Assembly (NCBI RefSeq): GCF_000271665.2
Contig: NZ_CP010978.1
Coordinates: 2,572,501-2,636,500 of the forward strand
Origin: Pelosinus fermentans JBW45
GTDB taxonomy: Bacteria > Bacillota > Negativicutes > DSM-13327
Direction: 5' to 3'
DNA length: 64,000 nt
In this document: piece after piece, positions 1 through 64,000 of the stretch
Position numbering within the stretch: position 1 is the first letter of the stretch
How the letters are laid out: the number at the start of each line of letters is the position of its first letter
The notes under the pieces: model-generated
Database searches by the model: none
What the model saw: only the letters and a program-made list of their open reading frames with translations
What the model was told of the DNA's origin: nothing
Made by a program: the position numbers and the translations under genes

Positions 1-51
1 ATATGCAGCATAAACTGTATCAGGCAACGATTTGAATAGGAGGCGAAAATT

Positions 52-225
52 TTGGAAAGTACTCAAAAGACCAATCGATCTAAAATATCGCCAGAAAAAC
101 TAAAAGAAATAAAAGTGCATTGGAGGATGCTAAATCAACCAACCCAAGAAGCGCTGAAGAATTACAATCGGATTTTAGCAAAGGCTCAACTTAGAGTTTA
201 CCACGAAGTATTTGGAAGCAAATAG
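52..225 (+). CDS. Small hypothetical protein, TTG start
   Basis: This 57-residue frame starts at TTG, seven bases after a strong AGGAGG ribosome site at 38-43, and ends at TAG 223-225. The product is basic and charged (many Lys, Glu, Gln) with no membrane segment. I do not recognise a family. The strong ribosome site and clean frame argue for a real gene. It sits at the head of a decayed phage-like stretch, so it may be a small prophage protein. Function unknown. Confidence 0.45.
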   Translation: MESTQKTNRSKISPEKLKEIKVHWRMLNQPTQEALKNYNRILAKAQLRVYHEVFGSK

Positions 226-356
226 CCGGTGCTCCGGCTGTAAAAAAAGTGGACAGGCGGTGATTTGGTGAGCGAAAAAAGCTGATTACATATAGGGATG
301 GATCAGCTATTAGTGCTGTGATGCTGTGGTAGAAAAAGAATCCGTTTTAGAGGACA

Positions 357-485
357 GTGCAACAACAAGTTACGGTACTGCAGACTCAGAGAGATCAACA
401 GACCAATTTGCAAACTGAGGATGTGCACTTAAAAGAAGAACTTGCTGGCGTTAGAAGAGCGGGAGTGGTATGGCAGAGACATTAG
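357..485 (+). pseudogene. Coiled-coil fragment, probably phage remnant
   Basis: A 42-residue open stretch from a GTG to TAG 483-485 reads as Gln/Asp/Glu-rich helical sequence (QTQRDQQTNLQTED). This resembles the coiled-coil part of small phage lysis or holin-accessory proteins. A stop codon closes the frame just upstream, and the ribosome site is poorly placed, so I read it as debris of a longer gene. The family link is an impression only. Confidence 0.25.
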
Positions 486-727
486 ATATCATCGTTGGGG
501 GGGCTGGTGATGAGCGCTTTGGGAGTCAATCAGATGAGATTTTACCGATGGTTATTGATGCGGTGAAGCAGGTTGCTAGTCGATTTGGTGTAGTGCTTGT
601 CATTGGTCGCGTTAAGGCCGTTCAGGAAGTCTTTGACCAAAAGCCGGAGGATGAGTCCGTGGAAGTATTGGTGCATAGCTCAGATGCGCTTTTATTTACT
701 GCTAAAACGAAGAGCATTCCACCATAA
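470..727 (+). CDS. Hypothetical protein, 85 aa
   Basis: The frame opens at ATG 470, shortly after a GGGAG-like ribosome site, and overlaps the end of the upstream coiled-coil fragment. The product is soluble and acidic with alternating helix and strand character; its centre (residues about 28-45) is hydrophobic. No family is recognised. A perfect 11-bp hairpin follows the stop codon. The flanking phage-like scraps suggest an accessory or prophage gene. Confidence 0.4.
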   Translation: MAETLDIIVGGAGDERFGSQSDEILPMVIDAVKQVASRFGVVLVIGRVKAVQEVFDQKPEDESVEVLVHSSDALLFTAKTKSIPP

Positions 728-747
728 AGTAGAAATGGGGTAATAGA

Positions 748-772
748 AGATAAGGTGCCCAGCACCTTATCT
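748..772 (+). terminator. Hairpin after the 470-727 gene
   Basis: Arms AGATAAGGTGC and GCACCTTATCT are perfectly complementary around a CCA loop. No T tract follows, so it may be a weak terminator or a processing site. Confidence 0.4.
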
Positions 773-1120
773 AAAGTGACAATATCTATCAATTATTTAC
801 CTCCTGTAAAAGTCAAGATAGAACAGCATATGCGGAAGGTAATAAAATGATTCCTATTAAATTGGAGGGGAGAGAAAATATCATGAATCAACGGTATTGG
901 TAGAAAGCTAGATAATTATGCTCCTATTTTCTCGTCAGATTGCCAAGGATGAATGCCATGGGATTGGATTTGTAAAGTCGAAGCCAACTGGTGTAATGGC
1001 TGAATGTAGTTGTAAGCAGAGGTTTGATATAGCCTGAATAAGATCATCATCGTACTTTTATTTTCTGGGAAATATTAGGATATTTGTATGGTGATAACTT
1101 CACTTTCCCACTAGGGAGGG
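773..1120 (+). pseudogene. Decayed region with broken reading frames
   Basis: No intact gene is seen. At 884 an ATG follows a GGAGGGGAG ribosome site, but the frame stops after six codons. One base out of frame the text continues as KLDNYAPIFSS, which resembles the start of alcohol-acetyltransferase-like enzymes. A second frame at 918-1037 reads DECHGIGFVKS and AECSCKQRFDIA. That spacing of Cys pairs resembles the N-terminus of phage DnaC-type helicase loaders. Both resemblances are tentative. The stretch looks like fused remnants of degraded genes. Confidence 0.35.
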
Positions 1121-1216
1121 ATGAGTGTGGGACCATGTGTGCGTTGTGGTCGGTTAAAGGATGATGTGGAGAATACTCGCTCTCATTGCCAGCAGCGTAA
1201 AGAAAACTGCTGTTAA
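1121..1216 (+). CDS. Tiny Cys-rich peptide, 31 aa
   Basis: ATG 1121 directly follows an AGGGAGGG purine run, and the frame ends at TAA 1214-1216. A start at GTG 1125 would be out of frame. The 31 residues hold five cysteines: a CVRC pair near the start and a CC end with another Cys between. This is typical of minute zinc-binding phage proteins. Function unknown; it could also be the end of a decayed gene. Confidence 0.35.
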   Translation: MSVGPCVRCGRLKDDVENTRSHCQQRKENCC

Positions 1217-1575
1217 TTCAGAGGTACGCAGCCAGATCGATAAGGCTGTTAAGTGGCGGCGCAATATTATAAAGGATTTCGGGTGATTCAGAACCAGCTT
1301 GGGGAGATATTAGTGTTTCCAACTGCGGTACCTATAAAGGCTGAGCATATGACTGATCTAAGAAACATCAAGAATATTGGCCATGATTACAAAGATCCAT
1401 GTCAATTGATTGATTAGATAAAAAAAGAACAAGACCAGCTCCGTTGATGGTCTTGTTCCAGGAGAATATGTACAGGCTCCATTGTTATGGTCACCTGTTG
1501 GAAGAGAATATGTGCACAATCATATTATTGCCAATTAAGGCATAGGATATACGCGGAAGGAGTAAGTAAGAGGAG
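1217..1575. other. Gene-poor stretch with gene scraps
   Basis: Only short broken frames are visible, for example 1351-1419 reading MTDLRNIKNIGHDYKDP. No ribosome site plus long frame was found on either strand. The stretch contains the inverted repeat at 1427-1458 described separately. It looks like decayed accessory DNA. Confidence 0.4.
1420..1458 (-). terminator. Minus-strand terminator
   Basis: Perfect 11-bp arms GAACAAGACCA and TGGTCTTGTTC flank a 10-base loop. Read on the minus strand, the hairpin runs directly into seven T residues. This is a textbook terminator shape, but no convincing minus-strand gene is left to the right of it. Confidence 0.5.
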
Positions 1576-1803
1576 ATGGCGTTGAGAATGAAGCAGTTTA
1601 TTCTGATGTTAGCTGTAGTGGCAATGCAATATACAGTGAACTCTGGTGACACACTGCAGTCTATTGCTGAACAGTATTGCCAAGGGGATGATCCGCGTCA
1701 GGTTGCGGAGTTTCGCGAGGGAATCAGGGAGCTGAATTATGACGTGATTGGTGAGAGTGATGTGTGGGAGGGGGTAGTTTTAGAAATTAATCGGTGGATG
1801 TGA
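1576..1803 (+). CDS. Phage-type LysM domain protein
   Basis: This 75-residue protein has a short hydrophobic N-terminus followed by a LysM fold: YTVNSGDTLQSIAEQY, then INELNYD-like residues (RELNYDVI), then VWEGVVLEIN. LysM binds N-acetylglucosamine polymers such as peptidoglycan. Small LysM proteins of this style occur in tail and baseplate modules of Firmicute phages and in Negativicute prophages. The AGGAG ribosome site touches ATG 1576, so ATG 1588 (start MKQFILML) may be the true start. Nearby phage scraps support a prophage origin. Confidence 0.55.
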   Translation: MALRMKQFILMLAVVAMQYTVNSGDTLQSIAEQYCQGDDPRQVAEFREGIRELNYDVIGESDVWEGVVLEINRWM

Positions 1804-2129
1804 AATGAAGTTTTATAGCAAGAACTAGATCATCTTGACAGCTTTTCGAAATGGAAGATCTAATGATACGTATAAACATCAAAAATAATATCCAGTCAGC
1901 TACATAAGAGTACCAAGAAGTCCATCCATGGTGATGAGCCATATGCCCTGTATTGATATGGATGTATTCAATAAGCACCGCGAATAACGTCCATGGGAAA
2001 ATATAAGTAAATAGATCTAAAAGTCGTCGCGTTTTTGGAAGCTATTGGATATAGAGATAAGTAACAACAGCGTAAATTTCAATAGCGGAATCATTCCAGA
2101 AGGGCAGCACAGTAAAAATCCGAACTCCC
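1804..2129. other. No convincing gene
   Basis: Only very short frames are seen on the plus strand. A minus-strand frame at 1787-1978 has a hydrophobic middle but no good ribosome site and is not called. The stretch ends in a plus-strand terminator at 2130-2162, which suggests that a gene once lay here. Confidence 0.4.
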
Positions 2130-2162
2130 AACTGCTTACCAAAATGTAGGTGGTTCTTTTTT
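2130..2162 (+). terminator. Plus-strand terminator
   Basis: AACTGCTTAC pairs with GTAGGTGGTT over ten positions, including G-T pairs, around a CAAAAT loop. It is followed by CTTTTTTT. No intact gene precedes it. Confidence 0.5.
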
Positions 2163-2197
2163 TGATCAAATAATTGATCAAATAATTGATCAAATAA
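2162..2197. repeat. Three tandem 12-bp repeats
   Basis: TTGATCAAATAA occurs three times head to tail without mismatch. Each unit contains the palindrome TTGATCAA. It lies about 60 bases upstream of the His/Cys-rich gene, so it could be an operator array or a slippage product. Confidence 0.8.
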
Positions 2198-2260
2198 TTG
2201 GAGCCATTTCACTTAATTTTACATATTATATATAGAATAATGTGAAAAAGAGGTGATAAA

Positions 2261-2482
2261 ATGAATAGCTTTGAATCCGATCGCGATTGTAAGTGCCACA
2301 TTGAGATACATCACCAATGTCCAAAATGTCATCATGAGTGTGAGAACGATTGGCATAAATGCCCTAAGTGTGATCATGACTTCCATGATGAATGCGAGTG
2401 TCCTAAATGTCACAAGAAATGTCACAAAGATTGTCATAAGTGCCCATGGTGTAGTTATGATTTTCATCATGACTGTTGTTGA
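2261..2482 (+). CDS. His/Cys-rich metal-binding small protein
   Basis: This 73-residue protein is built almost wholly from Cys, His, Lys, Asp and Glu. CPKC occurs three times and CPWC once, each within a pattern of the type CPKCxxxFHDxC, with flanking CHKKC and CHKDC units. The density of Cys and His points to binding of zinc or another soft metal, either as tandem zinc ribbons or as a metal store. An AGAGGTGAT ribosome site precedes ATG 2261 at good spacing, and a GC-rich hairpin follows the stop. Long frames in other phases over the same DNA are shadows created by the repeat. I recognise no named family. Confidence 0.75.
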   Translation: MNSFESDRDCKCHIEIHHQCPKCHHECENDWHKCPKCDHDFHDECECPKCHKKCHKDCHKCPWCSYDFHHDCC

Positions 2483-2495
2483 TATTATCGTTGCC

Positions 2496-2513
2496 AGCGC
2501 CCTATGGGGCGCT
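2496..2513 (+). terminator. Hairpin after the His/Cys-rich gene
   Basis: AGCGCCC pairs with GGGCGCT around a four-base loop, followed by TTAATAA. It is a short GC-rich terminator-like hairpin 13 bases after the stop codon. Confidence 0.5.
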
Positions 2514-2524
2514 TTAATAATGCA

Positions 2525-2558
2525 AAAAAAATAAACCACGTTTTGGTGGAAACGTGGT
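2525..2558 (-). terminator. Terminator of the 38-aa minus-strand gene
   Basis: ACCACGTTT and AAACGTGGT form a nine-bp stem. On the minus strand it is followed by TTATTTTTTTT. It lies 38 bases beyond the stop codon of the small minus-strand gene at 2597-2713 and supports that gene being transcribed. Confidence 0.7.
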
Positions 2559-2596
2559 TGCAAGAAGAAACTGTTTGGCAGATTAGTTTAGAGAAA

Positions 2597-2713
2597 TTAA
2601 CAACTAGAAGAACAATCGTTATCGCAGCAGAAAAATAATAAAATAATAATTATAATAATAATACAGCCGGAACCGCCGAAGCCATTGCGACCGCCTCCAA
2701 AACCTAGACCCAT
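2597..2713 (-). CDS. Gly-rich/Ile-rich tiny membrane peptide (YjcZ-like)
   Basis: The 38-residue product starts with a Gly/Phe-rich head (MGLGFGGGRNGFGGSG). Then comes an unbroken hydrophobic run of seven Ile plus Leu and Phe, and a Cys-rich tail with five cysteines (CCDNDCSSSC). The layout of a Gly-rich head plus one membrane helix resembles the YjcZ family of small Bacillus spore-associated peptides. A GGAGGAG ribosome site lies seven bases before the ATG, and a clean terminator follows on the same strand. The family link is by resemblance only. Confidence 0.65.
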   Translation of the reverse strand: MGLGFGGGRNGFGGSGCIIIIIIILLFFCCDNDCSSSC

Positions 2714-2966
2714 AAGTACTCCTCCTTTATCGTCGATTAATATATTGTATGATAGCTAAACAGAAGAGGTGAGTATCATGTAAATATAAACGGTTGCCGG
2801 ATGAAATATAGATAGATGGTTGCTAATTTTACGATTAGAAATTACCTTTGGTATACCTTTAGAATACCTTTAGTAAATATTAAAAACATTAATACAAGAA
2901 GCTTGTACTTTCTTGTTTATACAAAAACGCTAAGGTGAAAATTAAGTTAATATATGGCTGAAATGT

Positions 2967-2989
2967 AGCTCCTTGATGGGGGCTTTTTT
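2967..2989 (+). terminator. Plus-strand terminator
   Basis: AGCTCC pairs with GGGGCT around a TTGATG loop and is followed by TTTTTT. No intact plus-strand gene lies directly upstream. Confidence 0.4.
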
Positions 2990-3002
2990 CTTTAAAAAGC
3001 TA

Positions 3003-3086
3003 TCAATTGCCACAGGACCAAAAAAGTAAAATGAAGATGATAATTATAAAAATAAACCAAATACCCCTGCCATTATAGAAATTCAT
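3003..3086 (-). CDS. Tiny membrane peptide, 27 aa
   Basis: ATG at 3086 follows a GGAGGAA ribosome site at good spacing. The product is a polar seven-residue head, then one hydrophobic helix (GIWFIFIIIIFILLFW), then a short SCGN tail. It resembles the neighbouring 38-aa peptide in layout and strand. I infer a small spore-coat or membrane peptide of the YjcZ type. Its size makes this tentative. Confidence 0.5.
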   Translation of the reverse strand: MNFYNGRGIWFIFIIIIFILLFWSCGN

Positions 3087-3195
3087 AAATATTCCTCCAA
3101 TCTTTAATTATGGTCAGCATGGCGGTGATCGATATGTTTCTGTGAAGATGCAGAGGAATTCAGCAGTAAATGGTTCATGGAACGAAAATGAGAAT

Positions 3196-3225
3196 AACTC
3201 CTTAGGCTCATGTGCTTAGGGAGTT
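3196..3225. repeat. 12-bp inverted repeat before the spoVK remnant
   Basis: AACTCCTTAGGC pairs with GCTTAGGGAGTT around a six-base loop, with G-T pairs in the middle. It lies about 70 bases before the point where spoVK similarity begins. It may be a terminator or a recombination-associated hairpin. Confidence 0.5.
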
Positions 3226-3290
3226 GGTTTGCTATACACATATTTACATATTAATAAAGGAAAGTATCTATTTTACAGGTCTTTATATAT

Positions 3291-3697
3291 ATGTCTTTGT
3301 AAAATCAATGGAAGATCATAAAGAGGAACTAATTTTAATTTTAGCCGGCTATCAAAAAGAAATGGAATTTTTCTTACAGACCAATCCGGGTTTGCGGTCT
3401 CGTTTTCCAATACATATCGATTTTCCAGACTATAACCAACAAGAGCTTTTACATATAGCAGAACAACTATGTGCCAAGCGGCAATATACCTTACCGGCAG
3501 ATACTAAAACATTATTATTAAAACTATTACTACAACACAGTAGTAATAATGACAATTTTGGCAATGCTCGGACTGTTCGTAATCTGATTGAAAGAGCAAT
3601 TCGTCATCAAGCTGTTAGATTAATGTCAAAAACGAGCATTACTCGACAAGAACTAATATTAATTGAACCTGTTGATTTAAAGGAGGTAAAGGAGTGA
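3291..3697 (+). pseudogene. spoVK: C-terminal half of SpoVK-type AAA ATPase
   Basis: From about residue FVKSMEDH onward the translation follows the second half of stage V sporulation protein K: ILILAGYQKEMEFFL, then NPGLRSRFPIHIDFPDY, then the small C-terminal AAA lid region. The P-loop, Walker B and all N-terminal sequence are missing. The open frame extends back to 3212 only as non-homologous, Tyr/Ile-rich translation. Full SpoVK is about 310-320 residues; about 130 remain here. The 3' end is intact and overlaps the GTPase gene by GTGA, so spoVK was once the first gene of that operon. The cut lies where the phage-like region ends. Confidence 0.75.
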
Positions 3698-4299
3698 GGG
3701 AGCTTACTGTAGTTGGCAGGCCAAATTCGGGTAAAACAATGTTTACTCTCAATTTTGCCTCTTATATTGGAATAAAAACAGTAGATGTGACCTTCCGTAC
3801 ATACGATGATTTAATCACATGCCGACATTTTTCTATTGAAGATGCGAAGAAAGAGCTTTGTAGTAGTACAATGCATAAAACAAAATCCTTACAATCATTA
3901 ATACTTAAAATTACTCTTGGAAAAACAACAGTAAATTTCAAACTTACAGATACTTGTGGGATTGGAGAAAAAATACATCAAGAAGAGAAAATTCGTCGTG
4001 GCATGGCGCAGACAATTGGTTTAATGCGCTGTGCAGATTTTATTTTTCATGTTATTGATTTATCCTATATCACTAAAGAATATATAAATAACCCTAGCAC
4101 TATCGATCGCGAGATATATAATTATGGTTTATTTCGTAATTCATATGCAATATTGGCAAATAAGGTAGATATACCTTTTGCTAAAGAGAACCTTACTCAG
4201 CTATCTTCGATATTTCCCAAAGCTACGATTATTCCGATATCAGCATTGCTAAGCCAAGGTTTAAAAGAGGTGAAGACCTGTGTTGCCCGCAATGTGTGA
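3694..4299 (+). CDS. Small GTPase of the Era/TrmE-like type
   Basis: The 201-residue protein carries a P-loop GRPNSGKT at residues 8-15, a DTCG G3 box and an NKVD G4 box, and ends with a short Ser-Ala (ISALL) G5-like motif. This is a single TRAFAC-class G domain with little else. GTG 3694 is chosen because AGGAGG at 3681-3686 is well spaced. The start overlaps the spoVK stop and the end overlaps the next gene, so the genes are translationally coupled. A sporulation role is inferred only from the spoVK link. Confidence 0.75.
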   Translation: MRELTVVGRPNSGKTMFTLNFASYIGIKTVDVTFRTYDDLITCRHFSIEDAKKELCSSTMHKTKSLQSLILKITLGKTTVNFKLTDTCGIGEKIHQEEKIRRGMAQTIGLMRCADFIFHVIDLSYITKEYINNPSTIDREIYNYGLFRNSYAILANKVDIPFAKENLTQLSSIFPKATIIPISALLSQGLKEVKTCVARNV

Positions 4300-4861
4300 A
4301 TTTATCAGTATAATGTTTTCTGTGATACTTTCTGCCATTGCAATTAAATTAGCTGATGATTATTTAGATCAAGATATGGATAAATCTGAAAAGAATTTCG
4401 CAACCGCGCTAGGAAAAGGCAGTATGCTATATGGTATGGTATCGATGGCTTTGGCAGCAAGCCTAAATACTCCGATAAGTATTTCCCTATTTCTTGCTAG
4501 TTACATAATTGGTATGTTTCATGATCTAAAAAGTCATTTTCCGAGCCGGCTCAATGGATTTCAAGAGTCAATTCTAATATTTATAGTGGGTGTTTTCCTT
4601 TTAGGATGGAAGATGATCTTATTCTCAATTTTTTTTGTTATATCAATACAATTAATAGACGATTGTATAGATGATTCTAGAGATGAGTTAATAGGGCACC
4701 GTAATTGGGCTCACCGCCTTGGTAGAATTGAGTGTTTTTTATTATTTCTATTAACTTTATTAATTTCTTGGCTAATTAACGAGGAAATATTTCCTGCAGT
4801 GTTTTTGGGCGCCGTTGTATTCTATAGTACAATATTGTATTATCAGAAAGGGAGATTATAA
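4280..4861 (+). CDS. UbiA-like polytopic membrane protein
   Basis: The 193-residue protein has about five to six hydrophobic helices and two copies of the motif DDxxDxxxD, at residues 26-34 and 127-135. Aspartate-rich motifs at the ends of helices bind prenyl diphosphate-Mg in the UbiA prenyltransferase superfamily. UbiA proteins are usually about 290 residues with unequal motifs, so this is a short, symmetric relative at best. GTG 4280 has an AGAGGTG ribosome site and overlaps the GTPase gene by 20 bases. Substrate and partner are unknown; a prenyl- or isoprenoid-linked step near sporulation is speculative. Confidence 0.6.
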   Translation: MLPAMCEFISIMFSVILSAIAIKLADDYLDQDMDKSEKNFATALGKGSMLYGMVSMALAASLNTPISISLFLASYIIGMFHDLKSHFPSRLNGFQESILIFIVGVFLLGWKMILFSIFFVISIQLIDDCIDDSRDELIGHRNWAHRLGRIECFLLFLLTLLISWLINEEIFPAVFLGAVVFYSTILYYQKGRL

Positions 4862-5079
4862 TGTTATGGACAGGAATAATCATGGTAATTGCGCTGTTAA
4901 GTGGATACATATGGGGTAAACGCGATGGGATGCTATCTGTCAATCAGCAAAGCTTAGTAAGCGTTCCTTTATTATTAAGACAACAATCGTTGGAAAAAGG
5001 CTATTGTATCTTATGTCATGAACCTAGAAAGAAGCGTATTATTTCCAAAATCAGTGGACAGCAAGGTCGACGTATTTGA
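4861..5079 (+). CDS. Small membrane-anchored protein with CxxC
   Basis: The 72-residue product begins with one membrane helix (residues about 3-18, ending in WGKRDG). It then has a short soluble tail with a CILCHE motif and a basic end. It begins one base before the UbiA-like gene's stop ends (TAATG overlap), so it belongs to the same operon. The CxxCH could bind a metal or cofactor. No family recognised. Confidence 0.6.
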   Translation: MLWTGIIMVIALLSGYIWGKRDGMLSVNQQSLVSVPLLLRQQSLEKGYCILCHEPRKKRIISKISGQQGRRI

Positions 5080-5216
5080 AATTCTTAGTAATTATTGATA
5101 GCAAAAAGAGGAATTTATAAGATGAGTATATAATATAAGGAAATATCACATTATTCTACAAAATATTCACAATTAGAATGTTTGATATTCAAATAATTTA
5201 TTTATGGTGGGGTTTG

Positions 5217-6323
5217 ATGCAATATATCATAATTACGTCATTATCCATAGTCATTTCTGCATATCTTATATACGTGTTAACGAATAAGCTATTAAATATT
5301 CGGCTGAATGTAAAACCTCTTATTTTATGTGTGTGTTGTGCGCTTTTAGTCAATATTATTCTGCCACGTATTATTATTGGATTTGTTGGTGTAATAGGAA
5401 CTGTAGGTATATTAACAATCATTACAATCGTCTTTGCATTTAGCATTGCACAGTATAATGAAAAATTTAAAATGTATTCCGAAGAAAATAACGGAGAGTC
5501 TGTGACAAAAAATATAATAAAGGAAGCTGAATCTTCAGAATATGGAGTGTTATGGGAAAAACCAGAAATTATAATAGCTGCAGCCGTACCAATACCTATT
5601 GTAGCTAGCTCTTCTGTAAGAAGTATGGCAAAAAAGACCGATATTAAATCTGAGTTAAAAGAAAAGTCTGTGATGCTAAAGGAAGATGATGCTAATAATG
5701 TAATAGCATTAGAAACTGAAGTGTTATCTGTTGATATAGCAGTTTCTGACATGCATATAGATCCTATTTCCACATCAGAGAAACAAATTGTCAAACTAAT
5801 AGACAAGAGTGAAGAGCTAGAAGAGGTCTATGAGCTGAAAGATGAAAATCGGAATGTGGAGTTAGAGGAGAATAGTGAGATGGTACAAGTTGAAGATGAA
5901 TTACAGGTGCCCATTAATGTGTTTGACTCTTCTTCAAGGGATTTAGATGGTTTAATTGATTCTGCATTTATATATAAGGAACAGCGCAATTTCATTCAAG
6001 CCCTTAAGGTTTTTCGCCAAGCTTTGATTTTATATCCGAATAGTGAAGCGGCACCATTTTTAGTAATGGAAATCGGTACTATATTAAAAAATAGTGGTCA
6101 ATATAATGAAGCAATTCACGTTTTTTGTGAGGGCAGAAAGCTTCCAGGAGTACAAAAAAACACTATGTTTGATTTGGAATTCATTAAAACAATTGCCTAT
6201 TTACGTATAGTAAAGAATATTTTACTTCAGAATCGCTTAGGGGATATTTCATTTAAGAATATTCCGGGGACCGTACTAAAAGAAATTGATTCTGAATTTC
6301 GCGAGTGGCGAAATTCTACGTAA
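5217..6323 (+). CDS. Membrane protein with C-terminal TPR-like repeats
   Basis: The protein (368 residues from this start) has three or four N-terminal membrane helices within the first 85 residues, then a long acidic, low-complexity linker. A C-terminal helical part reads AFIYKEQRNFIQALKVFRQAL and GQYNEAIHVFCEGRKL-like segments, typical of tetratricopeptide repeats. I prefer ATG 5217 because GGTGGGG sits just before it; ATG 5178, 13 codons upstream in the same frame, has no clear ribosome site. It probably anchors a protein-protein interaction domain in the cytoplasm. It follows the GTPase operon after a 137-base gap. Confidence 0.65.
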   Translation: MQYIIITSLSIVISAYLIYVLTNKLLNIRLNVKPLILCVCCALLVNIILPRIIIGFVGVIGTVGILTIITIVFAFSIAQYNEKFKMYSEENNGESVTKNIIKEAESSEYGVLWEKPEIIIAAAVPIPIVASSSVRSMAKKTDIKSELKEKSVMLKEDDANNVIALETEVLSVDIAVSDMHIDPISTSEKQIVKLIDKSEELEEVYELKDENRNVELEENSEMVQVEDELQVPINVFDSSSRDLDGLIDSAFIYKEQRNFIQALKVFRQALILYPNSEAAPFLVMEIGTILKNSGQYNEAIHVFCEGRKLPGVQKNTMFDLEFIKTIAYLRIVKNILLQNRLGDISFKNIPGTVLKEIDSEFREWRNST

Positions 6324-6404
6324 ATCTACAATTTCTAAATAGCACAATTGGGATGTGTAAAAATAAACGTTATATTTCATATTATATAGAATTAATAAAA
6401 TAAA

Positions 6405-6490
6405 TATTTAGCAAACTCATCCAAAGGTGGGGACGCAAAGCTATGGGTCTAAGGGATTATATATCCTATGATTGCCAGGTTGCCGATTCA
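6405..6490 (+). ncRNA. Cyclic di-GMP-I riboswitch (GEMM-I)
   Basis: The stretch holds the conserved GEMM-I core in order: AGCAAACTCATCCAAAG, then GGTGGGGACGCAAAGCTATG, then GGTCTAAGG, a variable hairpin, and ATGATTGCCAGGTTGCC with the tetraloop-receptor-like end. The GACGCAAAGC block is diagnostic. This class binds cyclic di-GMP and controls motility, adhesion and surface genes. A terminator follows 16 bases later, so ligand binding probably switches transcription. The downstream genes are the PRC-barrel protein and possibly the VanW-family protein. Confidence 0.9.
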
Positions 6491-6505
6491 ATTAAGAATT
6501 GTAAT

Positions 6506-6539
6506 TAGCACAGTGCATTATAGATAGGTGCTATTTTTT
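6506..6539 (+). terminator. Riboswitch expression-platform terminator
   Basis: TAGCAC and GTGCTA form a stem around a 16-base loop, followed by six T residues. It lies just after the cyclic di-GMP aptamer and is its likely switching element. Confidence 0.65.
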
Positions 6540-6644
6540 ATATATTTTTCTAAATTAGCGACTAGATTAGTATATAGTCAATAAATAGAGATACTAATGG
6601 CGGGAAATTTAGAACGATTGGTAAGAATACAGAGTAAAATGCTC

Positions 6645-6671
6645 TTGGCGAAGTGGGAAGAGTGCTATAAT
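6645..6671 (+). promoter_or_regulatory. Possible promoter of the PRC-barrel gene
   Basis: TTGGCG and TATAAT are 15 bases apart, and the -10 is extended (TGCTATAAT). It lies after the riboswitch terminator, so the gene may also be expressed independently of the riboswitch. The spacing is short, so this is uncertain. Confidence 0.35.
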
Positions 6672-6744
6672 AAGGTTAAGAAATTGACTAACTGCTTCGA
6701 TGAATGATAAGAGGATATTAAATGATAATTAAGGGGCGCTATTC

Positions 6745-7518
6745 ATGAAAAAAAGTGTTGAAATTATTGGATTGCCAGTTATTAGCATCGTTGAGGGTAC
6801 AGAGCTTGGAACAGTTAAAAGTCTTCTTATTAATCCTGCAGATGGATCTGTAACAATACTAATTGATGATTCCAAATGGTATTGGGGAGCTAAATTTTTG
6901 CCTTTGGCAGCTGCTACTGGGTTAGGAGAATACGCAATAACAATAGAGAATAGTGATGCAATATTAACGTTAACAGATGCACCGGAAGTTGAGAAGCTAA
7001 TTGTGGCTGATCTAAAAATTATTGGGACTAAAGTGCTGACTAAAAATGGTCGAATTCAAGGTAAAGTAACGGAGTTTTTTGTTGATAATTCAGGGAAAAT
7101 TGTATCTTGTGAAATAGAGGATCTTAATGGTGGAACTACGAGCATTGAGGCAAAGCAAATTTTAACTTTTGGTAAAGACGTGCTTTTTGTTTCAGATGAT
7201 CATGAAACGGTAGCAGAAAGATCAACAACTACTAATATTTCAATACCTCCAGTAAGCACTTCTGTAGCTTCTGAAGTGAAACCACCTGTTATTCAAGTTA
7301 AAGAACCAGAAGATGTAAAGGTAGCTGCTAATGATGATTCTGCTAGAAAGTTTGACGAAAAAAATCGTAAATACTTACTTGGTAAAAAAGCTAGTCGCCG
7401 TATTGAAACTGATAATGGTTTGTTGATCGTAGAGGAAGGTGGTGAAATTACTGAGGAAGTGTTGCAAAAAGCAAAACTAACGGGTAGTTTTGTAGAATTA
7501 ACAATGAATATTCAATAA
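6745..7518 (+). CDS. PRC-barrel domain protein
   Basis: The 257-residue protein has two PRC-barrel-like beta domains in tandem: residues about 5-75 (LPVISIVEGTELGTVKSLLINP) and about 85-150 (LIVADLKIIGTKVLTKNGRIQGKV). A Pro/Thr/Val-rich linker and a charged C-terminal part ending GSFVELTMNIQ follow. PRC barrels in Firmicutes include the YlmC/YmxH sporulation proteins and surface-associated proteins. There is no signal peptide. AAGGGG precedes ATG 6745. It lies downstream of the cyclic di-GMP riboswitch, hinting at control by the sessile/motile switch. Confidence 0.7.
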   Translation: MKKSVEIIGLPVISIVEGTELGTVKSLLINPADGSVTILIDDSKWYWGAKFLPLAAATGLGEYAITIENSDAILTLTDAPEVEKLIVADLKIIGTKVLTKNGRIQGKVTEFFVDNSGKIVSCEIEDLNGGTTSIEAKQILTFGKDVLFVSDDHETVAERSTTTNISIPPVSTSVASEVKPPVIQVKEPEDVKVAANDDSARKFDEKNRKYLLGKKASRRIETDNGLLIVEEGGEITEEVLQKAKLTGSFVELTMNIQ

Positions 7519-7571
7519 AATAAAAATCGATATCTCTCCAATTATGGTGGTTTTTATTATCATGTTGCGAA

Positions 7572-7598
7572 CAAATCCCCGCTATTGGCGGGGATTTG
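7572..7598 (+). terminator. Strong hairpin between PRC-barrel and VanW genes
   Basis: CAAATCCCCGC and GCGGGGATTTG form an 11-bp GC-rich stem around TATTG. It lies 53 bases after the PRC-barrel stop. The sequence after it (CTCTCTTGC) is only weakly T-rich. Confidence 0.55.
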
Positions 7599-7642
7599 CT
7601 CTCTTGCTAGCTAATCGAATAATTGGAATGGAGTTACTAACT

Positions 7643-9019
7643 ATGAAAATTACAATAAATCAACGTGCTAAAAATATAATGCTTTTTCTTAGCATTATTA
7701 TATTATTTAGCTTAACTGGATTCATTGCCACCACTACAGCGTTTGATGTCAGTGATAGTATCTATGAAGGTGTTTTTATAGGCGATATTCCTGTGGGGGG
7801 ACTATCAATTGATGAAGCAAAAAGTGAAATTATTATAAATATCAAAAATCAAACAGCTAATTCACCAAATTATTTAACGTATAAGACTCAAAAATGGCCG
7901 ATTAATGCAAATGACATTGATCTAGAAATCAATGCAGATGGTCTTGTGCAGCAAGCTTATAATATAGGTCGTCTTGGCAATATAGCTAAACGTTTACAAG
8001 AAAAATTTATAGCTGTAAATTATGGATATACGATTCCGTTGTCTTTACATTATAATCATGTTAAGTTAGAAGCAATTCTTAATAGGATTGCAGATTCTAT
8101 CAATAGTAACCCAGAAGATGCTTCGCTGATATATCAAAATTCGAATGTTAATATTCAGCCTGAAAAAAATGGTCATAAAGTTGATTTAGAAAAAACCTGG
8201 CTTGATTTAAATGCTATTATACATACTCGTATTCCGTTTACTCTTGAATTAACGGTTAATGAAATAACTCCTAAAATTTCATCGAAGGATTTAGCTGAAG
8301 TTGATAGTTTACTTTCTATATACACCACAGAGTTTGATCCTTATAATGAAAATCGTTCTAAAAATATTAGCCTTGCTGCTAAGAACGTGAATCACATTTT
8401 AGTTCGTCCAGATGAAGTTTTTTCTTTCAATAAAAATGTAGGGGAACGTCTATCGGAAAATGGTTACAAGGAAGCTCCTGTTCTTGTTGATGGTAAACTA
8501 GTTTTGGATTGGGGTGGAGGTGTATGTCAAGTAAGTAGTACTTTATATAACGCAGCGTTATTAGCGAATATGAGTATTGAAGAACGAACATCGCATTTTC
8601 GCCCGCCAGCTTATGTCCCTTTAGGGCAAGATGCTGCTGTTGCAGATAACCTTTTGGATTTTAAATTTAAAAATACAACAGATTCTAATATTTATATTAC
8701 GACAGAGATTTTAGACAGGGAGATTATCGTCCAAATTTTTGGAAAAAATAATCCTACTCTTTCAGATATACGGATTATCGGTACGAATAAAAAAGTGTTA
8801 GAACCCAATACGATTATTAAGCAAGATCCCGCTCTTGAATTAGGAAGCCAAGTAGTAGAGTTCGCAGGAGAAAAAGGCTTTCAGATTACGACCTATAGGA
8901 TTGTATTTGCTAATGGACAAGAAGTTAAACGAGAGCATTTGGCTTATGATGAATTTAAGGCGGAAGATAAAATAGTGCGTATTGGTACTAAAATGTTATC
9001 CAATCAGTTAACCAAGTAA
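7643..9019 (+). CDS. VanW family protein with peptidoglycan-binding-like domains
   Basis: The protein (458 residues from ATG 7643) starts with a signal anchor (MLFLSIIILFSLTGFIATTT). A PG_binding_4-type region spans about residues 40-260, and then comes the VanW domain with SFNKNVGERL, GGGVCQVSSTLYNAAL and HFRPPAYVPLG. A G5-like beta tail closes it. VanW proteins occur with vancomycin-resistance clusters but are widespread wall-associated proteins of unknown chemistry in sporulating Firmicutes. ATG 7643 is preferred: a GGAG site lies nine bases upstream, while the longer frame runs back through a hairpin. It is probably exported and membrane-anchored. Confidence 0.85.
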   Translation: MKITINQRAKNIMLFLSIIILFSLTGFIATTTAFDVSDSIYEGVFIGDIPVGGLSIDEAKSEIIINIKNQTANSPNYLTYKTQKWPINANDIDLEINADGLVQQAYNIGRLGNIAKRLQEKFIAVNYGYTIPLSLHYNHVKLEAILNRIADSINSNPEDASLIYQNSNVNIQPEKNGHKVDLEKTWLDLNAIIHTRIPFTLELTVNEITPKISSKDLAEVDSLLSIYTTEFDPYNENRSKNISLAAKNVNHILVRPDEVFSFNKNVGERLSENGYKEAPVLVDGKLVLDWGGGVCQVSSTLYNAALLANMSIEERTSHFRPPAYVPLGQDAAVADNLLDFKFKNTTDSNIYITTEILDREIIVQIFGKNNPTLSDIRIIGTNKKVLEPNTIIKQDPALELGSQVVEFAGEKGFQITTYRIVFANGQEVKREHLAYDEFKAEDKIVRIGTKMLSNQLTK

Positions 9020-9024
9020 TGAAT

Positions 9025-9069
9025 AAAAAGTAATACCTTCTGTTTAGCAAGCAGAAGGCATTACTTTTT
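9025..9069. terminator. Bidirectional terminator
   Basis: AAAAAGTAAT..CCTTCTG pairs with GCAGAAGG.ATTACTTTTT. It gives a long stem with A and T runs on either side, just after the VanW gene. Confidence 0.75.
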
Positions 9070-9260
9070 ATTACATTTGGTGCATAACAACAAAAGGAGC
9101 TATTAATAATAAGAAAGCTAGGAGAGATACCTTTTCCTATTTGTCTGTGGTAATATGTAGTATAATCAGTAGTGTCCCACAAAAAACAGTGAATTACTAG
9201 ACGGTTAGTTATCTTAATCGAGCTAGCAAAGTGGAATAAGACCGAAGGAGTGTAAAACAA

Positions 9261-11060
9261 TTGACAACTATATATGGAGAGGTCAATGGTATACGAAAAA
9301 GTATTATTAATAGGCTTGAAGAATTATATGAATTTACTATTCCCTTTGGGCAAGTCATAACAAGTGAATTAGCTCAAAAATTAATCGATTTGACAGATGA
9401 CCTAAATCGTGAACTTGTTGTATATATTACCAGGAAAGGACAAGTTACTTGTGTAGCAGTTGGCGATGTCTATACCGTAACATTGCCCGAAATTGATGGG
9501 CGACGTTCTGCCAATCGATTAAGTGGTATTCGCTGTATTCATACTCATCCTAGTGGGGAGACAGAACTTAGTGGGGTAGACATAGCTTCATTAAAGGAAA
9601 TGCGCTTTGATCTAATGGCTGCACTGGGGCGCAAAGATGAGATAATACAAGCAAGCTTTGGTATTATTACCAATATTGAAAATGATCAATTTAATACTCA
9701 AATGATTGGCCCTTTGTCCATGGAGGAATTTATAGATCTGGATATTACATATTTAACTGCACAAATTGAGCGCCAACTCGATTTAAATACTAAAACGAGT
9801 GCTATTGCAGAAACTGAAAGAGCTCTATTGGTTGGGCTGGAGAGGCAAGGAAAGTGGCGAATTACTGACTCATTAAAGGAATTGGCTCAATTAGCAGAGA
9901 CGGCTGGTGCAGAAGTATTAGGTATGACGTGGCAAAAGAGGGATCGCCCAGATTCAGCTTTATTTATTGGACGTGGGAAAGTGCAGGAGATTAGCTTGCT
10001 GCGTCAGGAAAAAAATGCAAATCTCATTATTTTTGATGATGAGTTATCACCTGCACAACAACGCAATCTTGAGAAAGCCTTGGGTATTAAAGTTTTAGAT
10101 CGTACGGCGCTAATTCTAGATATTTTTGCACAGCGTGCCCGATCTCATGAAGGGAAATTGCAGGTTGAATTAGCCCAGCTTCGCTATAATTTACCAAGAT
10201 TAGGTGGACAAGGATTAGTATTATCTCGGTTAGGCGGAGGTATTGGTACTAGAGGTCCTGGCGAAACCAAGCTTGAAGTCGATAGACGTCGAATCAGAGA
10301 ACGTGTAAATGATATCACAAGACAAATTGAATATATAAAAAAACAGCGTAATTTGCATCGTAAACGTAGAGAAACTACTCGTATTCCTACGATCGCTTTA
10401 GTTGGCTATACAAATGCAGGAAAATCAACCTTACTCAACCTGCTTACAGCATCGGAAGTGTTGGCCGAGGATAAATTATTTGCAACGCTTGATCCAACAA
10501 CTAGGAATATTACGTTAGCAAATGGCCAACAAGCCTTAATTACTGATACAGTTGGCTTTATACAAAAGCTGCCGCACCAATTAATTGCTGCTTTTCGTGC
10601 TACCTTAGAGGAGGTTGTACAAGCTGATATTCTTCTACATGTTGTTGATGTTAGTCATCCTCAATACCAAGAACAAAGCCATGCTGTTTTTCAGGTTTTA
10701 CACGAATTGAATGTAGATATAAAACAATTAATTACAATTTTTAATAAGGTAGATAAAATAGCAGATCCGAATAGCGTAAGTGCTCTTTTAAAAACAGAAA
10801 ATAGCGTTATGATTTCTGCTTTGCATGGTCATGGTATTGAAGGACTATTATTATTAATTGAAAATACTATAAAGCAGAAAACCATTGAAATGCATTTGTT
10901 GATACCTTATGACGAAAGTAATGTAATAGCCAAGCTATATGATATATCAAATGTTCATTCTACGGAGTATCGTGAAGATGGTATCTATGTAAGTATTTCA
11001 CTGTCTCCAGACCAAACTAATTATTTTAATCGATATACTATAGGAGTAGAACAAGAATGA
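9261..11060 (+). CDS. hflX: GTPase HflX with N-terminal JAMM domain
   Basis: The 599-residue protein joins two parts. Residues about 180-595 are HflX: the N-terminal glycine-rich domain ([21 protein letters not shown] begins at 315), P-loop GYTNAGKST at 382-390, DTVGFI, and NKVD. HflX is a ribosome-splitting and rescue GTPase. Residues 1-170 precede the usual HflX start and contain [14 protein letters not shown] at 94-107. This fits the JAMM metalloprotease motif HxHx7Sx2D exactly, and E51 is a candidate catalytic Glu. TTG 9261 follows AAGGAG with good spacing. The next gene overlaps by ATGA. Confidence 0.93.
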
Positions 11061-12307
11061 CTAAATTTAGTGAAGAAATACTAAAAATACGTAAACAAGC
11101 ATTACAGCAGGCATCCTCTTTATTTGCTCGAGTGGATGAAATATCCGAAAAAAATACTACTAGAGTTCTAGAAATATTTCGTAACCACAGAGTATCTGAT
11201 TATCACTTTCGTACTACCTCAGGTTATGCCTATAACGATGCTGGACGAGAGAAGCTAGAAGAGGTTTGGGCTGACATCTGTGGAGCAGAAAAAGCATTAG
11301 TGCGTACTCAATTTGTATCTGGGACCCATGCATTGGCTACTGTGCTTTTTGGTTTACTGCGTCCTGGACATGAACTGTTATCCCTTACAGGAGCGCCTTA
11401 TGATACCATGCAAACCGTTATTGGGCATACTTGTTCCTCGCCTGGTTCTTTAAAAGAATTTGGTATCGGTTATTCAGAGCTTCCTATGATTGATAGTAGA
11501 GTAGATATAAAGAATATTGCTAGAGCTATGAAACCTAATACTAAAATGGTTTTGATTCAAAGGTCGCGAGGATATAGTATGCGAGCACCTTTAACGATTC
11601 ATGACATCAAGGAATTATGTGCTTATGTAAAGAAGATTGATCCTGAATGTATATGCTTTGTTGACAATTGCTATGGTGAGTTTGTTGATATCTTAGAACC
11701 AACTGCTGTTGGTGCTGATATTATGGCGGGTTCATTGATTAAGAATCCTGGGGGTGGCATTGCTCCAACAGGCGGATATATAGTCGGAAAAAAAGAATTG
11801 GTTGAACAAACAGCTTATCGAATGACTGCACCAGGTATTGGAAGTGAGTTAGGTGCGTCACTCGTTGATAATCGTCTTTTATTCCAAGGAATGTTTATGG
11901 CGCCACATACTACAGCCCAAGCTGTTAAGGGAGCTATATTTGCTTCTGTATTTTTTTCATTATTAGGTTATAAAACATTGCCTCTTCCTAATGAAGAACG
12001 TAGCGATATTATTCAAGCAATTCAACTTGACTCTCCAGAAAAATTAATAGCATTTTGTCAGGGGATCCAAAAGTATTCTCCGATAGATGCTCATGTACGA
12101 CCGGAGCCTAGTGCGATGCCAGGGTACCAGGATGCGATTATTATGGCTGCAGGTACCTTTGTGCAAGGTGCATCGATTGAGTTAAGCGCTGATGGTCCTT
12201 TGCGTTCACCGTACATCGTCTACTTACAAGGTGGATTAACCTTGGAACATGCTATAGTTGGGACTATGGGAGCTGCTGCTGAAATATTAAAAATAAAAAA
12301 TGAATAG
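11057..12307 (+). CDS. ynbB: YnbB-type PLP-dependent lyase (methionine gamma-lyase family)
   Basis: The 416-residue protein matches the so-called aluminium-resistance or YnbB family of fold-type I PLP enzymes related to cystathionine and methionine gamma-lyases. Visible marks are [18 protein letters not shown] (cofactor phosphate region), [11 protein letters not shown] (the PLP-contacting Asp) and [13 protein letters not shown], which contains the expected Schiff-base lysine. Its start overlaps the hflX stop, the same hflX-ynbB pairing seen in Bacillus. The substrate is unknown. It ends before a bidirectional terminator shared with lexA. Confidence 0.88.
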
Positions 12308-12311
12308 AAAT

Positions 12312-12359
12312 AAGCCAAAGGCAACTACCTATATAAATATAAGTCGTTGCCTTTGGCTT
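12312..12359. terminator. Bidirectional terminator between ynbB and lexA
   Basis: AAGCCAAAGGCAAC and GTTGCCTTTGGCTT form a perfect 14-bp stem between the two convergent genes. Confidence 0.75.
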
Positions 12360-12384
12360 ATGTTCTATATCGCTACCTACATTG

Positions 12385-13005
12385 TTACATACTGCGGAAA
12401 ATACCAACTACTTTACCTAAGATTGATACATTGCGAGAAAAAATAGGAGACATACTGTCATTTTCGGGCTGTAGTCGTATGAACTCTTTCTCTTTAAAAA
12501 AACGTTTTACAGTAGCTTCTTCATTATCAAGTAAAGCAACTACAATGTCATTATTATTAGCGGTTTTCTGTTTATTAACTAAAACATAGTCGCCATCTAA
12601 AATACCTGCATTGATCATGCTATTTCCTTGGACTGTAAGCATAAAGATGTTCTCGTTATTACCAATTAAATTTTTGGGAAGTGCATATGTCTCTTCAATG
12701 TTTTCAATAGCTAAAATCGGTTGCCCTGCGGTAACGCGACCAACTAATGGTACTGAAACAAATGTTTCCTGCTTCCATGGTGTTTCTCCTAATACCTCAA
12801 TCGTTCGAGGTTTAGTAGGATCACGGCGTATAAAACCCATTTCTTCGATTTTTGCCAAATGACTATGTACAGTAGAACTAGAACTTAAGCCAACGGCTTT
12901 GCCAATCTCTCTTACTGAGGGGGGATAGCCCTTTACGCGTAATGTGTTTTTAATATAGGTTAAAATCTGGCTTTGCCTAGATGTTAATAAATCTTCTTTA
13001 TCCAC
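12385..13005 (-). CDS. lexA: SOS repressor LexA
   Basis: This 206-residue protein has the LexA winged-helix DNA-binding domain (residues 1-70, [15 protein letters not shown]) and the S24 autoprotease domain. The self-cleavage pair is A93-G94 in RVTAGQP. The catalytic serine is S129 (GNSM) and the lysine K167 (ATVKRF). Cleavage is triggered by RecA filaments and derepresses the SOS genes. GTG 13005 is chosen because AGGAGATG lies just upstream. The shared region with divergent yneA carries three SOS boxes. Confidence 0.97.
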
Positions 13006-13028
13006 AACTTCATCTCCTAAATCAAAAT

Positions 13029-13082
13029 AATTATTGTTATAATGATTATAATTTCAATATTATTATCATTATAACAATAATT
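13029..13082. repeat. 54-bp AT-rich palindrome containing PerR/Fur-like boxes
   Basis: Two 24-base arms, 13029-13052 and 13059-13082, are complementary except for one base. The left arm contains TTATAATGATTATAA at 13037-13051. This equals the 7-1-7 consensus of PerR/Fur-type boxes (TTATAATnATTATAA). The right arm holds a second copy with one mismatch. The palindrome covers the lexA -10 element and leader. Whether a Fur-family regulator binds is inference; it may also fold as a leader hairpin. Confidence 0.6.
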
Positions 13083-13096
13083 AATAAAAATCGCAA
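13068..13096 (-). promoter_or_regulatory. lexA promoter
   Basis: On the minus strand TTGCGA (13091-13096) and TATAAT (13068-13073) are 17 bases apart. An SOS box overlaps the -35 end. Confidence 0.7.
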
Positions 13097-13107
13097 ACAT
13101 TTGTTCG
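13094..13107. promoter_or_regulatory. SOS box (LexA operator) at lexA promoter
   Basis: The minus strand reads CGAACAAATGTTTG, matching the Gram-positive CGAAC-n4-GTTyg operator. It is identical to the box inside the recA promoter in this window. Confidence 0.88.
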
Positions 13108-13126
13108 TTTTTATCTATTTTTACTC

Positions 13127-13155
13127 TTGACCGAACGTATGTACTGTGTTAAAAT
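13127..13155 (+). promoter_or_regulatory. yneA promoter with internal SOS box
   Basis: TTGACC (13127-13132) and TAAAAT (13150-13155) are 17 bases apart. An imperfect SOS box, CGAACGTATGTACT at 13132-13145, fills the spacer. Confidence 0.75.
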
Positions 13156-13168
13156 AAAAACAGAAAAA

Positions 13169-13182
13169 CAAACATATGTTCG
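13169..13182. promoter_or_regulatory. SOS box upstream of yneA start
   Basis: CAAACATATGTTCG (minus strand CGAACATATGTTTG) lies just before the ribosome site of yneA and fits the LexA operator closely. Confidence 0.88.
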
Positions 13183-13194
13183 GAGGTTTGTACA

Positions 13195-13506
13195 GTGCAT
13201 AAATTAGATACTGTTTGGATTATGATATTGGTAATTACGTCTATATTTTTATATGATACTAATTTTGAGTTTTCTAATAAATATTTAGCCTGTGCCACAT
13301 ATCAAATTGTTGATGTTAATAAAGGAGATTCGTTGTGGACTATTTCTGCAAGATATGTTACAGATAAAGATGATATTCGTCATTTGATTGCAGCAATTAA
13401 GCAATTGAACCGATTAGACAATAATACACAAATATATCCTGGGCAGCTTTTGAAAATACCCGTTGTTGCATCAGATAACATTAGATTAGCGAGAGAAACA
13501 AACTAA
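13195..13506 (+). CDS. yneA: SOS-induced LysM cell-division suppressor, YneA-like
   Basis: The 103-residue product has one N-terminal membrane helix (WIMILVITSIFLY) and an extracytoplasmic LysM domain (YQIVDVNKGDSLWTIS to IYPGQLLKIP). Size, layout, divergence from lexA and the overlapping SOS boxes match B. subtilis YneA, which delays division during DNA damage. GTG 13195 follows GGAGG at 13182-13186. Sequence identity with YneA is low, as is usual for this family, so the assignment rests mainly on context. Confidence 0.82.
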   Translation: MHKLDTVWIMILVITSIFLYDTNFEFSNKYLACATYQIVDVNKGDSLWTISARYVTDKDDIRHLIAAIKQLNRLDNNTQIYPGQLLKIPVVASDNIRLARETN

Positions 13507-13534
13507 GTGCAGTCATGTACTTAGTTTGTTTCTC
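13493..13534 (+). terminator. yneA terminator overlapping its stop codon
   Basis: GAGAAACAAACTAAGT and ACTTAGTTTGTTTCTC form a perfect 16-bp stem with a 10-base loop, then TTT. The TAA stop lies inside the left arm. Confidence 0.75.
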
Positions 13535-13602
13535 TTTACAGAATTAATTATTGTAGAATCAACTTATGTTAAGTTGTCGGTTTATTTTAACAGAAAGAAC
13601 AG

Positions 13603-13776
13603 TTATCTACTTATCGTAATGGGAAAAATAACTTCTGAATTAGCGCCGTGCACTCCGCATTCCGGACAAAGCCACGATTGTATTCGTAGCTTCTTCGTTT
13701 CATTTCCAAAATGATATTCTACAGTGATATACTTTGCAACCTTTTCTACATGCTCACACCATAATTGTTTATGCAT
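13603..13776 (-). CDS. Small zinc-ribbon-like protein, 57 aa
   Basis: ATG 13776 follows CAGGAGGGT at good spacing. The 57 residues include CEH near the start (C7, H9) and CPEC at 37-40, followed by GVHGA, suggesting a four-ligand zinc site on a small beta-rich fold. No family recognised. The plus-strand frame over the same DNA (13526-13714) lacks a ribosome site and is a shadow. Confidence 0.6.
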   Translation of the reverse strand: MHKQLWCEHVEKVAKYITVEYHFGNETKKLRIQSWLCPECGVHGANSEVIFPITISR

Positions 13777-13924
13777 AAATAAATACCCTCCTGAAATTCA
13801 GAATTATAAGATTATTCATTGATGTATTTTATTATTCTTCCTCAGGTATTATGCAAAACTTATTAAAGATTATAAAGAGGTTTATATTCTAAAATTAAGA
13901 GGAATAACCATATTTTATACACGC
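13777..13924 (-). other. Short gap with possible PIN-gene remnant
   Basis: On the minus strand a short in-frame end reads IIFNKFCIIPEEE then stop (near 13832-13873). It resembles the end of the neighbouring PIN toxin (IIFNIPEE). It may be a scrap of a duplicated or replaced toxin gene. Nothing else is seen. Confidence 0.25.
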
Positions 13925-14308
13925 TTACTCCTCTGGGATATTAAAAATAATTAATCCTGGAATCATCCTATATGCTTTAACATCAAAGGTGACAAGAGGA
14001 AAGCCATTTTCTAAAGCAGTAGCAGCGACAATTGCATGTTCGGTAGTTGTTTCAGGATATTGTATTTTTAGATTCCCTGCTTTTTGAGCAATAGAAGAAG
14101 ATAAAGGGAAAATTTTCGTGGTAGTGAGAAGCTTGGCAATTACCCTGGCGTCGAGTTGAGGAATCATATGAAGCTCCATCTCTGTAATTACGGAGATGGC
14201 TGGCAAAGGAGCACTACTCTGCGCTACTGTACGTAAAAAATCAATAGTGGCTTTACAGCCGTTTAGATGAGATTTTAAGATGGATGCATCCATGAGAATT
14301 TGATTCAT
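13925..14308 (-). CDS. PIN-domain toxin (VapC-like)
   Basis: The 127-residue product is a PIN ribonuclease. Acidic residues sit in the expected places: D7 (ILMDASIL), E43 or E45 (ITEMEL), E90 (TTEHAIVAATA, where most PIN proteins have Asp) and D109 (LVTFD). PIN toxins cut tRNA, rRNA or mRNA. ATG 14308 is preferred because GGAGG lies seven bases upstream; a TTG at 14350 would overlap the antitoxin stop. It follows the AbrB-type antitoxin gene directly, so the two form a toxin-antitoxin operon. The target is unknown. Confidence 0.82.
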   Translation of the reverse strand: MNQILMDASILKSHLNGCKATIDFLRTVAQSSAPLPAISVITEMELHMIPQLDARVIAKLLTTTKIFPLSSSIAQKAGNLKIQYPETTTEHAIVAATALENGFPLVTFDVKAYRMIPGLIIFNIPEE

Positions 14309-14346
14309 ATTAATAACCTCCATATCTTTTAAGTCGTTAAAATCAT

Positions 14347-14586
14347 TCAAGCTTCCGTGCTCTCCTCCCTCTTTTTCATGGCAGCGAATGTTTCTTCGAG
14401 AGCTCTTAATAATCCATCCGTATCTTTATCAATATTGACGCTTCTTCCACCTTTTAATACAATAGTTCCTTCCACCGTTTTTTTCGCAAGCAATACGTCA
14501 TCTTCTTGAATTGCTAATATTTTTCTAATTTGCGATGGAATTGTTATTTGCCCCTTGGAGTTAACTTTGCAAGAATAATTCATCAT
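14347..14586 (-). CDS. AbrB/MazE-type antitoxin
   Basis: The 79-residue protein has a SpoVT/AbrB swapped-hairpin DNA-binding domain (CKVNSKGQITIPSQIRKIL, residues 6-24) and an acidic helical C-terminus (LLRALEETFAAM) that likely clamps the toxin. It sits immediately upstream of the PIN toxin. Proteins like this neutralise the toxin and bind their own promoter. The inverted repeat at 14602-14643 is its probable operator. Confidence 0.85.
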   Translation of the reverse strand: MMNYSCKVNSKGQITIPSQIRKILAIQEDDVLLAKKTVEGTIVLKGGRSVNIDKDTDGLLRALEETFAAMKKREESTEA

Positions 14587-14601
14587 ACATCACTTCTTTC
14601 G

Positions 14602-14643
14602 TATTTGTAGTAAAATTAGGATTTCATCATTTTACTACAAATA
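14602..14643. promoter_or_regulatory. Inverted-repeat operator of the toxin-antitoxin operon
   Basis: TATTTGTAGTAAAA and TTTTACTACAAATA are perfect 14-base inverted arms with a 14-base spacer. One arm covers the -10 of the antitoxin promoter. It is a likely autoregulatory site. Confidence 0.7.
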
Positions 14644-14657
14644 ATAAGAAATCTCAA
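14629..14657 (-). promoter_or_regulatory. Antitoxin operon promoter
   Basis: On the minus strand TTGAGA (14652-14657) and TAAAAT (14629-14634) are 17 bases apart. The -10 lies inside the operator arm. Confidence 0.65.
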
Positions 14658-14676
14658 GTGAATTACTAAAAAATCA

Positions 14677-14705
14677 TTGACGACTCCTTATTAGTGAGAT
14701 AAAAT
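14677..14705 (+). promoter_or_regulatory. Promoter of the tyrosine recombinase gene
   Basis: TTGACG (14677-14682) and TAAAAT (14700-14705) are 17 bases apart. Transcription would start about 14712, at the edge of the inverted repeat. Confidence 0.65.
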
Positions 14706-14715
14706 TAAATAAAAA

Positions 14716-14752
14716 CTCAATATACGATAATTTAAGATTATCGTATATTGAG
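14716..14752. repeat. 15-bp perfect inverted repeat before the recombinase
   Basis: CTCAATATACGATAA and its exact complement TTATCGTATATTGAG are separated by TTTAAGA. It lies between promoter and ribosome site of the recombinase gene. It could be a 5'-end mRNA hairpin, or paired recombinase binding arms around a 7-base core like a tyrosine-recombinase crossover site. Confidence 0.9.
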
Positions 14753-14774
14753 AAGTGGTAAAAAGGAGAAAAAT

Positions 14775-15746
14775 ATGAATAATATTATAATTGAAGAAAA
14801 TAAAGAAATTTCTTCTGAATTATACAACTCATACATAAAACAAGGGAAAAAATTAATTATAAACTCCAAGGCGGAGAATACCAGGAAAGCATACTTTTCG
14901 GATTGGAAGGAGTTTTCCGATTGGTGTAAGATGAATAAGGTAGCATCGTTGCCGGCGGAACCGGAAACAGTTGTGGCATATTTATCCTACTTGTTTGCAG
15001 AAAATAAGAGACCTAGTACAATAGCGCGTAAGAAGAGTACGATTAGCCAAGCACATGCCACTGCGGGTTATGATTCCCCAACGACGGCTAAAATTGTAAC
15101 AGATACGATGAAGGGTATTAAACGTGAATTAGGTATTATGCGCAATAAGAAAAATCCTATATTGGCTGAAGATATACAGCATTTTTGCGAGAAAAAAGAT
15201 GACATAAGAGATCTTCGTGATTGTGCGTTACTATTAATTGGATTTTCCGGAGCCTTTCGTCGATCTGAGTTAGTCTCCTTAAATATTGAAGATGTTCGCT
15301 TTACGAGAGAAGGAATTCGAGTTATCCTCCGTAAATCGAAAACAGATCAGGAAGGCGCAGGGATGGAAAAGGGAATTGCCTACGGTTCTAATCCAGATAC
15401 TTGTCCGGTTCGCATTTTACAAGATTGGATTGAAGCGGCACAAATCAAAGAGGGAGCGCTTTTTCGTCAAATCAATAAATATGGTCAAGTATCAAAAAAA
15501 AGATTAGCATCATCCCATTCGGTAGCTAGAATTGTAAAAGAGTATGTGCAAAAAATTGGACTTCCAGCAGGGGAATATTCCGGGCATAGTCTGCGTGCTG
15601 GTTTTGCTACAGAAGCATCTGCTAATGGGGCATCTTTAGATGACATCATGAGGCAAACGGGTCATCGGAGTGTTGAGATGGTGAGAGAATATATTAGAAA
15701 GCAGAATCTTTTTAAAAATAATGCTTCAGCAAAGTTAGGGCTATAG
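14775..15746 (+). CDS. Tyrosine recombinase / site-specific integrase
   Basis: From ATG 14775 (AAGGAG upstream) the product is 323 residues. It has an N-terminal SAM-like core-binding domain (about 20-115) and a C-terminal catalytic domain. The catalytic set is complete: R162 (GAFRRSEL), K near 187-189 (RKSKTD), H271 and R274 (GHSLRAG), H297 (TGH) and Y306 (REYIRK). It is not XerC or XerD by context. No phage structural genes lie next to it, so it is a lone integrase, possibly for a small island with the toxin-antitoxin pair. An earlier in-frame TTG at 14748 lies inside the inverted repeat. Confidence 0.88.
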   Translation: MNNIIIEENKEISSELYNSYIKQGKKLIINSKAENTRKAYFSDWKEFSDWCKMNKVASLPAEPETVVAYLSYLFAENKRPSTIARKKSTISQAHATAGYDSPTTAKIVTDTMKGIKRELGIMRNKKNPILAEDIQHFCEKKDDIRDLRDCALLLIGFSGAFRRSELVSLNIEDVRFTREGIRVILRKSKTDQEGAGMEKGIAYGSNPDTCPVRILQDWIEAAQIKEGALFRQINKYGQVSKKRLASSHSVARIVKEYVQKIGLPAGEYSGHSLRAGFATEASANGASLDDIMRQTGHRSVEMVREYIRKQNLFKNNASAKLGL

Positions 15747-15763
15747 AAATATAGCTATCAAAT

Positions 15764-15823
15764 ATCAAATATAAAAAAATAAGAGTGTTTTATTTCAAAC
15801 ATTCTTATTTTTTTATATTTGAT
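15764..15823. terminator. Long hairpin terminator after the recombinase
   Basis: Arms at 15764-15790 and 15797-15823 pair over 27 bases with one mismatch, around TATTTC. They contain A7 and T7 runs, so it can terminate in both directions. ATCAAATAT is duplicated at its left edge. Confidence 0.75.
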
Positions 15824-15876
15824 AGCATGTTGGAGTTATGTGATCCATATAATGATTAAGGGGGTGGTACAATAAA

Positions 15877-16290
15877 ATGAATCCTTCAGAAAGAAATGTT
15901 AGCGAAGATGTAATAAAAGAGGGAGAAAGCTTGGAACTCGCTAGTGATTTTTTTAAACAACTAAGTCACTATATGGATGAGTTTGATAAAGGGCTTAACC
16001 AGGAACATGAAGTTGGCATTAAGCTAGTAAGCTTTGGTCAAACGGTGCAATTTACAGTACATAATATTGGCTATTTTAACCCAAAATTGATTTGTTTTTA
16101 TGGTGAAACGCCAGATGGATCTGCCATTCAATTAGTTCAACATGTCAATCAAATTAGTTTCTTACTCACCGCCGTACAACGTAAAAATCCAGAAGAGCCA
16201 AAGCGTCCAATTGGTTTTTGTTCGGAGTTATTCCGCAATCAAGAAGGTTATCCAGCTTACTTTTTTCCCAGAATAAAAGGCGAGAGATGA
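15877..16290 (+). CDS. Conserved hypothetical protein (DUF6173-like)
   Basis: The 137-residue soluble protein has an acidic helical N-terminus and a beta-rich core: HEVGIKLVSFGQTVQFTVHNIGY, then PKLICFYGETPDGSAIQLVQHVNQISFLL, then RPIGF. This pattern recalls a family annotated as DUF6173, but I am recalling it and cannot check. The ribosome site AAGGGGGTGG is strong. It converges with the P-loop/Asp23 gene, with nine bases between stops. Function unknown. Confidence 0.6.
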   Translation: MNPSERNVSEDVIKEGESLELASDFFKQLSHYMDEFDKGLNQEHEVGIKLVSFGQTVQFTVHNIGYFNPKLICFYGETPDGSAIQLVQHVNQISFLLTAVQRKNPEEPKRPIGFCSELFRNQEGYPAYFFPRIKGER

Positions 16291-16299
16291 AAATGACTT

Positions 16300-17124
16300 T
16301 TATTCTAAACTAAGCCGTTTGACAGAAACATTTACTTCTTTTACTAATAATCCAGTCATATGCTCTACCATGCTCTTAATGCGTTTTTGAGCTTCGTGTG
16401 CAACGGTCTTGAGAGAATTACCGTATCGGACAGTAATATCTAGTTGAATCGAAATTCCCGTTTCTTTGTCGTGAGAGTTTTTGATATTGATTTGACCTGT
16501 GGTGGGAATTTCCGGATCAATTGTAGCCACATATCCGACAATTGTAGCTATTGCAGCATCTGAGATGAGCAACTTTCCATAATAACTAAAGGTTGGGCGT
16601 ACAATTGATTTTTCACCAATTTTATGCCTTCGTTTTTTAGGTTTCTTAAAAAAAATTTCTAATGGATCAATCAGATATCCTGAAAAATGTGGTTTTAGCT
16701 CAATCGTTGGTACAGGGATTATATGCTTGCCTTCTTTTAATCTACTTTCTCTGGCCTTAGCAATTTCCGCGGCTGTAGCAATATCTTCGATCATAATAAT
16801 TTGTTGTATTTCTGGTAATTCTAATACATGAACAATTTTTTCTACCATATTTACTGAAGTGCCTAATACTAAAATACGGGTTGGTTTCACCTTTTGGATA
16901 GCTTCCCTAACTTCTTGAGCATGATCGGCTTCCATGAAAATTGCTCGTTTTACGGCCATTATTTTACTAGCTTCTTTTTTGGCAGAATGACCGGCGATAA
17001 TTTTACTATCTTTAATTAGTAAACCATCATCAATAATTGTATCAATATGATGTTCATGTGCTACAATTAATGCTCGGTGACTTTTTCCAGTTCCGCTTGG
17101 CCCCACTAATGCGATGATATCCAT
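16300..17124 (-). CDS. P-loop ATPase fused to Asp23/Gls24-type domain
   Basis: The 274-residue protein opens with a P-loop, GPSGTGKS at residues 8-15, and a short nucleotide-binding-like domain up to about 165. The last 100 residues resemble the Asp23/Gls24 fold (AAIATIVGYVATIDPEIPTTGQINI, then DITVRYGNSLKTVAHEAQKRI). Asp23 proteins are envelope-stress proteins under the membrane. No transmembrane helix is seen. AGGAGG precedes ATG 17124. Function is not established; a role in wall stress or sporulation is inference. Confidence 0.65.
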   Translation of the reverse strand: MDIIALVGPSGTGKSHRALIVAHEHHIDTIIDDGLLIKDSKIIAGHSAKKEASKIMAVKRAIFMEADHAQEVREAIQKVKPTRILVLGTSVNMVEKIVHVLELPEIQQIIMIEDIATAAEIAKARESRLKEGKHIIPVPTIELKPHFSGYLIDPLEIFFKKPKKRRHKIGEKSIVRPTFSYYGKLLISDAAIATIVGYVATIDPEIPTTGQINIKNSHDKETGISIQLDITVRYGNSLKTVAHEAQKRIKSMVEHMTGLLVKEVNVSVKRLSLE

Positions 17125-17283
17125 CGGGCAGCCTCCTACTTTTTATATTATATATTGATACAAGGGTTCATAAATAAAAATAAACATCTTTCGAGATGTT
17201 GTCAAGAAAAAATATTTTGCAATATTATTTTGAAGATAATTTATTCTTTTACATCATAATAACGAAGATAAATAAATGCGGGA

Positions 17284-17324
17284 TATTCCTAGTCACCCTA
17301 TCTTGTGACTAGGAATATTTTTTT
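17284..17324. terminator. Hairpin downstream of the PHP gene
   Basis: TATTCCTAGTCAC and GTGACTAGGAATA form a 13-bp stem just beyond the PHP stop codon. T7 follows on the plus strand and a run of seven A precedes it, so its effective direction is unclear. Confidence 0.6.
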
Positions 17325-17334
17325 ACAATTCGAG

Positions 17335-18174
17335 TCAGTATACGCGATTTTTTACTTTGTACTCACTTAGTTTCTTAGCTAAATTTGCGGGGATTGTAAA
17401 CAAGCCTAATTTAGGGGGAAATCGAGTAGGGATGGCGTGAAAATCTGATCCACCCGTGACCAATAATTGATATTGTTTTGCCATATCTAAGTATTTCTGA
17501 GTTTGTACTTGATCGTGGGTAGGATGGTAAACCTCTAGACCTAAAAGACCATGATGAATTAATTCTAGAATAATAGTATCGTTACCAACTAAGCCAGGAT
17601 GGGCCAAGACTGGAATGCCACCAGCTCTTTTTATTAAAGTGATGACTTGTAATGGTGTTAGCTTATAATGGGGTACATAAGCAGATCCATTCTTATCCAG
17701 CAAGGTAGTAAAGACTTCAGATACTGTAGAAAAATACCCCTTTTCTATTAATGCTCTAGCAATATGTGGTCTACCGATAGAGGTAGCATGCTCTGCTAGT
17801 TCTAATACACGTAAATAATCAATCGTATAACCTAATTGCTTAAGTTTATTAATGATTTGCTTGGTACGTTCATGACGATGAGCAACTAAAATATCTAATT
17901 GCTTGCGCAGCTCTACATTATAAATATCAATATGATATCCTAGAATATGAACTTCATTTTCGGGCAAATCGGTGCTGAATTCAATTCCGGGAATTAGGGA
18001 AATCGTATTAATCTTATCTTTAGACCCTTCGTAGAGCTCTAGTAAGCCATTTACAGTATCATGATCAGTAATGGCAATGTAAGATAGTCTAGCATCAATA
18101 GCATATTTTAAAATGTTTTCGGGGGTAAATCGTCCATCAGAAGCTGTAGTATGAATATGTAAATCAGCTGTCAT
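17335..18174 (-). CDS. PHP-domain phosphoesterase (TrpH/RNase AM-like)
   Basis: The 279-residue protein shows all PHP motifs: DLHIHTTASDG at 4-14 (H6, H8, D13), TDHDTV at 36-41, GIEFSTD, then HPGLVG, and GGSDFH near the end. Small PHP proteins of this type are 3',5'-nucleoside bisphosphate or 5'-3' oligoribonucleotide phosphoesterases with three metals. The start overlaps the pepA stop by ATGA, so they are co-translated. The exact substrate cannot be read from sequence. Confidence 0.85.
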   Translation of the reverse strand: MTADLHIHTTASDGRFTPENILKYAIDARLSYIAITDHDTVNGLLELYEGSKDKINTISLIPGIEFSTDLPENEVHILGYHIDIYNVELRKQLDILVAHRHERTKQIINKLKQLGYTIDYLRVLELAEHATSIGRPHIARALIEKGYFSTVSEVFTTLLDKNGSAYVPHYKLTPLQVITLIKRAGGIPVLAHPGLVGNDTIILELIHHGLLGLEVYHPTHDQVQTQKYLDMAKQYQLLVTGGSDFHAIPTRFPPKLGLFTIPANLAKKLSEYKVKNRVY

Positions 18175-19670
18175 AATTGGCTCATATTCTGTGCTAATTG
18201 TATTAAGGTTCTTGTTCCTACGCCAGTACCACCTTTAAGGTTGTAGCCATCTTCTTTCTCGATATTTGCGGTACCGGCAATATCAATATGTACCCATGGC
18301 TTATTTTCAACGAATTCTTCAATAAATAGACCAGCGGTAATGGCTCCCGCCATACGACCGCCAGAATTCTTCAGATCAGCAATATTGCTTTGTATATCCT
18401 TTTTATATTCACTGAAATTTGGAAGTTCCCACATTTTTTCTCCCGTATCAGCTGCTGCCTGTAGAACTTGCCGACAGAAATTAACATCATTCGTTATGAG
18501 TCCAGAGGTCACGCTCCCTAAGGCCACCACGCAAGCACCGGTTAACGTTGCTATATCAATGATTTGAGTAGCTCCCAGTTTATTCGCATAGGTAATAGCA
18601 TCAGCGAGAATTAGTCTTCCTTCAGCATCTGTAGAAATAATTTCGATGGTTTTACCACTCATCGAACAAATCACGTCCCCGGGTTTATAAGCCTGACCTG
18701 AGGGCATATTTTCAACACAAGGAATAATACCTAGAATATTGACTTTCGGTTTTAACTGCCCAATGGCAGCCATTGCTCCTAAGACTGCAGCTCCTCCAGC
18801 CATATCATCTTTCATTTCCCCCATATTTAAACTTGGCTTTATGGAGATTCCACCACTATCAAAAGTAACACCTTTTCCCACAAATGCTGTAAGATGCTTG
18901 CTATTGGTGTCTCCCATATATTTTAAGATAATCAATTTAGGTAGCTGGATACTACCTTGGGAGACAGATAGTAATGCGTGCATTTTCTCACAAATCATAT
19001 CTTCTTTTTCTAATATTAATAATTCAAGATTATTTTCTTGAGCGATCTCTTTTGCATGTAATGCCATTTTTCTTGGCGTCATGTATTGAGATGGATGATT
19101 TACTAAATCACGGGCAAGGTTGACGCTTGGTCCTATAATTGATGCAATATGAATACCTTTATGTAGTAATGCTGTATTATTTTGATTATTTTCAATCAGA
19201 AATAGATCTTTAAGAGGCACATCAGTGTTTTTTGTTTTATAATAATTAAATTGATAAGATCCTAGCAACGCACCTTCTACGATGGCTTGTGCAATTGTTT
19301 GAAGATCATTTGTACGTGTGAGTAAATCAGAAGGAATAAAAGCAATTGATAAAGAATGAATCTTTTTTGCTGCACGTATAGCAATTGCTGCTGATGAGCG
19401 AATTTTATCAGTTGTTAAATCTTCTTTATCCCCCATGCCCACTAGCATGATATGTTTAGCCTCAATTACTCCTAAAGTATAGATAATAGTAATTTCTCCA
19501 AATTCGCTACAATTAGGCTGAGCTAAAATTATTGAACTAAGATAACCTGATAACGCTTGATCAAGTATATTCACAATTGGAGTTGTTTCTTTTGTATTTT
19601 TGTATAAGCTAACAATTAAAGTATTACATGATGTTTGAACGATTGACTTATCTGTTACAGCTATTTTCAT
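18171..19670 (-). CDS. pepA: Leucyl aminopeptidase (M17)
   Basis: The 499-residue length and motifs fit cytosolic leucine aminopeptidase. GKGVTFDSGGISIKP carries the Lys and Asp metal ligands, DMAGGAAV follows, and STDAEGRLILADA is the M17 signature (usually NTDAEGR). The enzyme removes N-terminal residues from peptides using two metal ions and is a hexamer. AAGGAG precedes ATG 19670. It leads the pepA-PHP operon. Confidence 0.95.
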   Translation of the reverse strand: MKIAVTDKSIVQTSCNTLIVSLYKNTKETTPIVNILDQALSGYLSSIILAQPNCSEFGEITIIYTLGVIEAKHIMLVGMGDKEDLTTDKIRSSAAIAIRAAKKIHSLSIAFIPSDLLTRTNDLQTIAQAIVEGALLGSYQFNYYKTKNTDVPLKDLFLIENNQNNTALLHKGIHIASIIGPSVNLARDLVNHPSQYMTPRKMALHAKEIAQENNLELLILEKEDMICEKMHALLSVSQGSIQLPKLIILKYMGDTNSKHLTAFVGKGVTFDSGGISIKPSLNMGEMKDDMAGGAAVLGAMAAIGQLKPKVNILGIIPCVENMPSGQAYKPGDVICSMSGKTIEIISTDAEGRLILADAITYANKLGATQIIDIATLTGACVVALGSVTSGLITNDVNFCRQVLQAAADTGEKMWELPNFSEYKKDIQSNIADLKNSGGRMAGAITAGLFIEEFVENKPWVHIDIAGTANIEKEDGYNLKGGTGVGTRTLIQLAQNMSQL

Positions 19671-19744
19671 CGTTAGGCTCCTTTATCTTATCATAATAAA
19701 TATAAGTGTATCATATGTTATTATTATACCCAAATAAAATAGCT

Positions 19745-19770
19745 AAAACCTGCTCTAAAGAACAGGTTTT
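19745..19770 (-). terminator. spoVS terminator
   Basis: AAAACCTG and CAGGTTTT pair around a 10-base loop, just after the spoVS stop codon. Confidence 0.6.
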
Positions 19771-19776
19771 AATTAT

Positions 19777-20037
19777 TTATCTTGGTTGGACTATTAGCTT
19801 CATCGCGGTTCGTTCTTCACCATCAATTAAAATATCTGTAAAGGCAGGGATGCAAATAAGATCAACACCATGTGGTGCTACAAATCCTCTTGCAATTGCT
19901 ACTGCTTTTACTGCCTGGTTAAGTGCTCCTGCACCGATGGCTTGCATTTCAGCGCCACCACGCTCTCTTAGCACTCCGGCCAATGCACCTGCTACAGAAT
20001 TCGGGTTAGATTTTGCTGATACTTTCAAGACTTCCAT
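19777..20037 (-). CDS. spoVS: Stage V sporulation protein S
   Basis: The 86-residue protein is a clear SpoVS: MEVLKVSAKSNPNSVAGALA at the start and AIARGFVAPHGVDLICIP in the middle, ending FTDILIDGEERTAMKLI. SpoVS is a small Alba-like protein required for progress through sporulation stage V and affecting septation. AAGGAGGG precedes the ATG. It stands alone between ymdB and pepA with its own terminator. The plus-strand frame over it is a shadow. Confidence 0.97.
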   Translation of the reverse strand: MEVLKVSAKSNPNSVAGALAGVLRERGGAEMQAIGAGALNQAVKAVAIARGFVAPHGVDLICIPAFTDILIDGEERTAMKLIVQPR

Positions 20038-20145
20038 GTTTTTTAGTACCCTCCTTTAAGTTAGAAAAGCAAATGATAAAGTCCTTATTATATCAGTATT
20101 CGTTGCTAACCCAAAAAATTCCTTTTTTATCTAAAATAAATAATT

Positions 20146-20931
20146 TTAAAATTTTAAATTTTCTTGTATTCGAATAATCTCATTAATTTTATTAGTAGAA
20201 GGGTCAATTTTAATAATTACCGCACAGAAGATTGTCTCGCTACCAGATGCTACAGTAAATTTAGTTGGTAAGCCCGTTAAGAATTTTTGTATTACAGGTT
20301 CTTTATCAACACCTAAAATCGAATTCCAGCTTCCTACCATACCAATGTCTGAAATAAAAGCGGTTCCCTCTGGTAAGATGCGTTCATCTGCAGTTTGGAT
20401 ATGTGTATGCGTTCCTACAATGCATGATACTTGACCATCTAAATAATATCCTAAAGCTAATTTTTCGGAAGTGGCCTCAGCATGAAAATCGATAATAATA
20501 ATTTCGCATCGATCTTTAATTTCGGATAGAATCTGATCAGCGGTGCGAAATGGACAATCGATAGGAGGCATAAACACTCTACCTAAAAGATTAATGACAG
20601 CAATCTTGTAATTGTTCATAGAAAGAATATGATAACCTTTGCCCGGTGTGCCTGGGGGATAATTTGCAGGACGAATTAATCGCTTTTCAGTATCAATAAA
20701 ATTGAAGACTTCTTTTTTATCCCAAACATGATTACCAGTTGTAATGCAATCAATACCCAGTTCTAATAATTCTTCTAAGACATGCGCTGTAATTCCTACA
20801 CCACCAGCTGAATTCTCACCATTAGCAATAATTAAGTCGAGGTTATATTTCTTTTTTAATAGAGGAATATAATGAGCTGCTGTACGTCTACCAGGTTGAC
20901 CACAAATATCACCGATCATCATAACATTCAA
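20146..20931 (-). CDS. ymdB: YmdB-type metallophosphoesterase
   Basis: The 261-residue protein has the calcineurin-like metal motifs: GDICG at 7-11, NGENSAGG, TTGNHVWD, FHAEATSEK and GTHTHIQTAD. YmdB of Bacillus is a 2',3'-cyclic-nucleotide phosphodiesterase that affects the switch between motility and biofilm, and it commonly sits next to rny and spoVS as here. TTG 20931 is chosen because GGGAGGG lies eight bases upstream. Confidence 0.93.
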   Translation of the reverse strand: MNVMMIGDICGQPGRRTAAHYIPLLKKKYNLDLIIANGENSAGGVGITAHVLEELLELGIDCITTGNHVWDKKEVFNFIDTEKRLIRPANYPPGTPGKGYHILSMNNYKIAVINLLGRVFMPPIDCPFRTADQILSEIKDRCEIIIIDFHAEATSEKLALGYYLDGQVSCIVGTHTHIQTADERILPEGTAFISDIGMVGSWNSILGVDKEPVIQKFLTGLPTKFTVASGSETIFCAVIIKIDPSTNKINEIIRIQENLKF

Positions 20932-20973
20932 TTTGTTTACCCTCCCTATGAGAAACAGATTATGCTGTTGTGG

Positions 20974-21492
20974 CTATTTGTTAAAGACCAAAACCCTGCC
21001 GTCTTCACGAATACCGATTAATCTATTTTCTGTATGATGTTTTTTTATATTTGTTAGCATATCTTCAATAACTTCTTCTTGAATCAGCAGATCTTCTTCT
21101 AATAAAGAGTCATTGAAGTCTGTGATGAGGTGGTTCTTGAATTTACCTCGCAATAATGCAATTAACAAAGCAATTTCACCTTTAGAGATAGTATGTACAT
21201 CTCTGAAGATGCTTAACATGGCAACTTGATCATAAGTATCTAATTGTACATCAAAAGTGCTTAAGGATACATCTTCTAATGTAGTATAGGCAATTAGACT
21301 ATTTAATAATAAGTTTTTAATATTGGAGAAATCGAGGTTTGATGGTATAGTAGACAACAAAAATGTTAGCTTTAGAGAATTACTTTGTGGATCAAAACCA
21401 ATTCTTCCAATTTCAGGGTAACGAACAAGAATAGAAATCAATAAATTGACACCATCAGAAACTTGCTCATCATATTGTTTGTATTTAGGCAT
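20974..21492 (-). CDS. Conserved-looking hypothetical protein between rny and ymdB
   Basis: From ATG 21492 the protein has 172 residues and is soluble, with a strand-rich first half (KLTFLLSTIPSN) and a helical second half. A GGTGAT ribosome site precedes this ATG; an in-frame TTG at 21510 would lie upstream of that site. No motif or family is recognised. Its place between rny and ymdB suggests a link with RNA turnover or sporulation signalling, but that is only context. Confidence 0.6.
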   Translation of the reverse strand: MPKYKQYDEQVSDGVNLLISILVRYPEIGRIGFDPQSNSLKLTFLLSTIPSNLDFSNIKNLLLNSLIAYTTLEDVSLSTFDVQLDTYDQVAMLSIFRDVHTISKGEIALLIALLRGKFKNHLITDFNDSLLEEDLLIQEEVIEDMLTNIKKHHTENRLIGIREDGRVLVFNK

Positions 21493-21584
21493 AAAAAAAT
21501 CACCGTCCAATAGTATGATAAAAATGTTAGTATGATCTATGTTATTCTCTAAGGATGACGAGAACTCCTTTTTTAAATATATGG

Positions 21585-21629
21585 AAGAATATAAAAACGA
21601 CCTTAACTAAGGTCGTTTTTATATTCTTC
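21585..21629. terminator. rny terminator
   Basis: ATAAAAACGACCTTA and TAAGGTCGTTTTTAT form the core of a roughly 21-bp stem around an AC loop, just after the rny stop. It has A and T runs for both directions. Confidence 0.85.
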
Positions 21630-21633
21630 ATAT

Positions 21634-23172
21634 TTATTTCGCGTAATCAACAGCACGTGTTTCGCGAATTACAGTTACTTTTATTTGTCCTGGATACTCA
21701 AGATCATTTTCAATTTTTTTGACAATATCTCTTGATAATCTAACAGATGCTAGATCATCAATTTTATCTGGTTTAACCATAATACGAATTTCACGACCGG
21801 CTTGAATAGCAAATGATTTTTCTACGCCTTCGAAAGATTCTGCTATTTCTTCTAATCGTGTTAATCGTTTTAGGTAACTTTCAAGACTTTCACGACGAGC
21901 ACCAGGTCTAGCTGCAGAAATAGCATCAGCAGCAGCAACTAATACTGCCTGTACTGTGATTGGTTCTTCATCACCATGATGAGCACCAATCGCATTCACC
22001 ACTTCAGGTGATTCACGATACTTTTTTGCTAAAGTCATGCCTAATTCAACATGGGATCCTTCCATCTCATGATTGACTGCTTTACCAAGATCGTGTAAAA
22101 GACCTGCTCGTTTTGCTAGCATCACATCTACACCTAACTCAGCAGCCATGACGCCCGCTAAATGGGCGACTTCGATAGAATGTTTAAGTACATTTTGCCC
22201 ATAACTGGTGCGATATTTTAAACGACCAAGAAGTTTAATAATTTCTGGATGAAGTCCATGAACGCCAGTTTCAAAGGTGGCTTGTTCGCCAGCTTCTTTA
22301 ATTCGTTGCTCCACTTCTTTCTGTGCCTTCTCAACCATTTCTTCAATACGCGCGGGATGAATTCTTCCGTCAGCAATTAATTTCTCTAGAGCAATTCTAG
22401 CGACTTCTCTACGTATCGGATCAAAGCCAGACAAGATAACGGCTTCGGGAGTATCATCAATAATAAGATCAATACCAGTAAGGGTTTCTAAGGTTCTAAT
22501 ATTACGTCCTTCACGTCCGATAATGCGACCTTTCATCTCATCATTAGGTAATGCTACAACTGAAACAGTAGTTTCTGCAACATGATCTGCAGCACATCGC
22601 TGAATTGCTAAAGAGATGATGTTACGTGCCTTTTTGTCAGCCTCTTCTTTTGCTTGTTGTTCTAATTCTTTAATCATCATTGCTGTTTCAAGTTTAATTT
22701 CTTCTCGAGCATTCGCTAATAATAAATTACGAGCTTCTTCAGATGTTAACCCCGAAAGTCTTTCTAATTCAGCTAACTGTTTGGCATATAAAGTATTAAT
22801 TATTTCTTGACTTTTATCTAATTCAGCTTCTTTATGACTGATAATCTCCTCTTTTTTCTCAAGAGAGTCAACTTTCCTGTCAAGATTTTCCTCTTTCTGC
22901 ATTAAGCGTCTTTCTAAACGTTGGAGCTCAGAACGACGTTCTTTAGTTTCTCGTTCTAATTCATTCCTAAGTTTATGAATATCCTCTTTTGCTTCCACCA
23001 ATGCTTCTTTTTTCTTAGCTTCACTTGAACGCTCTGCCTCAACGATTATTTTTTTCGCAGCTTCTTCAGCTGAGATTATTTTTGCTTCAGCAGTTTTTTT
23101 GCGTATCCAATAGCCTATGCCAAAGCTGAAGAACGCAACAAGTGCAGTAGTTAAAATAAATTCAAATATAAT
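21634..23172 (-). CDS. rny: Ribonuclease Y, apparent ATT start
   Basis: RNase Y is a membrane-anchored endoribonuclease that starts mRNA decay. The usual length of about 512 residues is reached only if the start is the ATT at 23172, seven bases after the perfect ribosome site AAGGAGG. From there the frame gives the expected membrane helix ([19 protein letters not shown]), a basic stop-transfer RKK, a coiled coil to about residue 200, a KH domain ([15 protein letters not shown]) and the HD domain ([17 protein letters not shown]). No ATG, GTG or TTG lies in frame before the TTG at 23001, which would remove the membrane anchor. An ATA at 23169 is the other option. Confidence 0.9.
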
Positions 23173-23316
23173 CCTTACACCTCCTTTTATTTCCGTGTTT
23201 TAAGGGTAAAGCTGAGAATCGTGAATCAGCTTTTAAAGCATTTCGCAATTACTCCCCTACAGTAACTGATTTTTATTGGATAAGTATGACAATTGCCTAC
23301 ACAATTGATTAATTCA

Positions 23317-23345
23317 ATTGTAAATGTTTTTCAAAGTAGTGTCAA
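23317..23345 (-). promoter_or_regulatory. rny promoter
   Basis: On the minus strand TTGACA (23340-23345) and TACAAT (23317-23322) are 17 bases apart, a near-consensus vegetative promoter about 145 bases before the rny start. Confidence 0.75.
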
Positions 23346-23419
23346 GTTATCCCTTATGTCTCTTAGTTGAGTTTAAAGGAAAACCAAATAACTTTGAGAA
23401 TAGTTTATATCTCATGATA

Positions 23420-23477
23420 AGTTGTAATAAACATAAAATGATTTGGCTAATGCCAAATCATTTTATGTTTACAACTT
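23420..23477. terminator. recX terminator
   Basis: The arms pair over about 26 bases with small mismatches (AACATAAAATGATTTGGC with GCCAAATCATTTTATGTT at the core) around TAAT. It overlaps the recX stop codon. Confidence 0.8.
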
Positions 23478-23943
23478 ATTTATCACAGTGATAAATAGTT
23501 TGTAAGACTTTATGAATGCTAGTCGCTGAAAAACCTCTAGAGGCTAAATAGCGATAAATCTTTTCTTTTGTAGTCGTATCGAAGCTTTTAAAACGGGCAG
23601 TAACTATTTTAAGCGCGGATTTCCACTCTTCAATATCATCGAAATCCTTTGCCATTTCAGATAAAATTGCATCTGGTAAACCACGTAGCTTTAATTTGTA
23701 AAGAATCTGCTTGGTACTATATTTATTTGTTTCTAAGTATTTATGAAATAAATGATTTGCAAGTTTAATATCATTGATGTAACCATACTCTTTTAGACGG
23801 CCAAGAACCTTTTCAATGGCATCGCAGTTATAATCCTTATATTCTAATTTCTGCTGTAGTTCTTTTTCACTATAGGAACGGCGAGTTACTAAGTGTAATG
23901 AGTATTGCCAGATATCATTATGATTATTCAAGGGATGAATCAT
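23476..23943 (-). CDS. recX: Regulatory protein RecX
   Basis: From ATG 23943 the product is 155 residues, the normal RecX length, with three helical repeats ([34 protein letters not shown], and [14 protein letters not shown]). RecX binds RecA filaments and limits or tunes their activity. The start lies inside the last codons of recA in another frame, an overlap of 20 bases. An open frame continues further upstream but only as a shadow of recA. Confidence 0.92.
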
Positions 23944-24976
23944 CCAAAGGGTCGGCCACAACCGCTTGTACTTTGCCGACCAATAGCAATTCTCGAATCT
24001 TCTTGTCGATTTCATCTGCAATGTCGGGATTTTGTTTAAAGAATTCCTTTACATTCTCTCGTCCTTGTCCAAGGCGAGTATCTTTATAGGAATACCATGC
24101 TCCACTTTTATTGATAACTTCAAATGAAGTTCCAATATCGACTAAACATCCTTCGTGGGAGATTCCTTCACCATACATAATATCAAACTCAGCTTGCTTA
24201 AATGGTGGAGCAACTTTATTTTTAACAACCTTTACTTTAGTACGGTTACCGATAATATCATTACCTTGTTTAAGACTCTCAGCTCTTCTTACCTCTAGCC
24301 TTATTGTAGAATAGAATTTTAGAGCACGTCCGCCAGTAGTTGTTTCTGGGTTACCAAACATAACGCCTACTTTTTCACGAATTTGATTAATAAACACAAC
24401 GATTGTACGTGATTTACTAATAATACCGGTTAATTTACGTAATGCTTGTGACATCAGCCGTGCATGTAAACCCACATGAGAATCACCCATTTCGCCATCA
24501 ATTTCCGCTTTGGGTACTAAAGCGGCAACTGAATCAATTATGATCATGTCAATCGCATTACTTCTTACTAGAGCTTCACAGATTTCTAAAGCTTGTTCAC
24601 CATTATCCGGCTGTGAGATGAGCAAATTATCAATATCAACACCAAGATTTTTAGCATATCCAGGGTCTAGGGCATGCTCAGCATCAATAAATGCTGCTAA
24701 TCCACCAGACTTTTGGGTTTCGGCTATCATATGCAAGGCAACGGTTGTTTTACCAGATGATTCAGGGCCGTATACTTCTATCATTCTACCTCTAGGTACG
24801 CCGCCAATGCCAAGGGCAATATCAAGTGGTAATGCACCTGTTGGAATAACTTCGACATTCATCCTGGCAGCAGCTTCACCCAATTTCATAATAGAGCCTT
24901 TGCCAAAATCTTTTTCAATTTTGCGTACAGCACTTTCTAATGCTTGTAATTTATCTGATGTTGTTGATTTCTCCAT
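23924..24976 (-). CDS. recA: Recombinase RecA
   Basis: From ATG 24976 the protein has 350 residues. It has Walker [10 protein letters not shown] at 70-78, the MAW-type loop region, a Walker [13 protein letters not shown]-like segment ([10 protein letters not shown]), and the L2 region [12 protein letters not shown]. It carries out strand exchange and activates LexA self-cleavage. GGGGG precedes the ATG; an earlier in-frame start at 25039 lies upstream of the promoter elements and is rejected. Its promoter holds an SOS box. Confidence 0.97.
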
Positions 24977-25003
24977 GTATTTATCATCCCCCTTATAAAT
25001 ATC

Positions 25004-25032
25004 ATTGTACAAACATTTGTTCGCAATGTCAA
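25004..25032 (-). promoter_or_regulatory. recA promoter with SOS box in the spacer
   Basis: On the minus strand TTGACA (25027-25032) and TACAAT (25004-25009) are 17 bases apart. CGAACAAATGTTTG at 25010-25023 fills the spacer, so LexA would block RNA polymerase directly. Confidence 0.9.
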
Positions 25033-25165
25033 TAGTCATAAATTTATGATGGATTACCTTCTAAGTTAAGGAAGATTAGCATTAATAATTGTCTGCAGGT
25101 TAAATGCAAAATAACTAGCGTAAAAGAATTTAGATGAAAACAGACGAATATATAAAGAAATGCAT

Positions 25166-25197
25166 AATAAAAGAGGACTATGCAGTCCTCTTTTATT
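25166..25197. terminator. Terminator of the DEAD-box helicase gene
   Basis: AATAAAAGAGGACT and AGTCCTCTTTTATT form a perfect 14-bp stem with an ATGC loop. Confidence 0.8.
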
Positions 25198-25239
25198 ACG
25201 TTTTAAAAAGCTAGATTTTACGAATAAATTGTAGCTTGA

Positions 25240-26820
25240 TTATCTGCTTTTAGCAGGCTCAACATTAATCTTATATCCTTTAATCGAGCTTTTATGTAGT
25301 ACGGCGATAACACGCTCTGCTACATCCATTGGTACTTCTACAAAAGTAAATTTTTCATAAATATTGATTACACCAATTGTATTTCCAGAGATGTCGGCTC
25401 CCTCTGCTATCGTGCGTACAATATCTTCAGGGCGAATTTTCTGTGCTCTACCAGCATTAATAAACAAACGTACCATACCTGCTTCAGCGCCAGTGTTAGT
25501 AAAGTCAGGTTTTTCTTCTTCAACGATAAACTTTTCTTTAAATCCTTCTTGCGCAAGTTTTAAAGCAGCAGCAGCAATCTCTATTGGGTCATAATCAGCG
25601 GCTAAATCCACAATAATGTCCTGATAGACTTCAAACTTTCCCTGTTCAATTGTTTGCACTAAACGATTCTTAATGATTTCCCGTTGACGATCTAAAATGT
25701 CAGCAGCTGAAGGTAGTTGCTTGCGTACAATACGTGATTTAGTTAGTTTCTCAATCAGTTTAAGTTGGCGGTATTCACGAGGATTAATAAAGGTGATTGC
25801 CACACCTTTTTTACCAGCACGTCCTGTACGTCCAATGCGATGTACATATGCTTCATTATCTTGAGGAATATCGTAATTGAAGACATGTGTGATATCATCA
25901 ATATCTATACCGCGAGCAGCAACATCTGTGGCTATTAATAATTCAAGTTTTCCATCACGGAATTTTTTCATAACTCTATCACGTTGTGCTTGACTTAGAT
26001 CACCGTGTAAACCATCAGCCATATAGCCGCGTCCTTGTAGTGATACAACCAAGTCATCTACACCTCTTTTAGTACGGCAAAAGATAATCGATTTACCTGT
26101 TGTCTCTACATCTAAAACGCGACATAATGCTTCTAATTTTTCTCGTGTTTCATAATAAATTTGGTCAATAAGAGGTACTGTAAGCTGCTCTCTATTGATA
26201 GAAATCGTTTTGGGATTATTCATATATTTTCTTGCTAAAGTAGCAATTGGTCCTGGCATAGTAGCAGAAAATAAGAGTGTTTGTCTTCCTTCAACAGGAA
26301 CTTCTTGCATAATGGTTTCAATATCTTCAACAAAGCCCATATCAAGCATTTCATCAGCTTCGTCAAGAATAAGTGTTTTTACAGCGTCAAGTTTTATTGT
26401 TTTCCGGCGAATGTGATCTAAAAGTCTACCTGGAGTACCAATTACAACATGTACGCCCATACGTAGAGCCTTAATTTGTCGGTCAATTGGTTGTCCACCA
26501 TAAATAGGTAAGGTTTTTATTCTTTTGAACTTACCTATCTTTGCCAGCTCTTCTGATACTTGAATTGCAAGTTCACGAGTTGGAGTAAGCACCAATACTT
26601 GTATTTGACGACTATCAGCAATTTTTTCTATAGCAGGTATACCAAATGCAGCGGTTTTACCTGTACCTGTTTGTGCCTGTCCAATAACGTCGTGACCTTC
26701 AAGTACAAGAGGAATGGTTTGGTTTTGAATCGGTGAGGGTTCTTCAAAACCCATTTCAGCAATTGCTGAAAGTAGTTTTTTGCTTAATGGAATAGTACCA
26801 AATAATTGAGTATCGTTCAA
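25240..26820 (-). CDS. deaD: DEAD-box RNA helicase with DbpA-type RNA-binding domain
   Basis: The 526-residue protein has the full helicase set: Q motif PIQNQTIP, motif I AQTGTGKT at 49-56, LDEADEMLDMGF, SAT (FSATMPG), and HRIGRTGRAGKKG. The C-terminal 75 residues (MVRLFINAGRAQKIRPEDIV to ekFTFVEVP) form the DbpA-like RNA-binding domain seen in CsdA/DeaD. It remodels RNA in ribosome assembly and mRNA decay, fitting the RNase-rich neighbourhood. TTG 26820 has GGGGG seven bases upstream. Confidence 0.93.
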   Translation of the reverse strand: MNDTQLFGTIPLSKKLLSAIAEMGFEEPSPIQNQTIPLVLEGHDVIGQAQTGTGKTAAFGIPAIEKIADSRQIQVLVLTPTRELAIQVSEELAKIGKFKRIKTLPIYGGQPIDRQIKALRMGVHVVIGTPGRLLDHIRRKTIKLDAVKTLILDEADEMLDMGFVEDIETIMQEVPVEGRQTLLFSATMPGPIATLARKYMNNPKTISINREQLTVPLIDQIYYETREKLEALCRVLDVETTGKSIIFCRTKRGVDDLVVSLQGRGYMADGLHGDLSQAQRDRVMKKFRDGKLELLIATDVAARGIDIDDITHVFNYDIPQDNEAYVHRIGRTGRAGKKGVAITFINPREYRQLKLIEKLTKSRIVRKQLPSAADILDRQREIIKNRLVQTIEQGKFEVYQDIIVDLAADYDPIEIAAAALKLAQEGFKEKFIVEEEKPDFTNTGAEAGMVRLFINAGRAQKIRPEDIVRTIAEGADISGNTIGVINIYEKFTFVEVPMDVAERVIAVLHKSSIKGYKINVEPAKSR

Positions 26821-26847
26821 TGTATAGCCCCCTAGTTTTTATTTATA

Positions 26848-28089
26848 TTATAACGATAATGTATACTGTCTTAGCATATGTAAAGCGGCTTGTGATATAC
26901 GATATTTAATGTCAGTACGCTGACCATTAAATGTATGATGTTGGCATTGTATACCAGCAGGACCATCAATTGCAATAAATACCGTACCAACAGGTTTTGT
27001 TGGAGTAGCGCCAGTTGGGCCAGCTATGCCGGTAATCCCTAATCCAATACTAGCAGCAAATTTTTTACGAATGCCAGCAGCCATAAGACATGCTGTCTCT
27101 TGGCTCACCGCACCAAGTTCAGTAATAATTTGCGGTGTTACATCAACAAAATCAGTTTTAATTCGATTGGTGTAACAAACTATAGAACCTATAAGGTAAT
27201 CTGAACTACCAGAAATGTCGGTAATGCGACTGGTAACCAGTCCGCCTGTACATGATTCGGCTAATGCAACAGTTAACTGTTTCTTAGTTAAAATTTCCCC
27301 AATATTTGCTTCGAGAGTATCATTATCTAGACCCCAAATGTAATCGGCAATGTTTTGCCTAAGTTGTTTTTCTAATTTATCAATTAATTTTTGGGCTTCA
27401 TTTTTGCTAGCGCCTTTAGCAGTAAGGCGAACAATAATTTCACCTTGTCTTGCCAACAATGCAATTGTTGGATTAGACTGGGATAAAATAAATCCTTTGA
27501 TTTTTTCTTCTAGCGAGGATTCACCTATTCCATAAGTATGTAATACTCTAGATACAATTGCCCCTTGTGAATTAAAATGACTTTTAAGATATGGAACCAC
27601 TGCTTGTTCAAACATAGATTTTAATTCGTGAGGAGGTCCAGGTAAATGAATAATTATTTTATTATTATGTTCTACGATCACACCAGGAGCTGTGCCATTT
27701 TCATTTTTTAATACAAGAGCTCCTTTAGGAATCATAGCTTGTCGCAAGTTACTTTCAGTCATAGAACGGTTACGTTTGGCAAGAAGATCTGTCATGTGAG
27801 CTACACTTTCTTCATGTAAAAATAGAGGTCTATTTAATAGGTTTGCAGTTACTTCTTTTGTAATGTCGCCCTGAGTAGGTCCTAAGCCACCAGAGGTTAT
27901 AATGATATCTGATCGTTCTAACGCATTATTGAAAACCTGTGTCATGCGTACTCTGTTGTCACCAACAGTAGAATGATATAAAACATCAAATCCTAATTCA
28001 TTAAGTTTTTCTGATAAAAAAGGTGCATTGGTATTTATAATCTGACCCAAAAGTAGTTCTGTACCAGTAGCCACTATTTCTACGATCAT
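26848..28089 (-). CDS. cinA: CinA family protein
   Basis: The 413-residue protein combines an N-terminal molybdopterin-binding-like domain (VATGTELLLGQIINTN, TSGGLGPTQGD) with a C-terminal CinA amidohydrolase domain (ALAESCTGGLVTSRITD, GIAGPTGAT). The C-domain deamidates nicotinamide mononucleotide in NAD recycling and the N-domain may act as an ADP-ribose pyrophosphatase. It lies in the usual cinA-recA neighbourhood. Confidence 0.93.
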   Translation of the reverse strand: MIVEIVATGTELLLGQIINTNAPFLSEKLNELGFDVLYHSTVGDNRVRMTQVFNNALERSDIIITSGGLGPTQGDITKEVTANLLNRPLFLHEESVAHMTDLLAKRNRSMTESNLRQAMIPKGALVLKNENGTAPGVIVEHNNKIIIHLPGPPHELKSMFEQAVVPYLKSHFNSQGAIVSRVLHTYGIGESSLEEKIKGFILSQSNPTIALLARQGEIIVRLTAKGASKNEAQKLIDKLEKQLRQNIADYIWGLDNDTLEANIGEILTKKQLTVALAESCTGGLVTSRITDISGSSDYLIGSIVCYTNRIKTDFVDVTPQIITELGAVSQETACLMAAGIRKKFAASIGLGITGIAGPTGATPTKPVGTVFIAIDGPAGIQCQHHTFNGQRTDIKYRISQAALHMLRQYTLSL

Positions 28090-28174
28090 ACAAAATCACT
28101 CCCTAGACATTGAATCGTGTATAGTAATTATTTTAAACAAATATTTCTAAATTATTATTCTTTAGCAGGCATCT

Positions 28175-29509
28175 TTATAATTTTTCTGCAACAACATCAT
28201 AGGTAAATCCTTGAACAATTCTTGCTTTAATGACATCTCCTGGTTTACATTCCATTGCTTTTTCAACATAAATTTGTCCATCTACATCAGGTGCTTCACG
28301 ATAGGAGCGCCCAGAGACAACAATCTCTGACTCGTTGATATTAACTTGTTCGATTAATACATCCAAAACTGTACCTTCTAATTCCTGATTAAGCTGTTCA
28401 GATATTTGACATTGCAATGTCATAAGGCTATGATAACGCTCTTGCTTAATCTCATCAGAGAGCTGTTGAGGAAGATTTGCTGCAATGGTATCGTCTTCTT
28501 GTGAATAGGTGAAGACTCCTACTCTATCAAATTTCTGTTCCATTATAAATTGTTTCAAATCTTCGAAATGTTCTTCTGTTTCACCTGGAAAACCTACAAT
28601 AAAAGATGTGCGAATCGTAATACCAGGAATCCTTGCACGTAAAGTGGTTAAAAGATTTTCTATATCTTTACGACCATCTTGCCGCAACATTGCTCTTAAA
28701 ATATCATCATTAGCATGCTGTAAAGGCAAGTCAATGTATTTGCAAATTTTTGATTCAGTGGCGATTAACTCAATTAGTTCATTTGAAAAATATTTAGGAT
28801 AGCAATATAATAATCGTACCCACATAAGTCCATCAATTTTAACTAACTCTTTTAAAAGATCAGTCAATTTGGGTGATTTATATAAATCACGCCCATAGCT
28901 AGTTGTATCTTGTGCAATCAAATTGATTTCTTTAACACCAGTAGCTACAAGGTTTTTCACTTCAGCTATAATTGATTCCATTGTTCTGCTGCGGAAAGAA
29001 CCTCTTACCTTAGGAATAACACAGTAAGAACAACAGTTACTACATCCTTCAGCAATCTTAACATAAGCGCTATAGAATGGTGTTGTGCTTATGCGTGGCA
29101 TGGTTTCATCATAAAGTGTATCTGTTTCTCCTACCAATAATACACGTTTATGATCAACAAGAATATCATTGATAGCTTCAATAATGCGATGCCAAGCTCC
29201 TGTTCCAACAATGGCATCAACCTCTGGCAGTTCATCTAGCAACTCTTGTTGATAGCGCTGACCAAGGCATCCAGCCACAATTAAACATTTACAATTACCA
29301 TGTTTTTTATAATCAGCCATTTGAAGAATAGTGGATATCGATTCTTCTTTTGCTGAATCGATAAAACTACATGTATTGATGATAAGAATATCAGCTTCAT
29401 GGGGATTATCAGTTATTTTAATATCATTGGTGGCTAATAGTCCTAGCATAACTTCTGTGTCTACCAGATTTTTAGCACATCCCAGGCTTATAAACCCGGC
29501 TTTTAACAT
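28175..29509 (-). CDS. rimO: Ribosomal protein S12 methylthiotransferase RimO
   Basis: The 444-residue protein is a radical-SAM methylthiotransferase. The N-terminal UPF0004 cluster cysteines are C11 (GCAKN), C47 and C81. The radical-SAM cluster is C156-x3-C160-x2-C163, followed by the PKVRG segment. A TRAM domain closes the protein. LVDTE after the first Cys is typical of RimO rather than MiaB. It adds a methylthio group to an Asp of ribosomal protein S12. AGGAGG precedes ATG 29509. Confidence 0.94.
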   Translation of the reverse strand: MLKAGFISLGCAKNLVDTEVMLGLLATNDIKITDNPHEADILIINTCSFIDSAKEESISTILQMADYKKHGNCKCLIVAGCLGQRYQQELLDELPEVDAIVGTGAWHRIIEAINDILVDHKRVLLVGETDTLYDETMPRISTTPFYSAYVKIAEGCSNCCSYCVIPKVRGSFRSRTMESIIAEVKNLVATGVKEINLIAQDTTSYGRDLYKSPKLTDLLKELVKIDGLMWVRLLYCYPKYFSNELIELIATESKICKYIDLPLQHANDDILRAMLRQDGRKDIENLLTTLRARIPGITIRTSFIVGFPGETEEHFEDLKQFIMEQKFDRVGVFTYSQEDDTIAANLPQQLSDEIKQERYHSLMTLQCQISEQLNQELEGTVLDVLIEQVNINESEIVVSGRSYREAPDVDGQIYVEKAMECKPGDVIKARIVQGFTYDVVAEKL

Positions 29510-29539
29510 GAATGTTCCTCCTAGATTATAGATAAATTT

Positions 29540-30577
29540 TTATTTTGGAGCGAGCCGCACTGTAGTTACCCATTTATCAAGTAGTTGACTTTTTTGTTCA
29601 ATTGAAAAGGTTTCTTTTTTATCCAAAAGCTTAATGTGTTTTGTGTCGTAATATTTATAAATGAGTGCTTCTGGATTTGTAGGAATCAAATAAAAACCGC
29701 TTGTATACAAAATACTGTGGGCAGCATCTTGTAGCAACCAATCCATAAATTGCTTAGCTTCTGTTTCATTTTTTGCGCCTGTAACTAATGCAGATCCAGT
29801 TAATATAAAAGAGGTACCATCTTCCGGATATAATAATGTTATAGGAAATTTGTCATTCATATAACGTATTGTTTCGCTCTGAGTCGCAATGGCAATATCT
29901 ACCTCACCCATTCCAGCCATGCGTACAGGGGTAGATAGAAATTTAGCATATTGAACAATTTGGGGATGAAGCTTTTTTAGATAAGAAAATGCTTCAGACT
30001 CTCCAGTTGCAGATACTAAAGTATAAAATAAATTAGCAGAAGCTTCTGCTGCTAAGAAATCTGTTATACCAATACGATATTTACTATCTTGAGTGAGATC
30101 ACTCCACTTACTCGGTACTTTAGGAAGGGTATTTAAGAAATCACGATTCGCTGCAAAAACCATAGGATCATACCAGATACCTGTCCAATAACCGTTTTCT
30201 TCCTTAAATCGTTCTGGTATAATATCTGTTTGTTCAGAAGCATATGGTTTTAGTACATTTATTTTTTGGATCTGTTCTAAAAGTGCACTGTTGGCAATTA
30301 TAATGTCAGCATTAGGCGCAGCCATTTCTACTCTAATCTTTGTTAGTAAATTTGCTTCTGAAAGAGGCACAAGGTTTACACGTACTTTTTGCGTTTTTTC
30401 ATATTCCTGAGCTAATATTGATAATTGCTCTATTGGCAACGTAGTATAAACATTAATACTTTTAATATTATTCTCAGGGTTTTGTTCATCAGCATAACCT
30501 TGGAGGGATGTACTCCCAGTGACTATAGTAACTAGTACAAAGAAGGAGATTAATAAAATTGGCAGATAACGACGCAT
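29540..30577 (-). CDS. Extracellular solute-binding protein (FutA/iron-type)
   Basis: The 345-residue protein has an N-terminal signal sequence (LPILLISFFVLVTIVTGSTSL) without a clear lipobox Cys. The rest is a class-II periplasmic-binding fold: INVYTTLPIEQLSILAQEY, ADIIIANSALLEQI, and TGIWYDPMVFAANRD. It resembles ABC substrate-binding proteins for ferric iron or phosphonate-like ligands. No permease or ATPase gene is next to it, so it is an orphan here. It may work with a transporter elsewhere or as a sensor. Confidence 0.8.
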   Translation of the reverse strand: MRRYLPILLISFFVLVTIVTGSTSLQGYADEQNPENNIKSINVYTTLPIEQLSILAQEYEKTQKVRVNLVPLSEANLLTKIRVEMAAPNADIIIANSALLEQIQKINVLKPYASEQTDIIPERFKEENGYWTGIWYDPMVFAANRDFLNTLPKVPSKWSDLTQDSKYRIGITDFLAAEASANLFYTLVSATGESEAFSYLKKLHPQIVQYAKFLSTPVRMAGMGEVDIAIATQSETIRYMNDKFPITLLYPEDGTSFILTGSALVTGAKNETEAKQFMDWLLQDAAHSILYTSGFYLIPTNPEALIYKYYDTKHIKLLDKKETFSIEQKSQLLDKWVTTVRLAPK

Positions 30578-30609
30578 ATTCTACCTCCAGTACAAATTAG
30601 ACCAATAAT

Positions 30610-30638
30610 ACTATACCTCTTATTGGTTCGGTATGCAA
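30610..30638 (-). promoter_or_regulatory. Promoter of the solute-binding protein gene
   Basis: On the minus strand TTGCAT (30633-30638) and TATAGT (30610-30615) are 17 bases apart, close upstream of the gene. Confidence 0.55.
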
Positions 30639-30762
30639 GTCAAATTTCTATAAAGTGTAAACAAAACATATTGTAATGCTATTTTAAGTCGTTTACATTT
30701 CTTCTGTCTTAGTATTATCTGAAAATAATGGACTTATGTGAGCAGGGATGAATGAAAGAAAA

Positions 30763-30798
30763 GTAGAAGCAGCTATAACAAATTATAGTTGCCTCTAC
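30763..30798 (-). terminator. ygiQ terminator
   Basis: GTAGAAGCAGCTATAA pairs with TTATAGTTGCCTCTAC with two mismatches around CAAA. On the minus strand it is followed by TTTTCTTTC. Confidence 0.6.
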
Positions 30799-30803
30799 TC
30801 GCA

Positions 30804-32723
30804 TTACGAGCGACTCCTAGAATGTTTCTTAGCGTTATTCTTAAGCTGTGTAGTGGTTTTTTTGTGTATGTTTCTACTACTATTATTTTTACTTGTGGTA
30901 GTACTATGTTGTTTATGATTTGCATTGTGTGGTGGACGAATGAGGCACTTCGGTCCATAGCCAATAAGATCCTGACGATTAGCCTTCGTCAGTGCTTCAT
31001 ATACTAAATAATAATTTTTAGGATCACGGTATTGCATTAACCCTCGTTGCATTTTCTTTTCATGTATATCTTTAGCTACATACACTTTTTCATTTGTAAA
31101 TGGGTTGATACCGGTATAGTAAATACAAGTAGATAAGCTGCCTGGAGTTGGAATAAAATCTTGTACTTGTTCTGGTCGATAATTCAGATCGCGGATGAAC
31201 TCTGCTAATTCAATCGCTTCTTTAAGCCCAGATCCAGGATGGCTAGACATAAAGTAAGGAACTAGGTATTGTTCTTTTCCTATTCTTTCATTTACACGCT
31301 TATAAGCCTGCATGAATTTTAAATAAACACCTTTTCCTGATTTTCCCATTAAATTAGTAACTTTAGGCGAAATGTGCTCTGGTGCTACTTTAAGTTGACC
31401 ACTAATATGATGCTCACATAGTTCACGTAAAAATTCTTCGTTGCTCGGATCTGCCATTAAATAATCGTAACGTAGTCCAGAACGAATAAAAACTTTTTTT
31501 ACACCTGGCAAAGCTCGTAATGTGCGTAATAATGTTAAGTAATCAGTATGGTTCGTCATTAATTCTTTGCAAGGGGTTGGAGCTAAGCATTGCTTCGCTT
31601 TACAAGTACCGCGCTCAGATTGTTTTTGACAGGATTGTATGCGAAAGTTAGCAGTAGGACCACCGATATCGTGAATATAACCTTTAAAATCAGGCATAGC
31701 AATGATTATCTTAGCTTCATTTAAAATAGATTCGTGACTCCTGCTTTGAATAATACGTCCTTGATGAGAAACAATTGCACAAAATGAACACCCGCCAAAA
31801 CAGCCACGATGGCTGACCAAACTAAATTTTACTTCTTGAATTGCTGGCACTCCACCAGATTTTTCGTAAATTGGATGATAGGTGCGTTGATAAGGAAGAT
31901 CATAGATCTCATCCATCTCTTCTGTAGTTAGCGGCAAAGCAGGCGCATTTTGTACGATAGAAAATTCACCATGATTCTGTACAATCGTTTTACCGCGGAT
32001 AGCATCCTGCTCTTGGTATTGAATTTTGAATGCCTGGCTAAAGGCTTGTTTGTTTGTATTTACATCATCGTAGCCAGGAGTTTCAATATAATTCCATAAA
32101 TGTTCAATGGAATCAGTCTTATAACAAGTACCCTGTACGTTACGAATATCGGAGATCTTGAATCCTTGTTGTAATTGCTCAGCAATTTCTTTTAATTGTT
32201 TTTCACCCATACCATATATTAAAATGTCAGCTCTGCTATCAATTAAAATAGAGCGCCGTATACTATTTGACCAGTAATCATAATGAGCAAATCTCCTGAG
32301 ACTTGCTTCAATGCCTCCAATAATAATCGGTATGTCTTTCCAGACTTCCCGAATTCGGTTGCAATAAACAATGGTGGCCCTGTCAGGACGGCAACCTGCT
32401 TTTCCACCAGGTGAATAATTATCTGTACTACGAAATTTTTTGGCAGCAGTAAATTTATTCAACATCGAATCCAAATTTCCAGCGGATACTAATACGCCTA
32501 AACGGGGTTTTCCCATTTTTTTAAAATCTAATGTTGAACGCCAGTCTGGTTGAGAGATAATACCCACCCGATATCCATATTTTTGCAATAAACGACAAAG
32601 AATGGCAGGTCCGAAACTGGGGTGATCTATATAAGCATCACCGCTAACAAATAAAAAATCTAGTCGATCCCATCCTCGTTTAATCATATCTTCCTTAGAA
32701 ATTGGTAAAAAGTCATTTTTCAT
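30804..32723 (-). CDS. ygiQ: YgiQ family radical SAM protein
   Basis: From ATG 32723 (AGGGG upstream) the protein has 639 residues. It has the long YgiQ N-terminal domain ([17 protein letters not shown], then [16 protein letters not shown]) and the radical-SAM cluster [10 protein letters not shown]. Next come further Cys-rich segments ([12 protein letters not shown]) and a SAM-binding barrel. The last 35 residues are basic and rich in Ser, Thr, Asn and His, as often seen in this family. Substrate unknown. An upstream GTG/ATG pair at 32753 has no ribosome site. Confidence 0.9.
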
Positions 32724-32837
32724 AATTATATTTCCCCTATGCATAATCATCACACACTCTAGAGAAAGAATGTATAATTGAAGAATATTCTTGTATTATT
32801 TTCAAAACGGAAAAAATAATGCATTACGTAAAATAAG

Positions 32838-32860
32838 AAAAGACTTGGCTCATGCCAAGC
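32838..32860 (-). terminator. rodZ terminator
   Basis: CTTGGC and GCCAAG form a stem around TCAT, and on the minus strand it runs into TCTTTTCTTATTTT. The stem and tail closely resemble the rpsO terminator at 50234-50253. Confidence 0.55.
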
Positions 32861-32914
32861 TTTCAAATTAAACAACAACGTTAGTCTTTTCTTCAGTATA
32901 GTTGTAAAATGCGT

Positions 32915-33655
32915 TTATCTATTGGCGGCAAATGTTTTGACAAGTACTTCACCTTTTGTTCCCAGCTTTCCCAACGATTGTCCATTATATACTATATCAA
33001 TTCCACCAGCATTACCAGCTTTTATTGTAATATTTTTTTCTGCTTCCCAAGTAAGCGTTTCACCAGCTTGTGAAGTTCCCTCATAAATTATTTTATTATC
33101 AGCAGTCACTGATGTCCAGCACTGATCAGTATATTTTGCAATAATAACTACTGGTTTTATTGAAGCTGGAGTAGGAGGAATCGCTACCTGCTCTTTTATT
33201 CCTTGGCTTGGTATTACTGGAGAAGGTTGTTGCATCTGCTTGTCTATTTTAGGTTCTTGCGATGAACTTGAACTATTTTGAAGCCACCATGCACCACCAG
33301 CTACACATATTGCCACTGCACCAATTGCCAACCATTTACTAGAATTAGTTGTATTCGGCTTTTTCATTGGTTTTTCTTTTAGAGGTGCATCCATATTATT
33401 CATTTCTTCAGCTACTGTTGTAGGATTTTGAGATTGACGATATAAATCAACAATTTGTTGACCATCCAGACCTAAAAAGTTAGCATAATTACGAATAAAT
33501 CCTTTTAGGTATACCTCACCTGGTATAATATCATAATTACCTTCCTCAATAGCTGTTATATATACAGTCCTTATACTGGTGGCAATTTCAATTTCTTTAA
33601 CCGATAGTCCTTTTTTTTCCCGCTCACTACGCAAAATTTCACCAATTGTTTGCAC
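32915..33655 (-). CDS. rodZ: RodZ-like helix-turn-helix membrane protein
   Basis: The 246-residue protein has an N-terminal HTH_25 domain (IGEILRSEREKKGLSVKEIE), a linker, one membrane helix near residues 108-125 (WLAIGAVAICVAGGAWWLQ), a Pro/Gln/Ser-rich stalk and a DUF4115 beta domain at the C-terminus. RodZ links MreB to the membrane for rod shape. GTG 33655 has AAAGGAGG upstream. Neighbours ygiQ, ylzJ and tepA fit the known Firmicute context. Confidence 0.88.
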   Translation of the reverse strand: MQTIGEILRSEREKKGLSVKEIEIATSIRTVYITAIEEGNYDIIPGEVYLKGFIRNYANFLGLDGQQIVDLYRQSQNPTTVAEEMNNMDAPLKEKPMKKPNTTNSSKWLAIGAVAICVAGGAWWLQNSSSSSQEPKIDKQMQQPSPVIPSQGIKEQVAIPPTPASIKPVVIIAKYTDQCWTSVTADNKIIYEGTSQAGETLTWEAEKNITIKAGNAGGIDIVYNGQSLGKLGTKGEVLVKTFAANR

Positions 33656-33998
33656 TCAAGATACCTCCTTTTACTTCTCTATGTAGTTAATAAATTTAAG
33701 AATTTTAGTTTTAATTAGCTATAGACTTAGAATTTTTATGTTAGTATTCTCAGTTCCAGATTTCTCCACCTTAACAATAGATATATTTTACCATTTATAT
33801 GAGTATTTTTCAAAGTTTCTTTTTATTTTGCGTAAATAGTCAAAAATAAAAAGAATTTTCGATATTAAATGATAGAATTTTGTGTTTTTATGTCAGCATA
33901 AGGTACGTTTTGTTGTATTGAATAAGAGCAGAAAAGACCGCCAAGGTTAAGGTATCTTGTAGCGGTCTTTTGTACTACGTTATTTTAAATATAAAGTT
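33656..33998. other. Non-coding gap between ylzJ and rodZ
   Basis: No gene is seen in these 343 bases on either strand. The left end holds the terminator of the tepA-ylzJ operon; the right end must hold the rodZ promoter. In many relatives an ftsK/spoIIIE gene occupies this place. Confidence 0.6.
33932..33971 (-). terminator. tepA-ylzJ terminator
   Basis: AAAAGACCGC and GCGGTCTTTT form a ten-bp stem with a 20-base loop that can fold further. It lies 28 bases before the ylzJ stop on the map, inside the downstream tail, with T runs for either strand. Confidence 0.45.
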
Positions 33999-34226
33999 TT
34001 ATAAAATGGGCTTATATGTTAAAATCTTTCCTGGTTGTATGTCTGGATGTAGGTAATCTTGGGGGTTTGTTGTTAATAAGCGGCTGACCTTACATTGAGT
34101 AGGACCTATTTTCTCGACTAGTAACGTTATGTTATTGCATTGGATTTCTTCATAAAGAGGTGGGCTATCTGGAAAGTTATTTGTACTAAAAACTAATTCT
34201 TCTGGTAATATACTCCAGAAAGTCAT
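33999..34226 (-). CDS. ylzJ: YlzJ-like protein
   Basis: The 75-residue protein matches the small YlzJ-like family in size and layout: hydrophobic start ([11 protein letters not shown]), central [30 protein letters not shown], and a PGKILTY end. It overlaps the tepA stop by ATGA, the same tepA-ylzJ order as Bacillus. Function is unknown; it is tied to sporulating Firmicutes. Confidence 0.8.
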
Positions 34227-34996
34227 TGCTTCAACCCCTTAGTTTCTTTTTGTATTTTAATTAATTCATTTAGTTTTGTTTGTGCATGGGATAATCCTCC
34301 TATTTCGTTGATGATACCATACGATACAGCATCTCTACCAATGACGGATGTTCCAATATCACGAGATAGCTCCCCTGTTTTAAATAGCAGCTCTTTCCAC
34401 TTTCTTTCAGAAACATTAGAATGATCTACAACAAACTTATTAACCCTATCTTGCATTTTTTCTAGATAATCAAAAGAACTAGGGGCACCGATAACCAATC
34501 CTGTAAGCCGTATGGGATGAATTGTCATAGTAGCACTTTCTACAATATAAGAATAAGTTGCAGATACGGCAATCGGCACACCAATACTATGCCCACCACC
34601 AAGTACGATAGAAACAGAAGGTTTGGACATACTAGCGATCATTTCTGCGATTGCTAATCCTGCTTCTACATCACCACCAACTGTATTTAAAAGCAGCAAT
34701 AAGCCTTCAATATCAGAACTTTGTTCAATGGCTACTAGCTGGGGCATAATATGTTCATATTTAGTAGTTTTGTTTTGTGGTGGTAATATCATATGTCCTT
34801 CTACTTGTCCGATAATTGTCATGACATGTATGTTGGTTTTAGCTGTAGGAATTTCAGTAGCACCTAATTCTTGAATATTATCTACGGTGTCAGTTTTTCG
34901 AGCTGTCACCGTTTTTTTTGTGTGCTCAATTGGTGGTTTAGGGTTTTCCGGATTTATTCCAGGTGGCTCTATAGTTGGGTTATCATTTTCTAACAT
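34223..34996 (-). CDS. tepA: ClpP-class protease TepA
   Basis: The 257-residue protein has a Pro/Lys/Thr-rich N-terminal 40 residues and then a ClpP-fold serine peptidase domain. GGGHSIGVP holds the likely nucleophile Ser, with the TMTIHPIRL segment supplying the His region. TepA (YmfB) of Bacillus is a cytoplasmic germination- or secretion-linked protease that degrades small acid-soluble spore proteins. It is followed directly by ylzJ. Confidence 0.88.
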
Positions 34997-35074
34997 TGTA
35001 TTACCTCCAATATAGTACTTTTTATTCTTTATAGTATTAGCTATGTATAAACTTTCATACAGCTTTACGCAAAA

Positions 35075-35111
35075 AATGGTTTATGCTATTGTAAAATCAG
35101 CATAAACCATT
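35075..35111. terminator. rnj terminator
   Basis: AATGGTTTATGCT and AGCATAAACCATT form a perfect 13-bp stem after the rnj stop codon. Confidence 0.75.
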
Positions 35112-35134
35112 CTTGATAATAACAAATTATATTT

Positions 35135-36799
35135 TTAGACTTCCATAATAATTGGTAATATCATAGGACGACGACGTGTTTTTTCATATAAATATTTACC
35201 CAATGTATCACGAACGCTTGATTTAATCATAGCCCATTCGGTAACATTGTTCGATTCGCATTTATCCAGTGTTTGTCTTACTTTGTTCTTAGCTTCATCC
35301 ATTAATTGCTCGGATTCCCTCACATAAACAAAACCACGAGATACAATATCGGGACCTGCGACAACACAGCCACCTTGCTTGTCCATTGTAATAACAACAA
35401 TCAAAATCCCCTCTTGGGAAAGCTGTCGGCGATCTCGTAGTACAATATTACCGACATCGCCAACACCTAGTCCATCAATTAACACAATGCCAGAAGATAC
35501 TTTTCCTGTAACACTGCCTTTTTCAGAAGTAAACTCTAGTACCTGCCCATTCTCAGCAATGAAAATATGATCTTTTGCCATGCCAAGCTCTTGGGCTAAC
35601 TTTGAATGCTTAACTAAATGACGATATTCACCATGTACTGGAATGAAAAATTTAGGACGAATTAAATTGTGCATCATTTTTAATTCTTCCTGGCTAGCGT
35701 GTCCTGAAACATGAATACCAGAAGTTCTCTCATAAAGCACTTCTGCACCCTGCCGTAATAAATAGTCAATAGTACGAGATACTAACTTTTCATTACCCGG
35801 AATTGGCGTGGCAGAAATAATAATGGTGTCACCAGGTACGATATCAACTTTACGATGATCAGACATTGCCATTCTAGTTAATGCTGACATAGGTTCACCT
35901 TGACTGCCGGTTGTGATGATAACCACGCCTGATGCTGGATAATTATTAATTTGATCAATATCAATGAGTACACCTTCTGGAATATTAAGATAGCCTAATT
36001 CAGATGAAATCGTAACCACATTAATCATACTACGCCCCAAGACTGCTACCTTACGATTATATTTACAGGCAGTATCAATAGCTTGTTGCACGCGATGTAC
36101 ATTGGAAGAAAAACTCGCAATGATGATTCGTCCATTAGCACTATAGAACATCTCATCAAATGTAACGCCAACTGATTTTTCACTCATCGTATATCCTGGG
36201 TGCTCAGCATTCGTACTGTCTGCAAGCATAACGAGTACTCCCTGATCACCCAATTCTGCCAATTTATGAAAATCCGTAACCTTACCATCAACTGGCGTTT
36301 GGTCAAATTTAAAATCTCCAGTATGTACAATCGTACCAACGGGAGTTTTAATGGAAAGGGCTACAGCATCTGCAATACTGTGACTAATGCGAATAAAACC
36401 AATTTTAAAAGGTCCAACTTCAATTTGGTCACCTGCTTTGACAGAAATTAAATTAGTTAATGGAACATTATTTTCTTTTAATCTGCCTTCAAGTATTCCC
36501 AATGTTAGCCTTGTACCGTAGACAGGTACGTTAAGTTGCTTCAGAACATATGGTAATGCACCAATATGATCTTCATGGCCATGAGTAAGTATTATCCCCC
36601 GTACTAAATCGCGATTTTCTAGTAGATACGATATATCTGGAATCACTAAGTCAATTCCGAGCATATCATCTTCCGGAAACATTAGACCAGCATCAATGAC
36701 AATAATATCGTCTCCATAACGAACTACAGTCATGTTCTTGCCAATTTCTCCCAATCCGCCTAAAGGGATAATTTGAATTTTTTGTTGTGTTTTTACCAA
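35135..36799 (-). CDS. rnj: Ribonuclease J
   Basis: The 554-residue protein has the metallo-beta-lactamase/beta-CASP build: GGLGEIGKNM at the start, the signature HGHEDHIGALPY, HTGDFKFD, and the HVSGHASQEEL beta-CASP motif. RNase J is a 5'-3' exo- and endoribonuclease for mRNA turnover and rRNA processing. The start is TTG 36799 with GGAGG about 12 bases upstream. It is the single rnj in the window, next to tepA. Confidence 0.95.
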   Translation of the reverse strand: MVKTQQKIQIIPLGGLGEIGKNMTVVRYGDDIIVIDAGLMFPEDDMLGIDLVIPDISYLLENRDLVRGIILTHGHEDHIGALPYVLKQLNVPVYGTRLTLGILEGRLKENNVPLTNLISVKAGDQIEVGPFKIGFIRISHSIADAVALSIKTPVGTIVHTGDFKFDQTPVDGKVTDFHKLAELGDQGVLVMLADSTNAEHPGYTMSEKSVGVTFDEMFYSANGRIIIASFSSNVHRVQQAIDTACKYNRKVAVLGRSMINVVTISSELGYLNIPEGVLIDIDQINNYPASGVVIITTGSQGEPMSALTRMAMSDHRKVDIVPGDTIIISATPIPGNEKLVSRTIDYLLRQGAEVLYERTSGIHVSGHASQEELKMMHNLIRPKFFIPVHGEYRHLVKHSKLAQELGMAKDHIFIAENGQVLEFTSEKGSVTGKVSSGIVLIDGLGVGDVGNIVLRDRRQLSQEGILIVVITMDKQGGCVVAGPDIVSRGFVYVRESEQLMDEAKNKVRQTLDKCESNNVTEWAMIKSSVRDTLGKYLYEKTRRRPMILPIIMEV

Positions 36800-36995
36800 A
36801 AAAAATCACACCTCCAGTTATTTTTATAAAGCAAGAAAAACAAACCATTATTTCTAGGTATTTGCCGTTCATTAGAAAATGAGCTAAAAACCGGCCCGTT
36901 CATTCACTTATTGTAATTATAGCTTATTTTAAAGTGCATTTGCAATATACGATGCTTCTTTTGAAGGTATTATATGTAAGATTCTCTTGATAAAA

Positions 36996-37034
36996 GATAA
37001 GAACCTCACCCAAAAAATGAATGAGGTTCTTATC
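36996..37034 (-). terminator. Terminator of the dap operon
   Basis: GATAAGAACCTCA and TGAGGTTCTTATC form a perfect 13-bp stem. It overlaps the immediate 3' edge of dapA. Confidence 0.75.
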
Positions 37035-37035
37035 C

Positions 37036-37917
37036 TTATATACGATTTATTTTATGCAGATAGTTTTTTATTTGTTCTAATTCATTACTTGTCGGTGGTA
37101 TTAAAGGCAGCCTAAAAGTACCGCCATTTTGCCCAATTAGATTTACGGCTGTTTTTACTGGTATTGGATTGGTTGTAATAAACATCAGTCTAAAAAATGG
37201 TATTAACTCGGATTGTATGGCTTGAGCTTTAGCAATATTATTACTAACAAAAGCTGTAATCATTTCTTGCATACGATTTCCTACAATATGAGCTGCCACA
37301 CTAATAATACCAACGCCACCGACAGATAGAATTGGTAATGTAAGGCTATCATCACCACTGTATACCATAAACTCATTAGGAGTCGTTCGAACAATTTCTG
37401 CAACTTGCTCAAGATTTCCGCTGGCTTCTTTAACAGCAACAATGTTTTTAAGTTCTGCTAAACGCGCTATCGTCCCAGGTAAAATATTAGAACTAGTGCG
37501 TCCAGGAACATTATATATGATTAGCGGTAAACTAGTACTGTCAGCAATGGTTTTGAAATGTTGATAAAACCCTTCTTGCGGCGGTTTATTGTAGTAGGGA
37601 CCTACGAGCATAGCGCCATGTACACCTAATTTCTCTGCTTCTTGCGTTAACTTTACGGAAGCCATAGTATCGTTTGAACCAGTACCAGCAATCACGGTAG
37701 CTTTATCACCAACAGCATCAAGTACCGTGGAAAATAGTTTGAGCTTTTCCTCTTTATCTAATGTTGCTGATTCACCAGTGCTACCAGCAACTACTAAACC
37801 ATCTGAACCATTTGCAACTAAATATTTTGCAAGGGTGGCTGCCGCATCATAATTGACGCTAAAATCATCATTAAATGGGGTTACCATGGCTGTTAAAATC
37901 CGTCCAAAAGTCTTCAT
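37036..37917 (-). CDS. dapA: 4-hydroxy-tetrahydrodipicolinate synthase
   Basis: From ATG 37917 the protein has 293 residues, the standard DapA size. It shows [29 protein letters not shown] with the catalytic Tyr, and VAVKEASG with the Schiff-base Lys. It condenses pyruvate with aspartate semialdehyde, the first committed step to diaminopimelate and lysine. It starts 20 bases after dapG. The longer frame to 37989 lies inside dapG and is rejected. Confidence 0.95.
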
Positions 37918-37936
37918 AGTAATCTTTTTCTCCTTA

Positions 37937-39157
37937 TTAACATGATAAATTAAACTTTTCATGTAATGCTGTAACGGCTGATTGTACAAATGATTTCTTT
38001 ATTAAAACGGAGATTGATGTATGAGAGTCTACTGTTTGTAATATTGGGATGTCATTCAGAGACAGGGCCTCTATAAAACTAGCCATCACACCTGGGACAC
38101 CATTAATTCCCCCACCTACAACTGAAACTTTAGCACAGTCAAGAGTTGTGTGCACATCGCAACCAAATTCTTGAAGTTGAGCAGTTGCTTTATCTGCAAG
38201 ATCTTCTGCTATTGTAAACATGATTTGCCCAGGATGAACATTAATCAAATCTACACTGATTCCATTGTCCGCCATAGATTTGAAGATATTAAAGCTTGCA
38301 ATATTATTTAAAGAATCATGTAAATTAATTTTGATTTGGGCAATATTAGATATAAAGGTTACACCTGTAGCAACACGATCAGCAACATATGTGTCAGCTG
38401 TATCTTCGTTAGTAATGCTAGTTATAAGTGTACCAGGTTCATTGGAGAATGTTGACTTTACCACTAGAGGAATATTTTTCTGCATAGCAATTTCTACAGC
38501 GCGAGGATGAATAACTTTAGCACCTTGGTGAGCTAATTGACAGACTTCTCCATAGGTAATACAGTCGAGAATTTTTGCTGTACTTACAATTCTAGGATCG
38601 GCAGTCATAATACCATCTACATCTGTATAAATCTCTATCAATTCAGCATCGAGAGCAGATCCCAAAGCAGCCGCAGTAGTGTCACTACCTCCACGACCTA
38701 ATGTAGTAAATTCATCATCAATAGTGATACCTTGAAAACCGCATACTACAGGAATTTTACCCATCTTAATTAAGTTGCATATGCGAGAAGGATCTACTTT
38801 TAAAATACGAGCGTTATTGAAATTATTATCAGTTATAATGCCAGCTTGCCCACCTGTAAGCATAATAGCATCAAGTCCAGCGGCTTGTAGTGTGCCAGTC
38901 ATAATAACGGCGGAGATCATTTCGCCACAGTATAAGATCTGATCAAGTTCGCGGCTAGCTATATCCTTATATGCTTTTCGTGCTAATTCAATAAAAGTAT
39001 CGGTTGCATAGCATTCTCCTTTGCGTCCCATAGCAGAGACGACAACGACAGGACTCAATTCGTTAGTAACAGCAGCTTTTATTTTTTCTACTACTAACTT
39101 TCTAGCCTCAGGAGTTGCAACTGATGTACCACCAAATTTTTGAACTATTATCCCCAT
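37937..39157 (-). CDS. dapG: Aspartate kinase
   Basis: The 406-residue protein has the aspartokinase start [11 protein letters not shown], the [13 protein letters not shown] nucleotide site and [15 protein letters not shown]. Two C-terminal ACT domains follow ([18 protein letters not shown]). It phosphorylates aspartate at the head of lysine, threonine and methionine synthesis. The operon position between asd and dapA matches the diaminopimelate-linked isoenzyme DapG. Confidence 0.93.
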
Positions 39158-39167
39158 TGTTTACACC

Positions 39168-40199
39168 TCAAATTAAGTTATGCTCAATCATATACTCGGC
39201 AATTTGTAAAGCATTTAAAGCAGCACCTTTACGTATTTGATCGCCGACAACCCATAAATTAAGGGCATTTTGAATGGAATTATCTTTTCTAATTCTACCA
39301 ACAAAGACTTCATTTTGGTTTGAAGTGAATAATGGCATTGGATACAACATTTCTGCAGGATTATCTTGTAAAATGACCCCGGGGAATGCAGCCAAAAGTT
39401 CTTTTGCTTGATCAACTGAGACTTCTTTTTCAAATTCTATATTGATTGACTCTGAATGGCTACGATAAATAGGCACTCTTACAGTAGTTGCTGTAATTCC
39501 CATTGTATAATCATTGAATATTTTATGTGTTTCATGTACCATTTTCATTTCTTCTTTAGTGTAATCACCTTCCACAAATACATCAATGTGTGGAATGACA
39601 TTAAAGGCAATCTGGTAATGTTTTGGTAAGCTGGAACTTGGTAAAATATTGGCTTCTACAGGACGATTTTCAACAATCGCTTGCACCTGGTTATCTAATT
39701 CATCAATAGCTTCTTTACCAGCACCAGAGACTGCTTGATATGTGGATACCACTACTCGCTTAATTTTTGCCTGATCATATAGTGGTTTTAAAGCCATTGC
39801 CATTATAATGGTAGAACAATTTGGATTTGCAATAATTCCTTTATGCTGTTGTATAGCTTCTGGATTCACTTCTGGCACAACTAATGGTACTGCAGGATCC
39901 ATTCTAAAAGCGCTGGAATTATCAATGACTACTGCACCATATTTTACTGCAGCAGGTGCAAACTTTGTGCTGGCAGATCCACCAGCAAATAGAGCGATGT
40001 CTATATTCTTAAAAGAGTCGTCAGTAGCTTCTTCTACAGTGAAATCTTTTCCCATAAAGTTAATAATTTTACCGGCCGACCGTTTGGAGGCAAGCAGTTT
40101 TAAATTGTCATATGGGAAATTACGCTCTTCGATTAAATCCAAAAACTCCTGACCAACTGCTCCAGTAGCTCCGAGTATTGCTACATTATATTTTTTCAT
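39168..40199 (-). CDS. asd: Aspartate-semialdehyde dehydrogenase
   Basis: From ATG 40199 (GGGAG upstream) the protein has 343 residues. It has an NADP-binding start VAILGATGAVGQ, the catalytic-Cys motif ANPNCSTI and the YQAVSGAG segment. It reduces aspartyl phosphate to the semialdehyde. It lies between dapB and dapG in the lysine-controlled operon. Confidence 0.95.
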   Translation of the reverse strand: MKKYNVAILGATGAVGQEFLDLIEERNFPYDNLKLLASKRSAGKIINFMGKDFTVEEATDDSFKNIDIALFAGGSASTKFAPAAVKYGAVVIDNSSAFRMDPAVPLVVPEVNPEAIQQHKGIIANPNCSTIIMAMALKPLYDQAKIKRVVVSTYQAVSGAGKEAIDELDNQVQAIVENRPVEANILPSSSLPKHYQIAFNVIPHIDVFVEGDYTKEEMKMVHETHKIFNDYTMGITATTVRVPIYRSHSESINIEFEKEVSVDQAKELLAAFPGVILQDNPAEMLYPMPLFTSNQNEVFVGRIRKDNSIQNALNLWVVGDQIRKGAALNALQIAEYMIEHNLI

Positions 40200-40382
40200 A
40201 TATATCGCTCCCTTTTGTTTTCTCATAAGATTCTATATACTGTTATTATATTCATATTTTTTACTATGATTCTTGCTTATAATGCTTAATTTAGTGCAAA
40301 AAATGCTATTAATTTAATAATTATTATACTATTATTTGGGGTTATTCATATTTCATAAGCTATATTTTAAGGATACAAGGGA

Positions 40383-41177
40383 TTATTTCAAAATTTCTTC
40401 AAGTCCTAAGACGAGACCATTTGCATTAAGTACGTGTTTGCACGCTAGTAAAACTCCTGGCATAAACGACTCTCGTGATATAGAATCATGGCGAATCGTT
40501 AAGGTCTGGCCAAGTCCACCAAAAATAACTTCTTGATGAGCTACGTAGCCAGGAAGACGAACGCTATGCATTCTGATACCTGAGAAGTCCCCACCACGTG
40601 CGCCAGCGAGCTTTTCAAACTCATCAGGGTGTCCTTGGTGTAAGAAACCGCGCTTTTTAGCTATTAGCTCTGCAGTATGCAAGGCAGTTCCAGATGGTGC
40701 GTCAAGTTTTTGATCATGATGTAATTCAATAATTTCCACATGCGGGAAAAATTTGGCGGCATCTTGTGCCAGCTTCATCATTAAGATCGCCCCAATTGAA
40801 AAATTCGGAGAAATTAATGCATTTACTTTAGTTTCTATGCATAATTTTCTAATCTCTTCTATATTTTCTTCTGATAAACCAGTAGTTCCCACAACAGGAC
40901 AGATTCCATTATTAATGGCGATGTGGATATTATTTAATACTACTTCTGGCCTTGTGAAATCAACCATTACTTGTGGTTTTGTTTCGTTAATAACGGTTTG
41001 CAAATCATTACCTACGAAAATACCTGTTTTTCCTGCGCCGATTAAATCACCAATATCAGCAAAGTCAGATTTAGTATCCACAGCACCTACGATACTTAAT
41101 TGAGTATCGTTATGTATGGCTTTGAGTACTTCACGCCCCATTTTACCGTAAGCTCCGCAAACTATCACTTTAATCAT
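40383..41177 (-). CDS. dapB: 4-hydroxy-tetrahydrodipicolinate reductase
   Basis: From ATG 41177 the protein has 264 residues. KVIVCGAYGKMGREV is the NAD(P)H site, TRPEV and GTTGLS follow, and ELHHDQKLDAPSGTA holds the catalytic His pair and Lys. It reduces the DapA product towards diaminopimelate. AGGAGGTG lies eight bases upstream; the in-frame GTG at 41186 sits inside that site and is rejected. It is the first gene after the lysine riboswitch. Confidence 0.96.
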   Translation of the reverse strand: MIKVIVCGAYGKMGREVLKAIHNDTQLSIVGAVDTKSDFADIGDLIGAGKTGIFVGNDLQTVINETKPQVMVDFTRPEVVLNNIHIAINNGICPVVGTTGLSEENIEEIRKLCIETKVNALISPNFSIGAILMMKLAQDAAKFFPHVEIIELHHDQKLDAPSGTALHTAELIAKKRGFLHQGHPDEFEKLAGARGGDFSGIRMHSVRLPGYVAHQEVIFGGLGQTLTIRHDSISRESFMPGVLLACKHVLNANGLVLGLEEILK

Positions 41178-41249
41178 CTTGTGCACCTCCTAATAGTAGC
41201 AATGTATTCATTCAAAGTGTTGAATGTTAATAATGAAGACAAAAATAAT

Positions 41250-41275
41250 AGCCGATGAGTAAAATCTCATCGGCT
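41250..41275 (-). terminator. Attenuator terminator of the lysine riboswitch
   Basis: AGCCGATGAG and CTCATCGGCT form a ten-bp stem around TAAAAT. On the minus strand it is followed by ATTATTTTTG. It lies between the aptamer and dapB. Confidence 0.85.
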
Positions 41276-41339
41276 GTCAATAGTAGGTAAGACAGTATAA
41301 GGATGGTGAGAAAACAAATAAAAATGTTTTCCCACGCCT

Positions 41340-41520
41340 TAGATAAGATAGCACTCCACTAGAAGATTAATTCTAGTGACAGTCTTACATCTATTAAATG
41401 AAAGACCAGCACAAAAGATTTGGCGTCTTTTGCACTTCGGCAAACAACCCTTTTCTTTCAGATCATAAAGACCAATCTCCCTGAAAGTACTCTTGTTGTC
41501 TGCACCTCTATTCCATCCCG
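41340..41520 (-). ncRNA. Lysine riboswitch (L box)
   Basis: Read on the minus strand the leader carries the L-box elements in order: AATAGAGGTGC, AAGAGTA, AAAGGGTTGTTTGCCGAAG, a pair of conserved hairpins, and the 3' closing strand GGAGTGCTATC. Lysine binding favours the terminator at 41250-41275 and shuts off dapB-asd-dapG-dapA. Boundaries are approximate. Confidence 0.93.
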
Positions 41521-41549
41521 CGCAGGATGAAGTCTATTGAATTACATAC

Positions 41550-41579
41550 ATTGTATACTAGTGCCTATAGGGGTGTCAA
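41550..41579 (-). promoter_or_regulatory. Promoter of the dap operon
   Basis: On the minus strand TTGACA (41574-41579) and TACAAT (41550-41555) are 18 bases apart, just before the L box. Confidence 0.75.
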
Positions 41580-41621
41580 TATATGAGTGGAGAAAAAATG
41601 GTATTTCTCCATTCATATATT

Positions 41622-42236
41622 TTATTTACTATGATTCTCTACATCTTTAGCACCATTTTGTCGTAGGATTTGTGCTGCAGAACTGACTTTGGTTGTATCC
41701 GTGCGGATAATTGCCAGAATACTCCCACCGGCAACTTCTTGTTCATAACGTTGGCTTGCTTCGGCAGGAATACCCCAATCAATCAATCCTCCTGCAATAC
41801 CACCTGCGATTGCTCCTCCTACAGCAGCAGTAATAGGACCTACTGCGATAATTGGACCAATGCCGGGAAGCATTAAGGCTCCTGCTCCCATAAGTAAGCC
41901 ACCAATTCCACCTAAAGTACCGCCTGTTAATGTGCCATCAGTAATATCATCATCATAGGTTCCATCTTGATCTTGATTCTTTTGTTTTTTAGAAACAATA
42001 TTAATTTCTTCAGTAGTAAAGCCTTGTTTTCGTAGCGTGTTCACAGCATTTTCAGCTCTAGCTCTTGATTCAAATACACCAATAACAGTTTGATTGGCTT
42101 GTTGTGCATTTGCGGTATTGTTGTTAGCTGGCGGAGCTGCCATAGTAGTAGCACTCGCATTTTCTGCACTATAACTGTTTACTAGTGAACTTTCATTTCC
42201 TTCATTCGATACTTGATTATTGGTTTGATTTTTCAT
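41622..42236 (-). CDS. General stress protein with YflT-like domain and glycine zipper
   Basis: The 204-residue protein has an Asn/Ala/Gln-rich disordered N-terminus (to about 48). A YflT/GspM-type domain follows (TVIGVFESRARAENAVNTLRK, FTTEEINIVSK). Then comes a long Gly/Ala zipper (GGTLGGIGGLLMGAGALMLPG, AAVGGAIAGGIAGG), and the end is ILAIIRTD. The Gly-rich helices may insert in membranes or pack as oligomers. Relatives in Bacillus are general or heat-stress proteins. It has its own AGGAGG site. Confidence 0.75.
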   Translation of the reverse strand: MKNQTNNQVSNEGNESSLVNSYSAENASATTMAAPPANNNTANAQQANQTVIGVFESRARAENAVNTLRKQGFTTEEINIVSKKQKNQDQDGTYDDDITDGTLTGGTLGGIGGLLMGAGALMLPGIGPIIAVGPITAAVGGAIAGGIAGGLIDWGIPAEASQRYEQEVAGGSILAIIRTDTTKVSSAAQILRQNGAKDVENHSK

Positions 42237-42301
42237 GAGTAAAACCTCCTAACATTAAATGCATATCATGCAATTTAACGTTAGTGTCTCCATGATAATC
42301 A

Positions 42302-42583
42302 TTAATATGTATTTTCATGACGTTCTCGGCTAAAATTAGTATAAGCATTATTTATATCGACAATAATTACTTCATCGCCAATACGTTTTATTGTTTGCCA
42401 AGGAATAGTAGAAGATTTTATATCATTAAAAAAACTAAATAATCCATTTTTTTTGGGAAGTACGATTGTAAGTATTTGTCCTGATTTATGGTCGAATGTT
42501 AACTCACATTCTTCAATGATTCCTAAGCGAGCTCCATCACTTAAATTTATAACTTCCTTTCCGGATAGATTGCTTAAACGCAT
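42302..42583 (-). CDS. ylmC: YlmC/YmxH family sporulation protein
   Basis: The 93-residue single PRC-barrel protein (RLSNLSGKEVINLSDGARLGIIEECELTFD, given here as its first strand pair; then IPWQTIKRIGDEVIIVDI) matches the YlmC/YmxH family, a small sporulation-associated group. It lies close to the dut/M16 genes, as ymxH does in Bacillus relatives. Precise function unknown. Confidence 0.88.
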   Translation of the reverse strand: MRLSNLSGKEVINLSDGARLGIIEECELTFDHKSGQILTIVLPKKNGLFSFFNDIKSSTIPWQTIKRIGDEVIIVDINNAYTNFSRERHENTY

Positions 42584-42587
42584 TTTA

Positions 42588-42908
42588 TCACCCCTTATTA
42601 TTTTTGCAAAAAAGTCTTATAAAGAAAGGTTGAATAATGGATAATAGAATGGCTATGCAGGCTATTGGGTCTATCCACATTTGAAAAAGCAGTATTTTTT
42701 GAGGAACATCTAATTTTAAAAAAGATATTAACATCAATAATGATAAATATACACCGCCAGCAACTGCGATGAGCTCCTGAATTGCTAATGATAAAGGGGA
42801 ACTTTTTACGTCACCTGCATTATCTGTTTGACGAAAATATTTTATTCGTTCCAATAAAGATAAGACTAATAGTAAAGAAAATCCTAGTAAAATGCTCCAG
42901 GAATACAT
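42588..42908 (-). CDS. Small membrane protein, 106 aa
   Basis: The protein has three predicted helices: residues 4-20, about 47-66 and about 78-97, with a basic cytoplasmic end. No family recognised. It ends five bases before ylmC, so the two are likely co-transcribed. GGGAGG precedes the ATG. Confidence 0.65.
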   Translation of the reverse strand: MYSWSILLGFSLLLVLSLLERIKYFRQTDNAGDVKSSPLSLAIQELIAVAGGVYLSLLMLISFLKLDVPQKILLFQMWIDPIACIAILLSIIQPFFIRLFCKNNKG

Positions 42909-42954
42909 GATGAACCTCCCGATGCCTTCTACTTTAATAATATGATCTTAAAGT

Positions 42955-43026
42955 CAATAATATGTTAAAAAAGTTCTATGGAAAGTATACATAACTTTTC
43001 CATAGAACTTTTTTAACATATTATTG
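42955..43026. terminator. Very long hairpin overlapping the dut stop codon
   Basis: A 32-base left arm pairs with a 33-base right arm with a single bulged T around ATACATA. It includes A6 and T6 runs. The dut TAA stop is inside the right arm. Confidence 0.8.
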
Positions 43027-43473
43027 ACCTGTACTACCGAAACCACCTGTTCTAGTAATAAACAAGTTATTTTCATCATGATCCGCTAATAAATATTTAT
43101 AAAAAATTCCTTGTGCGATTCTAGTCCCTTTATTTATAGGGATGCTCTGGGAGCTATGATTAAAGATTGCAATGAAGATATGCCCTTCATTGTCACTATT
43201 ATTGAAATAGTCAGCATCAATGATACCTTGACCATTTACTAAACTTAATTTGTTTTTAATCGATAAGCCTGAACGGATATGTATGCCAAGATATTCATCT
43301 GATTGCATATATGCTTTTATTCCTGTCGGTACTAGGGTAATACTAGCTGGGGCTAATAATACATCTTCAGCTGCAGCTATATCATATCCTGCACTATATT
43401 GGGTTTTTCTAGTAGGTAATCGCATATCATTCTTTTCATAACTAGAAATAAATTTAAAACCTCTTAATTGCAT
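43021..43473 (-). CDS. dut: dUTP diphosphatase
   Basis: From ATG 43473 (GAGGAGA upstream) the protein has 150 residues and all five trimeric dUTPase motifs: AGYDIAA, RSGLSIKN, GQGIIDADYF, GTRIAQGIF and RTGGFGSTGQ. It hydrolyses dUTP to dUMP and keeps uracil out of DNA. The start overlaps the M16 protease stop by 20 bases. Confidence 0.95.
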   Translation of the reverse strand: MQLRGFKFISSYEKNDMRLPTRKTQYSAGYDIAAAEDVLLAPASITLVPTGIKAYMQSDEYLGIHIRSGLSIKNKLSLVNGQGIIDADYFNNSDNEGHIFIAIFNHSSQSIPINKGTRIAQGIFYKYLLADHDENNLFITRTGGFGSTGQ

Positions 43474-44707
43474 TGTATATCTCCTCATTTACTGGTCCTA
43501 ATACTGTAAAAGCAAACCTATCTGGAATCAATAATGTATGTATGATATTGTGTAAATTTTCTAAAGTTACCTTATCAATTTTGGCAACTACTTCATCAAG
43601 AGTGATAAATCTTTTTAATGTTAATTCCATTTTACCGATTCTAAACATGCGGCTGCTGGAACTTTCAAGACTTAATAATAAACTCCCTTTTAACTGCTCT
43701 TTGGTTTTTGCAAGTTCAACAGCATTAATACCCACGTTTCTTAGTGTATTTATATTATCGATTATTAGTTCTATTACTTGAGAAGTATTACTAGGTCTTG
43801 TTCCAGCATAAATAGTAAATAATCCGGCATCACTATAGTTAGTTTGATAAGAATAGATTGAGTAGGCGAGCCCCTGTTCTTCTCTAATTGATTGAAATAA
43901 ACGTGAACTTATACCACCACCTACTATGGTATTTAATATATGCATGGTATAGATATCCGGCGATGTTTGAGGTACACTGGTAGTTCCAAGACAAATATGT
44001 ACTTGCTCAATATTTTTAGATTGTATAATTTGGGCAGGTATTAGGTTTGGCGCAGTAGAACTCAGAGACTTTCTTTGGCCAATCATATTGCCAAAATAGT
44101 ACTCTACTAAGGCTTCAAGTCGTTCATGGCTTAAATTTCCAGCTCCGGCAATAACAATATTATCAGGAGTATAAAAACTTTGATAGTATTCTAGAATTAT
44201 ATTCTTATTAAAGCTTTCAACAGATGGAGTGGTTCCAATAATGTTATGTCCTAAGGCATGCTCGGCCCAAACATTATTATGATGTAGATCGTGGACTAAT
44301 TCATCAGGTGTATCTTCATACATGCAAATTTCTTCTAGTACGACTTCTTTTTCATGCTTGATATCTTCTTCGGTAAAAATGGATGATCGCAGCATATCAC
44401 TGAGGATCGCAAGAGCTAATTCTAGATGAGTATCAAGGACTTTTATATAGTAACAAGTATGTTCTTTAGTAGTGAATGCATTGATTTGCCCTCCTACCCC
44501 ATCGACTGTCTCGGCTATATCCTTGGCAGAACGATTTTCAGTTCCTTTGAAAACCATATGTTCAATAAAGTGAGAAATCCCATGATTGTATTTTTTTTCA
44601 AAACGTGAGCCAGTGCCTATCCATATTCCTAGAGTAACGGATTTGACATAAGGAATAGTTTCTGATACGACTCGAATACCATTTGATAATAATGATTTAC
44701 AATACAT
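43454..44707 (-). CDS. ymxG: M16 family zinc protease (YmxG-like)
   Basis: The 417-residue protein carries the inverted zinc motif H46-F-I-E49-H50 and a downstream glutamate region (EEICMYEDTPDE). The second half is the non-catalytic M16C fold, where GGGISSRLFQSIREEQGLAYS is the usual R/Y segment. It resembles the Bacillus YmxG/MlpA and mitochondrial processing peptidase family. The pnp-ylxY-ymxG order is conserved, though two wall-enzyme genes intervene here. Confidence 0.92.
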   Translation of the reverse strand: MYCKSLLSNGIRVVSETIPYVKSVTLGIWIGTGSRFEKKYNHGISHFIEHMVFKGTENRSAKDIAETVDGVGGQINAFTTKEHTCYYIKVLDTHLELALAILSDMLRSSIFTEEDIKHEKEVVLEEICMYEDTPDELVHDLHHNNVWAEHALGHNIIGTTPSVESFNKNIILEYYQSFYTPDNIVIAGAGNLSHERLEALVEYYFGNMIGQRKSLSSTAPNLIPAQIIQSKNIEQVHICLGTTSVPQTSPDIYTMHILNTIVGGGISSRLFQSIREEQGLAYSIYSYQTNYSDAGLFTIYAGTRPSNTSQVIELIIDNINTLRNVGINAVELAKTKEQLKGSLLLSLESSSSRMFRIGKMELTLKRFITLDEVVAKIDKVTLENLHNIIHTLLIPDRFAFTVLGPVNEEIYNAIKRF

Positions 44708-44809
44708 ATAATACTCCTTTAACTCAATATATAATTAACTTCCGGCTGTAATCGAATAATTCCTGCACGATTCTTAGAATTTGCGAGAAAATCACTAGAG
44801 AATAAAAGG

Positions 44810-44851
44810 ACTAGTACTCAGATAAAGTTTAAATACTATCTGAATACTAGT
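44810..44851 (-). terminator. Terminator of the amidase gene
   Basis: ACTAGTACTCAGATA and TATCTGAATACTAGT pair with one mismatch. On the minus strand it is followed by CCTTTTATTC. Confidence 0.65.
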
Positions 44852-44937
44852 TACAATTTAATCATTTTTTTATTCAATTCTAGGAAGCATCATCTTAGAG
44901 CAGTTTGTACATAAGAATTAATAAAAAATATCATTTT

Positions 44938-45807
44938 TTAATTCTTATTAAAATAATTTGCAATTCCTGTAAAAATCCCCTGTGCTAATTTATTACGATA
45001 AGAATCACTGTTTAGTTGAGCTGCTTCTTCTTTATTGGATACGAATCCCATTTCAACTAAAGTACTTGGCATAGAAGTGTTACGTAGAACGTGGAAATTA
45101 GCAGAAGATGTTCCTTTATCAATTGCACCAGTTTGCACGACCATAGCATTTTCCACAGCAGATGCCAGTGTAGATGATTTTCCCGTAGGGTAGAAAGTCA
45201 TGGCACCTTTAATATTAGGATCAGAATTAGAATTGGAATGGATGCTGACGAATACATCTGCTTGGTTAGAGTTAGCCAGAGAAACTCTAGCCTCCAGCTC
45301 TTTACTCAAAGAGCTGCCTTCAGGCGCAACTGTCCGATCCGTTTCACGAGTCATGATTACTTTAGCACCAGCTTGTACTAATTTATCACGTAATTTTAAG
45401 GCTACGGATAAATTGTTATCAGCTTCTTTCGTATTATTGGCGACTGCCCCAGGGTTACTACCACCATGTCCAGGGTCGACTACAATAATCTTATTTTTTA
45501 AAGCCGTATTACTATTTGTTGGTGGTAAGGGTTTTACATTAACAGGATTATTCTTCGATGGACTGGATGTACTGCTGCTACCACCAAAAATATTGAATAC
45601 TGGTCCCAGAATCTTATTAAACACTAAATCGAATATTTGCTGGAAAAATCCATTACCTGTTTGCGTACTGCTTGTCTCTAAGGTATTAGCTGCAAGAGTA
45701 TTAACCACAGAATCAAAGGAGGCAGCATGTGTTGTTGGAATCGGTACTATTATGCTAATTAAAAGTAAGCATAAAATACTATAAGTTAATAATTTATTTT
45801 TATGCAC
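44938..45807 (-). CDS. N-acetylmuramoyl-L-alanine amidase (Amidase_3)
   Basis: From GTG 45807 (GGAGG seven bases upstream) the protein has 289 residues. A signal peptide (LLTYSILCLLLISIIVPIPTTHA) is followed by a Ser/Pro-rich linker and an Amidase_3 domain with zinc ligands in VVDPGHGG, the KEADNN glutamate and VSIHSNS, and the catalytic TLVEMGF. It cleaves the bond between muramic acid and the stem peptide and is CwlD-like. It lies 22 bases after the GH18 gene, so the two are one operon of exported wall enzymes, perhaps for spore cortex. Confidence 0.9.
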   Translation of the reverse strand: MHKNKLLTYSILCLLLISIIVPIPTTHAASFDSVVNTLAANTLETSSTQTGNGFFQQIFDLVFNKILGPVFNIFGGSSSTSSPSKNNPVNVKPLPPTNSNTALKNKIIVVDPGHGGSNPGAVANNTKEADNNLSVALKLRDKLVQAGAKVIMTRETDRTVAPEGSSLSKELEARVSLANSNQADVFVSIHSNSNSDPNIKGAMTFYPTGKSSTLASAVENAMVVQTGAIDKGTSSANFHVLRNTSMPSTLVEMGFVSNKEEAAQLNSDSYRNKLAQGIFTGIANYFNKN

Positions 45808-45829
45808 TCTAATACCTCCATAAAGTAAG

Positions 45830-47065
45830 TTATTTTTTCGAAAATACATTTCTTAATACGTTCCAAGCATTAGGATCTTCTTCCCCTAGTTTCCACATTG
45901 CAGCACCAGCGATGTCATACTTGGTAACCAAATCAATTTTATATTTAAGACTTTCGCTATTTTCAAACCAAACTTGGTGCTTTATTCCATTTGAATCCGT
46001 GTAATCAAAATGAGGAGATTTAGAAGAAGTATCCCATACAGCAGAACGATTAAAATCTTGCATCAGTTTTGTGATAGCCTTATGTTCTAGGCTTTCTACA
46101 CCCTTACTGGACCAGTCATAACCGTAAGCTGCTAGTCCAATATACAGTTTATTTTTAGGGATAAATTTCAATGCATATTTTAGATTCTTTTCTACCCAAT
46201 CGACATCAGCGATTGGTCCAGCATCACTCCAAGTACCATGATTATCATAAGTCATAAGAATGATCTTATCGGCATACTTGGCTAATTGTGCATAATCATA
46301 TGCAATTGATACATCGTTTGATTCATCTTGTTTAGGGAATACGTCAATTGATATAATGTATCCCTGAGGTTTAAGACGTGCCGAGAGTTCTTGCATAAAA
46401 GTAGATAGGTTCTCTCGATCTTGGGCATCAACCATTTCGAAGTCCACATTTATACCGTCCAGCTTATATTTTTTTATATAAGATTCTAAACTATTTATAG
46501 CTTTTTCTCGTAATGAAGGAGTAGCTAAAATCTTATGAATGGGTGATTGACTGTCTTGTTGTTTAGCATTATTTACTAATAGCAATACAGATACATTATT
46601 TTTATGAGCAAAATCAATTACAGACTCATGGTCATTACCACCACGATCTGTAAGTGTACCATCTTCTTCTAAAGTAGCCCAAAAAGGAGCAATCGTTTTA
46701 ATTACGTCGGTATTCTTATACAGGGAATTAAAAGAAGCGGTATCAGTTGCCCACCATTCAGCGTAAAAGCCGATCAGTTCTTTGGGAGAGCTAGTATTTA
46801 TTCCTGAAGGGAATTTAATCTTTTTTTGGATATCTTGTGGAAGAGTCAGTATATCCCCAAAAAAATTTCCCATTATACCAAGCAGCATGTCCACTAAGCC
46901 ATTCCCGGAGGGCGCTTCCTTAGGAGTGGTAGAGTTAGCAGTAATCGCCGATTGTAACATATCAGTAAAGGAAGATGCATATGCTGATGATGTTATAGGG
47001 AGCATAAATGTAAATGCCATCATAAAAATGAGAAGCCATGAGATGGATCGATTATATTTTTTCAT
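45830..47065 (-). CDS. Glycosyl hydrolase family 18 (SleL/YaaH-like)
   Basis: The 411-residue protein has a signal peptide (LLIFMMAFTFMLPITSSAYA), a spacer to about 90, and a GH18 barrel. The active-site strand DGINVDFE ends in the catalytic Glu, and ILMTYDNHG and GLAAYGYDW are family landmarks. Asn replaces the first inner Asp of DxxDxDxE, as is common in spore peptidoglycan N-acetylglucosaminidases such as SleL/YaaH. There is no LysM domain. It probably acts on cell wall or cortex together with the next gene. Confidence 0.88.
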   Translation of the reverse strand: MKKYNRSISWLLIFMMAFTFMLPITSSAYASSFTDMLQSAITANSTTPKEAPSGNGLVDMLLGIMGNFFGDILTLPQDIQKKIKFPSGINTSSPKELIGFYAEWWATDTASFNSLYKNTDVIKTIAPFWATLEEDGTLTDRGGNDHESVIDFAHKNNVSVLLLVNNAKQQDSQSPIHKILATPSLREKAINSLESYIKKYKLDGINVDFEMVDAQDRENLSTFMQELSARLKPQGYIISIDVFPKQDESNDVSIAYDYAQLAKYADKIILMTYDNHGTWSDAGPIADVDWVEKNLKYALKFIPKNKLYIGLAAYGYDWSSKGVESLEHKAITKLMQDFNRSAVWDTSSKSPHFDYTDSNGIKHQVWFENSESLKYKIDLVTKYDIAGAAMWKLGEEDPNAWNVLRNVFSKK

Positions 47066-47152
47066 GTATCAACCTCCAAGAAGTATTACAATATGAAGTT
47101 GTTCATAGTTATGTAAACATGATAACACAAATAAAAGTAGGTAGCAATAACA

Positions 47153-47178
47153 AAAACAGGCAATTATATGCCTGTTTT
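47153..47178 (-). terminator. ylxY terminator
   Basis: AAAACAGGCA and TGCCTGTTTT form a ten-bp stem next to the ylxY stop. Confidence 0.75.
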
Positions 47179-47179
47179 A

Positions 47180-47896
47180 TTATTTAATGATATCAGATAC
47201 TGTTGATATCGTATAACCTTTTCCTTGAATTTGCTGAATTAACTCTGATAAAGCTTTGCTTGTAACTTCTGTAGGATGGATAAGAATAATTGCTCCATTA
47301 TGTAGCTTTTTCATAACTCTATTAATGATAATTTCCGTTGGAGGACGCTGCCAGTCAATGGTGTCAATACTCCACATAATGGTTGTATATCCAAGTTCGT
47401 TGGCTGCTGATAATACAGTATCATTATATTCACCATAGGGTGGCGCATATAGTGATGTTTTTATAGTGGTAAGCTCTTTCACCAGTTCTTCAGTCCGCAA
47501 TATTTGTTCTTTATTTTTCTCTTTACTGATAGTGTTCGGGTGTGGATGACTGTAAGTATGATTACCTAATTCATGTCCTTGAGTTGCTAGTTCTGTAACT
47601 ATAGCAGGGAATCGTTTTCCCCAGCTACCACCGATAAAAAATGTTATTTTTATATTATTTTCATTAAGGGTGCTTAGCATAGCAGGCAGATATTCTTCAC
47701 CCCAAAAAACATTGCAGGCAAAAGCAACTTTCGGTGTCGCCGAGTTACCATGAAAGATAGGAACTGGCTTATTTACAGGTTGTGTATTATTAAAAATGGG
47801 TTGCAATAATCCTGACAAAATAATAATGGCAAAAAAAACTCCAGCAGAAAACAGCACATACCATTGTTGAATTCGAATAACAAAACACCATTTCAA
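47180..47896 (-). CDS. ylxY: Polysaccharide deacetylase-like protein YlxY
   Basis: The 238-residue protein has a membrane anchor (FSAGVFFAIIILSGLL) and a NodB fold. The zinc His motif HTYSHPHP is present and APPYGEYND and ILIHPTE are recognisable. The first motif, normally TFDDG, is replaced by ACNVFWGEE with Asn62 where the catalytic Asp should be. It lies downstream of pnp as in Bacillus. It may be a non-catalytic family member in sporulation. TTG 47896 is the start. Confidence 0.85.
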   Translation of the reverse strand: MKWCFVIRIQQWYVLFSAGVFFAIIILSGLLQPIFNNTQPVNKPVPIFHGNSATPKVAFACNVFWGEEYLPAMLSTLNENNIKITFFIGGSWGKRFPAIVTELATQGHELGNHTYSHPHPNTISKEKNKEQILRTEELVKELTTIKTSLYAPPYGEYNDTVLSAANELGYTTIMWSIDTIDWQRPPTEIIINRVMKKLHNGAIILIHPTEVTSKALSELIQQIQGKGYTISTVSDIIK

Positions 47897-47968
47897 AGGG
47901 AATCACCTCTAACTTCATACTATTCTTTATTTAATCTATTAATTAAGAAGTGATTTTATGAAACAAAA

Positions 47969-47994
47969 AAACATAAACCAAGTGGTTTATGTTT
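47969..47994. terminator. pnp terminator
   Basis: AAACATAAACCA and TGGTTTATGTTT form a perfect 12-bp stem with a two-base loop and flanking A and T runs. Confidence 0.75.
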
Positions 47995-48011
47995 AAAAAA
48001 TTTTATTTATA

Positions 48012-50105
48012 TTATTCTTTTTTTTCAGATTCCACAGGTAAAAGCTCTTTACGTGAAAGGTTAATACGTCCTTGGCGATCCACTTCTGTAACTTTAACTA
48101 GAATTTCGTCTCCAACTTTTACAACATCTTCTACCTTTTCCACTCGTTCACGAGCTAATTGAGAGATGTGGACAAGTCCTTCTTTACCTGGGAGAATCTC
48201 GACAAAAGCACCAAAATTCATTAAACGTGTAACTTTGCCCGTATAAGAGCTGCCTACTTCTACTTCTCTAACCAGCGTTTCAATGATTTTTACAGCTTTT
48301 TGTCCTGCTTCCATATCTACAGCAGCAATAAATACTTTCCCGTCATCTTCAATGTCAATTTTAACACCAGTTTCTTCGATAATTTTTTTAATTGTTTTAC
48401 CACCAGGTCCAATTACATCTCGAATCTTATCTGGATGAATTTCCATTGTAATAATACGAGGCGCAAAAGGCGACAACTCAGCCCTAGGTTCCTGAATCAC
48501 TTCTACAATTTTACTCATGATGTGCATTCTGCCGCGATGAGCTTGAGAAAGCGCTGCAGATAAGATTTCTTCTGTAATACCAGCAATTTTAATATCCATT
48601 TGAATGGCTGTAATGCCAGATGTTGTACCAGCAACTTTAAAATCCATGTCGCCTAATGCATCTTCTAAGCCCTGGATATCAGTTAGTATAGAAAAATCTT
48701 CTCCCTCTTTAACTAAACCCATAGCAACTCCAGATACTGGGCGTTTAATCGGTACACCTGCATCAAGAAGAGATAAGGTACTGCCGCAGACACTAGCCAT
48801 GGAACTAGAACCATTTGATTCTAAAATTTCCGAAACCAAGCGAATTGTATAAGGAAATTCAATTTCTGAAGGAATAACTGGAACTAATGCACGCTCTGCT
48901 AAGGCACCATGACCAATTTCTCTTCGTCCTGGTCCTCTTGATGGTCTTGTTTCACCAACGCTAAATGATGGGAAATTATAATGATGCATATAACGTTTCG
49001 ATTCTTCGACACCTAAGCCATCAAGTATTTGTTCGTCTCCCATTGCACCAAGAGTTGTGATCGTCAATGCTTGGGTTTGTCCACGAGTAAATAAGGCAGA
49101 ACCATGTGTACGTGCTAACAAACCAATGTCACAACTAATAGGTCGTACTTCTTCTAATTGACGACCATCTGGACGTATTTTATCAACAGTTATCATTCTA
49201 CGAACTGCTTCTTTAATAATTTTTTGCATCATATTTTGAATGTCTTTACCATTATCAGGATATATAGCCTCGAAATGTTCTGCAACTTGCTTCTTAGCTT
49301 GTTTTATATTTTCTTCTCGGGTTAATTTATCAGAATTTCTAACTGCCGTTGTAAGTTTTTCTGTAGCATAATCACGTATGGCACTACTGATCTCAGCAGG
49401 TATTTCATATAGTTTTATTTCACGTTTAGGTTTACCAATTTCAACAATCATTTTTTCTTGGATAGCAATTAGATTACGAATGATGTCATGTCCAAAGCTA
49501 ATTGCTTGTAAGATAGTATCTTCGCTTAATTCGTTAGCATTGGCTTCTACCATAAGTACAGCATCTTTTGTACCTGCGACGACTAAATTAAGTTCACTTA
49601 ATTTTTGCTGCTCAACAGTTGGATTCGTAATGAATTCATTATTAATCAAACCAACTCTGACGCCGCCAATTGGTCCGTTAAATGGAATATCTGAAATTGA
49701 TAAAGCACATGATGCGCCGATCATCGCAGGTATTTCTGGTGAATTATCCTGGTCGACTGATAATACGGTCGCTACGATTTGTACATCATTGCGAAAACCG
49801 CTAGCAAATAATGGTCGAATGGGTCTATCGATCAAACGGCTTGCAAGAATAGAGGATTCACTGGGACGTCCCTCACGTTTAATAAAGCCACCCGGAATTT
49901 TACCTACCGAATATAATTTTTCTTCATAATCAACTGTCAGTGGGAAAAAATCAATACCATCCCTTGGTTCTGCTGATGCTGTAGCAGTTACTAATACTGC
50001 AGTATCTCCATATCTGACGAACACTGATCCACCAGCTTGTTTGGCCATTCTGCCTGATTCTATAATCAGGGGTCTATCTCCAAGTTGCATTTCGATTTTA
50101 TACAT
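48012..50105 (-). CDS. pnp: Polynucleotide phosphorylase
   Basis: From ATG 50105 (AGGAGGA upstream) the protein has 697 residues, the normal PNPase size. It has two RNase PH domains ([36 protein letters not shown]), a KH domain ([11 protein letters not shown]) and an S1 domain ([15 protein letters not shown]). It degrades RNA 3'-5' by phosphorolysis as a trimer. The frame is open upstream to 50258, but that stretch covers the rpsO terminator and is rejected as coding. Confidence 0.96.
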
Positions 50106-50233
50106 ATATGGCATTCCTCCTCTGTAACCCTTACTCTCTCTACCAAAGATTAACACTTCGACATTTTTTTTAGTATTTCCTTTATTATTAACAGTTAATC
50201 TATAAAAAAATACTTCTTGCAATAAAAAGAAAA

Positions 50234-50253
50234 GACTTGGCTTGTGCCAAGTC
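50234..50253 (-). terminator. rpsO terminator / pnp leader hairpin
   Basis: GACTTGGC and GCCAAGTC form an eight-bp stem. On the minus strand it is followed by TTTTCTTTTT, eight bases after the rpsO stop. Confidence 0.75.
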
Positions 50254-50261
50254 CCCACTTG

Positions 50262-50528
50262 TTACTTTCTAAGATTCAATTTCTCAAGAATAGAACGATA
50301 ACGCTCGATATCGTTGTTGCGTACATAGTTCAATAATCCTCTACGCTGACCAACCATTTTTAAAAGACCGCGTCTAGAATGATGGTCTTTTTTATGCTCT
50401 TTTAAATGATTTGTTAAGTAGTTGATACGTTCAGTTAAAATAGCTATTTGCACTTCTGGTGATCCAGTATCAGCTTCATGCGTACGGTATTTTTCAATCA
50501 GAGATTGTTTTAATTCTGGTGTTAACAA
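50262..50528 (-). CDS. rpsO: 30S ribosomal protein S15
   Basis: From TTG 50528 the protein has 88 residues, starting [14 protein letters not shown], with [19 protein letters not shown] and [16 protein letters not shown], all typical S15. S15 binds 16S rRNA early in 30S assembly. AAGGAGG lies eight bases before the TTG. The in-frame ATG at 50573 would add 15 residues not found in S15. Confidence 0.96.
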
Positions 50529-50682
50529 AATGGGCACCTCCTTTTTATAAATGATCCCCATTAGCCAAGACAATCGTTGGAGAATCGAATATCCTCGCTA
50601 TGGTTACTTTCAATGAAGACTTTCGTCAATCATCAACAAAATATAGTTTATCATAAATCAATGCAATTGTAAATAATAAGTA

Positions 50683-51618
50683 CTATTTTCCCTGAGAAGT
50701 TTGATAATATTTTTGGGCAGCCATGATGTCTTTTGCGATTTGTGATTTAAGTTCTTCAGAATTGGAGAAGGTTTGTTCATTTCGAATATGATTCAAGAAT
50801 CTTACGGTAACAGCTTCTCCATATAAATCTCCAGAAAAATCCAGAATGTGAACTTCAATACGACGTCCTATATCATGAAAGGTAGGATTCGTGCCAACAT
50901 TGGCGATCCCATTATATTGATTATCTTGGATAATAAGTTCAACAGCATATACCCCATTCTGAGGGACAGCAAGGTCTGAGGCAATTCCTAGATTAATTGT
51001 TGGATAGCCTAATAAGCGACCTCGCTTAGCACCGTGGATGACCCTACCCTTTAGCGTTACTGGTCTACCTAAAAGAGTTGCTGCCTGGTCCACTTGACCT
51101 GCTGTAATCATTTGGCGAATTAATGTACTGCTAACCATAACATCATCTACGTATACTGTGGGGTTAATTTCTGTTGTGAACCCATATTGTAGCCCGGATT
51201 TTTGTAAAAGTTCAGGAGTACCACAACGCTTATATCCAAAAAAATAGTTTGGACCGATTAGAATATGCTTTGGATTTAATTGGTCTAATAATAAACGAAT
51301 AAATTGAGATGCTGATAATTTCAGAAACTCTGCAGTAAAAGGGATATTTAATAAAATATCTACACCCAATTTTTCAATTAATTCAACTTTATCATCTTGA
51401 GTAATGATTTGTAAAGGACATCTTTCAGGAGCAATAATGGATAAAGGATGATTACTAAAAGTGAAAACGACACTTGTTCCATCTAGTTGCTTGGCTGACT
51501 CTACAGAACGAGAAATTACTTTTTGATGACCAATATGTACGCCGTCAAAAGTTCCTAAGGCGACTGTAATTCTAGGATACTGATCTTTTAAAGTTGTCAG
51601 TTGATTTAATACTTCCAT
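50683..51618 (-). CDS. ribF: Bifunctional riboflavin kinase/FAD synthetase
   Basis: From ATG 51618 the protein has 311 residues. The FAD synthetase half shows ALGTFDGVHIGHQ and GPNYFFGYKRCGT. The riboflavin kinase half shows GRVIHGAKRGRLLGYPTINL and NGVYAVEL with GIANVGTNPTF. It makes FMN and FAD from riboflavin. The truB-ribF-rpsO order is standard in Firmicutes. Confidence 0.95.
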   Translation of the reverse strand: MEVLNQLTTLKDQYPRITVALGTFDGVHIGHQKVISRSVESAKQLDGTSVVFTFSNHPLSIIAPERCPLQIITQDDKVELIEKLGVDILLNIPFTAEFLKLSASQFIRLLLDQLNPKHILIGPNYFFGYKRCGTPELLQKSGLQYGFTTEINPTVYVDDVMVSSTLIRQMITAGQVDQAATLLGRPVTLKGRVIHGAKRGRLLGYPTINLGIASDLAVPQNGVYAVELIIQDNQYNGIANVGTNPTFHDIGRRIEVHILDFSGDLYGEAVTVRFLNHIRNEQTFSNSEELKSQIAKDIMAAQKYYQTSQGK

Positions 51619-51703
51619 ATATTCCACCACACAATAACAATAATATCAGAAAATCTATCTATGGAACTCGATTAGAAAGCTCTTTAGATAGATTTCATTT
51701 TGA

Positions 51704-52582
51704 TTATTCTAATTTGATTACTTTTATTGGCGTAATCACTGCAGCATCAGTATTTATTTGCCCGATTCCAATAAATGAATGTTCTTGATTATATATTCGC
51801 AAGAATGTTTGTTTAGAAACAGTAAGAGTAGAATTTACAATACTTTGGCCATATTGAAATGCCTGTGCTATTTCTGGAGTCAATATTACCTTAGGCATAT
51901 ATCCAAGAGCATAATCTAGAGGTAGAAGAGCAATGGGGGAATTGCTTTCAATTTCTTGTAATGTAAAAGAATTCTCTAAAGAAAAATCTCCTACACGAGT
52001 ACGCACTAGAAAAGACATAACCACAGGACAATTTATTTTTTGTCCTATATCAGAACATAAAGATCGAATATATGTTCCTTTGGAGCAGGTTACATCAAAT
52101 AGGATGCGTGTGTCATCTATATGTAATAAAGTTATATTATGAATCGTAATAATGCGTGGCTGGCGTTCTACTGTTATACCGGCCCTTGCTAATTCATATA
52201 ATTTTTTTCCTTGTATTTTTATAGCTGAGTACATAGGAGGAATTTGTTCAATCGTACCAATAAATGATGATAATACCTTTTCAATTTCTGATTTAACAGG
52301 CATAGCGCAAACAGCATTATTTAGAATCGTACCAGTATCATCACCAGTATCCGTTTCATAGCCAATAGTGAGTTCAACACGGTAACTTTTATCAGTATCT
52401 GTCATATACTCAAGTAATCGTGTAGCTAATCCTAATGCAACTGGCAGAACACCCGACGCTGCGGGATCTAAAGTACCAGCATGACCTACACGCTTTAGAT
52501 GATAGGTTCTGCGAATGAAAGAAACAACATCGTGTGAGGTCATGCCAGGTGGTTTTAGAACGTTTATCAAACCACTAGTCAT
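51704..52582 (-). CDS. truB: tRNA pseudouridine(55) synthase
   Basis: The 292-residue protein has the TruB landmarks NVLKPPGMTSHDVV, HAGTLDPAASGVL with catalytic D39, YSAIKIQGKKLYELARAG and a CSKGTYIRSL segment. A small PUA-like C-terminus follows. It makes pseudouridine 55 in the tRNA T loop. The start overlaps the nrnA stop by ATGA. Confidence 0.95.
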   Translation of the reverse strand: MTSGLINVLKPPGMTSHDVVSFIRRTYHLKRVGHAGTLDPAASGVLPVALGLATRLLEYMTDTDKSYRVELTIGYETDTGDDTGTILNNAVCAMPVKSEIEKVLSSFIGTIEQIPPMYSAIKIQGKKLYELARAGITVERQPRIITIHNITLLHIDDTRILFDVTCSKGTYIRSLCSDIGQKINCPVVMSFLVRTRVGDFSLENSFTLQEIESNSPIALLPLDYALGYMPKVILTPEIAQAFQYGQSIVNSTLTVSKQTFLRIYNQEHSFIGIGQINTDAAVITPIKVIKLE

Positions 52583-53532
52583 AGCAGTGTCTCTGCTAAT
52601 TGTTTTATGGCAGAATCAAGGACTCTTTTCTTAACGTCTTCAATTTTACCTATGATAGCACAACCAGCTGCACGTATATGTCCACCACCGCCAAAGGAAA
52701 ATGCTAGGCGACTTACATCTACTGTTTTTGAACGGAAACTAATTCTGATAGTACCTTCATTCATGATTTTAAACATGATAGCAATTTCAACACCTTCAAT
52801 AATCCGAGGATAATTGATAAAGCCTTCAGTACTATCCAAATTATCAAGAGTATCTGGTGATACAGTTATCGTAGCAATTTTACCATGATGATGCAGTTCA
52901 AGAGTTTCTAATACTTTTGCTAAAGTTAAAATACTTTCGAGTGGCTTGGTTTCCATATATTCTGATATAGAATTTGGATTAGCTCCGTATTCCATCAAAT
53001 CAGCAGCATAACGCATGGTTTGCACTGATGTATTCGCATAACGGAAAAAACCACAGTCAGTAGCTATAGCAGTGTACAAACAGGTTGCTATTGTAGGAGT
53101 CATTTTTGCATTTAATAAGTATAGCAATTCTAAAATGATTTCTCCAGTTGCTGCTGATTGACTATTGATATACCAAAAGTCAGCAAACTTAGTATTAGAA
53201 ATATGATGATCAATATTTAAGATGGGGGCATTTACATGCTCGTTCACTTTACCAATACGTTCAATATCACTTGCATCAAGTACTACTAATAAATCAGCAC
53301 TAATTACTTTAGTTGTTGGTTTACCAATCGTTTCATAGCCAGGAAGAAAATTATATAATGCAGGTACTTCATCATCAAGCACCATTTTTACACTCTTTCC
53401 TCGTGCGGTAAGATATTCATTTAGCGCCAACATAGATCCCAAACAGTCACCATCTGGATGAACATGAGCAGTAATAATAATAGTGCTGCTATTTTGTAAA
53501 AGTTCAGCAATCTGCTTAAGTGAAAAATCCAT
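52579..53532 (-). CDS. nrnA: DHH phosphoesterase (NrnA-like nanoRNase)
   Basis: The 317-residue protein has the DHH-DHHA1 build: AHVHPDGDCLGSM, LLVVLDASD, LNIDHHISNTKFAD and the C-terminal SFGGGGHIRAAG. NrnA degrades short oligoribonucleotides and dephosphorylates pAp. It lies between rbfA and truB as in most Firmicutes. Confidence 0.93.
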   Translation of the reverse strand: MDFSLKQIAELLQNSSTIIITAHVHPDGDCLGSMLALNEYLTARGKSVKMVLDDEVPALYNFLPGYETIGKPTTKVISADLLVVLDASDIERIGKVNEHVNAPILNIDHHISNTKFADFWYINSQSAATGEIILELLYLLNAKMTPTIATCLYTAIATDCGFFRYANTSVQTMRYAADLMEYGANPNSISEYMETKPLESILTLAKVLETLELHHHGKIATITVSPDTLDNLDSTEGFINYPRIIEGVEIAIMFKIMNEGTIRISFRSKTVDVSRLAFSFGGGGHIRAAGCAIIGKIEDVKKRVLDSAIKQLAETLL

Positions 53533-53535
53533 AAT

Positions 53536-53892
53536 TTATTGATTGCCCTCTTCCTGCTTGATTTTAATTAATAATTCTTGAATATGAGCGCTATAATCTA
53601 AGGACTCATCAAGGTGCAACGATAATTCAGGAGTGATTCTCATTCTAATACGCTTACCAATTTCGCTGCGCATGTAACCTAAAGAACTTTGCAATCCTTT
53701 CCAAGTATCAGCTTTTTGCTCATCACTGCCCATTAAGCTAACATAGATCTTTGCACTACGCAAATCACCAGTTGCCTCAACTTGAGTAATAGTCGCAAAA
53801 CCGACGCGTGGATCTTTTAATTCGGTTAAAATAATTTTACTGATTTCTTGCTTTATAAACTCCTGAACTTTTTCAACTCGGAGCTGGCTCAT
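53536..53892 (-). CDS. rbfA: Ribosome-binding factor A
   Basis: The 118-residue protein matches RbfA: RVEKVQEFIKQEISKII, LKDPRVGFATITQVEAT, SAKIYVSLMG and LRMRITPELSLHLDESLDY-like text. It is a KH-fold factor for 30S maturation and cold adaptation. It follows infB after a 15-base gap. Confidence 0.95.
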   Translation of the reverse strand: MSQLRVEKVQEFIKQEISKIILTELKDPRVGFATITQVEATGDLRSAKIYVSLMGSDEQKADTWKGLQSSLGYMRSEIGKRIRMRITPELSLHLDESLDYSAHIQELLIKIKQEEGNQ

Positions 53893-53907
53893 ATATATCC
53901 TCCGCCT

Positions 53908-56439
53908 TTAACCTTTAGGTTTTATTTCTTCCATAGTGAAAGCTTCAATGATATCGCCTTCTTTAATATCACGGAATTTATCAATTGTAATACCACATTC
54001 ATAGCCTGCAGCTACTTCTTTTACATCATCTTTGAAGCGTCGTAAGGATTCTAATTCACCTTCATGAATCACAATGCCATTACGGATTACACGGACTTGA
54101 GACGAATTGAGTATTTTTCCTTCTAATACATAAGCACCAGCAATAACAACCTTTGAAATTGTAAACAACTGACGTATTTCTACACGACCTTGAAGTGCTT
54201 CTTTGTATTCTGGTGCCAGCATACCTGTCATAGCAGCTTCCACATCATGTAATGCTTCATAAATGACACGATATAGTCTAATGTCTATCTTTTCAGATTC
54301 GCCAGCTTTACGGGCATTACCATCTGGACGAACATTAAATCCTATAATTAATGCATTAGCAGCAGAAGCTAACATTACGTCAGATTCATTAATAGCACCT
54401 ACTCCAGCATGCACAATGTTCACTCTTACTTCTTTGTTATTAGCATTTAAGGCTAGCAATGACTGACGTAATGCTTCAACAGAGCCCTGAACATCGGCTT
54501 TAATAACAATATTAAGATCTTGGATATTTCCATCTTGAATTTGTTTAAATAAATCATCAAGTGAAACTTTTTGTGATTGCATTAATTCATCTGTACGTCG
54601 TTTAGCAATACGTTTTTCTGCTACCGCTCTTGCTATTTTTTCATCTACTGCAACCAGAACATCACCTGCTTGTGGTACATCAGCCAAGCCAAGTACCTCT
54701 ACAGGAGTAGAAGGTTCAGCTTTTTTCACTTTCTCACCACGATCATTTACCATAGCTCGAACTTTACCATAGGCAATTCCAGCAATAATAGTGTCACCGA
54801 TATGCAGAGTTCCTTTTTGCACTAATACAGTAGCTACTGGACCGCGTCCTTTATCAAGCTTTGCTTCAATAATTGTACCATAGGCTTGACGATTCGGATT
54901 TGCTTTAATTTCTTGCATCTCCGCTACTAATAATATCATTTCCAAAAGCTCATTTATACCAGTTTTCTTCTGTGCAGAAACTGGTACCATGATGGCTTCG
55001 CCGCCCCAGTCCTCAGCAACAAGACCGTAATCAGATAGCTGTTGCTTGATTCGATCAGGGTTCGCACCAGGACGATCCATTTTATTAATCGCTACGATGA
55101 TGGGAACATTAGCAGACTTAGCATGATTGATGGCTTCAATAGTTTGTGGCATGACCCCATCATCTGCCGCTACTACTAAAATTGCAATATCCGTTACCTG
55201 TGCTCCGCGAGCTCGCATCGCTGTAAAAGCCTCATGTCCAGGAGTATCGAGAAAAACAATTTTTTTACCTTGACAAGTTACTTTATATGCACCAATATGT
55301 TGCGTAATTCCACCAGCTTCTTGAGAAGTTACATGTGTTTGCCTGATAGAATCTAATAAAGAGGTTTTACCATGATCGACATGTCCCATAACGGTAACCA
55401 CTGGTGGTCTAAGAACAAGGCTGGAAGGATCATCTTCAATTTCCGCAATTTCAGTAGGGTCTTCTTCAGGTGGTAATTCTAGTACTTCAACTCCAAATTC
55501 TGTTGCTAACAATGAAGCCGTTTCAAAATCAAGATCTTGATTTATCGTAGCCATAACACCAAGCATCATAAGTTTTTTGATTACTTCACCAACATCACGA
55601 CACAATTTGCTCGACAGTTCTTTAACTGTGATAGACTCACCTAATTTAACGCTTTTAGGTTTTGGTGGTTCAATTTTAACAGCTGGTGCGGCACCACGGG
55701 ATTGGAAACCGCGATTTGCTTGCGGCCGTCTATTGAAATTTCCTCCCCCTTGGTTTCGTTGGGCGTTATTATTGTTAGTAGAGCGGTTGTTATTTGATTG
55801 AAATTTATTAGGAGGAGCAGCAGGTCTAGATTGTACAGGAGGTTGTTGGGTTCCTGCATTCCTTGGTTGAAAATTTTGTTGTGGTGGACGTTGTCCTTGG
55901 AAAGGTGCCTGCGGTGGACGTTGTTGATTCTGGGTATTTTGTGGTGGACGTTGTCCTTGGAAAGGTGCTTGCGGTGGACGTTGTTGATTCTGGGTATTTT
56001 GTGGTGGACGTTGTCCTTGGAAAGGTGCTTGCGGTGGACGTTGCCCTTGGAAAGGCACCTGTGGCGGACGTTGCTGATTTTGTTGAGGTCTGTTTTGGTT
56101 AGATTGATTTTGCCAAGAACGTTGTGGTTGAGGATTAGAAGCAGGACGCTGTTCCCCACTATTACTCAACGGTTGTTGCCTACCATCGCTTCCAAGAGAA
56201 CGTGTTGTTTGCGTTGGTTGTTCTTGAGTTCTTGGTTTATTTTCAATAGTTGAGGTTCCTGATGTAGGTGTGGAAGTTATTTTATGCGCAAAGGTCCGGG
56301 TAATAACATTCTTGGCATCATCATCCACACTACTCATATGATTTTTTGCTTCCATATTGTTACGGTTTAAAATATCAATAATAACTTTACTTGTTGTATT
56401 AAAATCTTTGGCTAATTCATATATTCTATATTTGGACAT
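53908..56439 (-). CDS. infB: Translation initiation factor IF-2
   Basis: The 843-residue protein has a small N-terminal domain ([20 protein letters not shown]) and then a long Pro/Gln/Arg/Asn-rich linker with tandem repeats (about 70-245). A second N-terminal subdomain follows ([20 protein letters not shown]), and then the G domain ([28 protein letters not shown]). Domains II to IV close the protein. IF-2 places initiator tRNA on the ribosome. It sits in the nusA-infB operon. Confidence 0.96.
55881..56070. repeat. 60-bp tandem repeat inside infB
   Basis: Two adjacent identical 60-base units (55921-55980 and 55981-56040) are flanked by partial copies. They encode the unit [20 protein letters not shown] in the IF-2 linker. 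Such repeats expand and contract by slippage. Confidence 0.9.
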
Positions 56440-56481
56440 TCATCTACCCCCATTTTCTTTTTCAATAGTGAATTGTATTAC

Positions 56482-56790
56482 TTAACTATTGAGTAATTTT
56501 TTAACTGCATTTGTAAATCCAGTATCTGTTATTGCTAATGCAGCACGATATACTTTTCCGATACATTGTCCTAATTGCTCTTTTGAAAATATTTCATAAA
56601 GATCAACTTCATAATAGGCAGCCATATCATTATAACTTTTTTTTGTAGCATCCGAGCAGTCTATGGCAATGATAAGAAGTTTAGCTTTACCCGATTTTAT
56701 TGCCTTTTCAACAGATAATTCTCCTGAAGAAATTTTCCCTGCTTTTTGTGCTAAACCGAGTAATGAAATTATCTTTTCTTCTTTGATCAT
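56482..56790 (-). CDS. ylxQ: L7Ae-family RNA-binding protein YlxQ
   Basis: The 102-residue protein has the L7Ae/L30e fold: LLGLAQKAGKISSGELSVEKAI, AKLLIIAIDCSDATKKS. It is found between ylxR and infB in Firmicutes and binds structured RNA such as kink turns. It overlaps ylxR by ATGA. Confidence 0.93.
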   Translation of the reverse strand: MIKEEKIISLLGLAQKAGKISSGELSVEKAIKSGKAKLLIIAIDCSDATKKSYNDMAAYYEVDLYEIFSKEQLGQCIGKVYRAALAITDTGFTNAVKKLLNS

Positions 56791-57053
56791 GTTATAATAC
56801 CAGATCGTAATTGTTCATATATTTCAGGATTGACTACTCTTTTTAATGCTCGTTCTAATCTTTTTTCTTTAAACGCTTTTGCCAAGCATTGTTCATTACA
56901 GCAAAGATATGCGCCTCTTCCTGATTTTTTACCAGTTGTATCTAAAATAACATCATCATCAGGAGTGCGGACAATTCGTAATAACTCTTTTTTATTTTTC
57001 ATTTCTTGACAACCAACACACATACGTTGAGGAGTTTTTTTCTGTATAACCAT
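56787..57053 (-). CDS. ylxR: YlxR/RnpM family RNA-binding protein
   Basis: The 88-residue protein has RMCVGCQEMKNKKELLRIVR and KSGRGAYLCCNEQC, the YlxR signature. In Bacillus this protein binds RNase P RNA and modulates its activity (RnpM). It lies between nusA and ylxQ as expected, with AGGAGG upstream. Confidence 0.94.
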   Translation of the reverse strand: MVIQKKTPQRMCVGCQEMKNKKELLRIVRTPDDDVILDTTGKKSGRGAYLCCNEQCLAKAFKEKRLERALKRVVNPEIYEQLRSGIIT

Positions 57054-57062
57054 AAAATCCTC

Positions 57063-58100
57063 CTAAGAACCAACTTGAGATTCGCTTTTAATATCAATTT
57101 TCCAACCAGTAAGTTTTGCAGCTAGACGAGCATTTTGACCTTCTTTACCAATTGCTAACGATAATTGATAATCAGGCACTACCACTCTCGATATTTTTTC
57201 AACTTCATTAATTTCTACACTGACTACCTTAGCTGGGCTTAATGCATTAGCGATATATTTAGCAGGATCAGTATTCCATTTTACAATATCAACCTTTTCA
57301 CCTTTTAGTTCATTAACGATTGATTGTACACGCATGCCTTTATGACCAACACAGGCGCCTACCGGATCAACATTTTCATCACGTGAATATACTGCGAATT
57401 TTGAACGTAAACCTGGTTCTCTAGCCACAGACTTTATTTCAACAATTCCATCGTGAATTTCTGGAACCTCTAATTCAAATAATCGTTTTAATAATCCTGG
57501 ATGTGTCCGGGATACTAATATTTGAGGTCCTTTCGTTGTTTTCTTCACTTCAATTATGTACGTTTTTAATCGATCACCATGTTTATAGACTTCCCCTGCA
57601 ATTTGTTCAGAAGGAGCTAAAATAGCTTCTGCTTTGCCAAGATCAATAAAAACATTTTTTTGTTCAATACGTTGAACAATACCAGTTAGAATATCACTTT
57701 CTCTATTTGAAAATTCATCATAAATAATGCCACGTTCCGCTTCCCGAATACGTTGCACTACTACCTGCTTGGCTGTTTGAGCTGCAATTCGGCCAAAATT
57801 TTTCGGTGTAACTTCGACCTCGACAATATCTTCTAAATCATAGCGTATATCTAATAATCTTGCCTCAGTGAGATCGATTTCCAGACGTGAATCGGTTACT
57901 ACCTCAACAACTGCTTTACGGGCATAAACATGAATTTCACCTGTTGTTCGCTCTAATGATACCCGTACATTTTGAGCTGAGCTAAAGTTTCTTTTGTAAG
58001 CTGAGATAAGTGCTGCTTCTATTGCCTCAAACAAGACTTCAGGGGCAATTCCCTTTTCCTTGCCTAATTGTTCAAAAGCCTGCATAAATTCTGCGTTCAC
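57063..58100 (-). CDS. nusA: Transcription termination/antitermination factor NusA
   Basis: The 345-residue protein has the N-terminal RNA-polymerase-binding domain (MQAFEQLGKEKGIAPEVLFEA counts from residue 5), an S1 domain (GIVQRIEQKNVFIDLG), and two KH domains (VGACVGHKGMRVQSIV; LAIGKEGQNARLAAKLTGW). It lacks the acidic repeats of E. coli, as usual in Firmicutes. GTG 58100 has GGAGG seven bases upstream. Confidence 0.96.
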   Translation of the reverse strand: MNAEFMQAFEQLGKEKGIAPEVLFEAIEAALISAYKRNFSSAQNVRVSLERTTGEIHVYARKAVVEVVTDSRLEIDLTEARLLDIRYDLEDIVEVEVTPKNFGRIAAQTAKQVVVQRIREAERGIIYDEFSNRESDILTGIVQRIEQKNVFIDLGKAEAILAPSEQIAGEVYKHGDRLKTYIIEVKKTTKGPQILVSRTHPGLLKRLFELEVPEIHDGIVEIKSVAREPGLRSKFAVYSRDENVDPVGACVGHKGMRVQSIVNELKGEKVDIVKWNTDPAKYIANALSPAKVVSVEINEVEKISRVVVPDYQLSLAIGKEGQNARLAAKLTGWKIDIKSESQVGS

Positions 58101-58128
58101 CTAAATTCCTCCTATTCAATTTTGCGTA

Positions 58129-58587
58129 TTAAAAATCAACAAATAACCTAACTTGTGAAGTTTGATTGCGTGGAATGATCATTTCAACACCATCAATATC
58201 AATGCTGATATTACCATTATTTAAGTTGTTTAATGTACCTACAGTACGTTTCTGACCATTAATTGGTGCAAATGTAGTAATTTCAATTTTATCGCCAATG
58301 TGACGGACAAAATCCCTGTCTTTTCTTAGTGCACGGTCAAGTCCTGGTGAAGAAACTTCTAAATAGTAACTTTCTTTAATGGGGTCAAGTTCTTCCAATT
58401 TTGCTTCAAGCTGCTCACTTACCCAATGGCAGTCTTCAATCTCAATACCGCCTTCTTTATCTAAAAAGATGCGAAGATACCATTCGCGTTCTTTGATATA
58501 TTCTACATCTACTAATTCAATTAGACTGTTAGCGACAATATTTTGAACAATATTCTCTATCAAATTCTCAATATGCTCTTTTGACAT
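58129..58587 (-). CDS. rimP: Ribosome maturation factor RimP
   Basis: The 152-residue protein has ELVDVEYIKEREWYLRIFLDKEGG and the LEVSSPGLDRALRKDRDF motif in the middle, with an SH3-like C-terminal domain. RimP acts in 30S assembly. It heads the rimP-nusA-ylxR-ylxQ-infB operon, with AGGAGG upstream. Confidence 0.95.
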   Translation of the reverse strand: MSKEHIENLIENIVQNIVANSLIELVDVEYIKEREWYLRIFLDKEGGIEIEDCHWVSEQLEAKLEELDPIKESYYLEVSSPGLDRALRKDRDFVRHIGDKIEITTFAPINGQKRTVGTLNNLNNGNISIDIDGVEMIIPRNQTSQVRLFVDF

Positions 58588-58686
58588 ACAAAACCTCCTA
58601 CCTAAGTATATTTTTCTATTATCTTAGTCTTGCCTAAAAATATGTAAGCTTATACCCTATATTTGGTAGGCTAAAATAACCACTAA

Positions 58687-58721
58687 GCTGAAAGAGTGGG
58701 TATTATACCCACTCTTTCAGC
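58687..58721. terminator. Hairpin between polC and rimP
   Basis: GCTGAAAGAGTGGGTA and TACCCACTCTTTCAGC form a perfect 16-bp stem with a three-base loop. It lies after the polC stop and before rimP, so it may terminate polC transcripts or attenuate read-through. Confidence 0.7.
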
Positions 58722-58837
58722 GCAAAAAAAACATTTATACTACCACTTAGTATATCATTATATAGTGGCATTTACAATAACATTTTGTTTTAAACAAGGA
58801 ATTTAGAATCGGTTTCGCATTAATTAGTTGTTATTCA

Positions 58838-61800
58838 TTATCCGAAAAGCATCATTTGATCTGATTCAGGTAAGTCAGTGAGGCAACCGTGGGTTTTTAA
58901 TATATCCACTACTGTTTTTGATAGACGTGCTCGATTCCTTAGGTCTTCCATAGATGAATAGGGAATTCCTTTACGTGTAAGGGCAATATTATGCGCTGCA
59001 TTTTCTCCCACACCTTGTAAGGAGGATAAGGGCGGTAAGAGTCCATTATCTACAACTAAGAACTTAGTTGCATCAGATTTATATAGGTCAACTCTTTGAA
59101 AAATAAAACCACGCAAATACATTTCCAAAGCCATTTCAATAATAGTAACGAGTCCCTTTTCTTTAACAGTTATGTTATTTCCTTTTGATTCAAATTCATT
59201 TAACTTATTTCGTAATACAACCTCTCCCTGTAACACAAGTTCTGCATCAAAATCAGTACCTCTTACCGTAAAATAAGAAGCATAAAAAGCTAAAGGGTGA
59301 TGAACTTTGCAATACGCTATACGAAAGGCCATCATAACATAAGCAACTGCATGGGCTTTTGGAAACATATATTTAATTTTTTGGCAAGATTCAATATACC
59401 ACTCTGGTACATTTTTCTCACGCAATTTTGCGACATCCTCCGGCTTTATGCCTTTTCCTTTACGTACACCCTCCATAGTTTTGAAGGCCAAAGAAGGATC
59501 AACACCTTTGTGAATAAGGTACATCATAATATCATCACGGGCTGAAATAGCTTCAGATAATTTGGCTGTACCTGCTTTAATCAAGTCTTGAGCATTATTT
59601 AACCATACATCTGTTCCATGGGAGAAACCACTGATCCGTACTAATTCACTAAATGTTTTGGGTTTGGTGTCGTCTAACATTTGTCGCACAAATTTTGTTC
59701 CAAATTCGGGAATGCCAAATGTTCCAACAGTACTACCTAATTGTGCAGGTGTTAAATTCAATGCAGTAGTTGATGAAAATAAGCTCATCGTTTCCGTATC
59801 ATCTAGTGAGATCGTTTGCGCATCAATCCCAGTTAGGTCTTCTAACATTCGAATAACCGTTGGATCGTCATGACCGAGAATATCAAGCTTAACTAAGCGG
59901 CTACTAATGGAATGATAATCAAAATGAGTGGTAATTGTTCCAGAAGTCTTATCGTCGGCAGGGTGCTGTATGGGCGTAAAATGATGAACATCCATATCCC
60001 TTGGTACAACCATAATACCCCCTGGGTGTTGTCCAGTAGTTCGCTTTACTCCAGTGCAGCCATTAATCAAAGCATTAATGTAAGCATTGCGTGGGGTAAT
60101 TCCTTTATCAGTAAAATAATTTTTCACATAACCATATGCTGTTTTATCTGCTACAGTAGCAATCGTTCCTGCACGAAATACATTGTCCTTGCCAAATAAT
60201 TCTTCTGTATATTTATGAGCTGTAGGCTGATAATGTCCAGAAAAGTTTAAATCAATATCAGGAACCTTGTCACCATGAAAACCCATAAAAACAGCAAATG
60301 GAATATCATGGCCATTTTTTACCGTAGGAGTATTGCATTGTGGACAAATTTTGTCAGGCAAGTCAAATCCGCCTCCATAGCTGCCATCCGTAACAAATTC
60401 ACTATATTTACAGCTCGGGCAGCTCCAGTGTGGAGGTAAAGGGTTAACTTCCGTTATATCTGTCATAGTGGCAACAAAAGAAGAGCCAACAGAACCTCTT
60501 GAACCTACCAGATAGCCATCGTCTAATGATTTCTTTACTAATTTATGAGCAATAAGATACAAAACAGCAAAACCGTTATTAATAATGGCATCCAATTCAT
60601 ATTTTAATCGCTCTGCTACCACTGGTGGCAATGGATTGCCATATAATTGTTCTGCCTTATGATAGGACATCGATCGGATCTGATCTTCAGCACCAGGAAT
60701 TTGTGGTGAGTAAAGCTCATCAGGAATCGGTTTAATTATTTCAATTAGCTCGTTAATACGTCGTGGATTTTCTACAACGACTTCATAGGCCTTGTCATTG
60801 CCAAGATATACAAATTCATTCATCATTTCTTCTGTAGTACGAAAATACAAGGGCGGTTGTTGATCAGCATCACTAAAGCCTTTACCAGCCATCATGATTC
60901 GTCGATATACTTCGTCTTCGGGGTTTAAGAAATGTACATCGCAGGTTGCTACCACAAGTTTATTAAGCTTAACACCAATTTCGCAGACTTTGCGATTAAT
61001 TTGTCTTAAGCCCTCTTCATTTGCTACCATCCCTTCGCGGATTAAGAAAGAATTATTGCCGATAGGCTGAATTTCCAAATAATCATAAAACTCAGCAATT
61101 CTAAGTAATTCTTCGTCATTTTCTCCACGCAGTATAGCTTGAATCAATTCGCCTGCTTCACAGGCTGATCCTAATAATAAACCTTCTCGATACTCCATTA
61201 GTATTTTGCGAGGAACACGAGGTGTTCTATATAAATATTTTATGTGGGATAATGAAACTAAACGATATAAATTTCGCAAACCAATACTATTTTGGGCCAA
61301 TATAATAATGTGACGAGCTTTCTTTAGATCTTCGTCAACTAGGTAGCCTTCCATACCGTAAATTACTTTAATGCCTGCTTTGAGGGCGGCTTCGTGAGCT
61401 TCTGGGAATGCTTGGACTACACCGTGATCAGTAATTGCAACCGCAGAGTGGCCCCAGTTAGCAGCAGTCTTGATAAGATCTTTGGCTGATACCATAGCAT
61501 CCATATTACTCATGCGTGTATGAGCATGTAATTCAATTCGTGTTGTTGGAGCATTATCCATGCGTGTGACAATATTAACCTTGCACATACTGTCAGCATA
61601 GAGAACTAATTCATTGCTGTATTTATCAAATTGAACAGTACCTTTCGCTTTTACTGTCATCCCTTTTTTCAAAATTGCAGAGACTTTAGCAAACTGTTCT
61701 TTATCTTTATCTTCAAAGAATACTTTGCCACTAAGACCATCTGTTAAATCACCCATATCAAAAGTTAAGAGCTGTCTTCCTGAACGCAATTCGCGCAACT

Positions 61801-62503
61801 CAAAATTTACCAGTTGACCCTCTACTACAATATTACGAGCTTCATCTTGAATACTACTCATAGGCACTGGATCAGCTTTAATATTTCTGCCAAAAATAAT
61901 GGGATTGTCGGCCTTTGCCTCACTCGGTGATTTATGTTCGGTTAATGCTTCTAAATATTCAGGAGTTAATAAGTCTTCGTGGCGAGTGATTTCAGTAATA
62001 GCTGTAGTGATACATTTGACGGTGCAGTTTCGATTAAACTCAGCCAATATAAAGGATTGCATATTTTGTATAGTTCCATGGGTGGAAAAGATTTCAGCAG
62101 CTAAATCACCGACGGTTTCAATCGTTAATGTTTGACCATCAAAGTTCCACTTAGCATTTGTAAGTAAATGTTTAACAGAATGTATATTATTCGAGATTCG
62201 AGCAACAAAATCTAACCAATTATGCGCTAAATAATCTTCTAATACTCTAATACGTTGAATAAAATTTACTTTTTTTAAGCCACAATCAGTACAGAATTTT
62301 TCTTCCGCTACTATTAACATGTTTTTGGATAATTCTTTTGGTACCGTTATAAATATATCCCAAGTACTTAGCGTAGTATGAACTTCAACCTTGGTAATTT
62401 TACAATATTTAATTAGTTCTTTATCTTCAGCCTTCATTGGTAATTGTGAAAGGAAAGACAAGAAATTTTCAGGATTATCAGGTATAATACAATAACTATA
62501 CAT
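58838..62503 (-). CDS. polC: PolC-type DNA polymerase III alpha subunit lacking the exonuclease insert
   Basis: The protein (1,221 residues from ATG 62503) follows Gram-positive PolC from end to end: N-terminal domains, OB fold (VVEGQLVNFELRELRSGRQLL), PHP domain (ELHAHTRMSNMDAMVS, AVAITDHGVVQAF) and the polymerase core (LVGSRGSVGSSFVATMTDIT, GDKVPDIDLNFSG, RTTGQHPGGI). It ends QMMLFG, a clamp-binding motif. Typical PolC is about 1,430 residues because a DnaQ-like proofreading exonuclease is inserted in the PHP domain. Here GMEGYLVDE runs within ten residues into RHIIILAQNSIGLRNLYRLVSL, so the whole insert (VFDVETTG motif included) is absent. Confidence 0.95.
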   Translation of the reverse strand: MYSYCIIPDNPENFLSFLSQLPMKAEDKELIKYCKITKVEVHTTLSTWDIFITVPKELSKNMLIVAEEKFCTDCGLKKVNFIQRIRVLEDYLAHNWLDFVARISNNIHSVKHLLTNAKWNFDGQTLTIETVGDLAAEIFSTHGTIQNMQSFILAEFNRNCTVKCITTAITEITRHEDLLTPEYLEALTEHKSPSEAKADNPIIFGRNIKADPVPMSSIQDEARNIVVEGQLVNFELRELRSGRQLLTFDMGDLTDGLSGKVFFEDKDKEQFAKVSAILKKGMTVKAKGTVQFDKYSNELVLYADSMCKVNIVTRMDNAPTTRIELHAHTRMSNMDAMVSAKDLIKTAANWGHSAVAITDHGVVQAFPEAHEAALKAGIKVIYGMEGYLVDEDLKKARHIIILAQNSIGLRNLYRLVSLSHIKYLYRTPRVPRKILMEYREGLLLGSACEAGELIQAILRGENDEELLRIAEFYDYLEIQPIGNNSFLIREGMVANEEGLRQINRKVCEIGVKLNKLVVATCDVHFLNPEDEVYRRIMMAGKGFSDADQQPPLYFRTTEEMMNEFVYLGNDKAYEVVVENPRRINELIEIIKPIPDELYSPQIPGAEDQIRSMSYHKAEQLYGNPLPPVVAERLKYELDAIINNGFAVLYLIAHKLVKKSLDDGYLVGSRGSVGSSFVATMTDITEVNPLPPHWSCPSCKYSEFVTDGSYGGGFDLPDKICPQCNTPTVKNGHDIPFAVFMGFHGDKVPDIDLNFSGHYQPTAHKYTEELFGKDNVFRAGTIATVADKTAYGYVKNYFTDKGITPRNAYINALINGCTGVKRTTGQHPGGIMVVPRDMDVHHFTPIQHPADDKTSGTITTHFDYHSISSRLVKLDILGHDDPTVIRMLEDLTGIDAQTISLDDTETMSLFSSTTALNLTPAQLGSTVGTFGIPEFGTKFVRQMLDDTKPKTFSELVRISGFSHGTDVWLNNAQDLIKAGTAKLSEAISARDDIMMYLIHKGVDPSLAFKTMEGVRKGKGIKPEDVAKLREKNVPEWYIESCQKIKYMFPKAHAVAYVMMAFRIAYCKVHHPLAFYASYFTVRGTDFDAELVLQGEVVLRNKLNEFESKGNNITVKEKGLVTIIEMALEMYLRGFIFQRVDLYKSDATKFLVVDNGLLPPLSSLQGVGENAAHNIALTRKGIPYSSMEDLRNRARLSKTVVDILKTHGCLTDLPESDQMMLFG

Positions 62504-62650
62504 TGTCACAAACCTCTTTCGTGATCAAACACTCTTTAGAAATATAAGCTTTAATAAGGAATAAGAGAATTTTGATATTTTGTCATTCTTTTATTTTAAC
62601 ATAGTTTTTATAAAATAGAGAGTGTAATTGAAGACTTAGTATATATCAGC

Positions 62651-62698
62651 AGAAAGTATACACAAAAAAAATCCTAATTCTTTTTGTGTATACTTTCT
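62651..62698. terminator. Terminator upstream of polC, after the phosphatase gene
   Basis: AGAAAGTATACACAAAAA and TTTTTGTGTATACTTTCT form a perfect 18-bp stem. It lies in the gap between the histidine phosphatase stop and the polC start. Confidence 0.8.
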
Positions 62699-62732
62699 CT
62701 ACTAGCAAGGGGTATAGGTTTAAATAACATTG

Positions 62733-63353
62733 CTATTCTATTGAACCAACCTTTAAATGATACGTACCATTTACTAATGAAACCAATACTTGATTGTCAT
62801 AATACTCAAGTATATTAATCGCGGTATTATCTTGTTTTATATTCCAGAGATAGTTCAAATGAATATTAAGCACTGCACATAAAATAGTACGTATGGTTCC
62901 TCCATGAGAAACAACAACAATCGTTTGATCTGGATGCTTTTCTACCAATTTTGTTAAGGCAATGGTAGACCTTTCTTTTACTGCTCTAAAGGTTTCACCC
63001 TCTGGGATCTCAATTTCATCAGGATGAGTGAGAAGCTTAGTCATCAGATCTGACCACTGATTATTGATAGCAGCGTAGGTTAGTCCTTCCCATTTGCCAA
63101 AATTAATTTCCCTAAATTCAGGTATAGTTTTAACCTGTAGTTGATGCTTTTTAGCAATGCATTCGGCTGTCGTAAAAGCACGGCATAAATCACTAGCATA
63201 TACAGCAGAAATTGATTCTTCTGCTAGAATATTTGCTGCCAAATTAGCTTGTCGTATGCCTTCTTCAGTTAAAGCTACATCACAATGTCCTTGATATTTC
63301 ATTTCTAAATTCCACTGTGTTTGTCCATGACGGACTAAAATCACTTTTGTCAT
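62733..63353 (-). CDS. Histidine phosphatase (alpha-ribazole phosphatase-like)
   Basis: The 206-residue protein has LVRHGQTQWN (R8, H9, G10), then FGKWEGLTY, the EGETFRAVKERS loop and VVVSHGGTIRTIL with the second catalytic His. This is the phosphoglycerate-mutase-like superfamily. It starts one base into the stop codon of the cobD-like gene, so CobC (alpha-ribazole-5'-phosphate phosphatase, cobalamin pathway) is the likely role. It could also be a general phosphatase. Confidence 0.85.
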   Translation of the reverse strand: MTKVILVRHGQTQWNLEMKYQGHCDVALTEEGIRQANLAANILAEESISAVYASDLCRAFTTAECIAKKHQLQVKTIPEFREINFGKWEGLTYAAINNQWSDLMTKLLTHPDEIEIPEGETFRAVKERSTIALTKLVEKHPDQTIVVVSHGGTIRTILCAVLNIHLNYLWNIKQDNTAINILEYYDNQVLVSLVNGTYHLKVGSIE

Positions 63354-64000
63354 TAAATTCCCCCTAATAGTCTTTTCAATGTATCGATTAAAATACGATT
63401 TTGTTCCTTATGTTTTACAGCTACCCGGATGTATTCTGAAGATAATCCTGGGTAATTACTGCAATCACGAATTAAAATATTATGCTTTTCCATAACGTTC
63501 CGTAATTGCTTTGCTGTCATAGCTGTCTCTTTAATATTGATTAAAATGAAATTTACAGATGGTAAGTATGGTTTTAAATTTTTTATTGTTAATAATTTAT
63601 TATATAACTCTAGTTTTGCTTCAGCAACATAGTCTTGGCTTAGTTGCTGATAATCATTATCGGATAATGCAATAACACCAGCATTTTGTGCCAAAGTATT
63701 AACATTCCAAGGATCTTTTCCTGCGTGTAACATCATGGTAATTCTAGGGCTGGCTAGACTAAAACCAAGTCGTAGCCCTGGTATGGCGTAAAACTTGGTA
63801 AGTGAATGCAAAATGATAAGGTTTTCATATTGCGTTAATAAATGACGACAAGTGTAAGTATCTGCATTGGGTAAAAAGTCGATAAATGACTCATCAATGA
63901 CTACATAGGTATTCTGTATTTTAGCGACTTCTAATAGCTTTTCTAGCTGTTTATTTGTCAATAAGGTACCAGTTGGATTATTAGGATTGCAGATAAATAT
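63353..64000 (-). CDS. cobD: Threonine-phosphate decarboxylase-like PLP enzyme (partial)
   Basis: The frame is open to the window edge and the N-terminal part is missing. Visible are CNPNNPTGTL at the edge, VVIDESFIDFLP, HSLTKFYAIPGLRLGF with the PLP lysine, and a fold-type I C-terminus ending IRVAVKHKEQNRILIDTLKRL. This is the HisC/CobD aminotransferase family. Coupling to a CobC-like phosphatase favours CobD, which makes aminopropanol phosphate for cobalamin. An internal ATG at 63961 is not the true start. Confidence 0.85.
   Translation of the reverse strand: MFICNPNNPTGTLLTNKQLEKLLEVAKIQNTYVVIDESFIDFLPNADTYTCRHLLTQYENLIILHSLTKFYAIPGLRLGFSLASPRITMMLHAGKDPWNVNTLAQNAGVIALSDNDYQQLSQDYVAEAKLELYNKLLTIKNLKPYLPSVNFILINIKETAMTAKQLRNVMEKHNILIRDCSNYPGLSSEYIRVAVKHKEQNRILIDTLKRLLGGI

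Follow-up and report, generated by a model that had tools for sequence, protein, structure and literature searches.

The hflX locus and its product

We analysed a stretch of 64,000 nucleotides from Pelosinus fermentans JBW45 (contig NZ_CP010978.1, positions 2,572,501 to 2,636,500), here called the window. It contains an hflX gene whose product has a long extension ahead of the usual HflX domains. HflX is a widespread GTPase of translation stress that splits stalled ribosomes, and its full role is debated. The features of the locus, numbered from the first letter of the window, are listed with the evidence for each in brackets.

9245..9250, + strand: AAGGAG, probable ribosome-binding site, ending 10 bases ahead of the TTG (sequence)
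9261..11060, + strand: hflX with an N-terminal JAMM domain, 599 aa, TTG start (open reading frame)
9261..9740, + strand: JAMM/MPN+ type domain, residues 1-160 (conservation, profile matches, AF2 model)
9411..9413, + strand: E51, predicted acid-base catalyst (invariant in 61/61 rows of alignment A1)
9540..9581, + strand: JAMM stretch, residues 94-107, fitting HxHx7SxxD (H94, T95, H96, S104 and D107 invariant)
9741..9818, + strand: linker to the HflX core, residues 161-186 (from the end of the modelled domain to where TIGR03156 begins)
9867..10130, + strand: GTP-bdg_N domain, residues 203-290 (PF13167, E 1.4e-35)
10134..10370, + strand: GTP-bdg_M domain, residues 292-370 (PF16360, E 1.5e-31)
10389..10748, + strand: GTPase domain, residues 377-496 (PF01926, E 4.3e-22)
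10791..11033, + strand: HflX C-terminal domain, residues 511-591 (PF19275, E 3.5e-9)
11057..12307, + strand: overlapping next gene, PF06838 PLP enzyme of the methionine gamma-lyase family (PF06838, E 4e-182)

The HflX domain order is complete (PF13167, PF16360, PF01926, PF19275). Residues 187-536 scored 487.6 bits against the HflX equivalog TIGR03156, well over its cut-off of 216.75, and residues 184-592 matched HflX entries in the PDB. When its own genome was searched with residues 1-175, one match was returned. The genome has a single HflX, and the N-terminus of this protein is almost certainly homologous to JAMM/MPN+ metalloproteases and retains a complete site. An earlier, sequence-only reading of the window had named the correct domain but covered only its first 113 residues; the modelled domain extends to about residue 160 (position 9740).

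Conservation of the JAMM motif

The JAMM/MPN+ motif is defined as EXnHS/THX7SXXD (PMC300881), and all of its elements are present in the N-domain of the window protein (E51, H94, T95, H96, S104 and D107). HxHx7SxxD was found once in the window's 74 frames of at least 100 aa, where shuffles expect 0.036, and the probability of the motif in the shuffled HflX frame was 0.00055. Judged by this count and this probability, the motif by itself is only suggestive.

Homologues were collected by searching 398 Bacillota genomes with residues 1-175, of which 67 matched at E <=0.001; with L031 and L032 added, the first set held 69 loci. Pelosinus propionicus, at 94%, was the closest named relative, followed by a MAG of P. 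fermentans at 93%. The exact fit to HxHx7SxxD noticed at residues 94-107 proved to be intact at the equivalent place in 62 of the 69 loci, so that, outside a few lineages without the site, both near and remote homologues keep the motif. It was lost in six loci (five of family code f41, plus L068), and L069 was a spurious ABC-transporter frame. E51 could be aligned in 61 of the 62 intact loci; the other, L052, reads TGREVAL there in its frame, and its row was shortened by a mechanically picked start codon.

Alignment A1 was built from 61 N-domains that are 22-94% identical to that of the window. It omits L052 (misplaced start), L068, L069 and the five loci of f41, and the window takes the place of L001. 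Nine of its 173 well-filled columns were invariant: E51, G60, G68, H94, T95, H96, P97, S104 and D107. E51, H94, H96, S104 and D107 had been singled out before any alignment was made, and all five are among the nine (hypergeometric P 1e-7, a value that treats columns as independent, which adjacent columns are not). E51 and S104, residues outside the predicted ligand set, were as invariant as the metal ligands (61/61), and the spacing from E51 to H94 was 43 residues in 43 of the 61 rows, with a range of 33-44.

Roles for these residues were taken by analogy with AfJAMM (PMC300881). H94, H96 and D107 are the predicted zinc ligands, E51 would activate a water molecule, S104 would stabilise the intermediate, and T95 is a predicted bracing residue. 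A domain of this kind would be expected to cut a peptide or isopeptide bond. Because the ligands and the non-ligands E51 and S104 are invariant together, we consider the domain likely to be catalytically active.

Relation to known JAMM families

Residues 1-175 gave no match over the cut-off in Pfam; the window scored 13.6 bits against Prok-JAB (E 0.061, cut-off 25) and 13.1 bits against RadC (E 0.094, cut-off 22.1). When the members of A1 were compared singly at E <=1, 38 of 61 matched Prok-JAB and 26 of 61 matched RadC, the best values being 5.5e-5 and 3.7e-4, respectively. The A1 profile matched 24 PDB sequences at E <=10, and 21 of these, including the best 16, were JAMM/MPN proteins. Sst2 was the best match (3.6e-4), with the JAMM motifs aligned.

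Profile comparisons were also made with hhalign. Against 31 RadC JAB domains A1 scored 33.3, which was reached by none of 100 shuffles (maximum 24.9), and against a JAB family from viral contigs it scored 62.9 with a probability of 96 (shuffle maximum 19.8). E51, put forward earlier as the candidate glutamate and invariant in A1, was paired with the Glu of an RE in both comparisons. The score against the Prok-JAB set (n=7) was 20.3 and did not beat the shuffles (maximum 21.4). The viral family, 80 distinct members, was collected by motif pattern, and RE[VILM] occurs within 60 residues ahead of the motif in only 19 of the 80. With the motif masked, the RadC similarity was gone (hhalign 14.1) and the viral JAB score was 20.1, which 1 of 99 shuffles reached; the sequence evidence beyond the motif is therefore suggestive only.

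The JAMM/MPN+ proteases AfJAMM, Pyrococcus JAMM1, AMSH/Sst2, Rpn11 and Csn5 share with the window domain EXnHS/THX7SXXD, a predicted MPN-type fold and, through Sst2, a profile match. Unlike those proteases, it is fused to a ribosome-splitting GTPase, and overall identity to them was about 7-16% in structural alignments. The JAB domain of RadC aligns with the window domain at HxHPSGxxxxSxxD and the upstream RE, but RadC has a helical N-terminal region and is encoded by a separate gene within the same genome. The closest profile relative found was the viral-contig JAB family (L155-L271), whose proteins differ in standing alone, at about 150-220 aa.

At least 80 different small JAB proteins from these viral contigs carry HTHP-x6-S-x2-D, often in the form HTHPFGxAYFSGTD. 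No functional PHROG match was obtained for the two of these proteins that were tried, and a viral scan with a single protein found no relative. One contig filed as viral (IMGVR_UViG_3300010167_001092; L272/L242) is 15 kb long, carries a full JAMM-HflX gene and is probably bacterial DNA.

Predicted fold

AF2 failed on an alignment of three Pelosinus rows (pLDDT 34). Alignment A4 combined four HflX rows (window, L031, L032 and L272) with 12 viral JAB rows picked for the motif and an upstream RE, out of 14 so selected, and yielded an MPN-type model with pLDDT 85.5 and pTM 0.83. In the model, a helix at 35-48 and strands at 52-57, adjoining E51, and 61-67 are accompanied by a strand at 90-96 that ends in HxH and a helix at 105-114 that starts between S104 and D107. 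As the viral rows were selected by motif, the model supports an MPN fold but is not independent of the motif.

VIA-align, which warns that Z <8 can be unspecific, returned a coherent match list in which the best matches were to Pyrococcus JAMM1 (Z 8.4 and 8.2; 3.5 A across 111 residues for the first). The JAMM1-SAMP2 complex came next, ahead of a 26S proteasome chain, an Rpn11 homologue and RadC. Going by titles and chain identities, we take the best 50 rows to be JAMM/MPN proteins throughout. Foldseek gave no PDB match at E <=0.001; near the top of its list were the Prp8 MPN domain (2.4e-3) and RadC (4.5e-3), and the best four included one unrelated chain. Against predicted viral proteins, it found 15 matches at E <=0.001, among them proteins annotated as MPN, RadC and minor capsid. 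An MPN-type fold is thus supported by prediction, in agreement with the earlier expectation of a JAB/MPN fold, although the alignment held viral JAB rows and the model from Pelosinus rows failed.

Distribution across genomes

The A1 profile matched 77 of the 398 Bacillota genomes. Weak matches in G100, G239, G268 and G294, in frames of 232-247 aa that are probably RadC, were excluded, leaving the extension in 73 genomes: 60 with an intact site, five of f41, one of f93 (L068) and seven of f85. The 60 intact genomes span 26 family codes and include one, G304, that is cut by its contig; L031 and L032, which come from outside the 398 sampled genomes, are not included in this number. HflX itself was over the cut-off in 305 of the 398. 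The intact domains lie in frame ahead of the HflX sequence, with L009 and L044 truncated where their contigs stop.

In the window's class (200 genomes), HflX was over the cut-off in 127 and the domain matched in 126. Comparison of the two lists by hand gave 123 genomes with both, four with HflX and no domain (G416, G417, G453 and G492) and two with the domain and HflX cut or missing (G421 and G489); G519, a weak match without HflX, was not counted as a domain. In this class the two are found together almost without exception. In G489, G505 and G545 the frames bearing the domain are split or interrupted, or the domain is at the end of a contig. HTHP-x6-S-x2-D was present in 55 of the 60 class frames checked, some of which share a genome. 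Four others vary but keep HxH-x7-S-x2-D, reading HMHP, HTHL and, twice in one genome, HSHP; the motif stretch is missing from L098.

Reach past Bacillota was gauged solely by two Fusobacterium records that also matched. One of them, annotated 'GTPase HflX', reads HTHPGGNPHLSSVD and matches HflX at 439 bits, an example of how a plain HflX annotation hides the domain, as had been anticipated. The Bacillota and class profile searches revealed no copy of the domain on its own; it stays with HflX. An origin from phages or plasmids was not supported, with no match in 50,697 phage records and only two plasmid records matched, both Fusobacterium.

Several irregular records were seen in these searches. 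NZ_CP084075.1 (L298), a 2.1-Mb Fusobacterium vincentii "plasmid" with hflX and one annotated feature, is probably a mislabelled chromosome. In G401, of the genus Pelosinus, the HflX and N-domain profiles match at both C1:2319757-2321355 and C1:3553367-3554965, which may represent two JAMM-HflX copies. The JAMM-HflX proteins of L053-L057 (f6), about 530-536 aa long, by eye stop soon past the GTPase and apparently lack the HflX C-terminal domain. In L318, L322 and L324 (f51, genus g57), ORFs of 740-830 aa run from HflX in frame into another domain that by eye resembles a DusB/NifR3-type tRNA-dihydrouridine synthase, which would be a further unannotated HflX fusion.

Lineages without the site

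An extension without an intact site persists in families f41, f84, f85 and f93. HTHP is replaced in f41, where E51 is altered in four of the five loci. The seven f85 loci and L402 (f84) keep the extension and have no HxH; f85 retains a Glu at the position of E51. Retention of the domain where its site is ruined suggests that it also has a docking role independent of catalysis, and these lineages are natural controls.

A quick tree of the HflX core had 95 labelled rows, comprising 56 with an intact site, 11 degenerate and 28 without the extension. On this tree the presence of the extension took at least eight changes and, among the rows that bear it, losing the site took two or more, with gain, loss and transfer indistinguishable in either case. 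Nine loci were omitted by choice (L010, L013, L025, L026, L032, L044, L057, L063 and L069), these being near-duplicates, one cut and one spurious. Six further rows of 102 fell out through identical cores or a missing pattern, and L273, cut by its contig, is unlabelled. Labels were assigned by pattern, with L002, L060, L068 and L402 corrected by hand, and the rows without JAMM were mostly the best-scoring HflX loci, not a random draw.

Neighbouring genes

Gene neighbourhoods were compared at 22 loci. The PF06838 PLP enzyme lies directly downstream of hflX in 11 and is a conserved neighbour outside the protein; lexA, on the opposite strand, is near hflX in nine. An AAA ATPase is found upstream in eight loci, and in the window it is far off. 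Also near hflX are hfq (six loci) and miaA, a methyltransferase and mutL (five loci each). The earlier reading had offered a peptide, a ribosomal protein or a ubiquitin-like modifier on stalled ribosomes as possible substrates. Among the neighbour clusters common to at least 4 of the 22 loci, the main ones of which were named with Pfam, no substrate and no ubiquitin-like or E1-like gene was recognised. The protease Prp trims L27. Prp (PF04327) is encoded separately in the same genome, and its presence ruled out the JAMM domain as a Prp replacement.

Discussion

No description of an HflX-JAMM fusion was found in the open-access literature searched. HflX does not occur in the accessible portion of a 2006 survey of prokaryotic JAB domains (PMC1779556). 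N-terminal extensions of HflX are also reported from several Clostridium and Paenibacillus species, where the accessible sections of the review concerned leave them unexplained and name no JAMM domain (PMC12493154). The fusion joins two known families in a new architecture, and the proposal, first made from the window alone, of a JAB/MPN metallopeptidase-type domain joined to HflX is supported by conservation, profiles and predicted fold.

The best explanation overall, and one towards which we lean, is that a zinc (iso)peptidase is brought to the ribosome by HflX. HflX would be the delivery device, its GTP-bound form docking on the large subunit and splitting stalled or hibernating 70S ribosomes. 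The protease would then be held at the subunit interface, close to uL16, H38 and H69-71, and there would trim or detach one protein, for instance the tail of a ribosomal protein, a conjugated tag, or a factor involved in hibernation or rescue. Action at the ribosome is proposed from a single basis, the fusion to HflX; that the domain acts on a ribosome-bound protein seems to us quite possible, if short of probable.

According to the accessible sections of the same review, the first domain of HflX sits against H69, and the N-terminal extension of mycobacterial HflX runs as far as the H69-71 junction, making contact with uL16 and H38 (PMC12493154). By analogy with this addition at the same end of HflX, the JAMM domain would plausibly lie at the subunit interface. 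The mycobacterial extension differs in being 39-58 residues long and, in those sections, is not described as a protease domain (PMC12493154). Ordinary HflX of the E. coli, Listeria and B. subtilis type has the same GTP-bdg_N, GTP-bdg_M, GTPase and HflX_C domains but is without the 186-residue JAMM extension of the window protein.

Three other explanations were weighed. One HxHx7SxxD match is weak, and extrapolation of the shuffle rate leads one to expect a few per proteome, but a chance motif in an unrelated N-terminal extension is extremely improbable and was rejected, given conservation in 62 of 69 loci and nine invariant A1 columns, the spread across 26 family codes, and the JAMM/MPN proteins matched by profile and by fold. 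Many eukaryotic MPN domains are inactive scaffolds, and the persistence of site-less extensions in f41, f84, f85 and f93 would likewise fit an MPN-type docking or remodelling module that aids the binding or opening of the ribosome by HflX, its metal site being structural or vestigial and non-cutting. The mycobacterial extension, which in the accessible part of its description works by disordering rRNA helices, points the same way (PMC12493154). A purely structural site would not need both E51 and S104, however, and these non-ligands, like the ligands, show no variation in any of the 61 rows; we think a docking module unlikely as the whole explanation.

The domain might instead be an active JAMM enzyme that has nothing to do with stalled ribosomes, cleaving a soluble fusion or conjugate of the MoaD/ThiS type, with HflX only regulating or localising it. 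DRJAMM of Deinococcus was reported to cleave MoaD-MoaE, going by the accessible part of that work (PMC8832034), and JAMM1 bound to the ubiquitin-like SAMP2 is in the VIA-align list. Against this, no free-standing copy of the domain turned up and it remains with HflX, whose common neighbours are mutL, miaA, hfq, the AAA ATPase, the PLP enzyme and lexA; we regard a soluble substrate as quite unlikely.

Returning to a peptidase delivered by HflX, we tentatively propose that part of the Bacillota and Fusobacterium possess a GTP-gated, ribosome-borne JAMM protease, in which HflX splits a stalled or hibernating ribosome and, at the interface so exposed, also removes a specific covalent mark or protein tail. 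An invariant protease site has been hidden under the name 'GTPase HflX'. If the proposal is true, bacteria without a known ubiquitin pathway would link ribosome rescue to trimming or deconjugation, an arrangement loosely comparable to that of Rpn11 on the proteasome.
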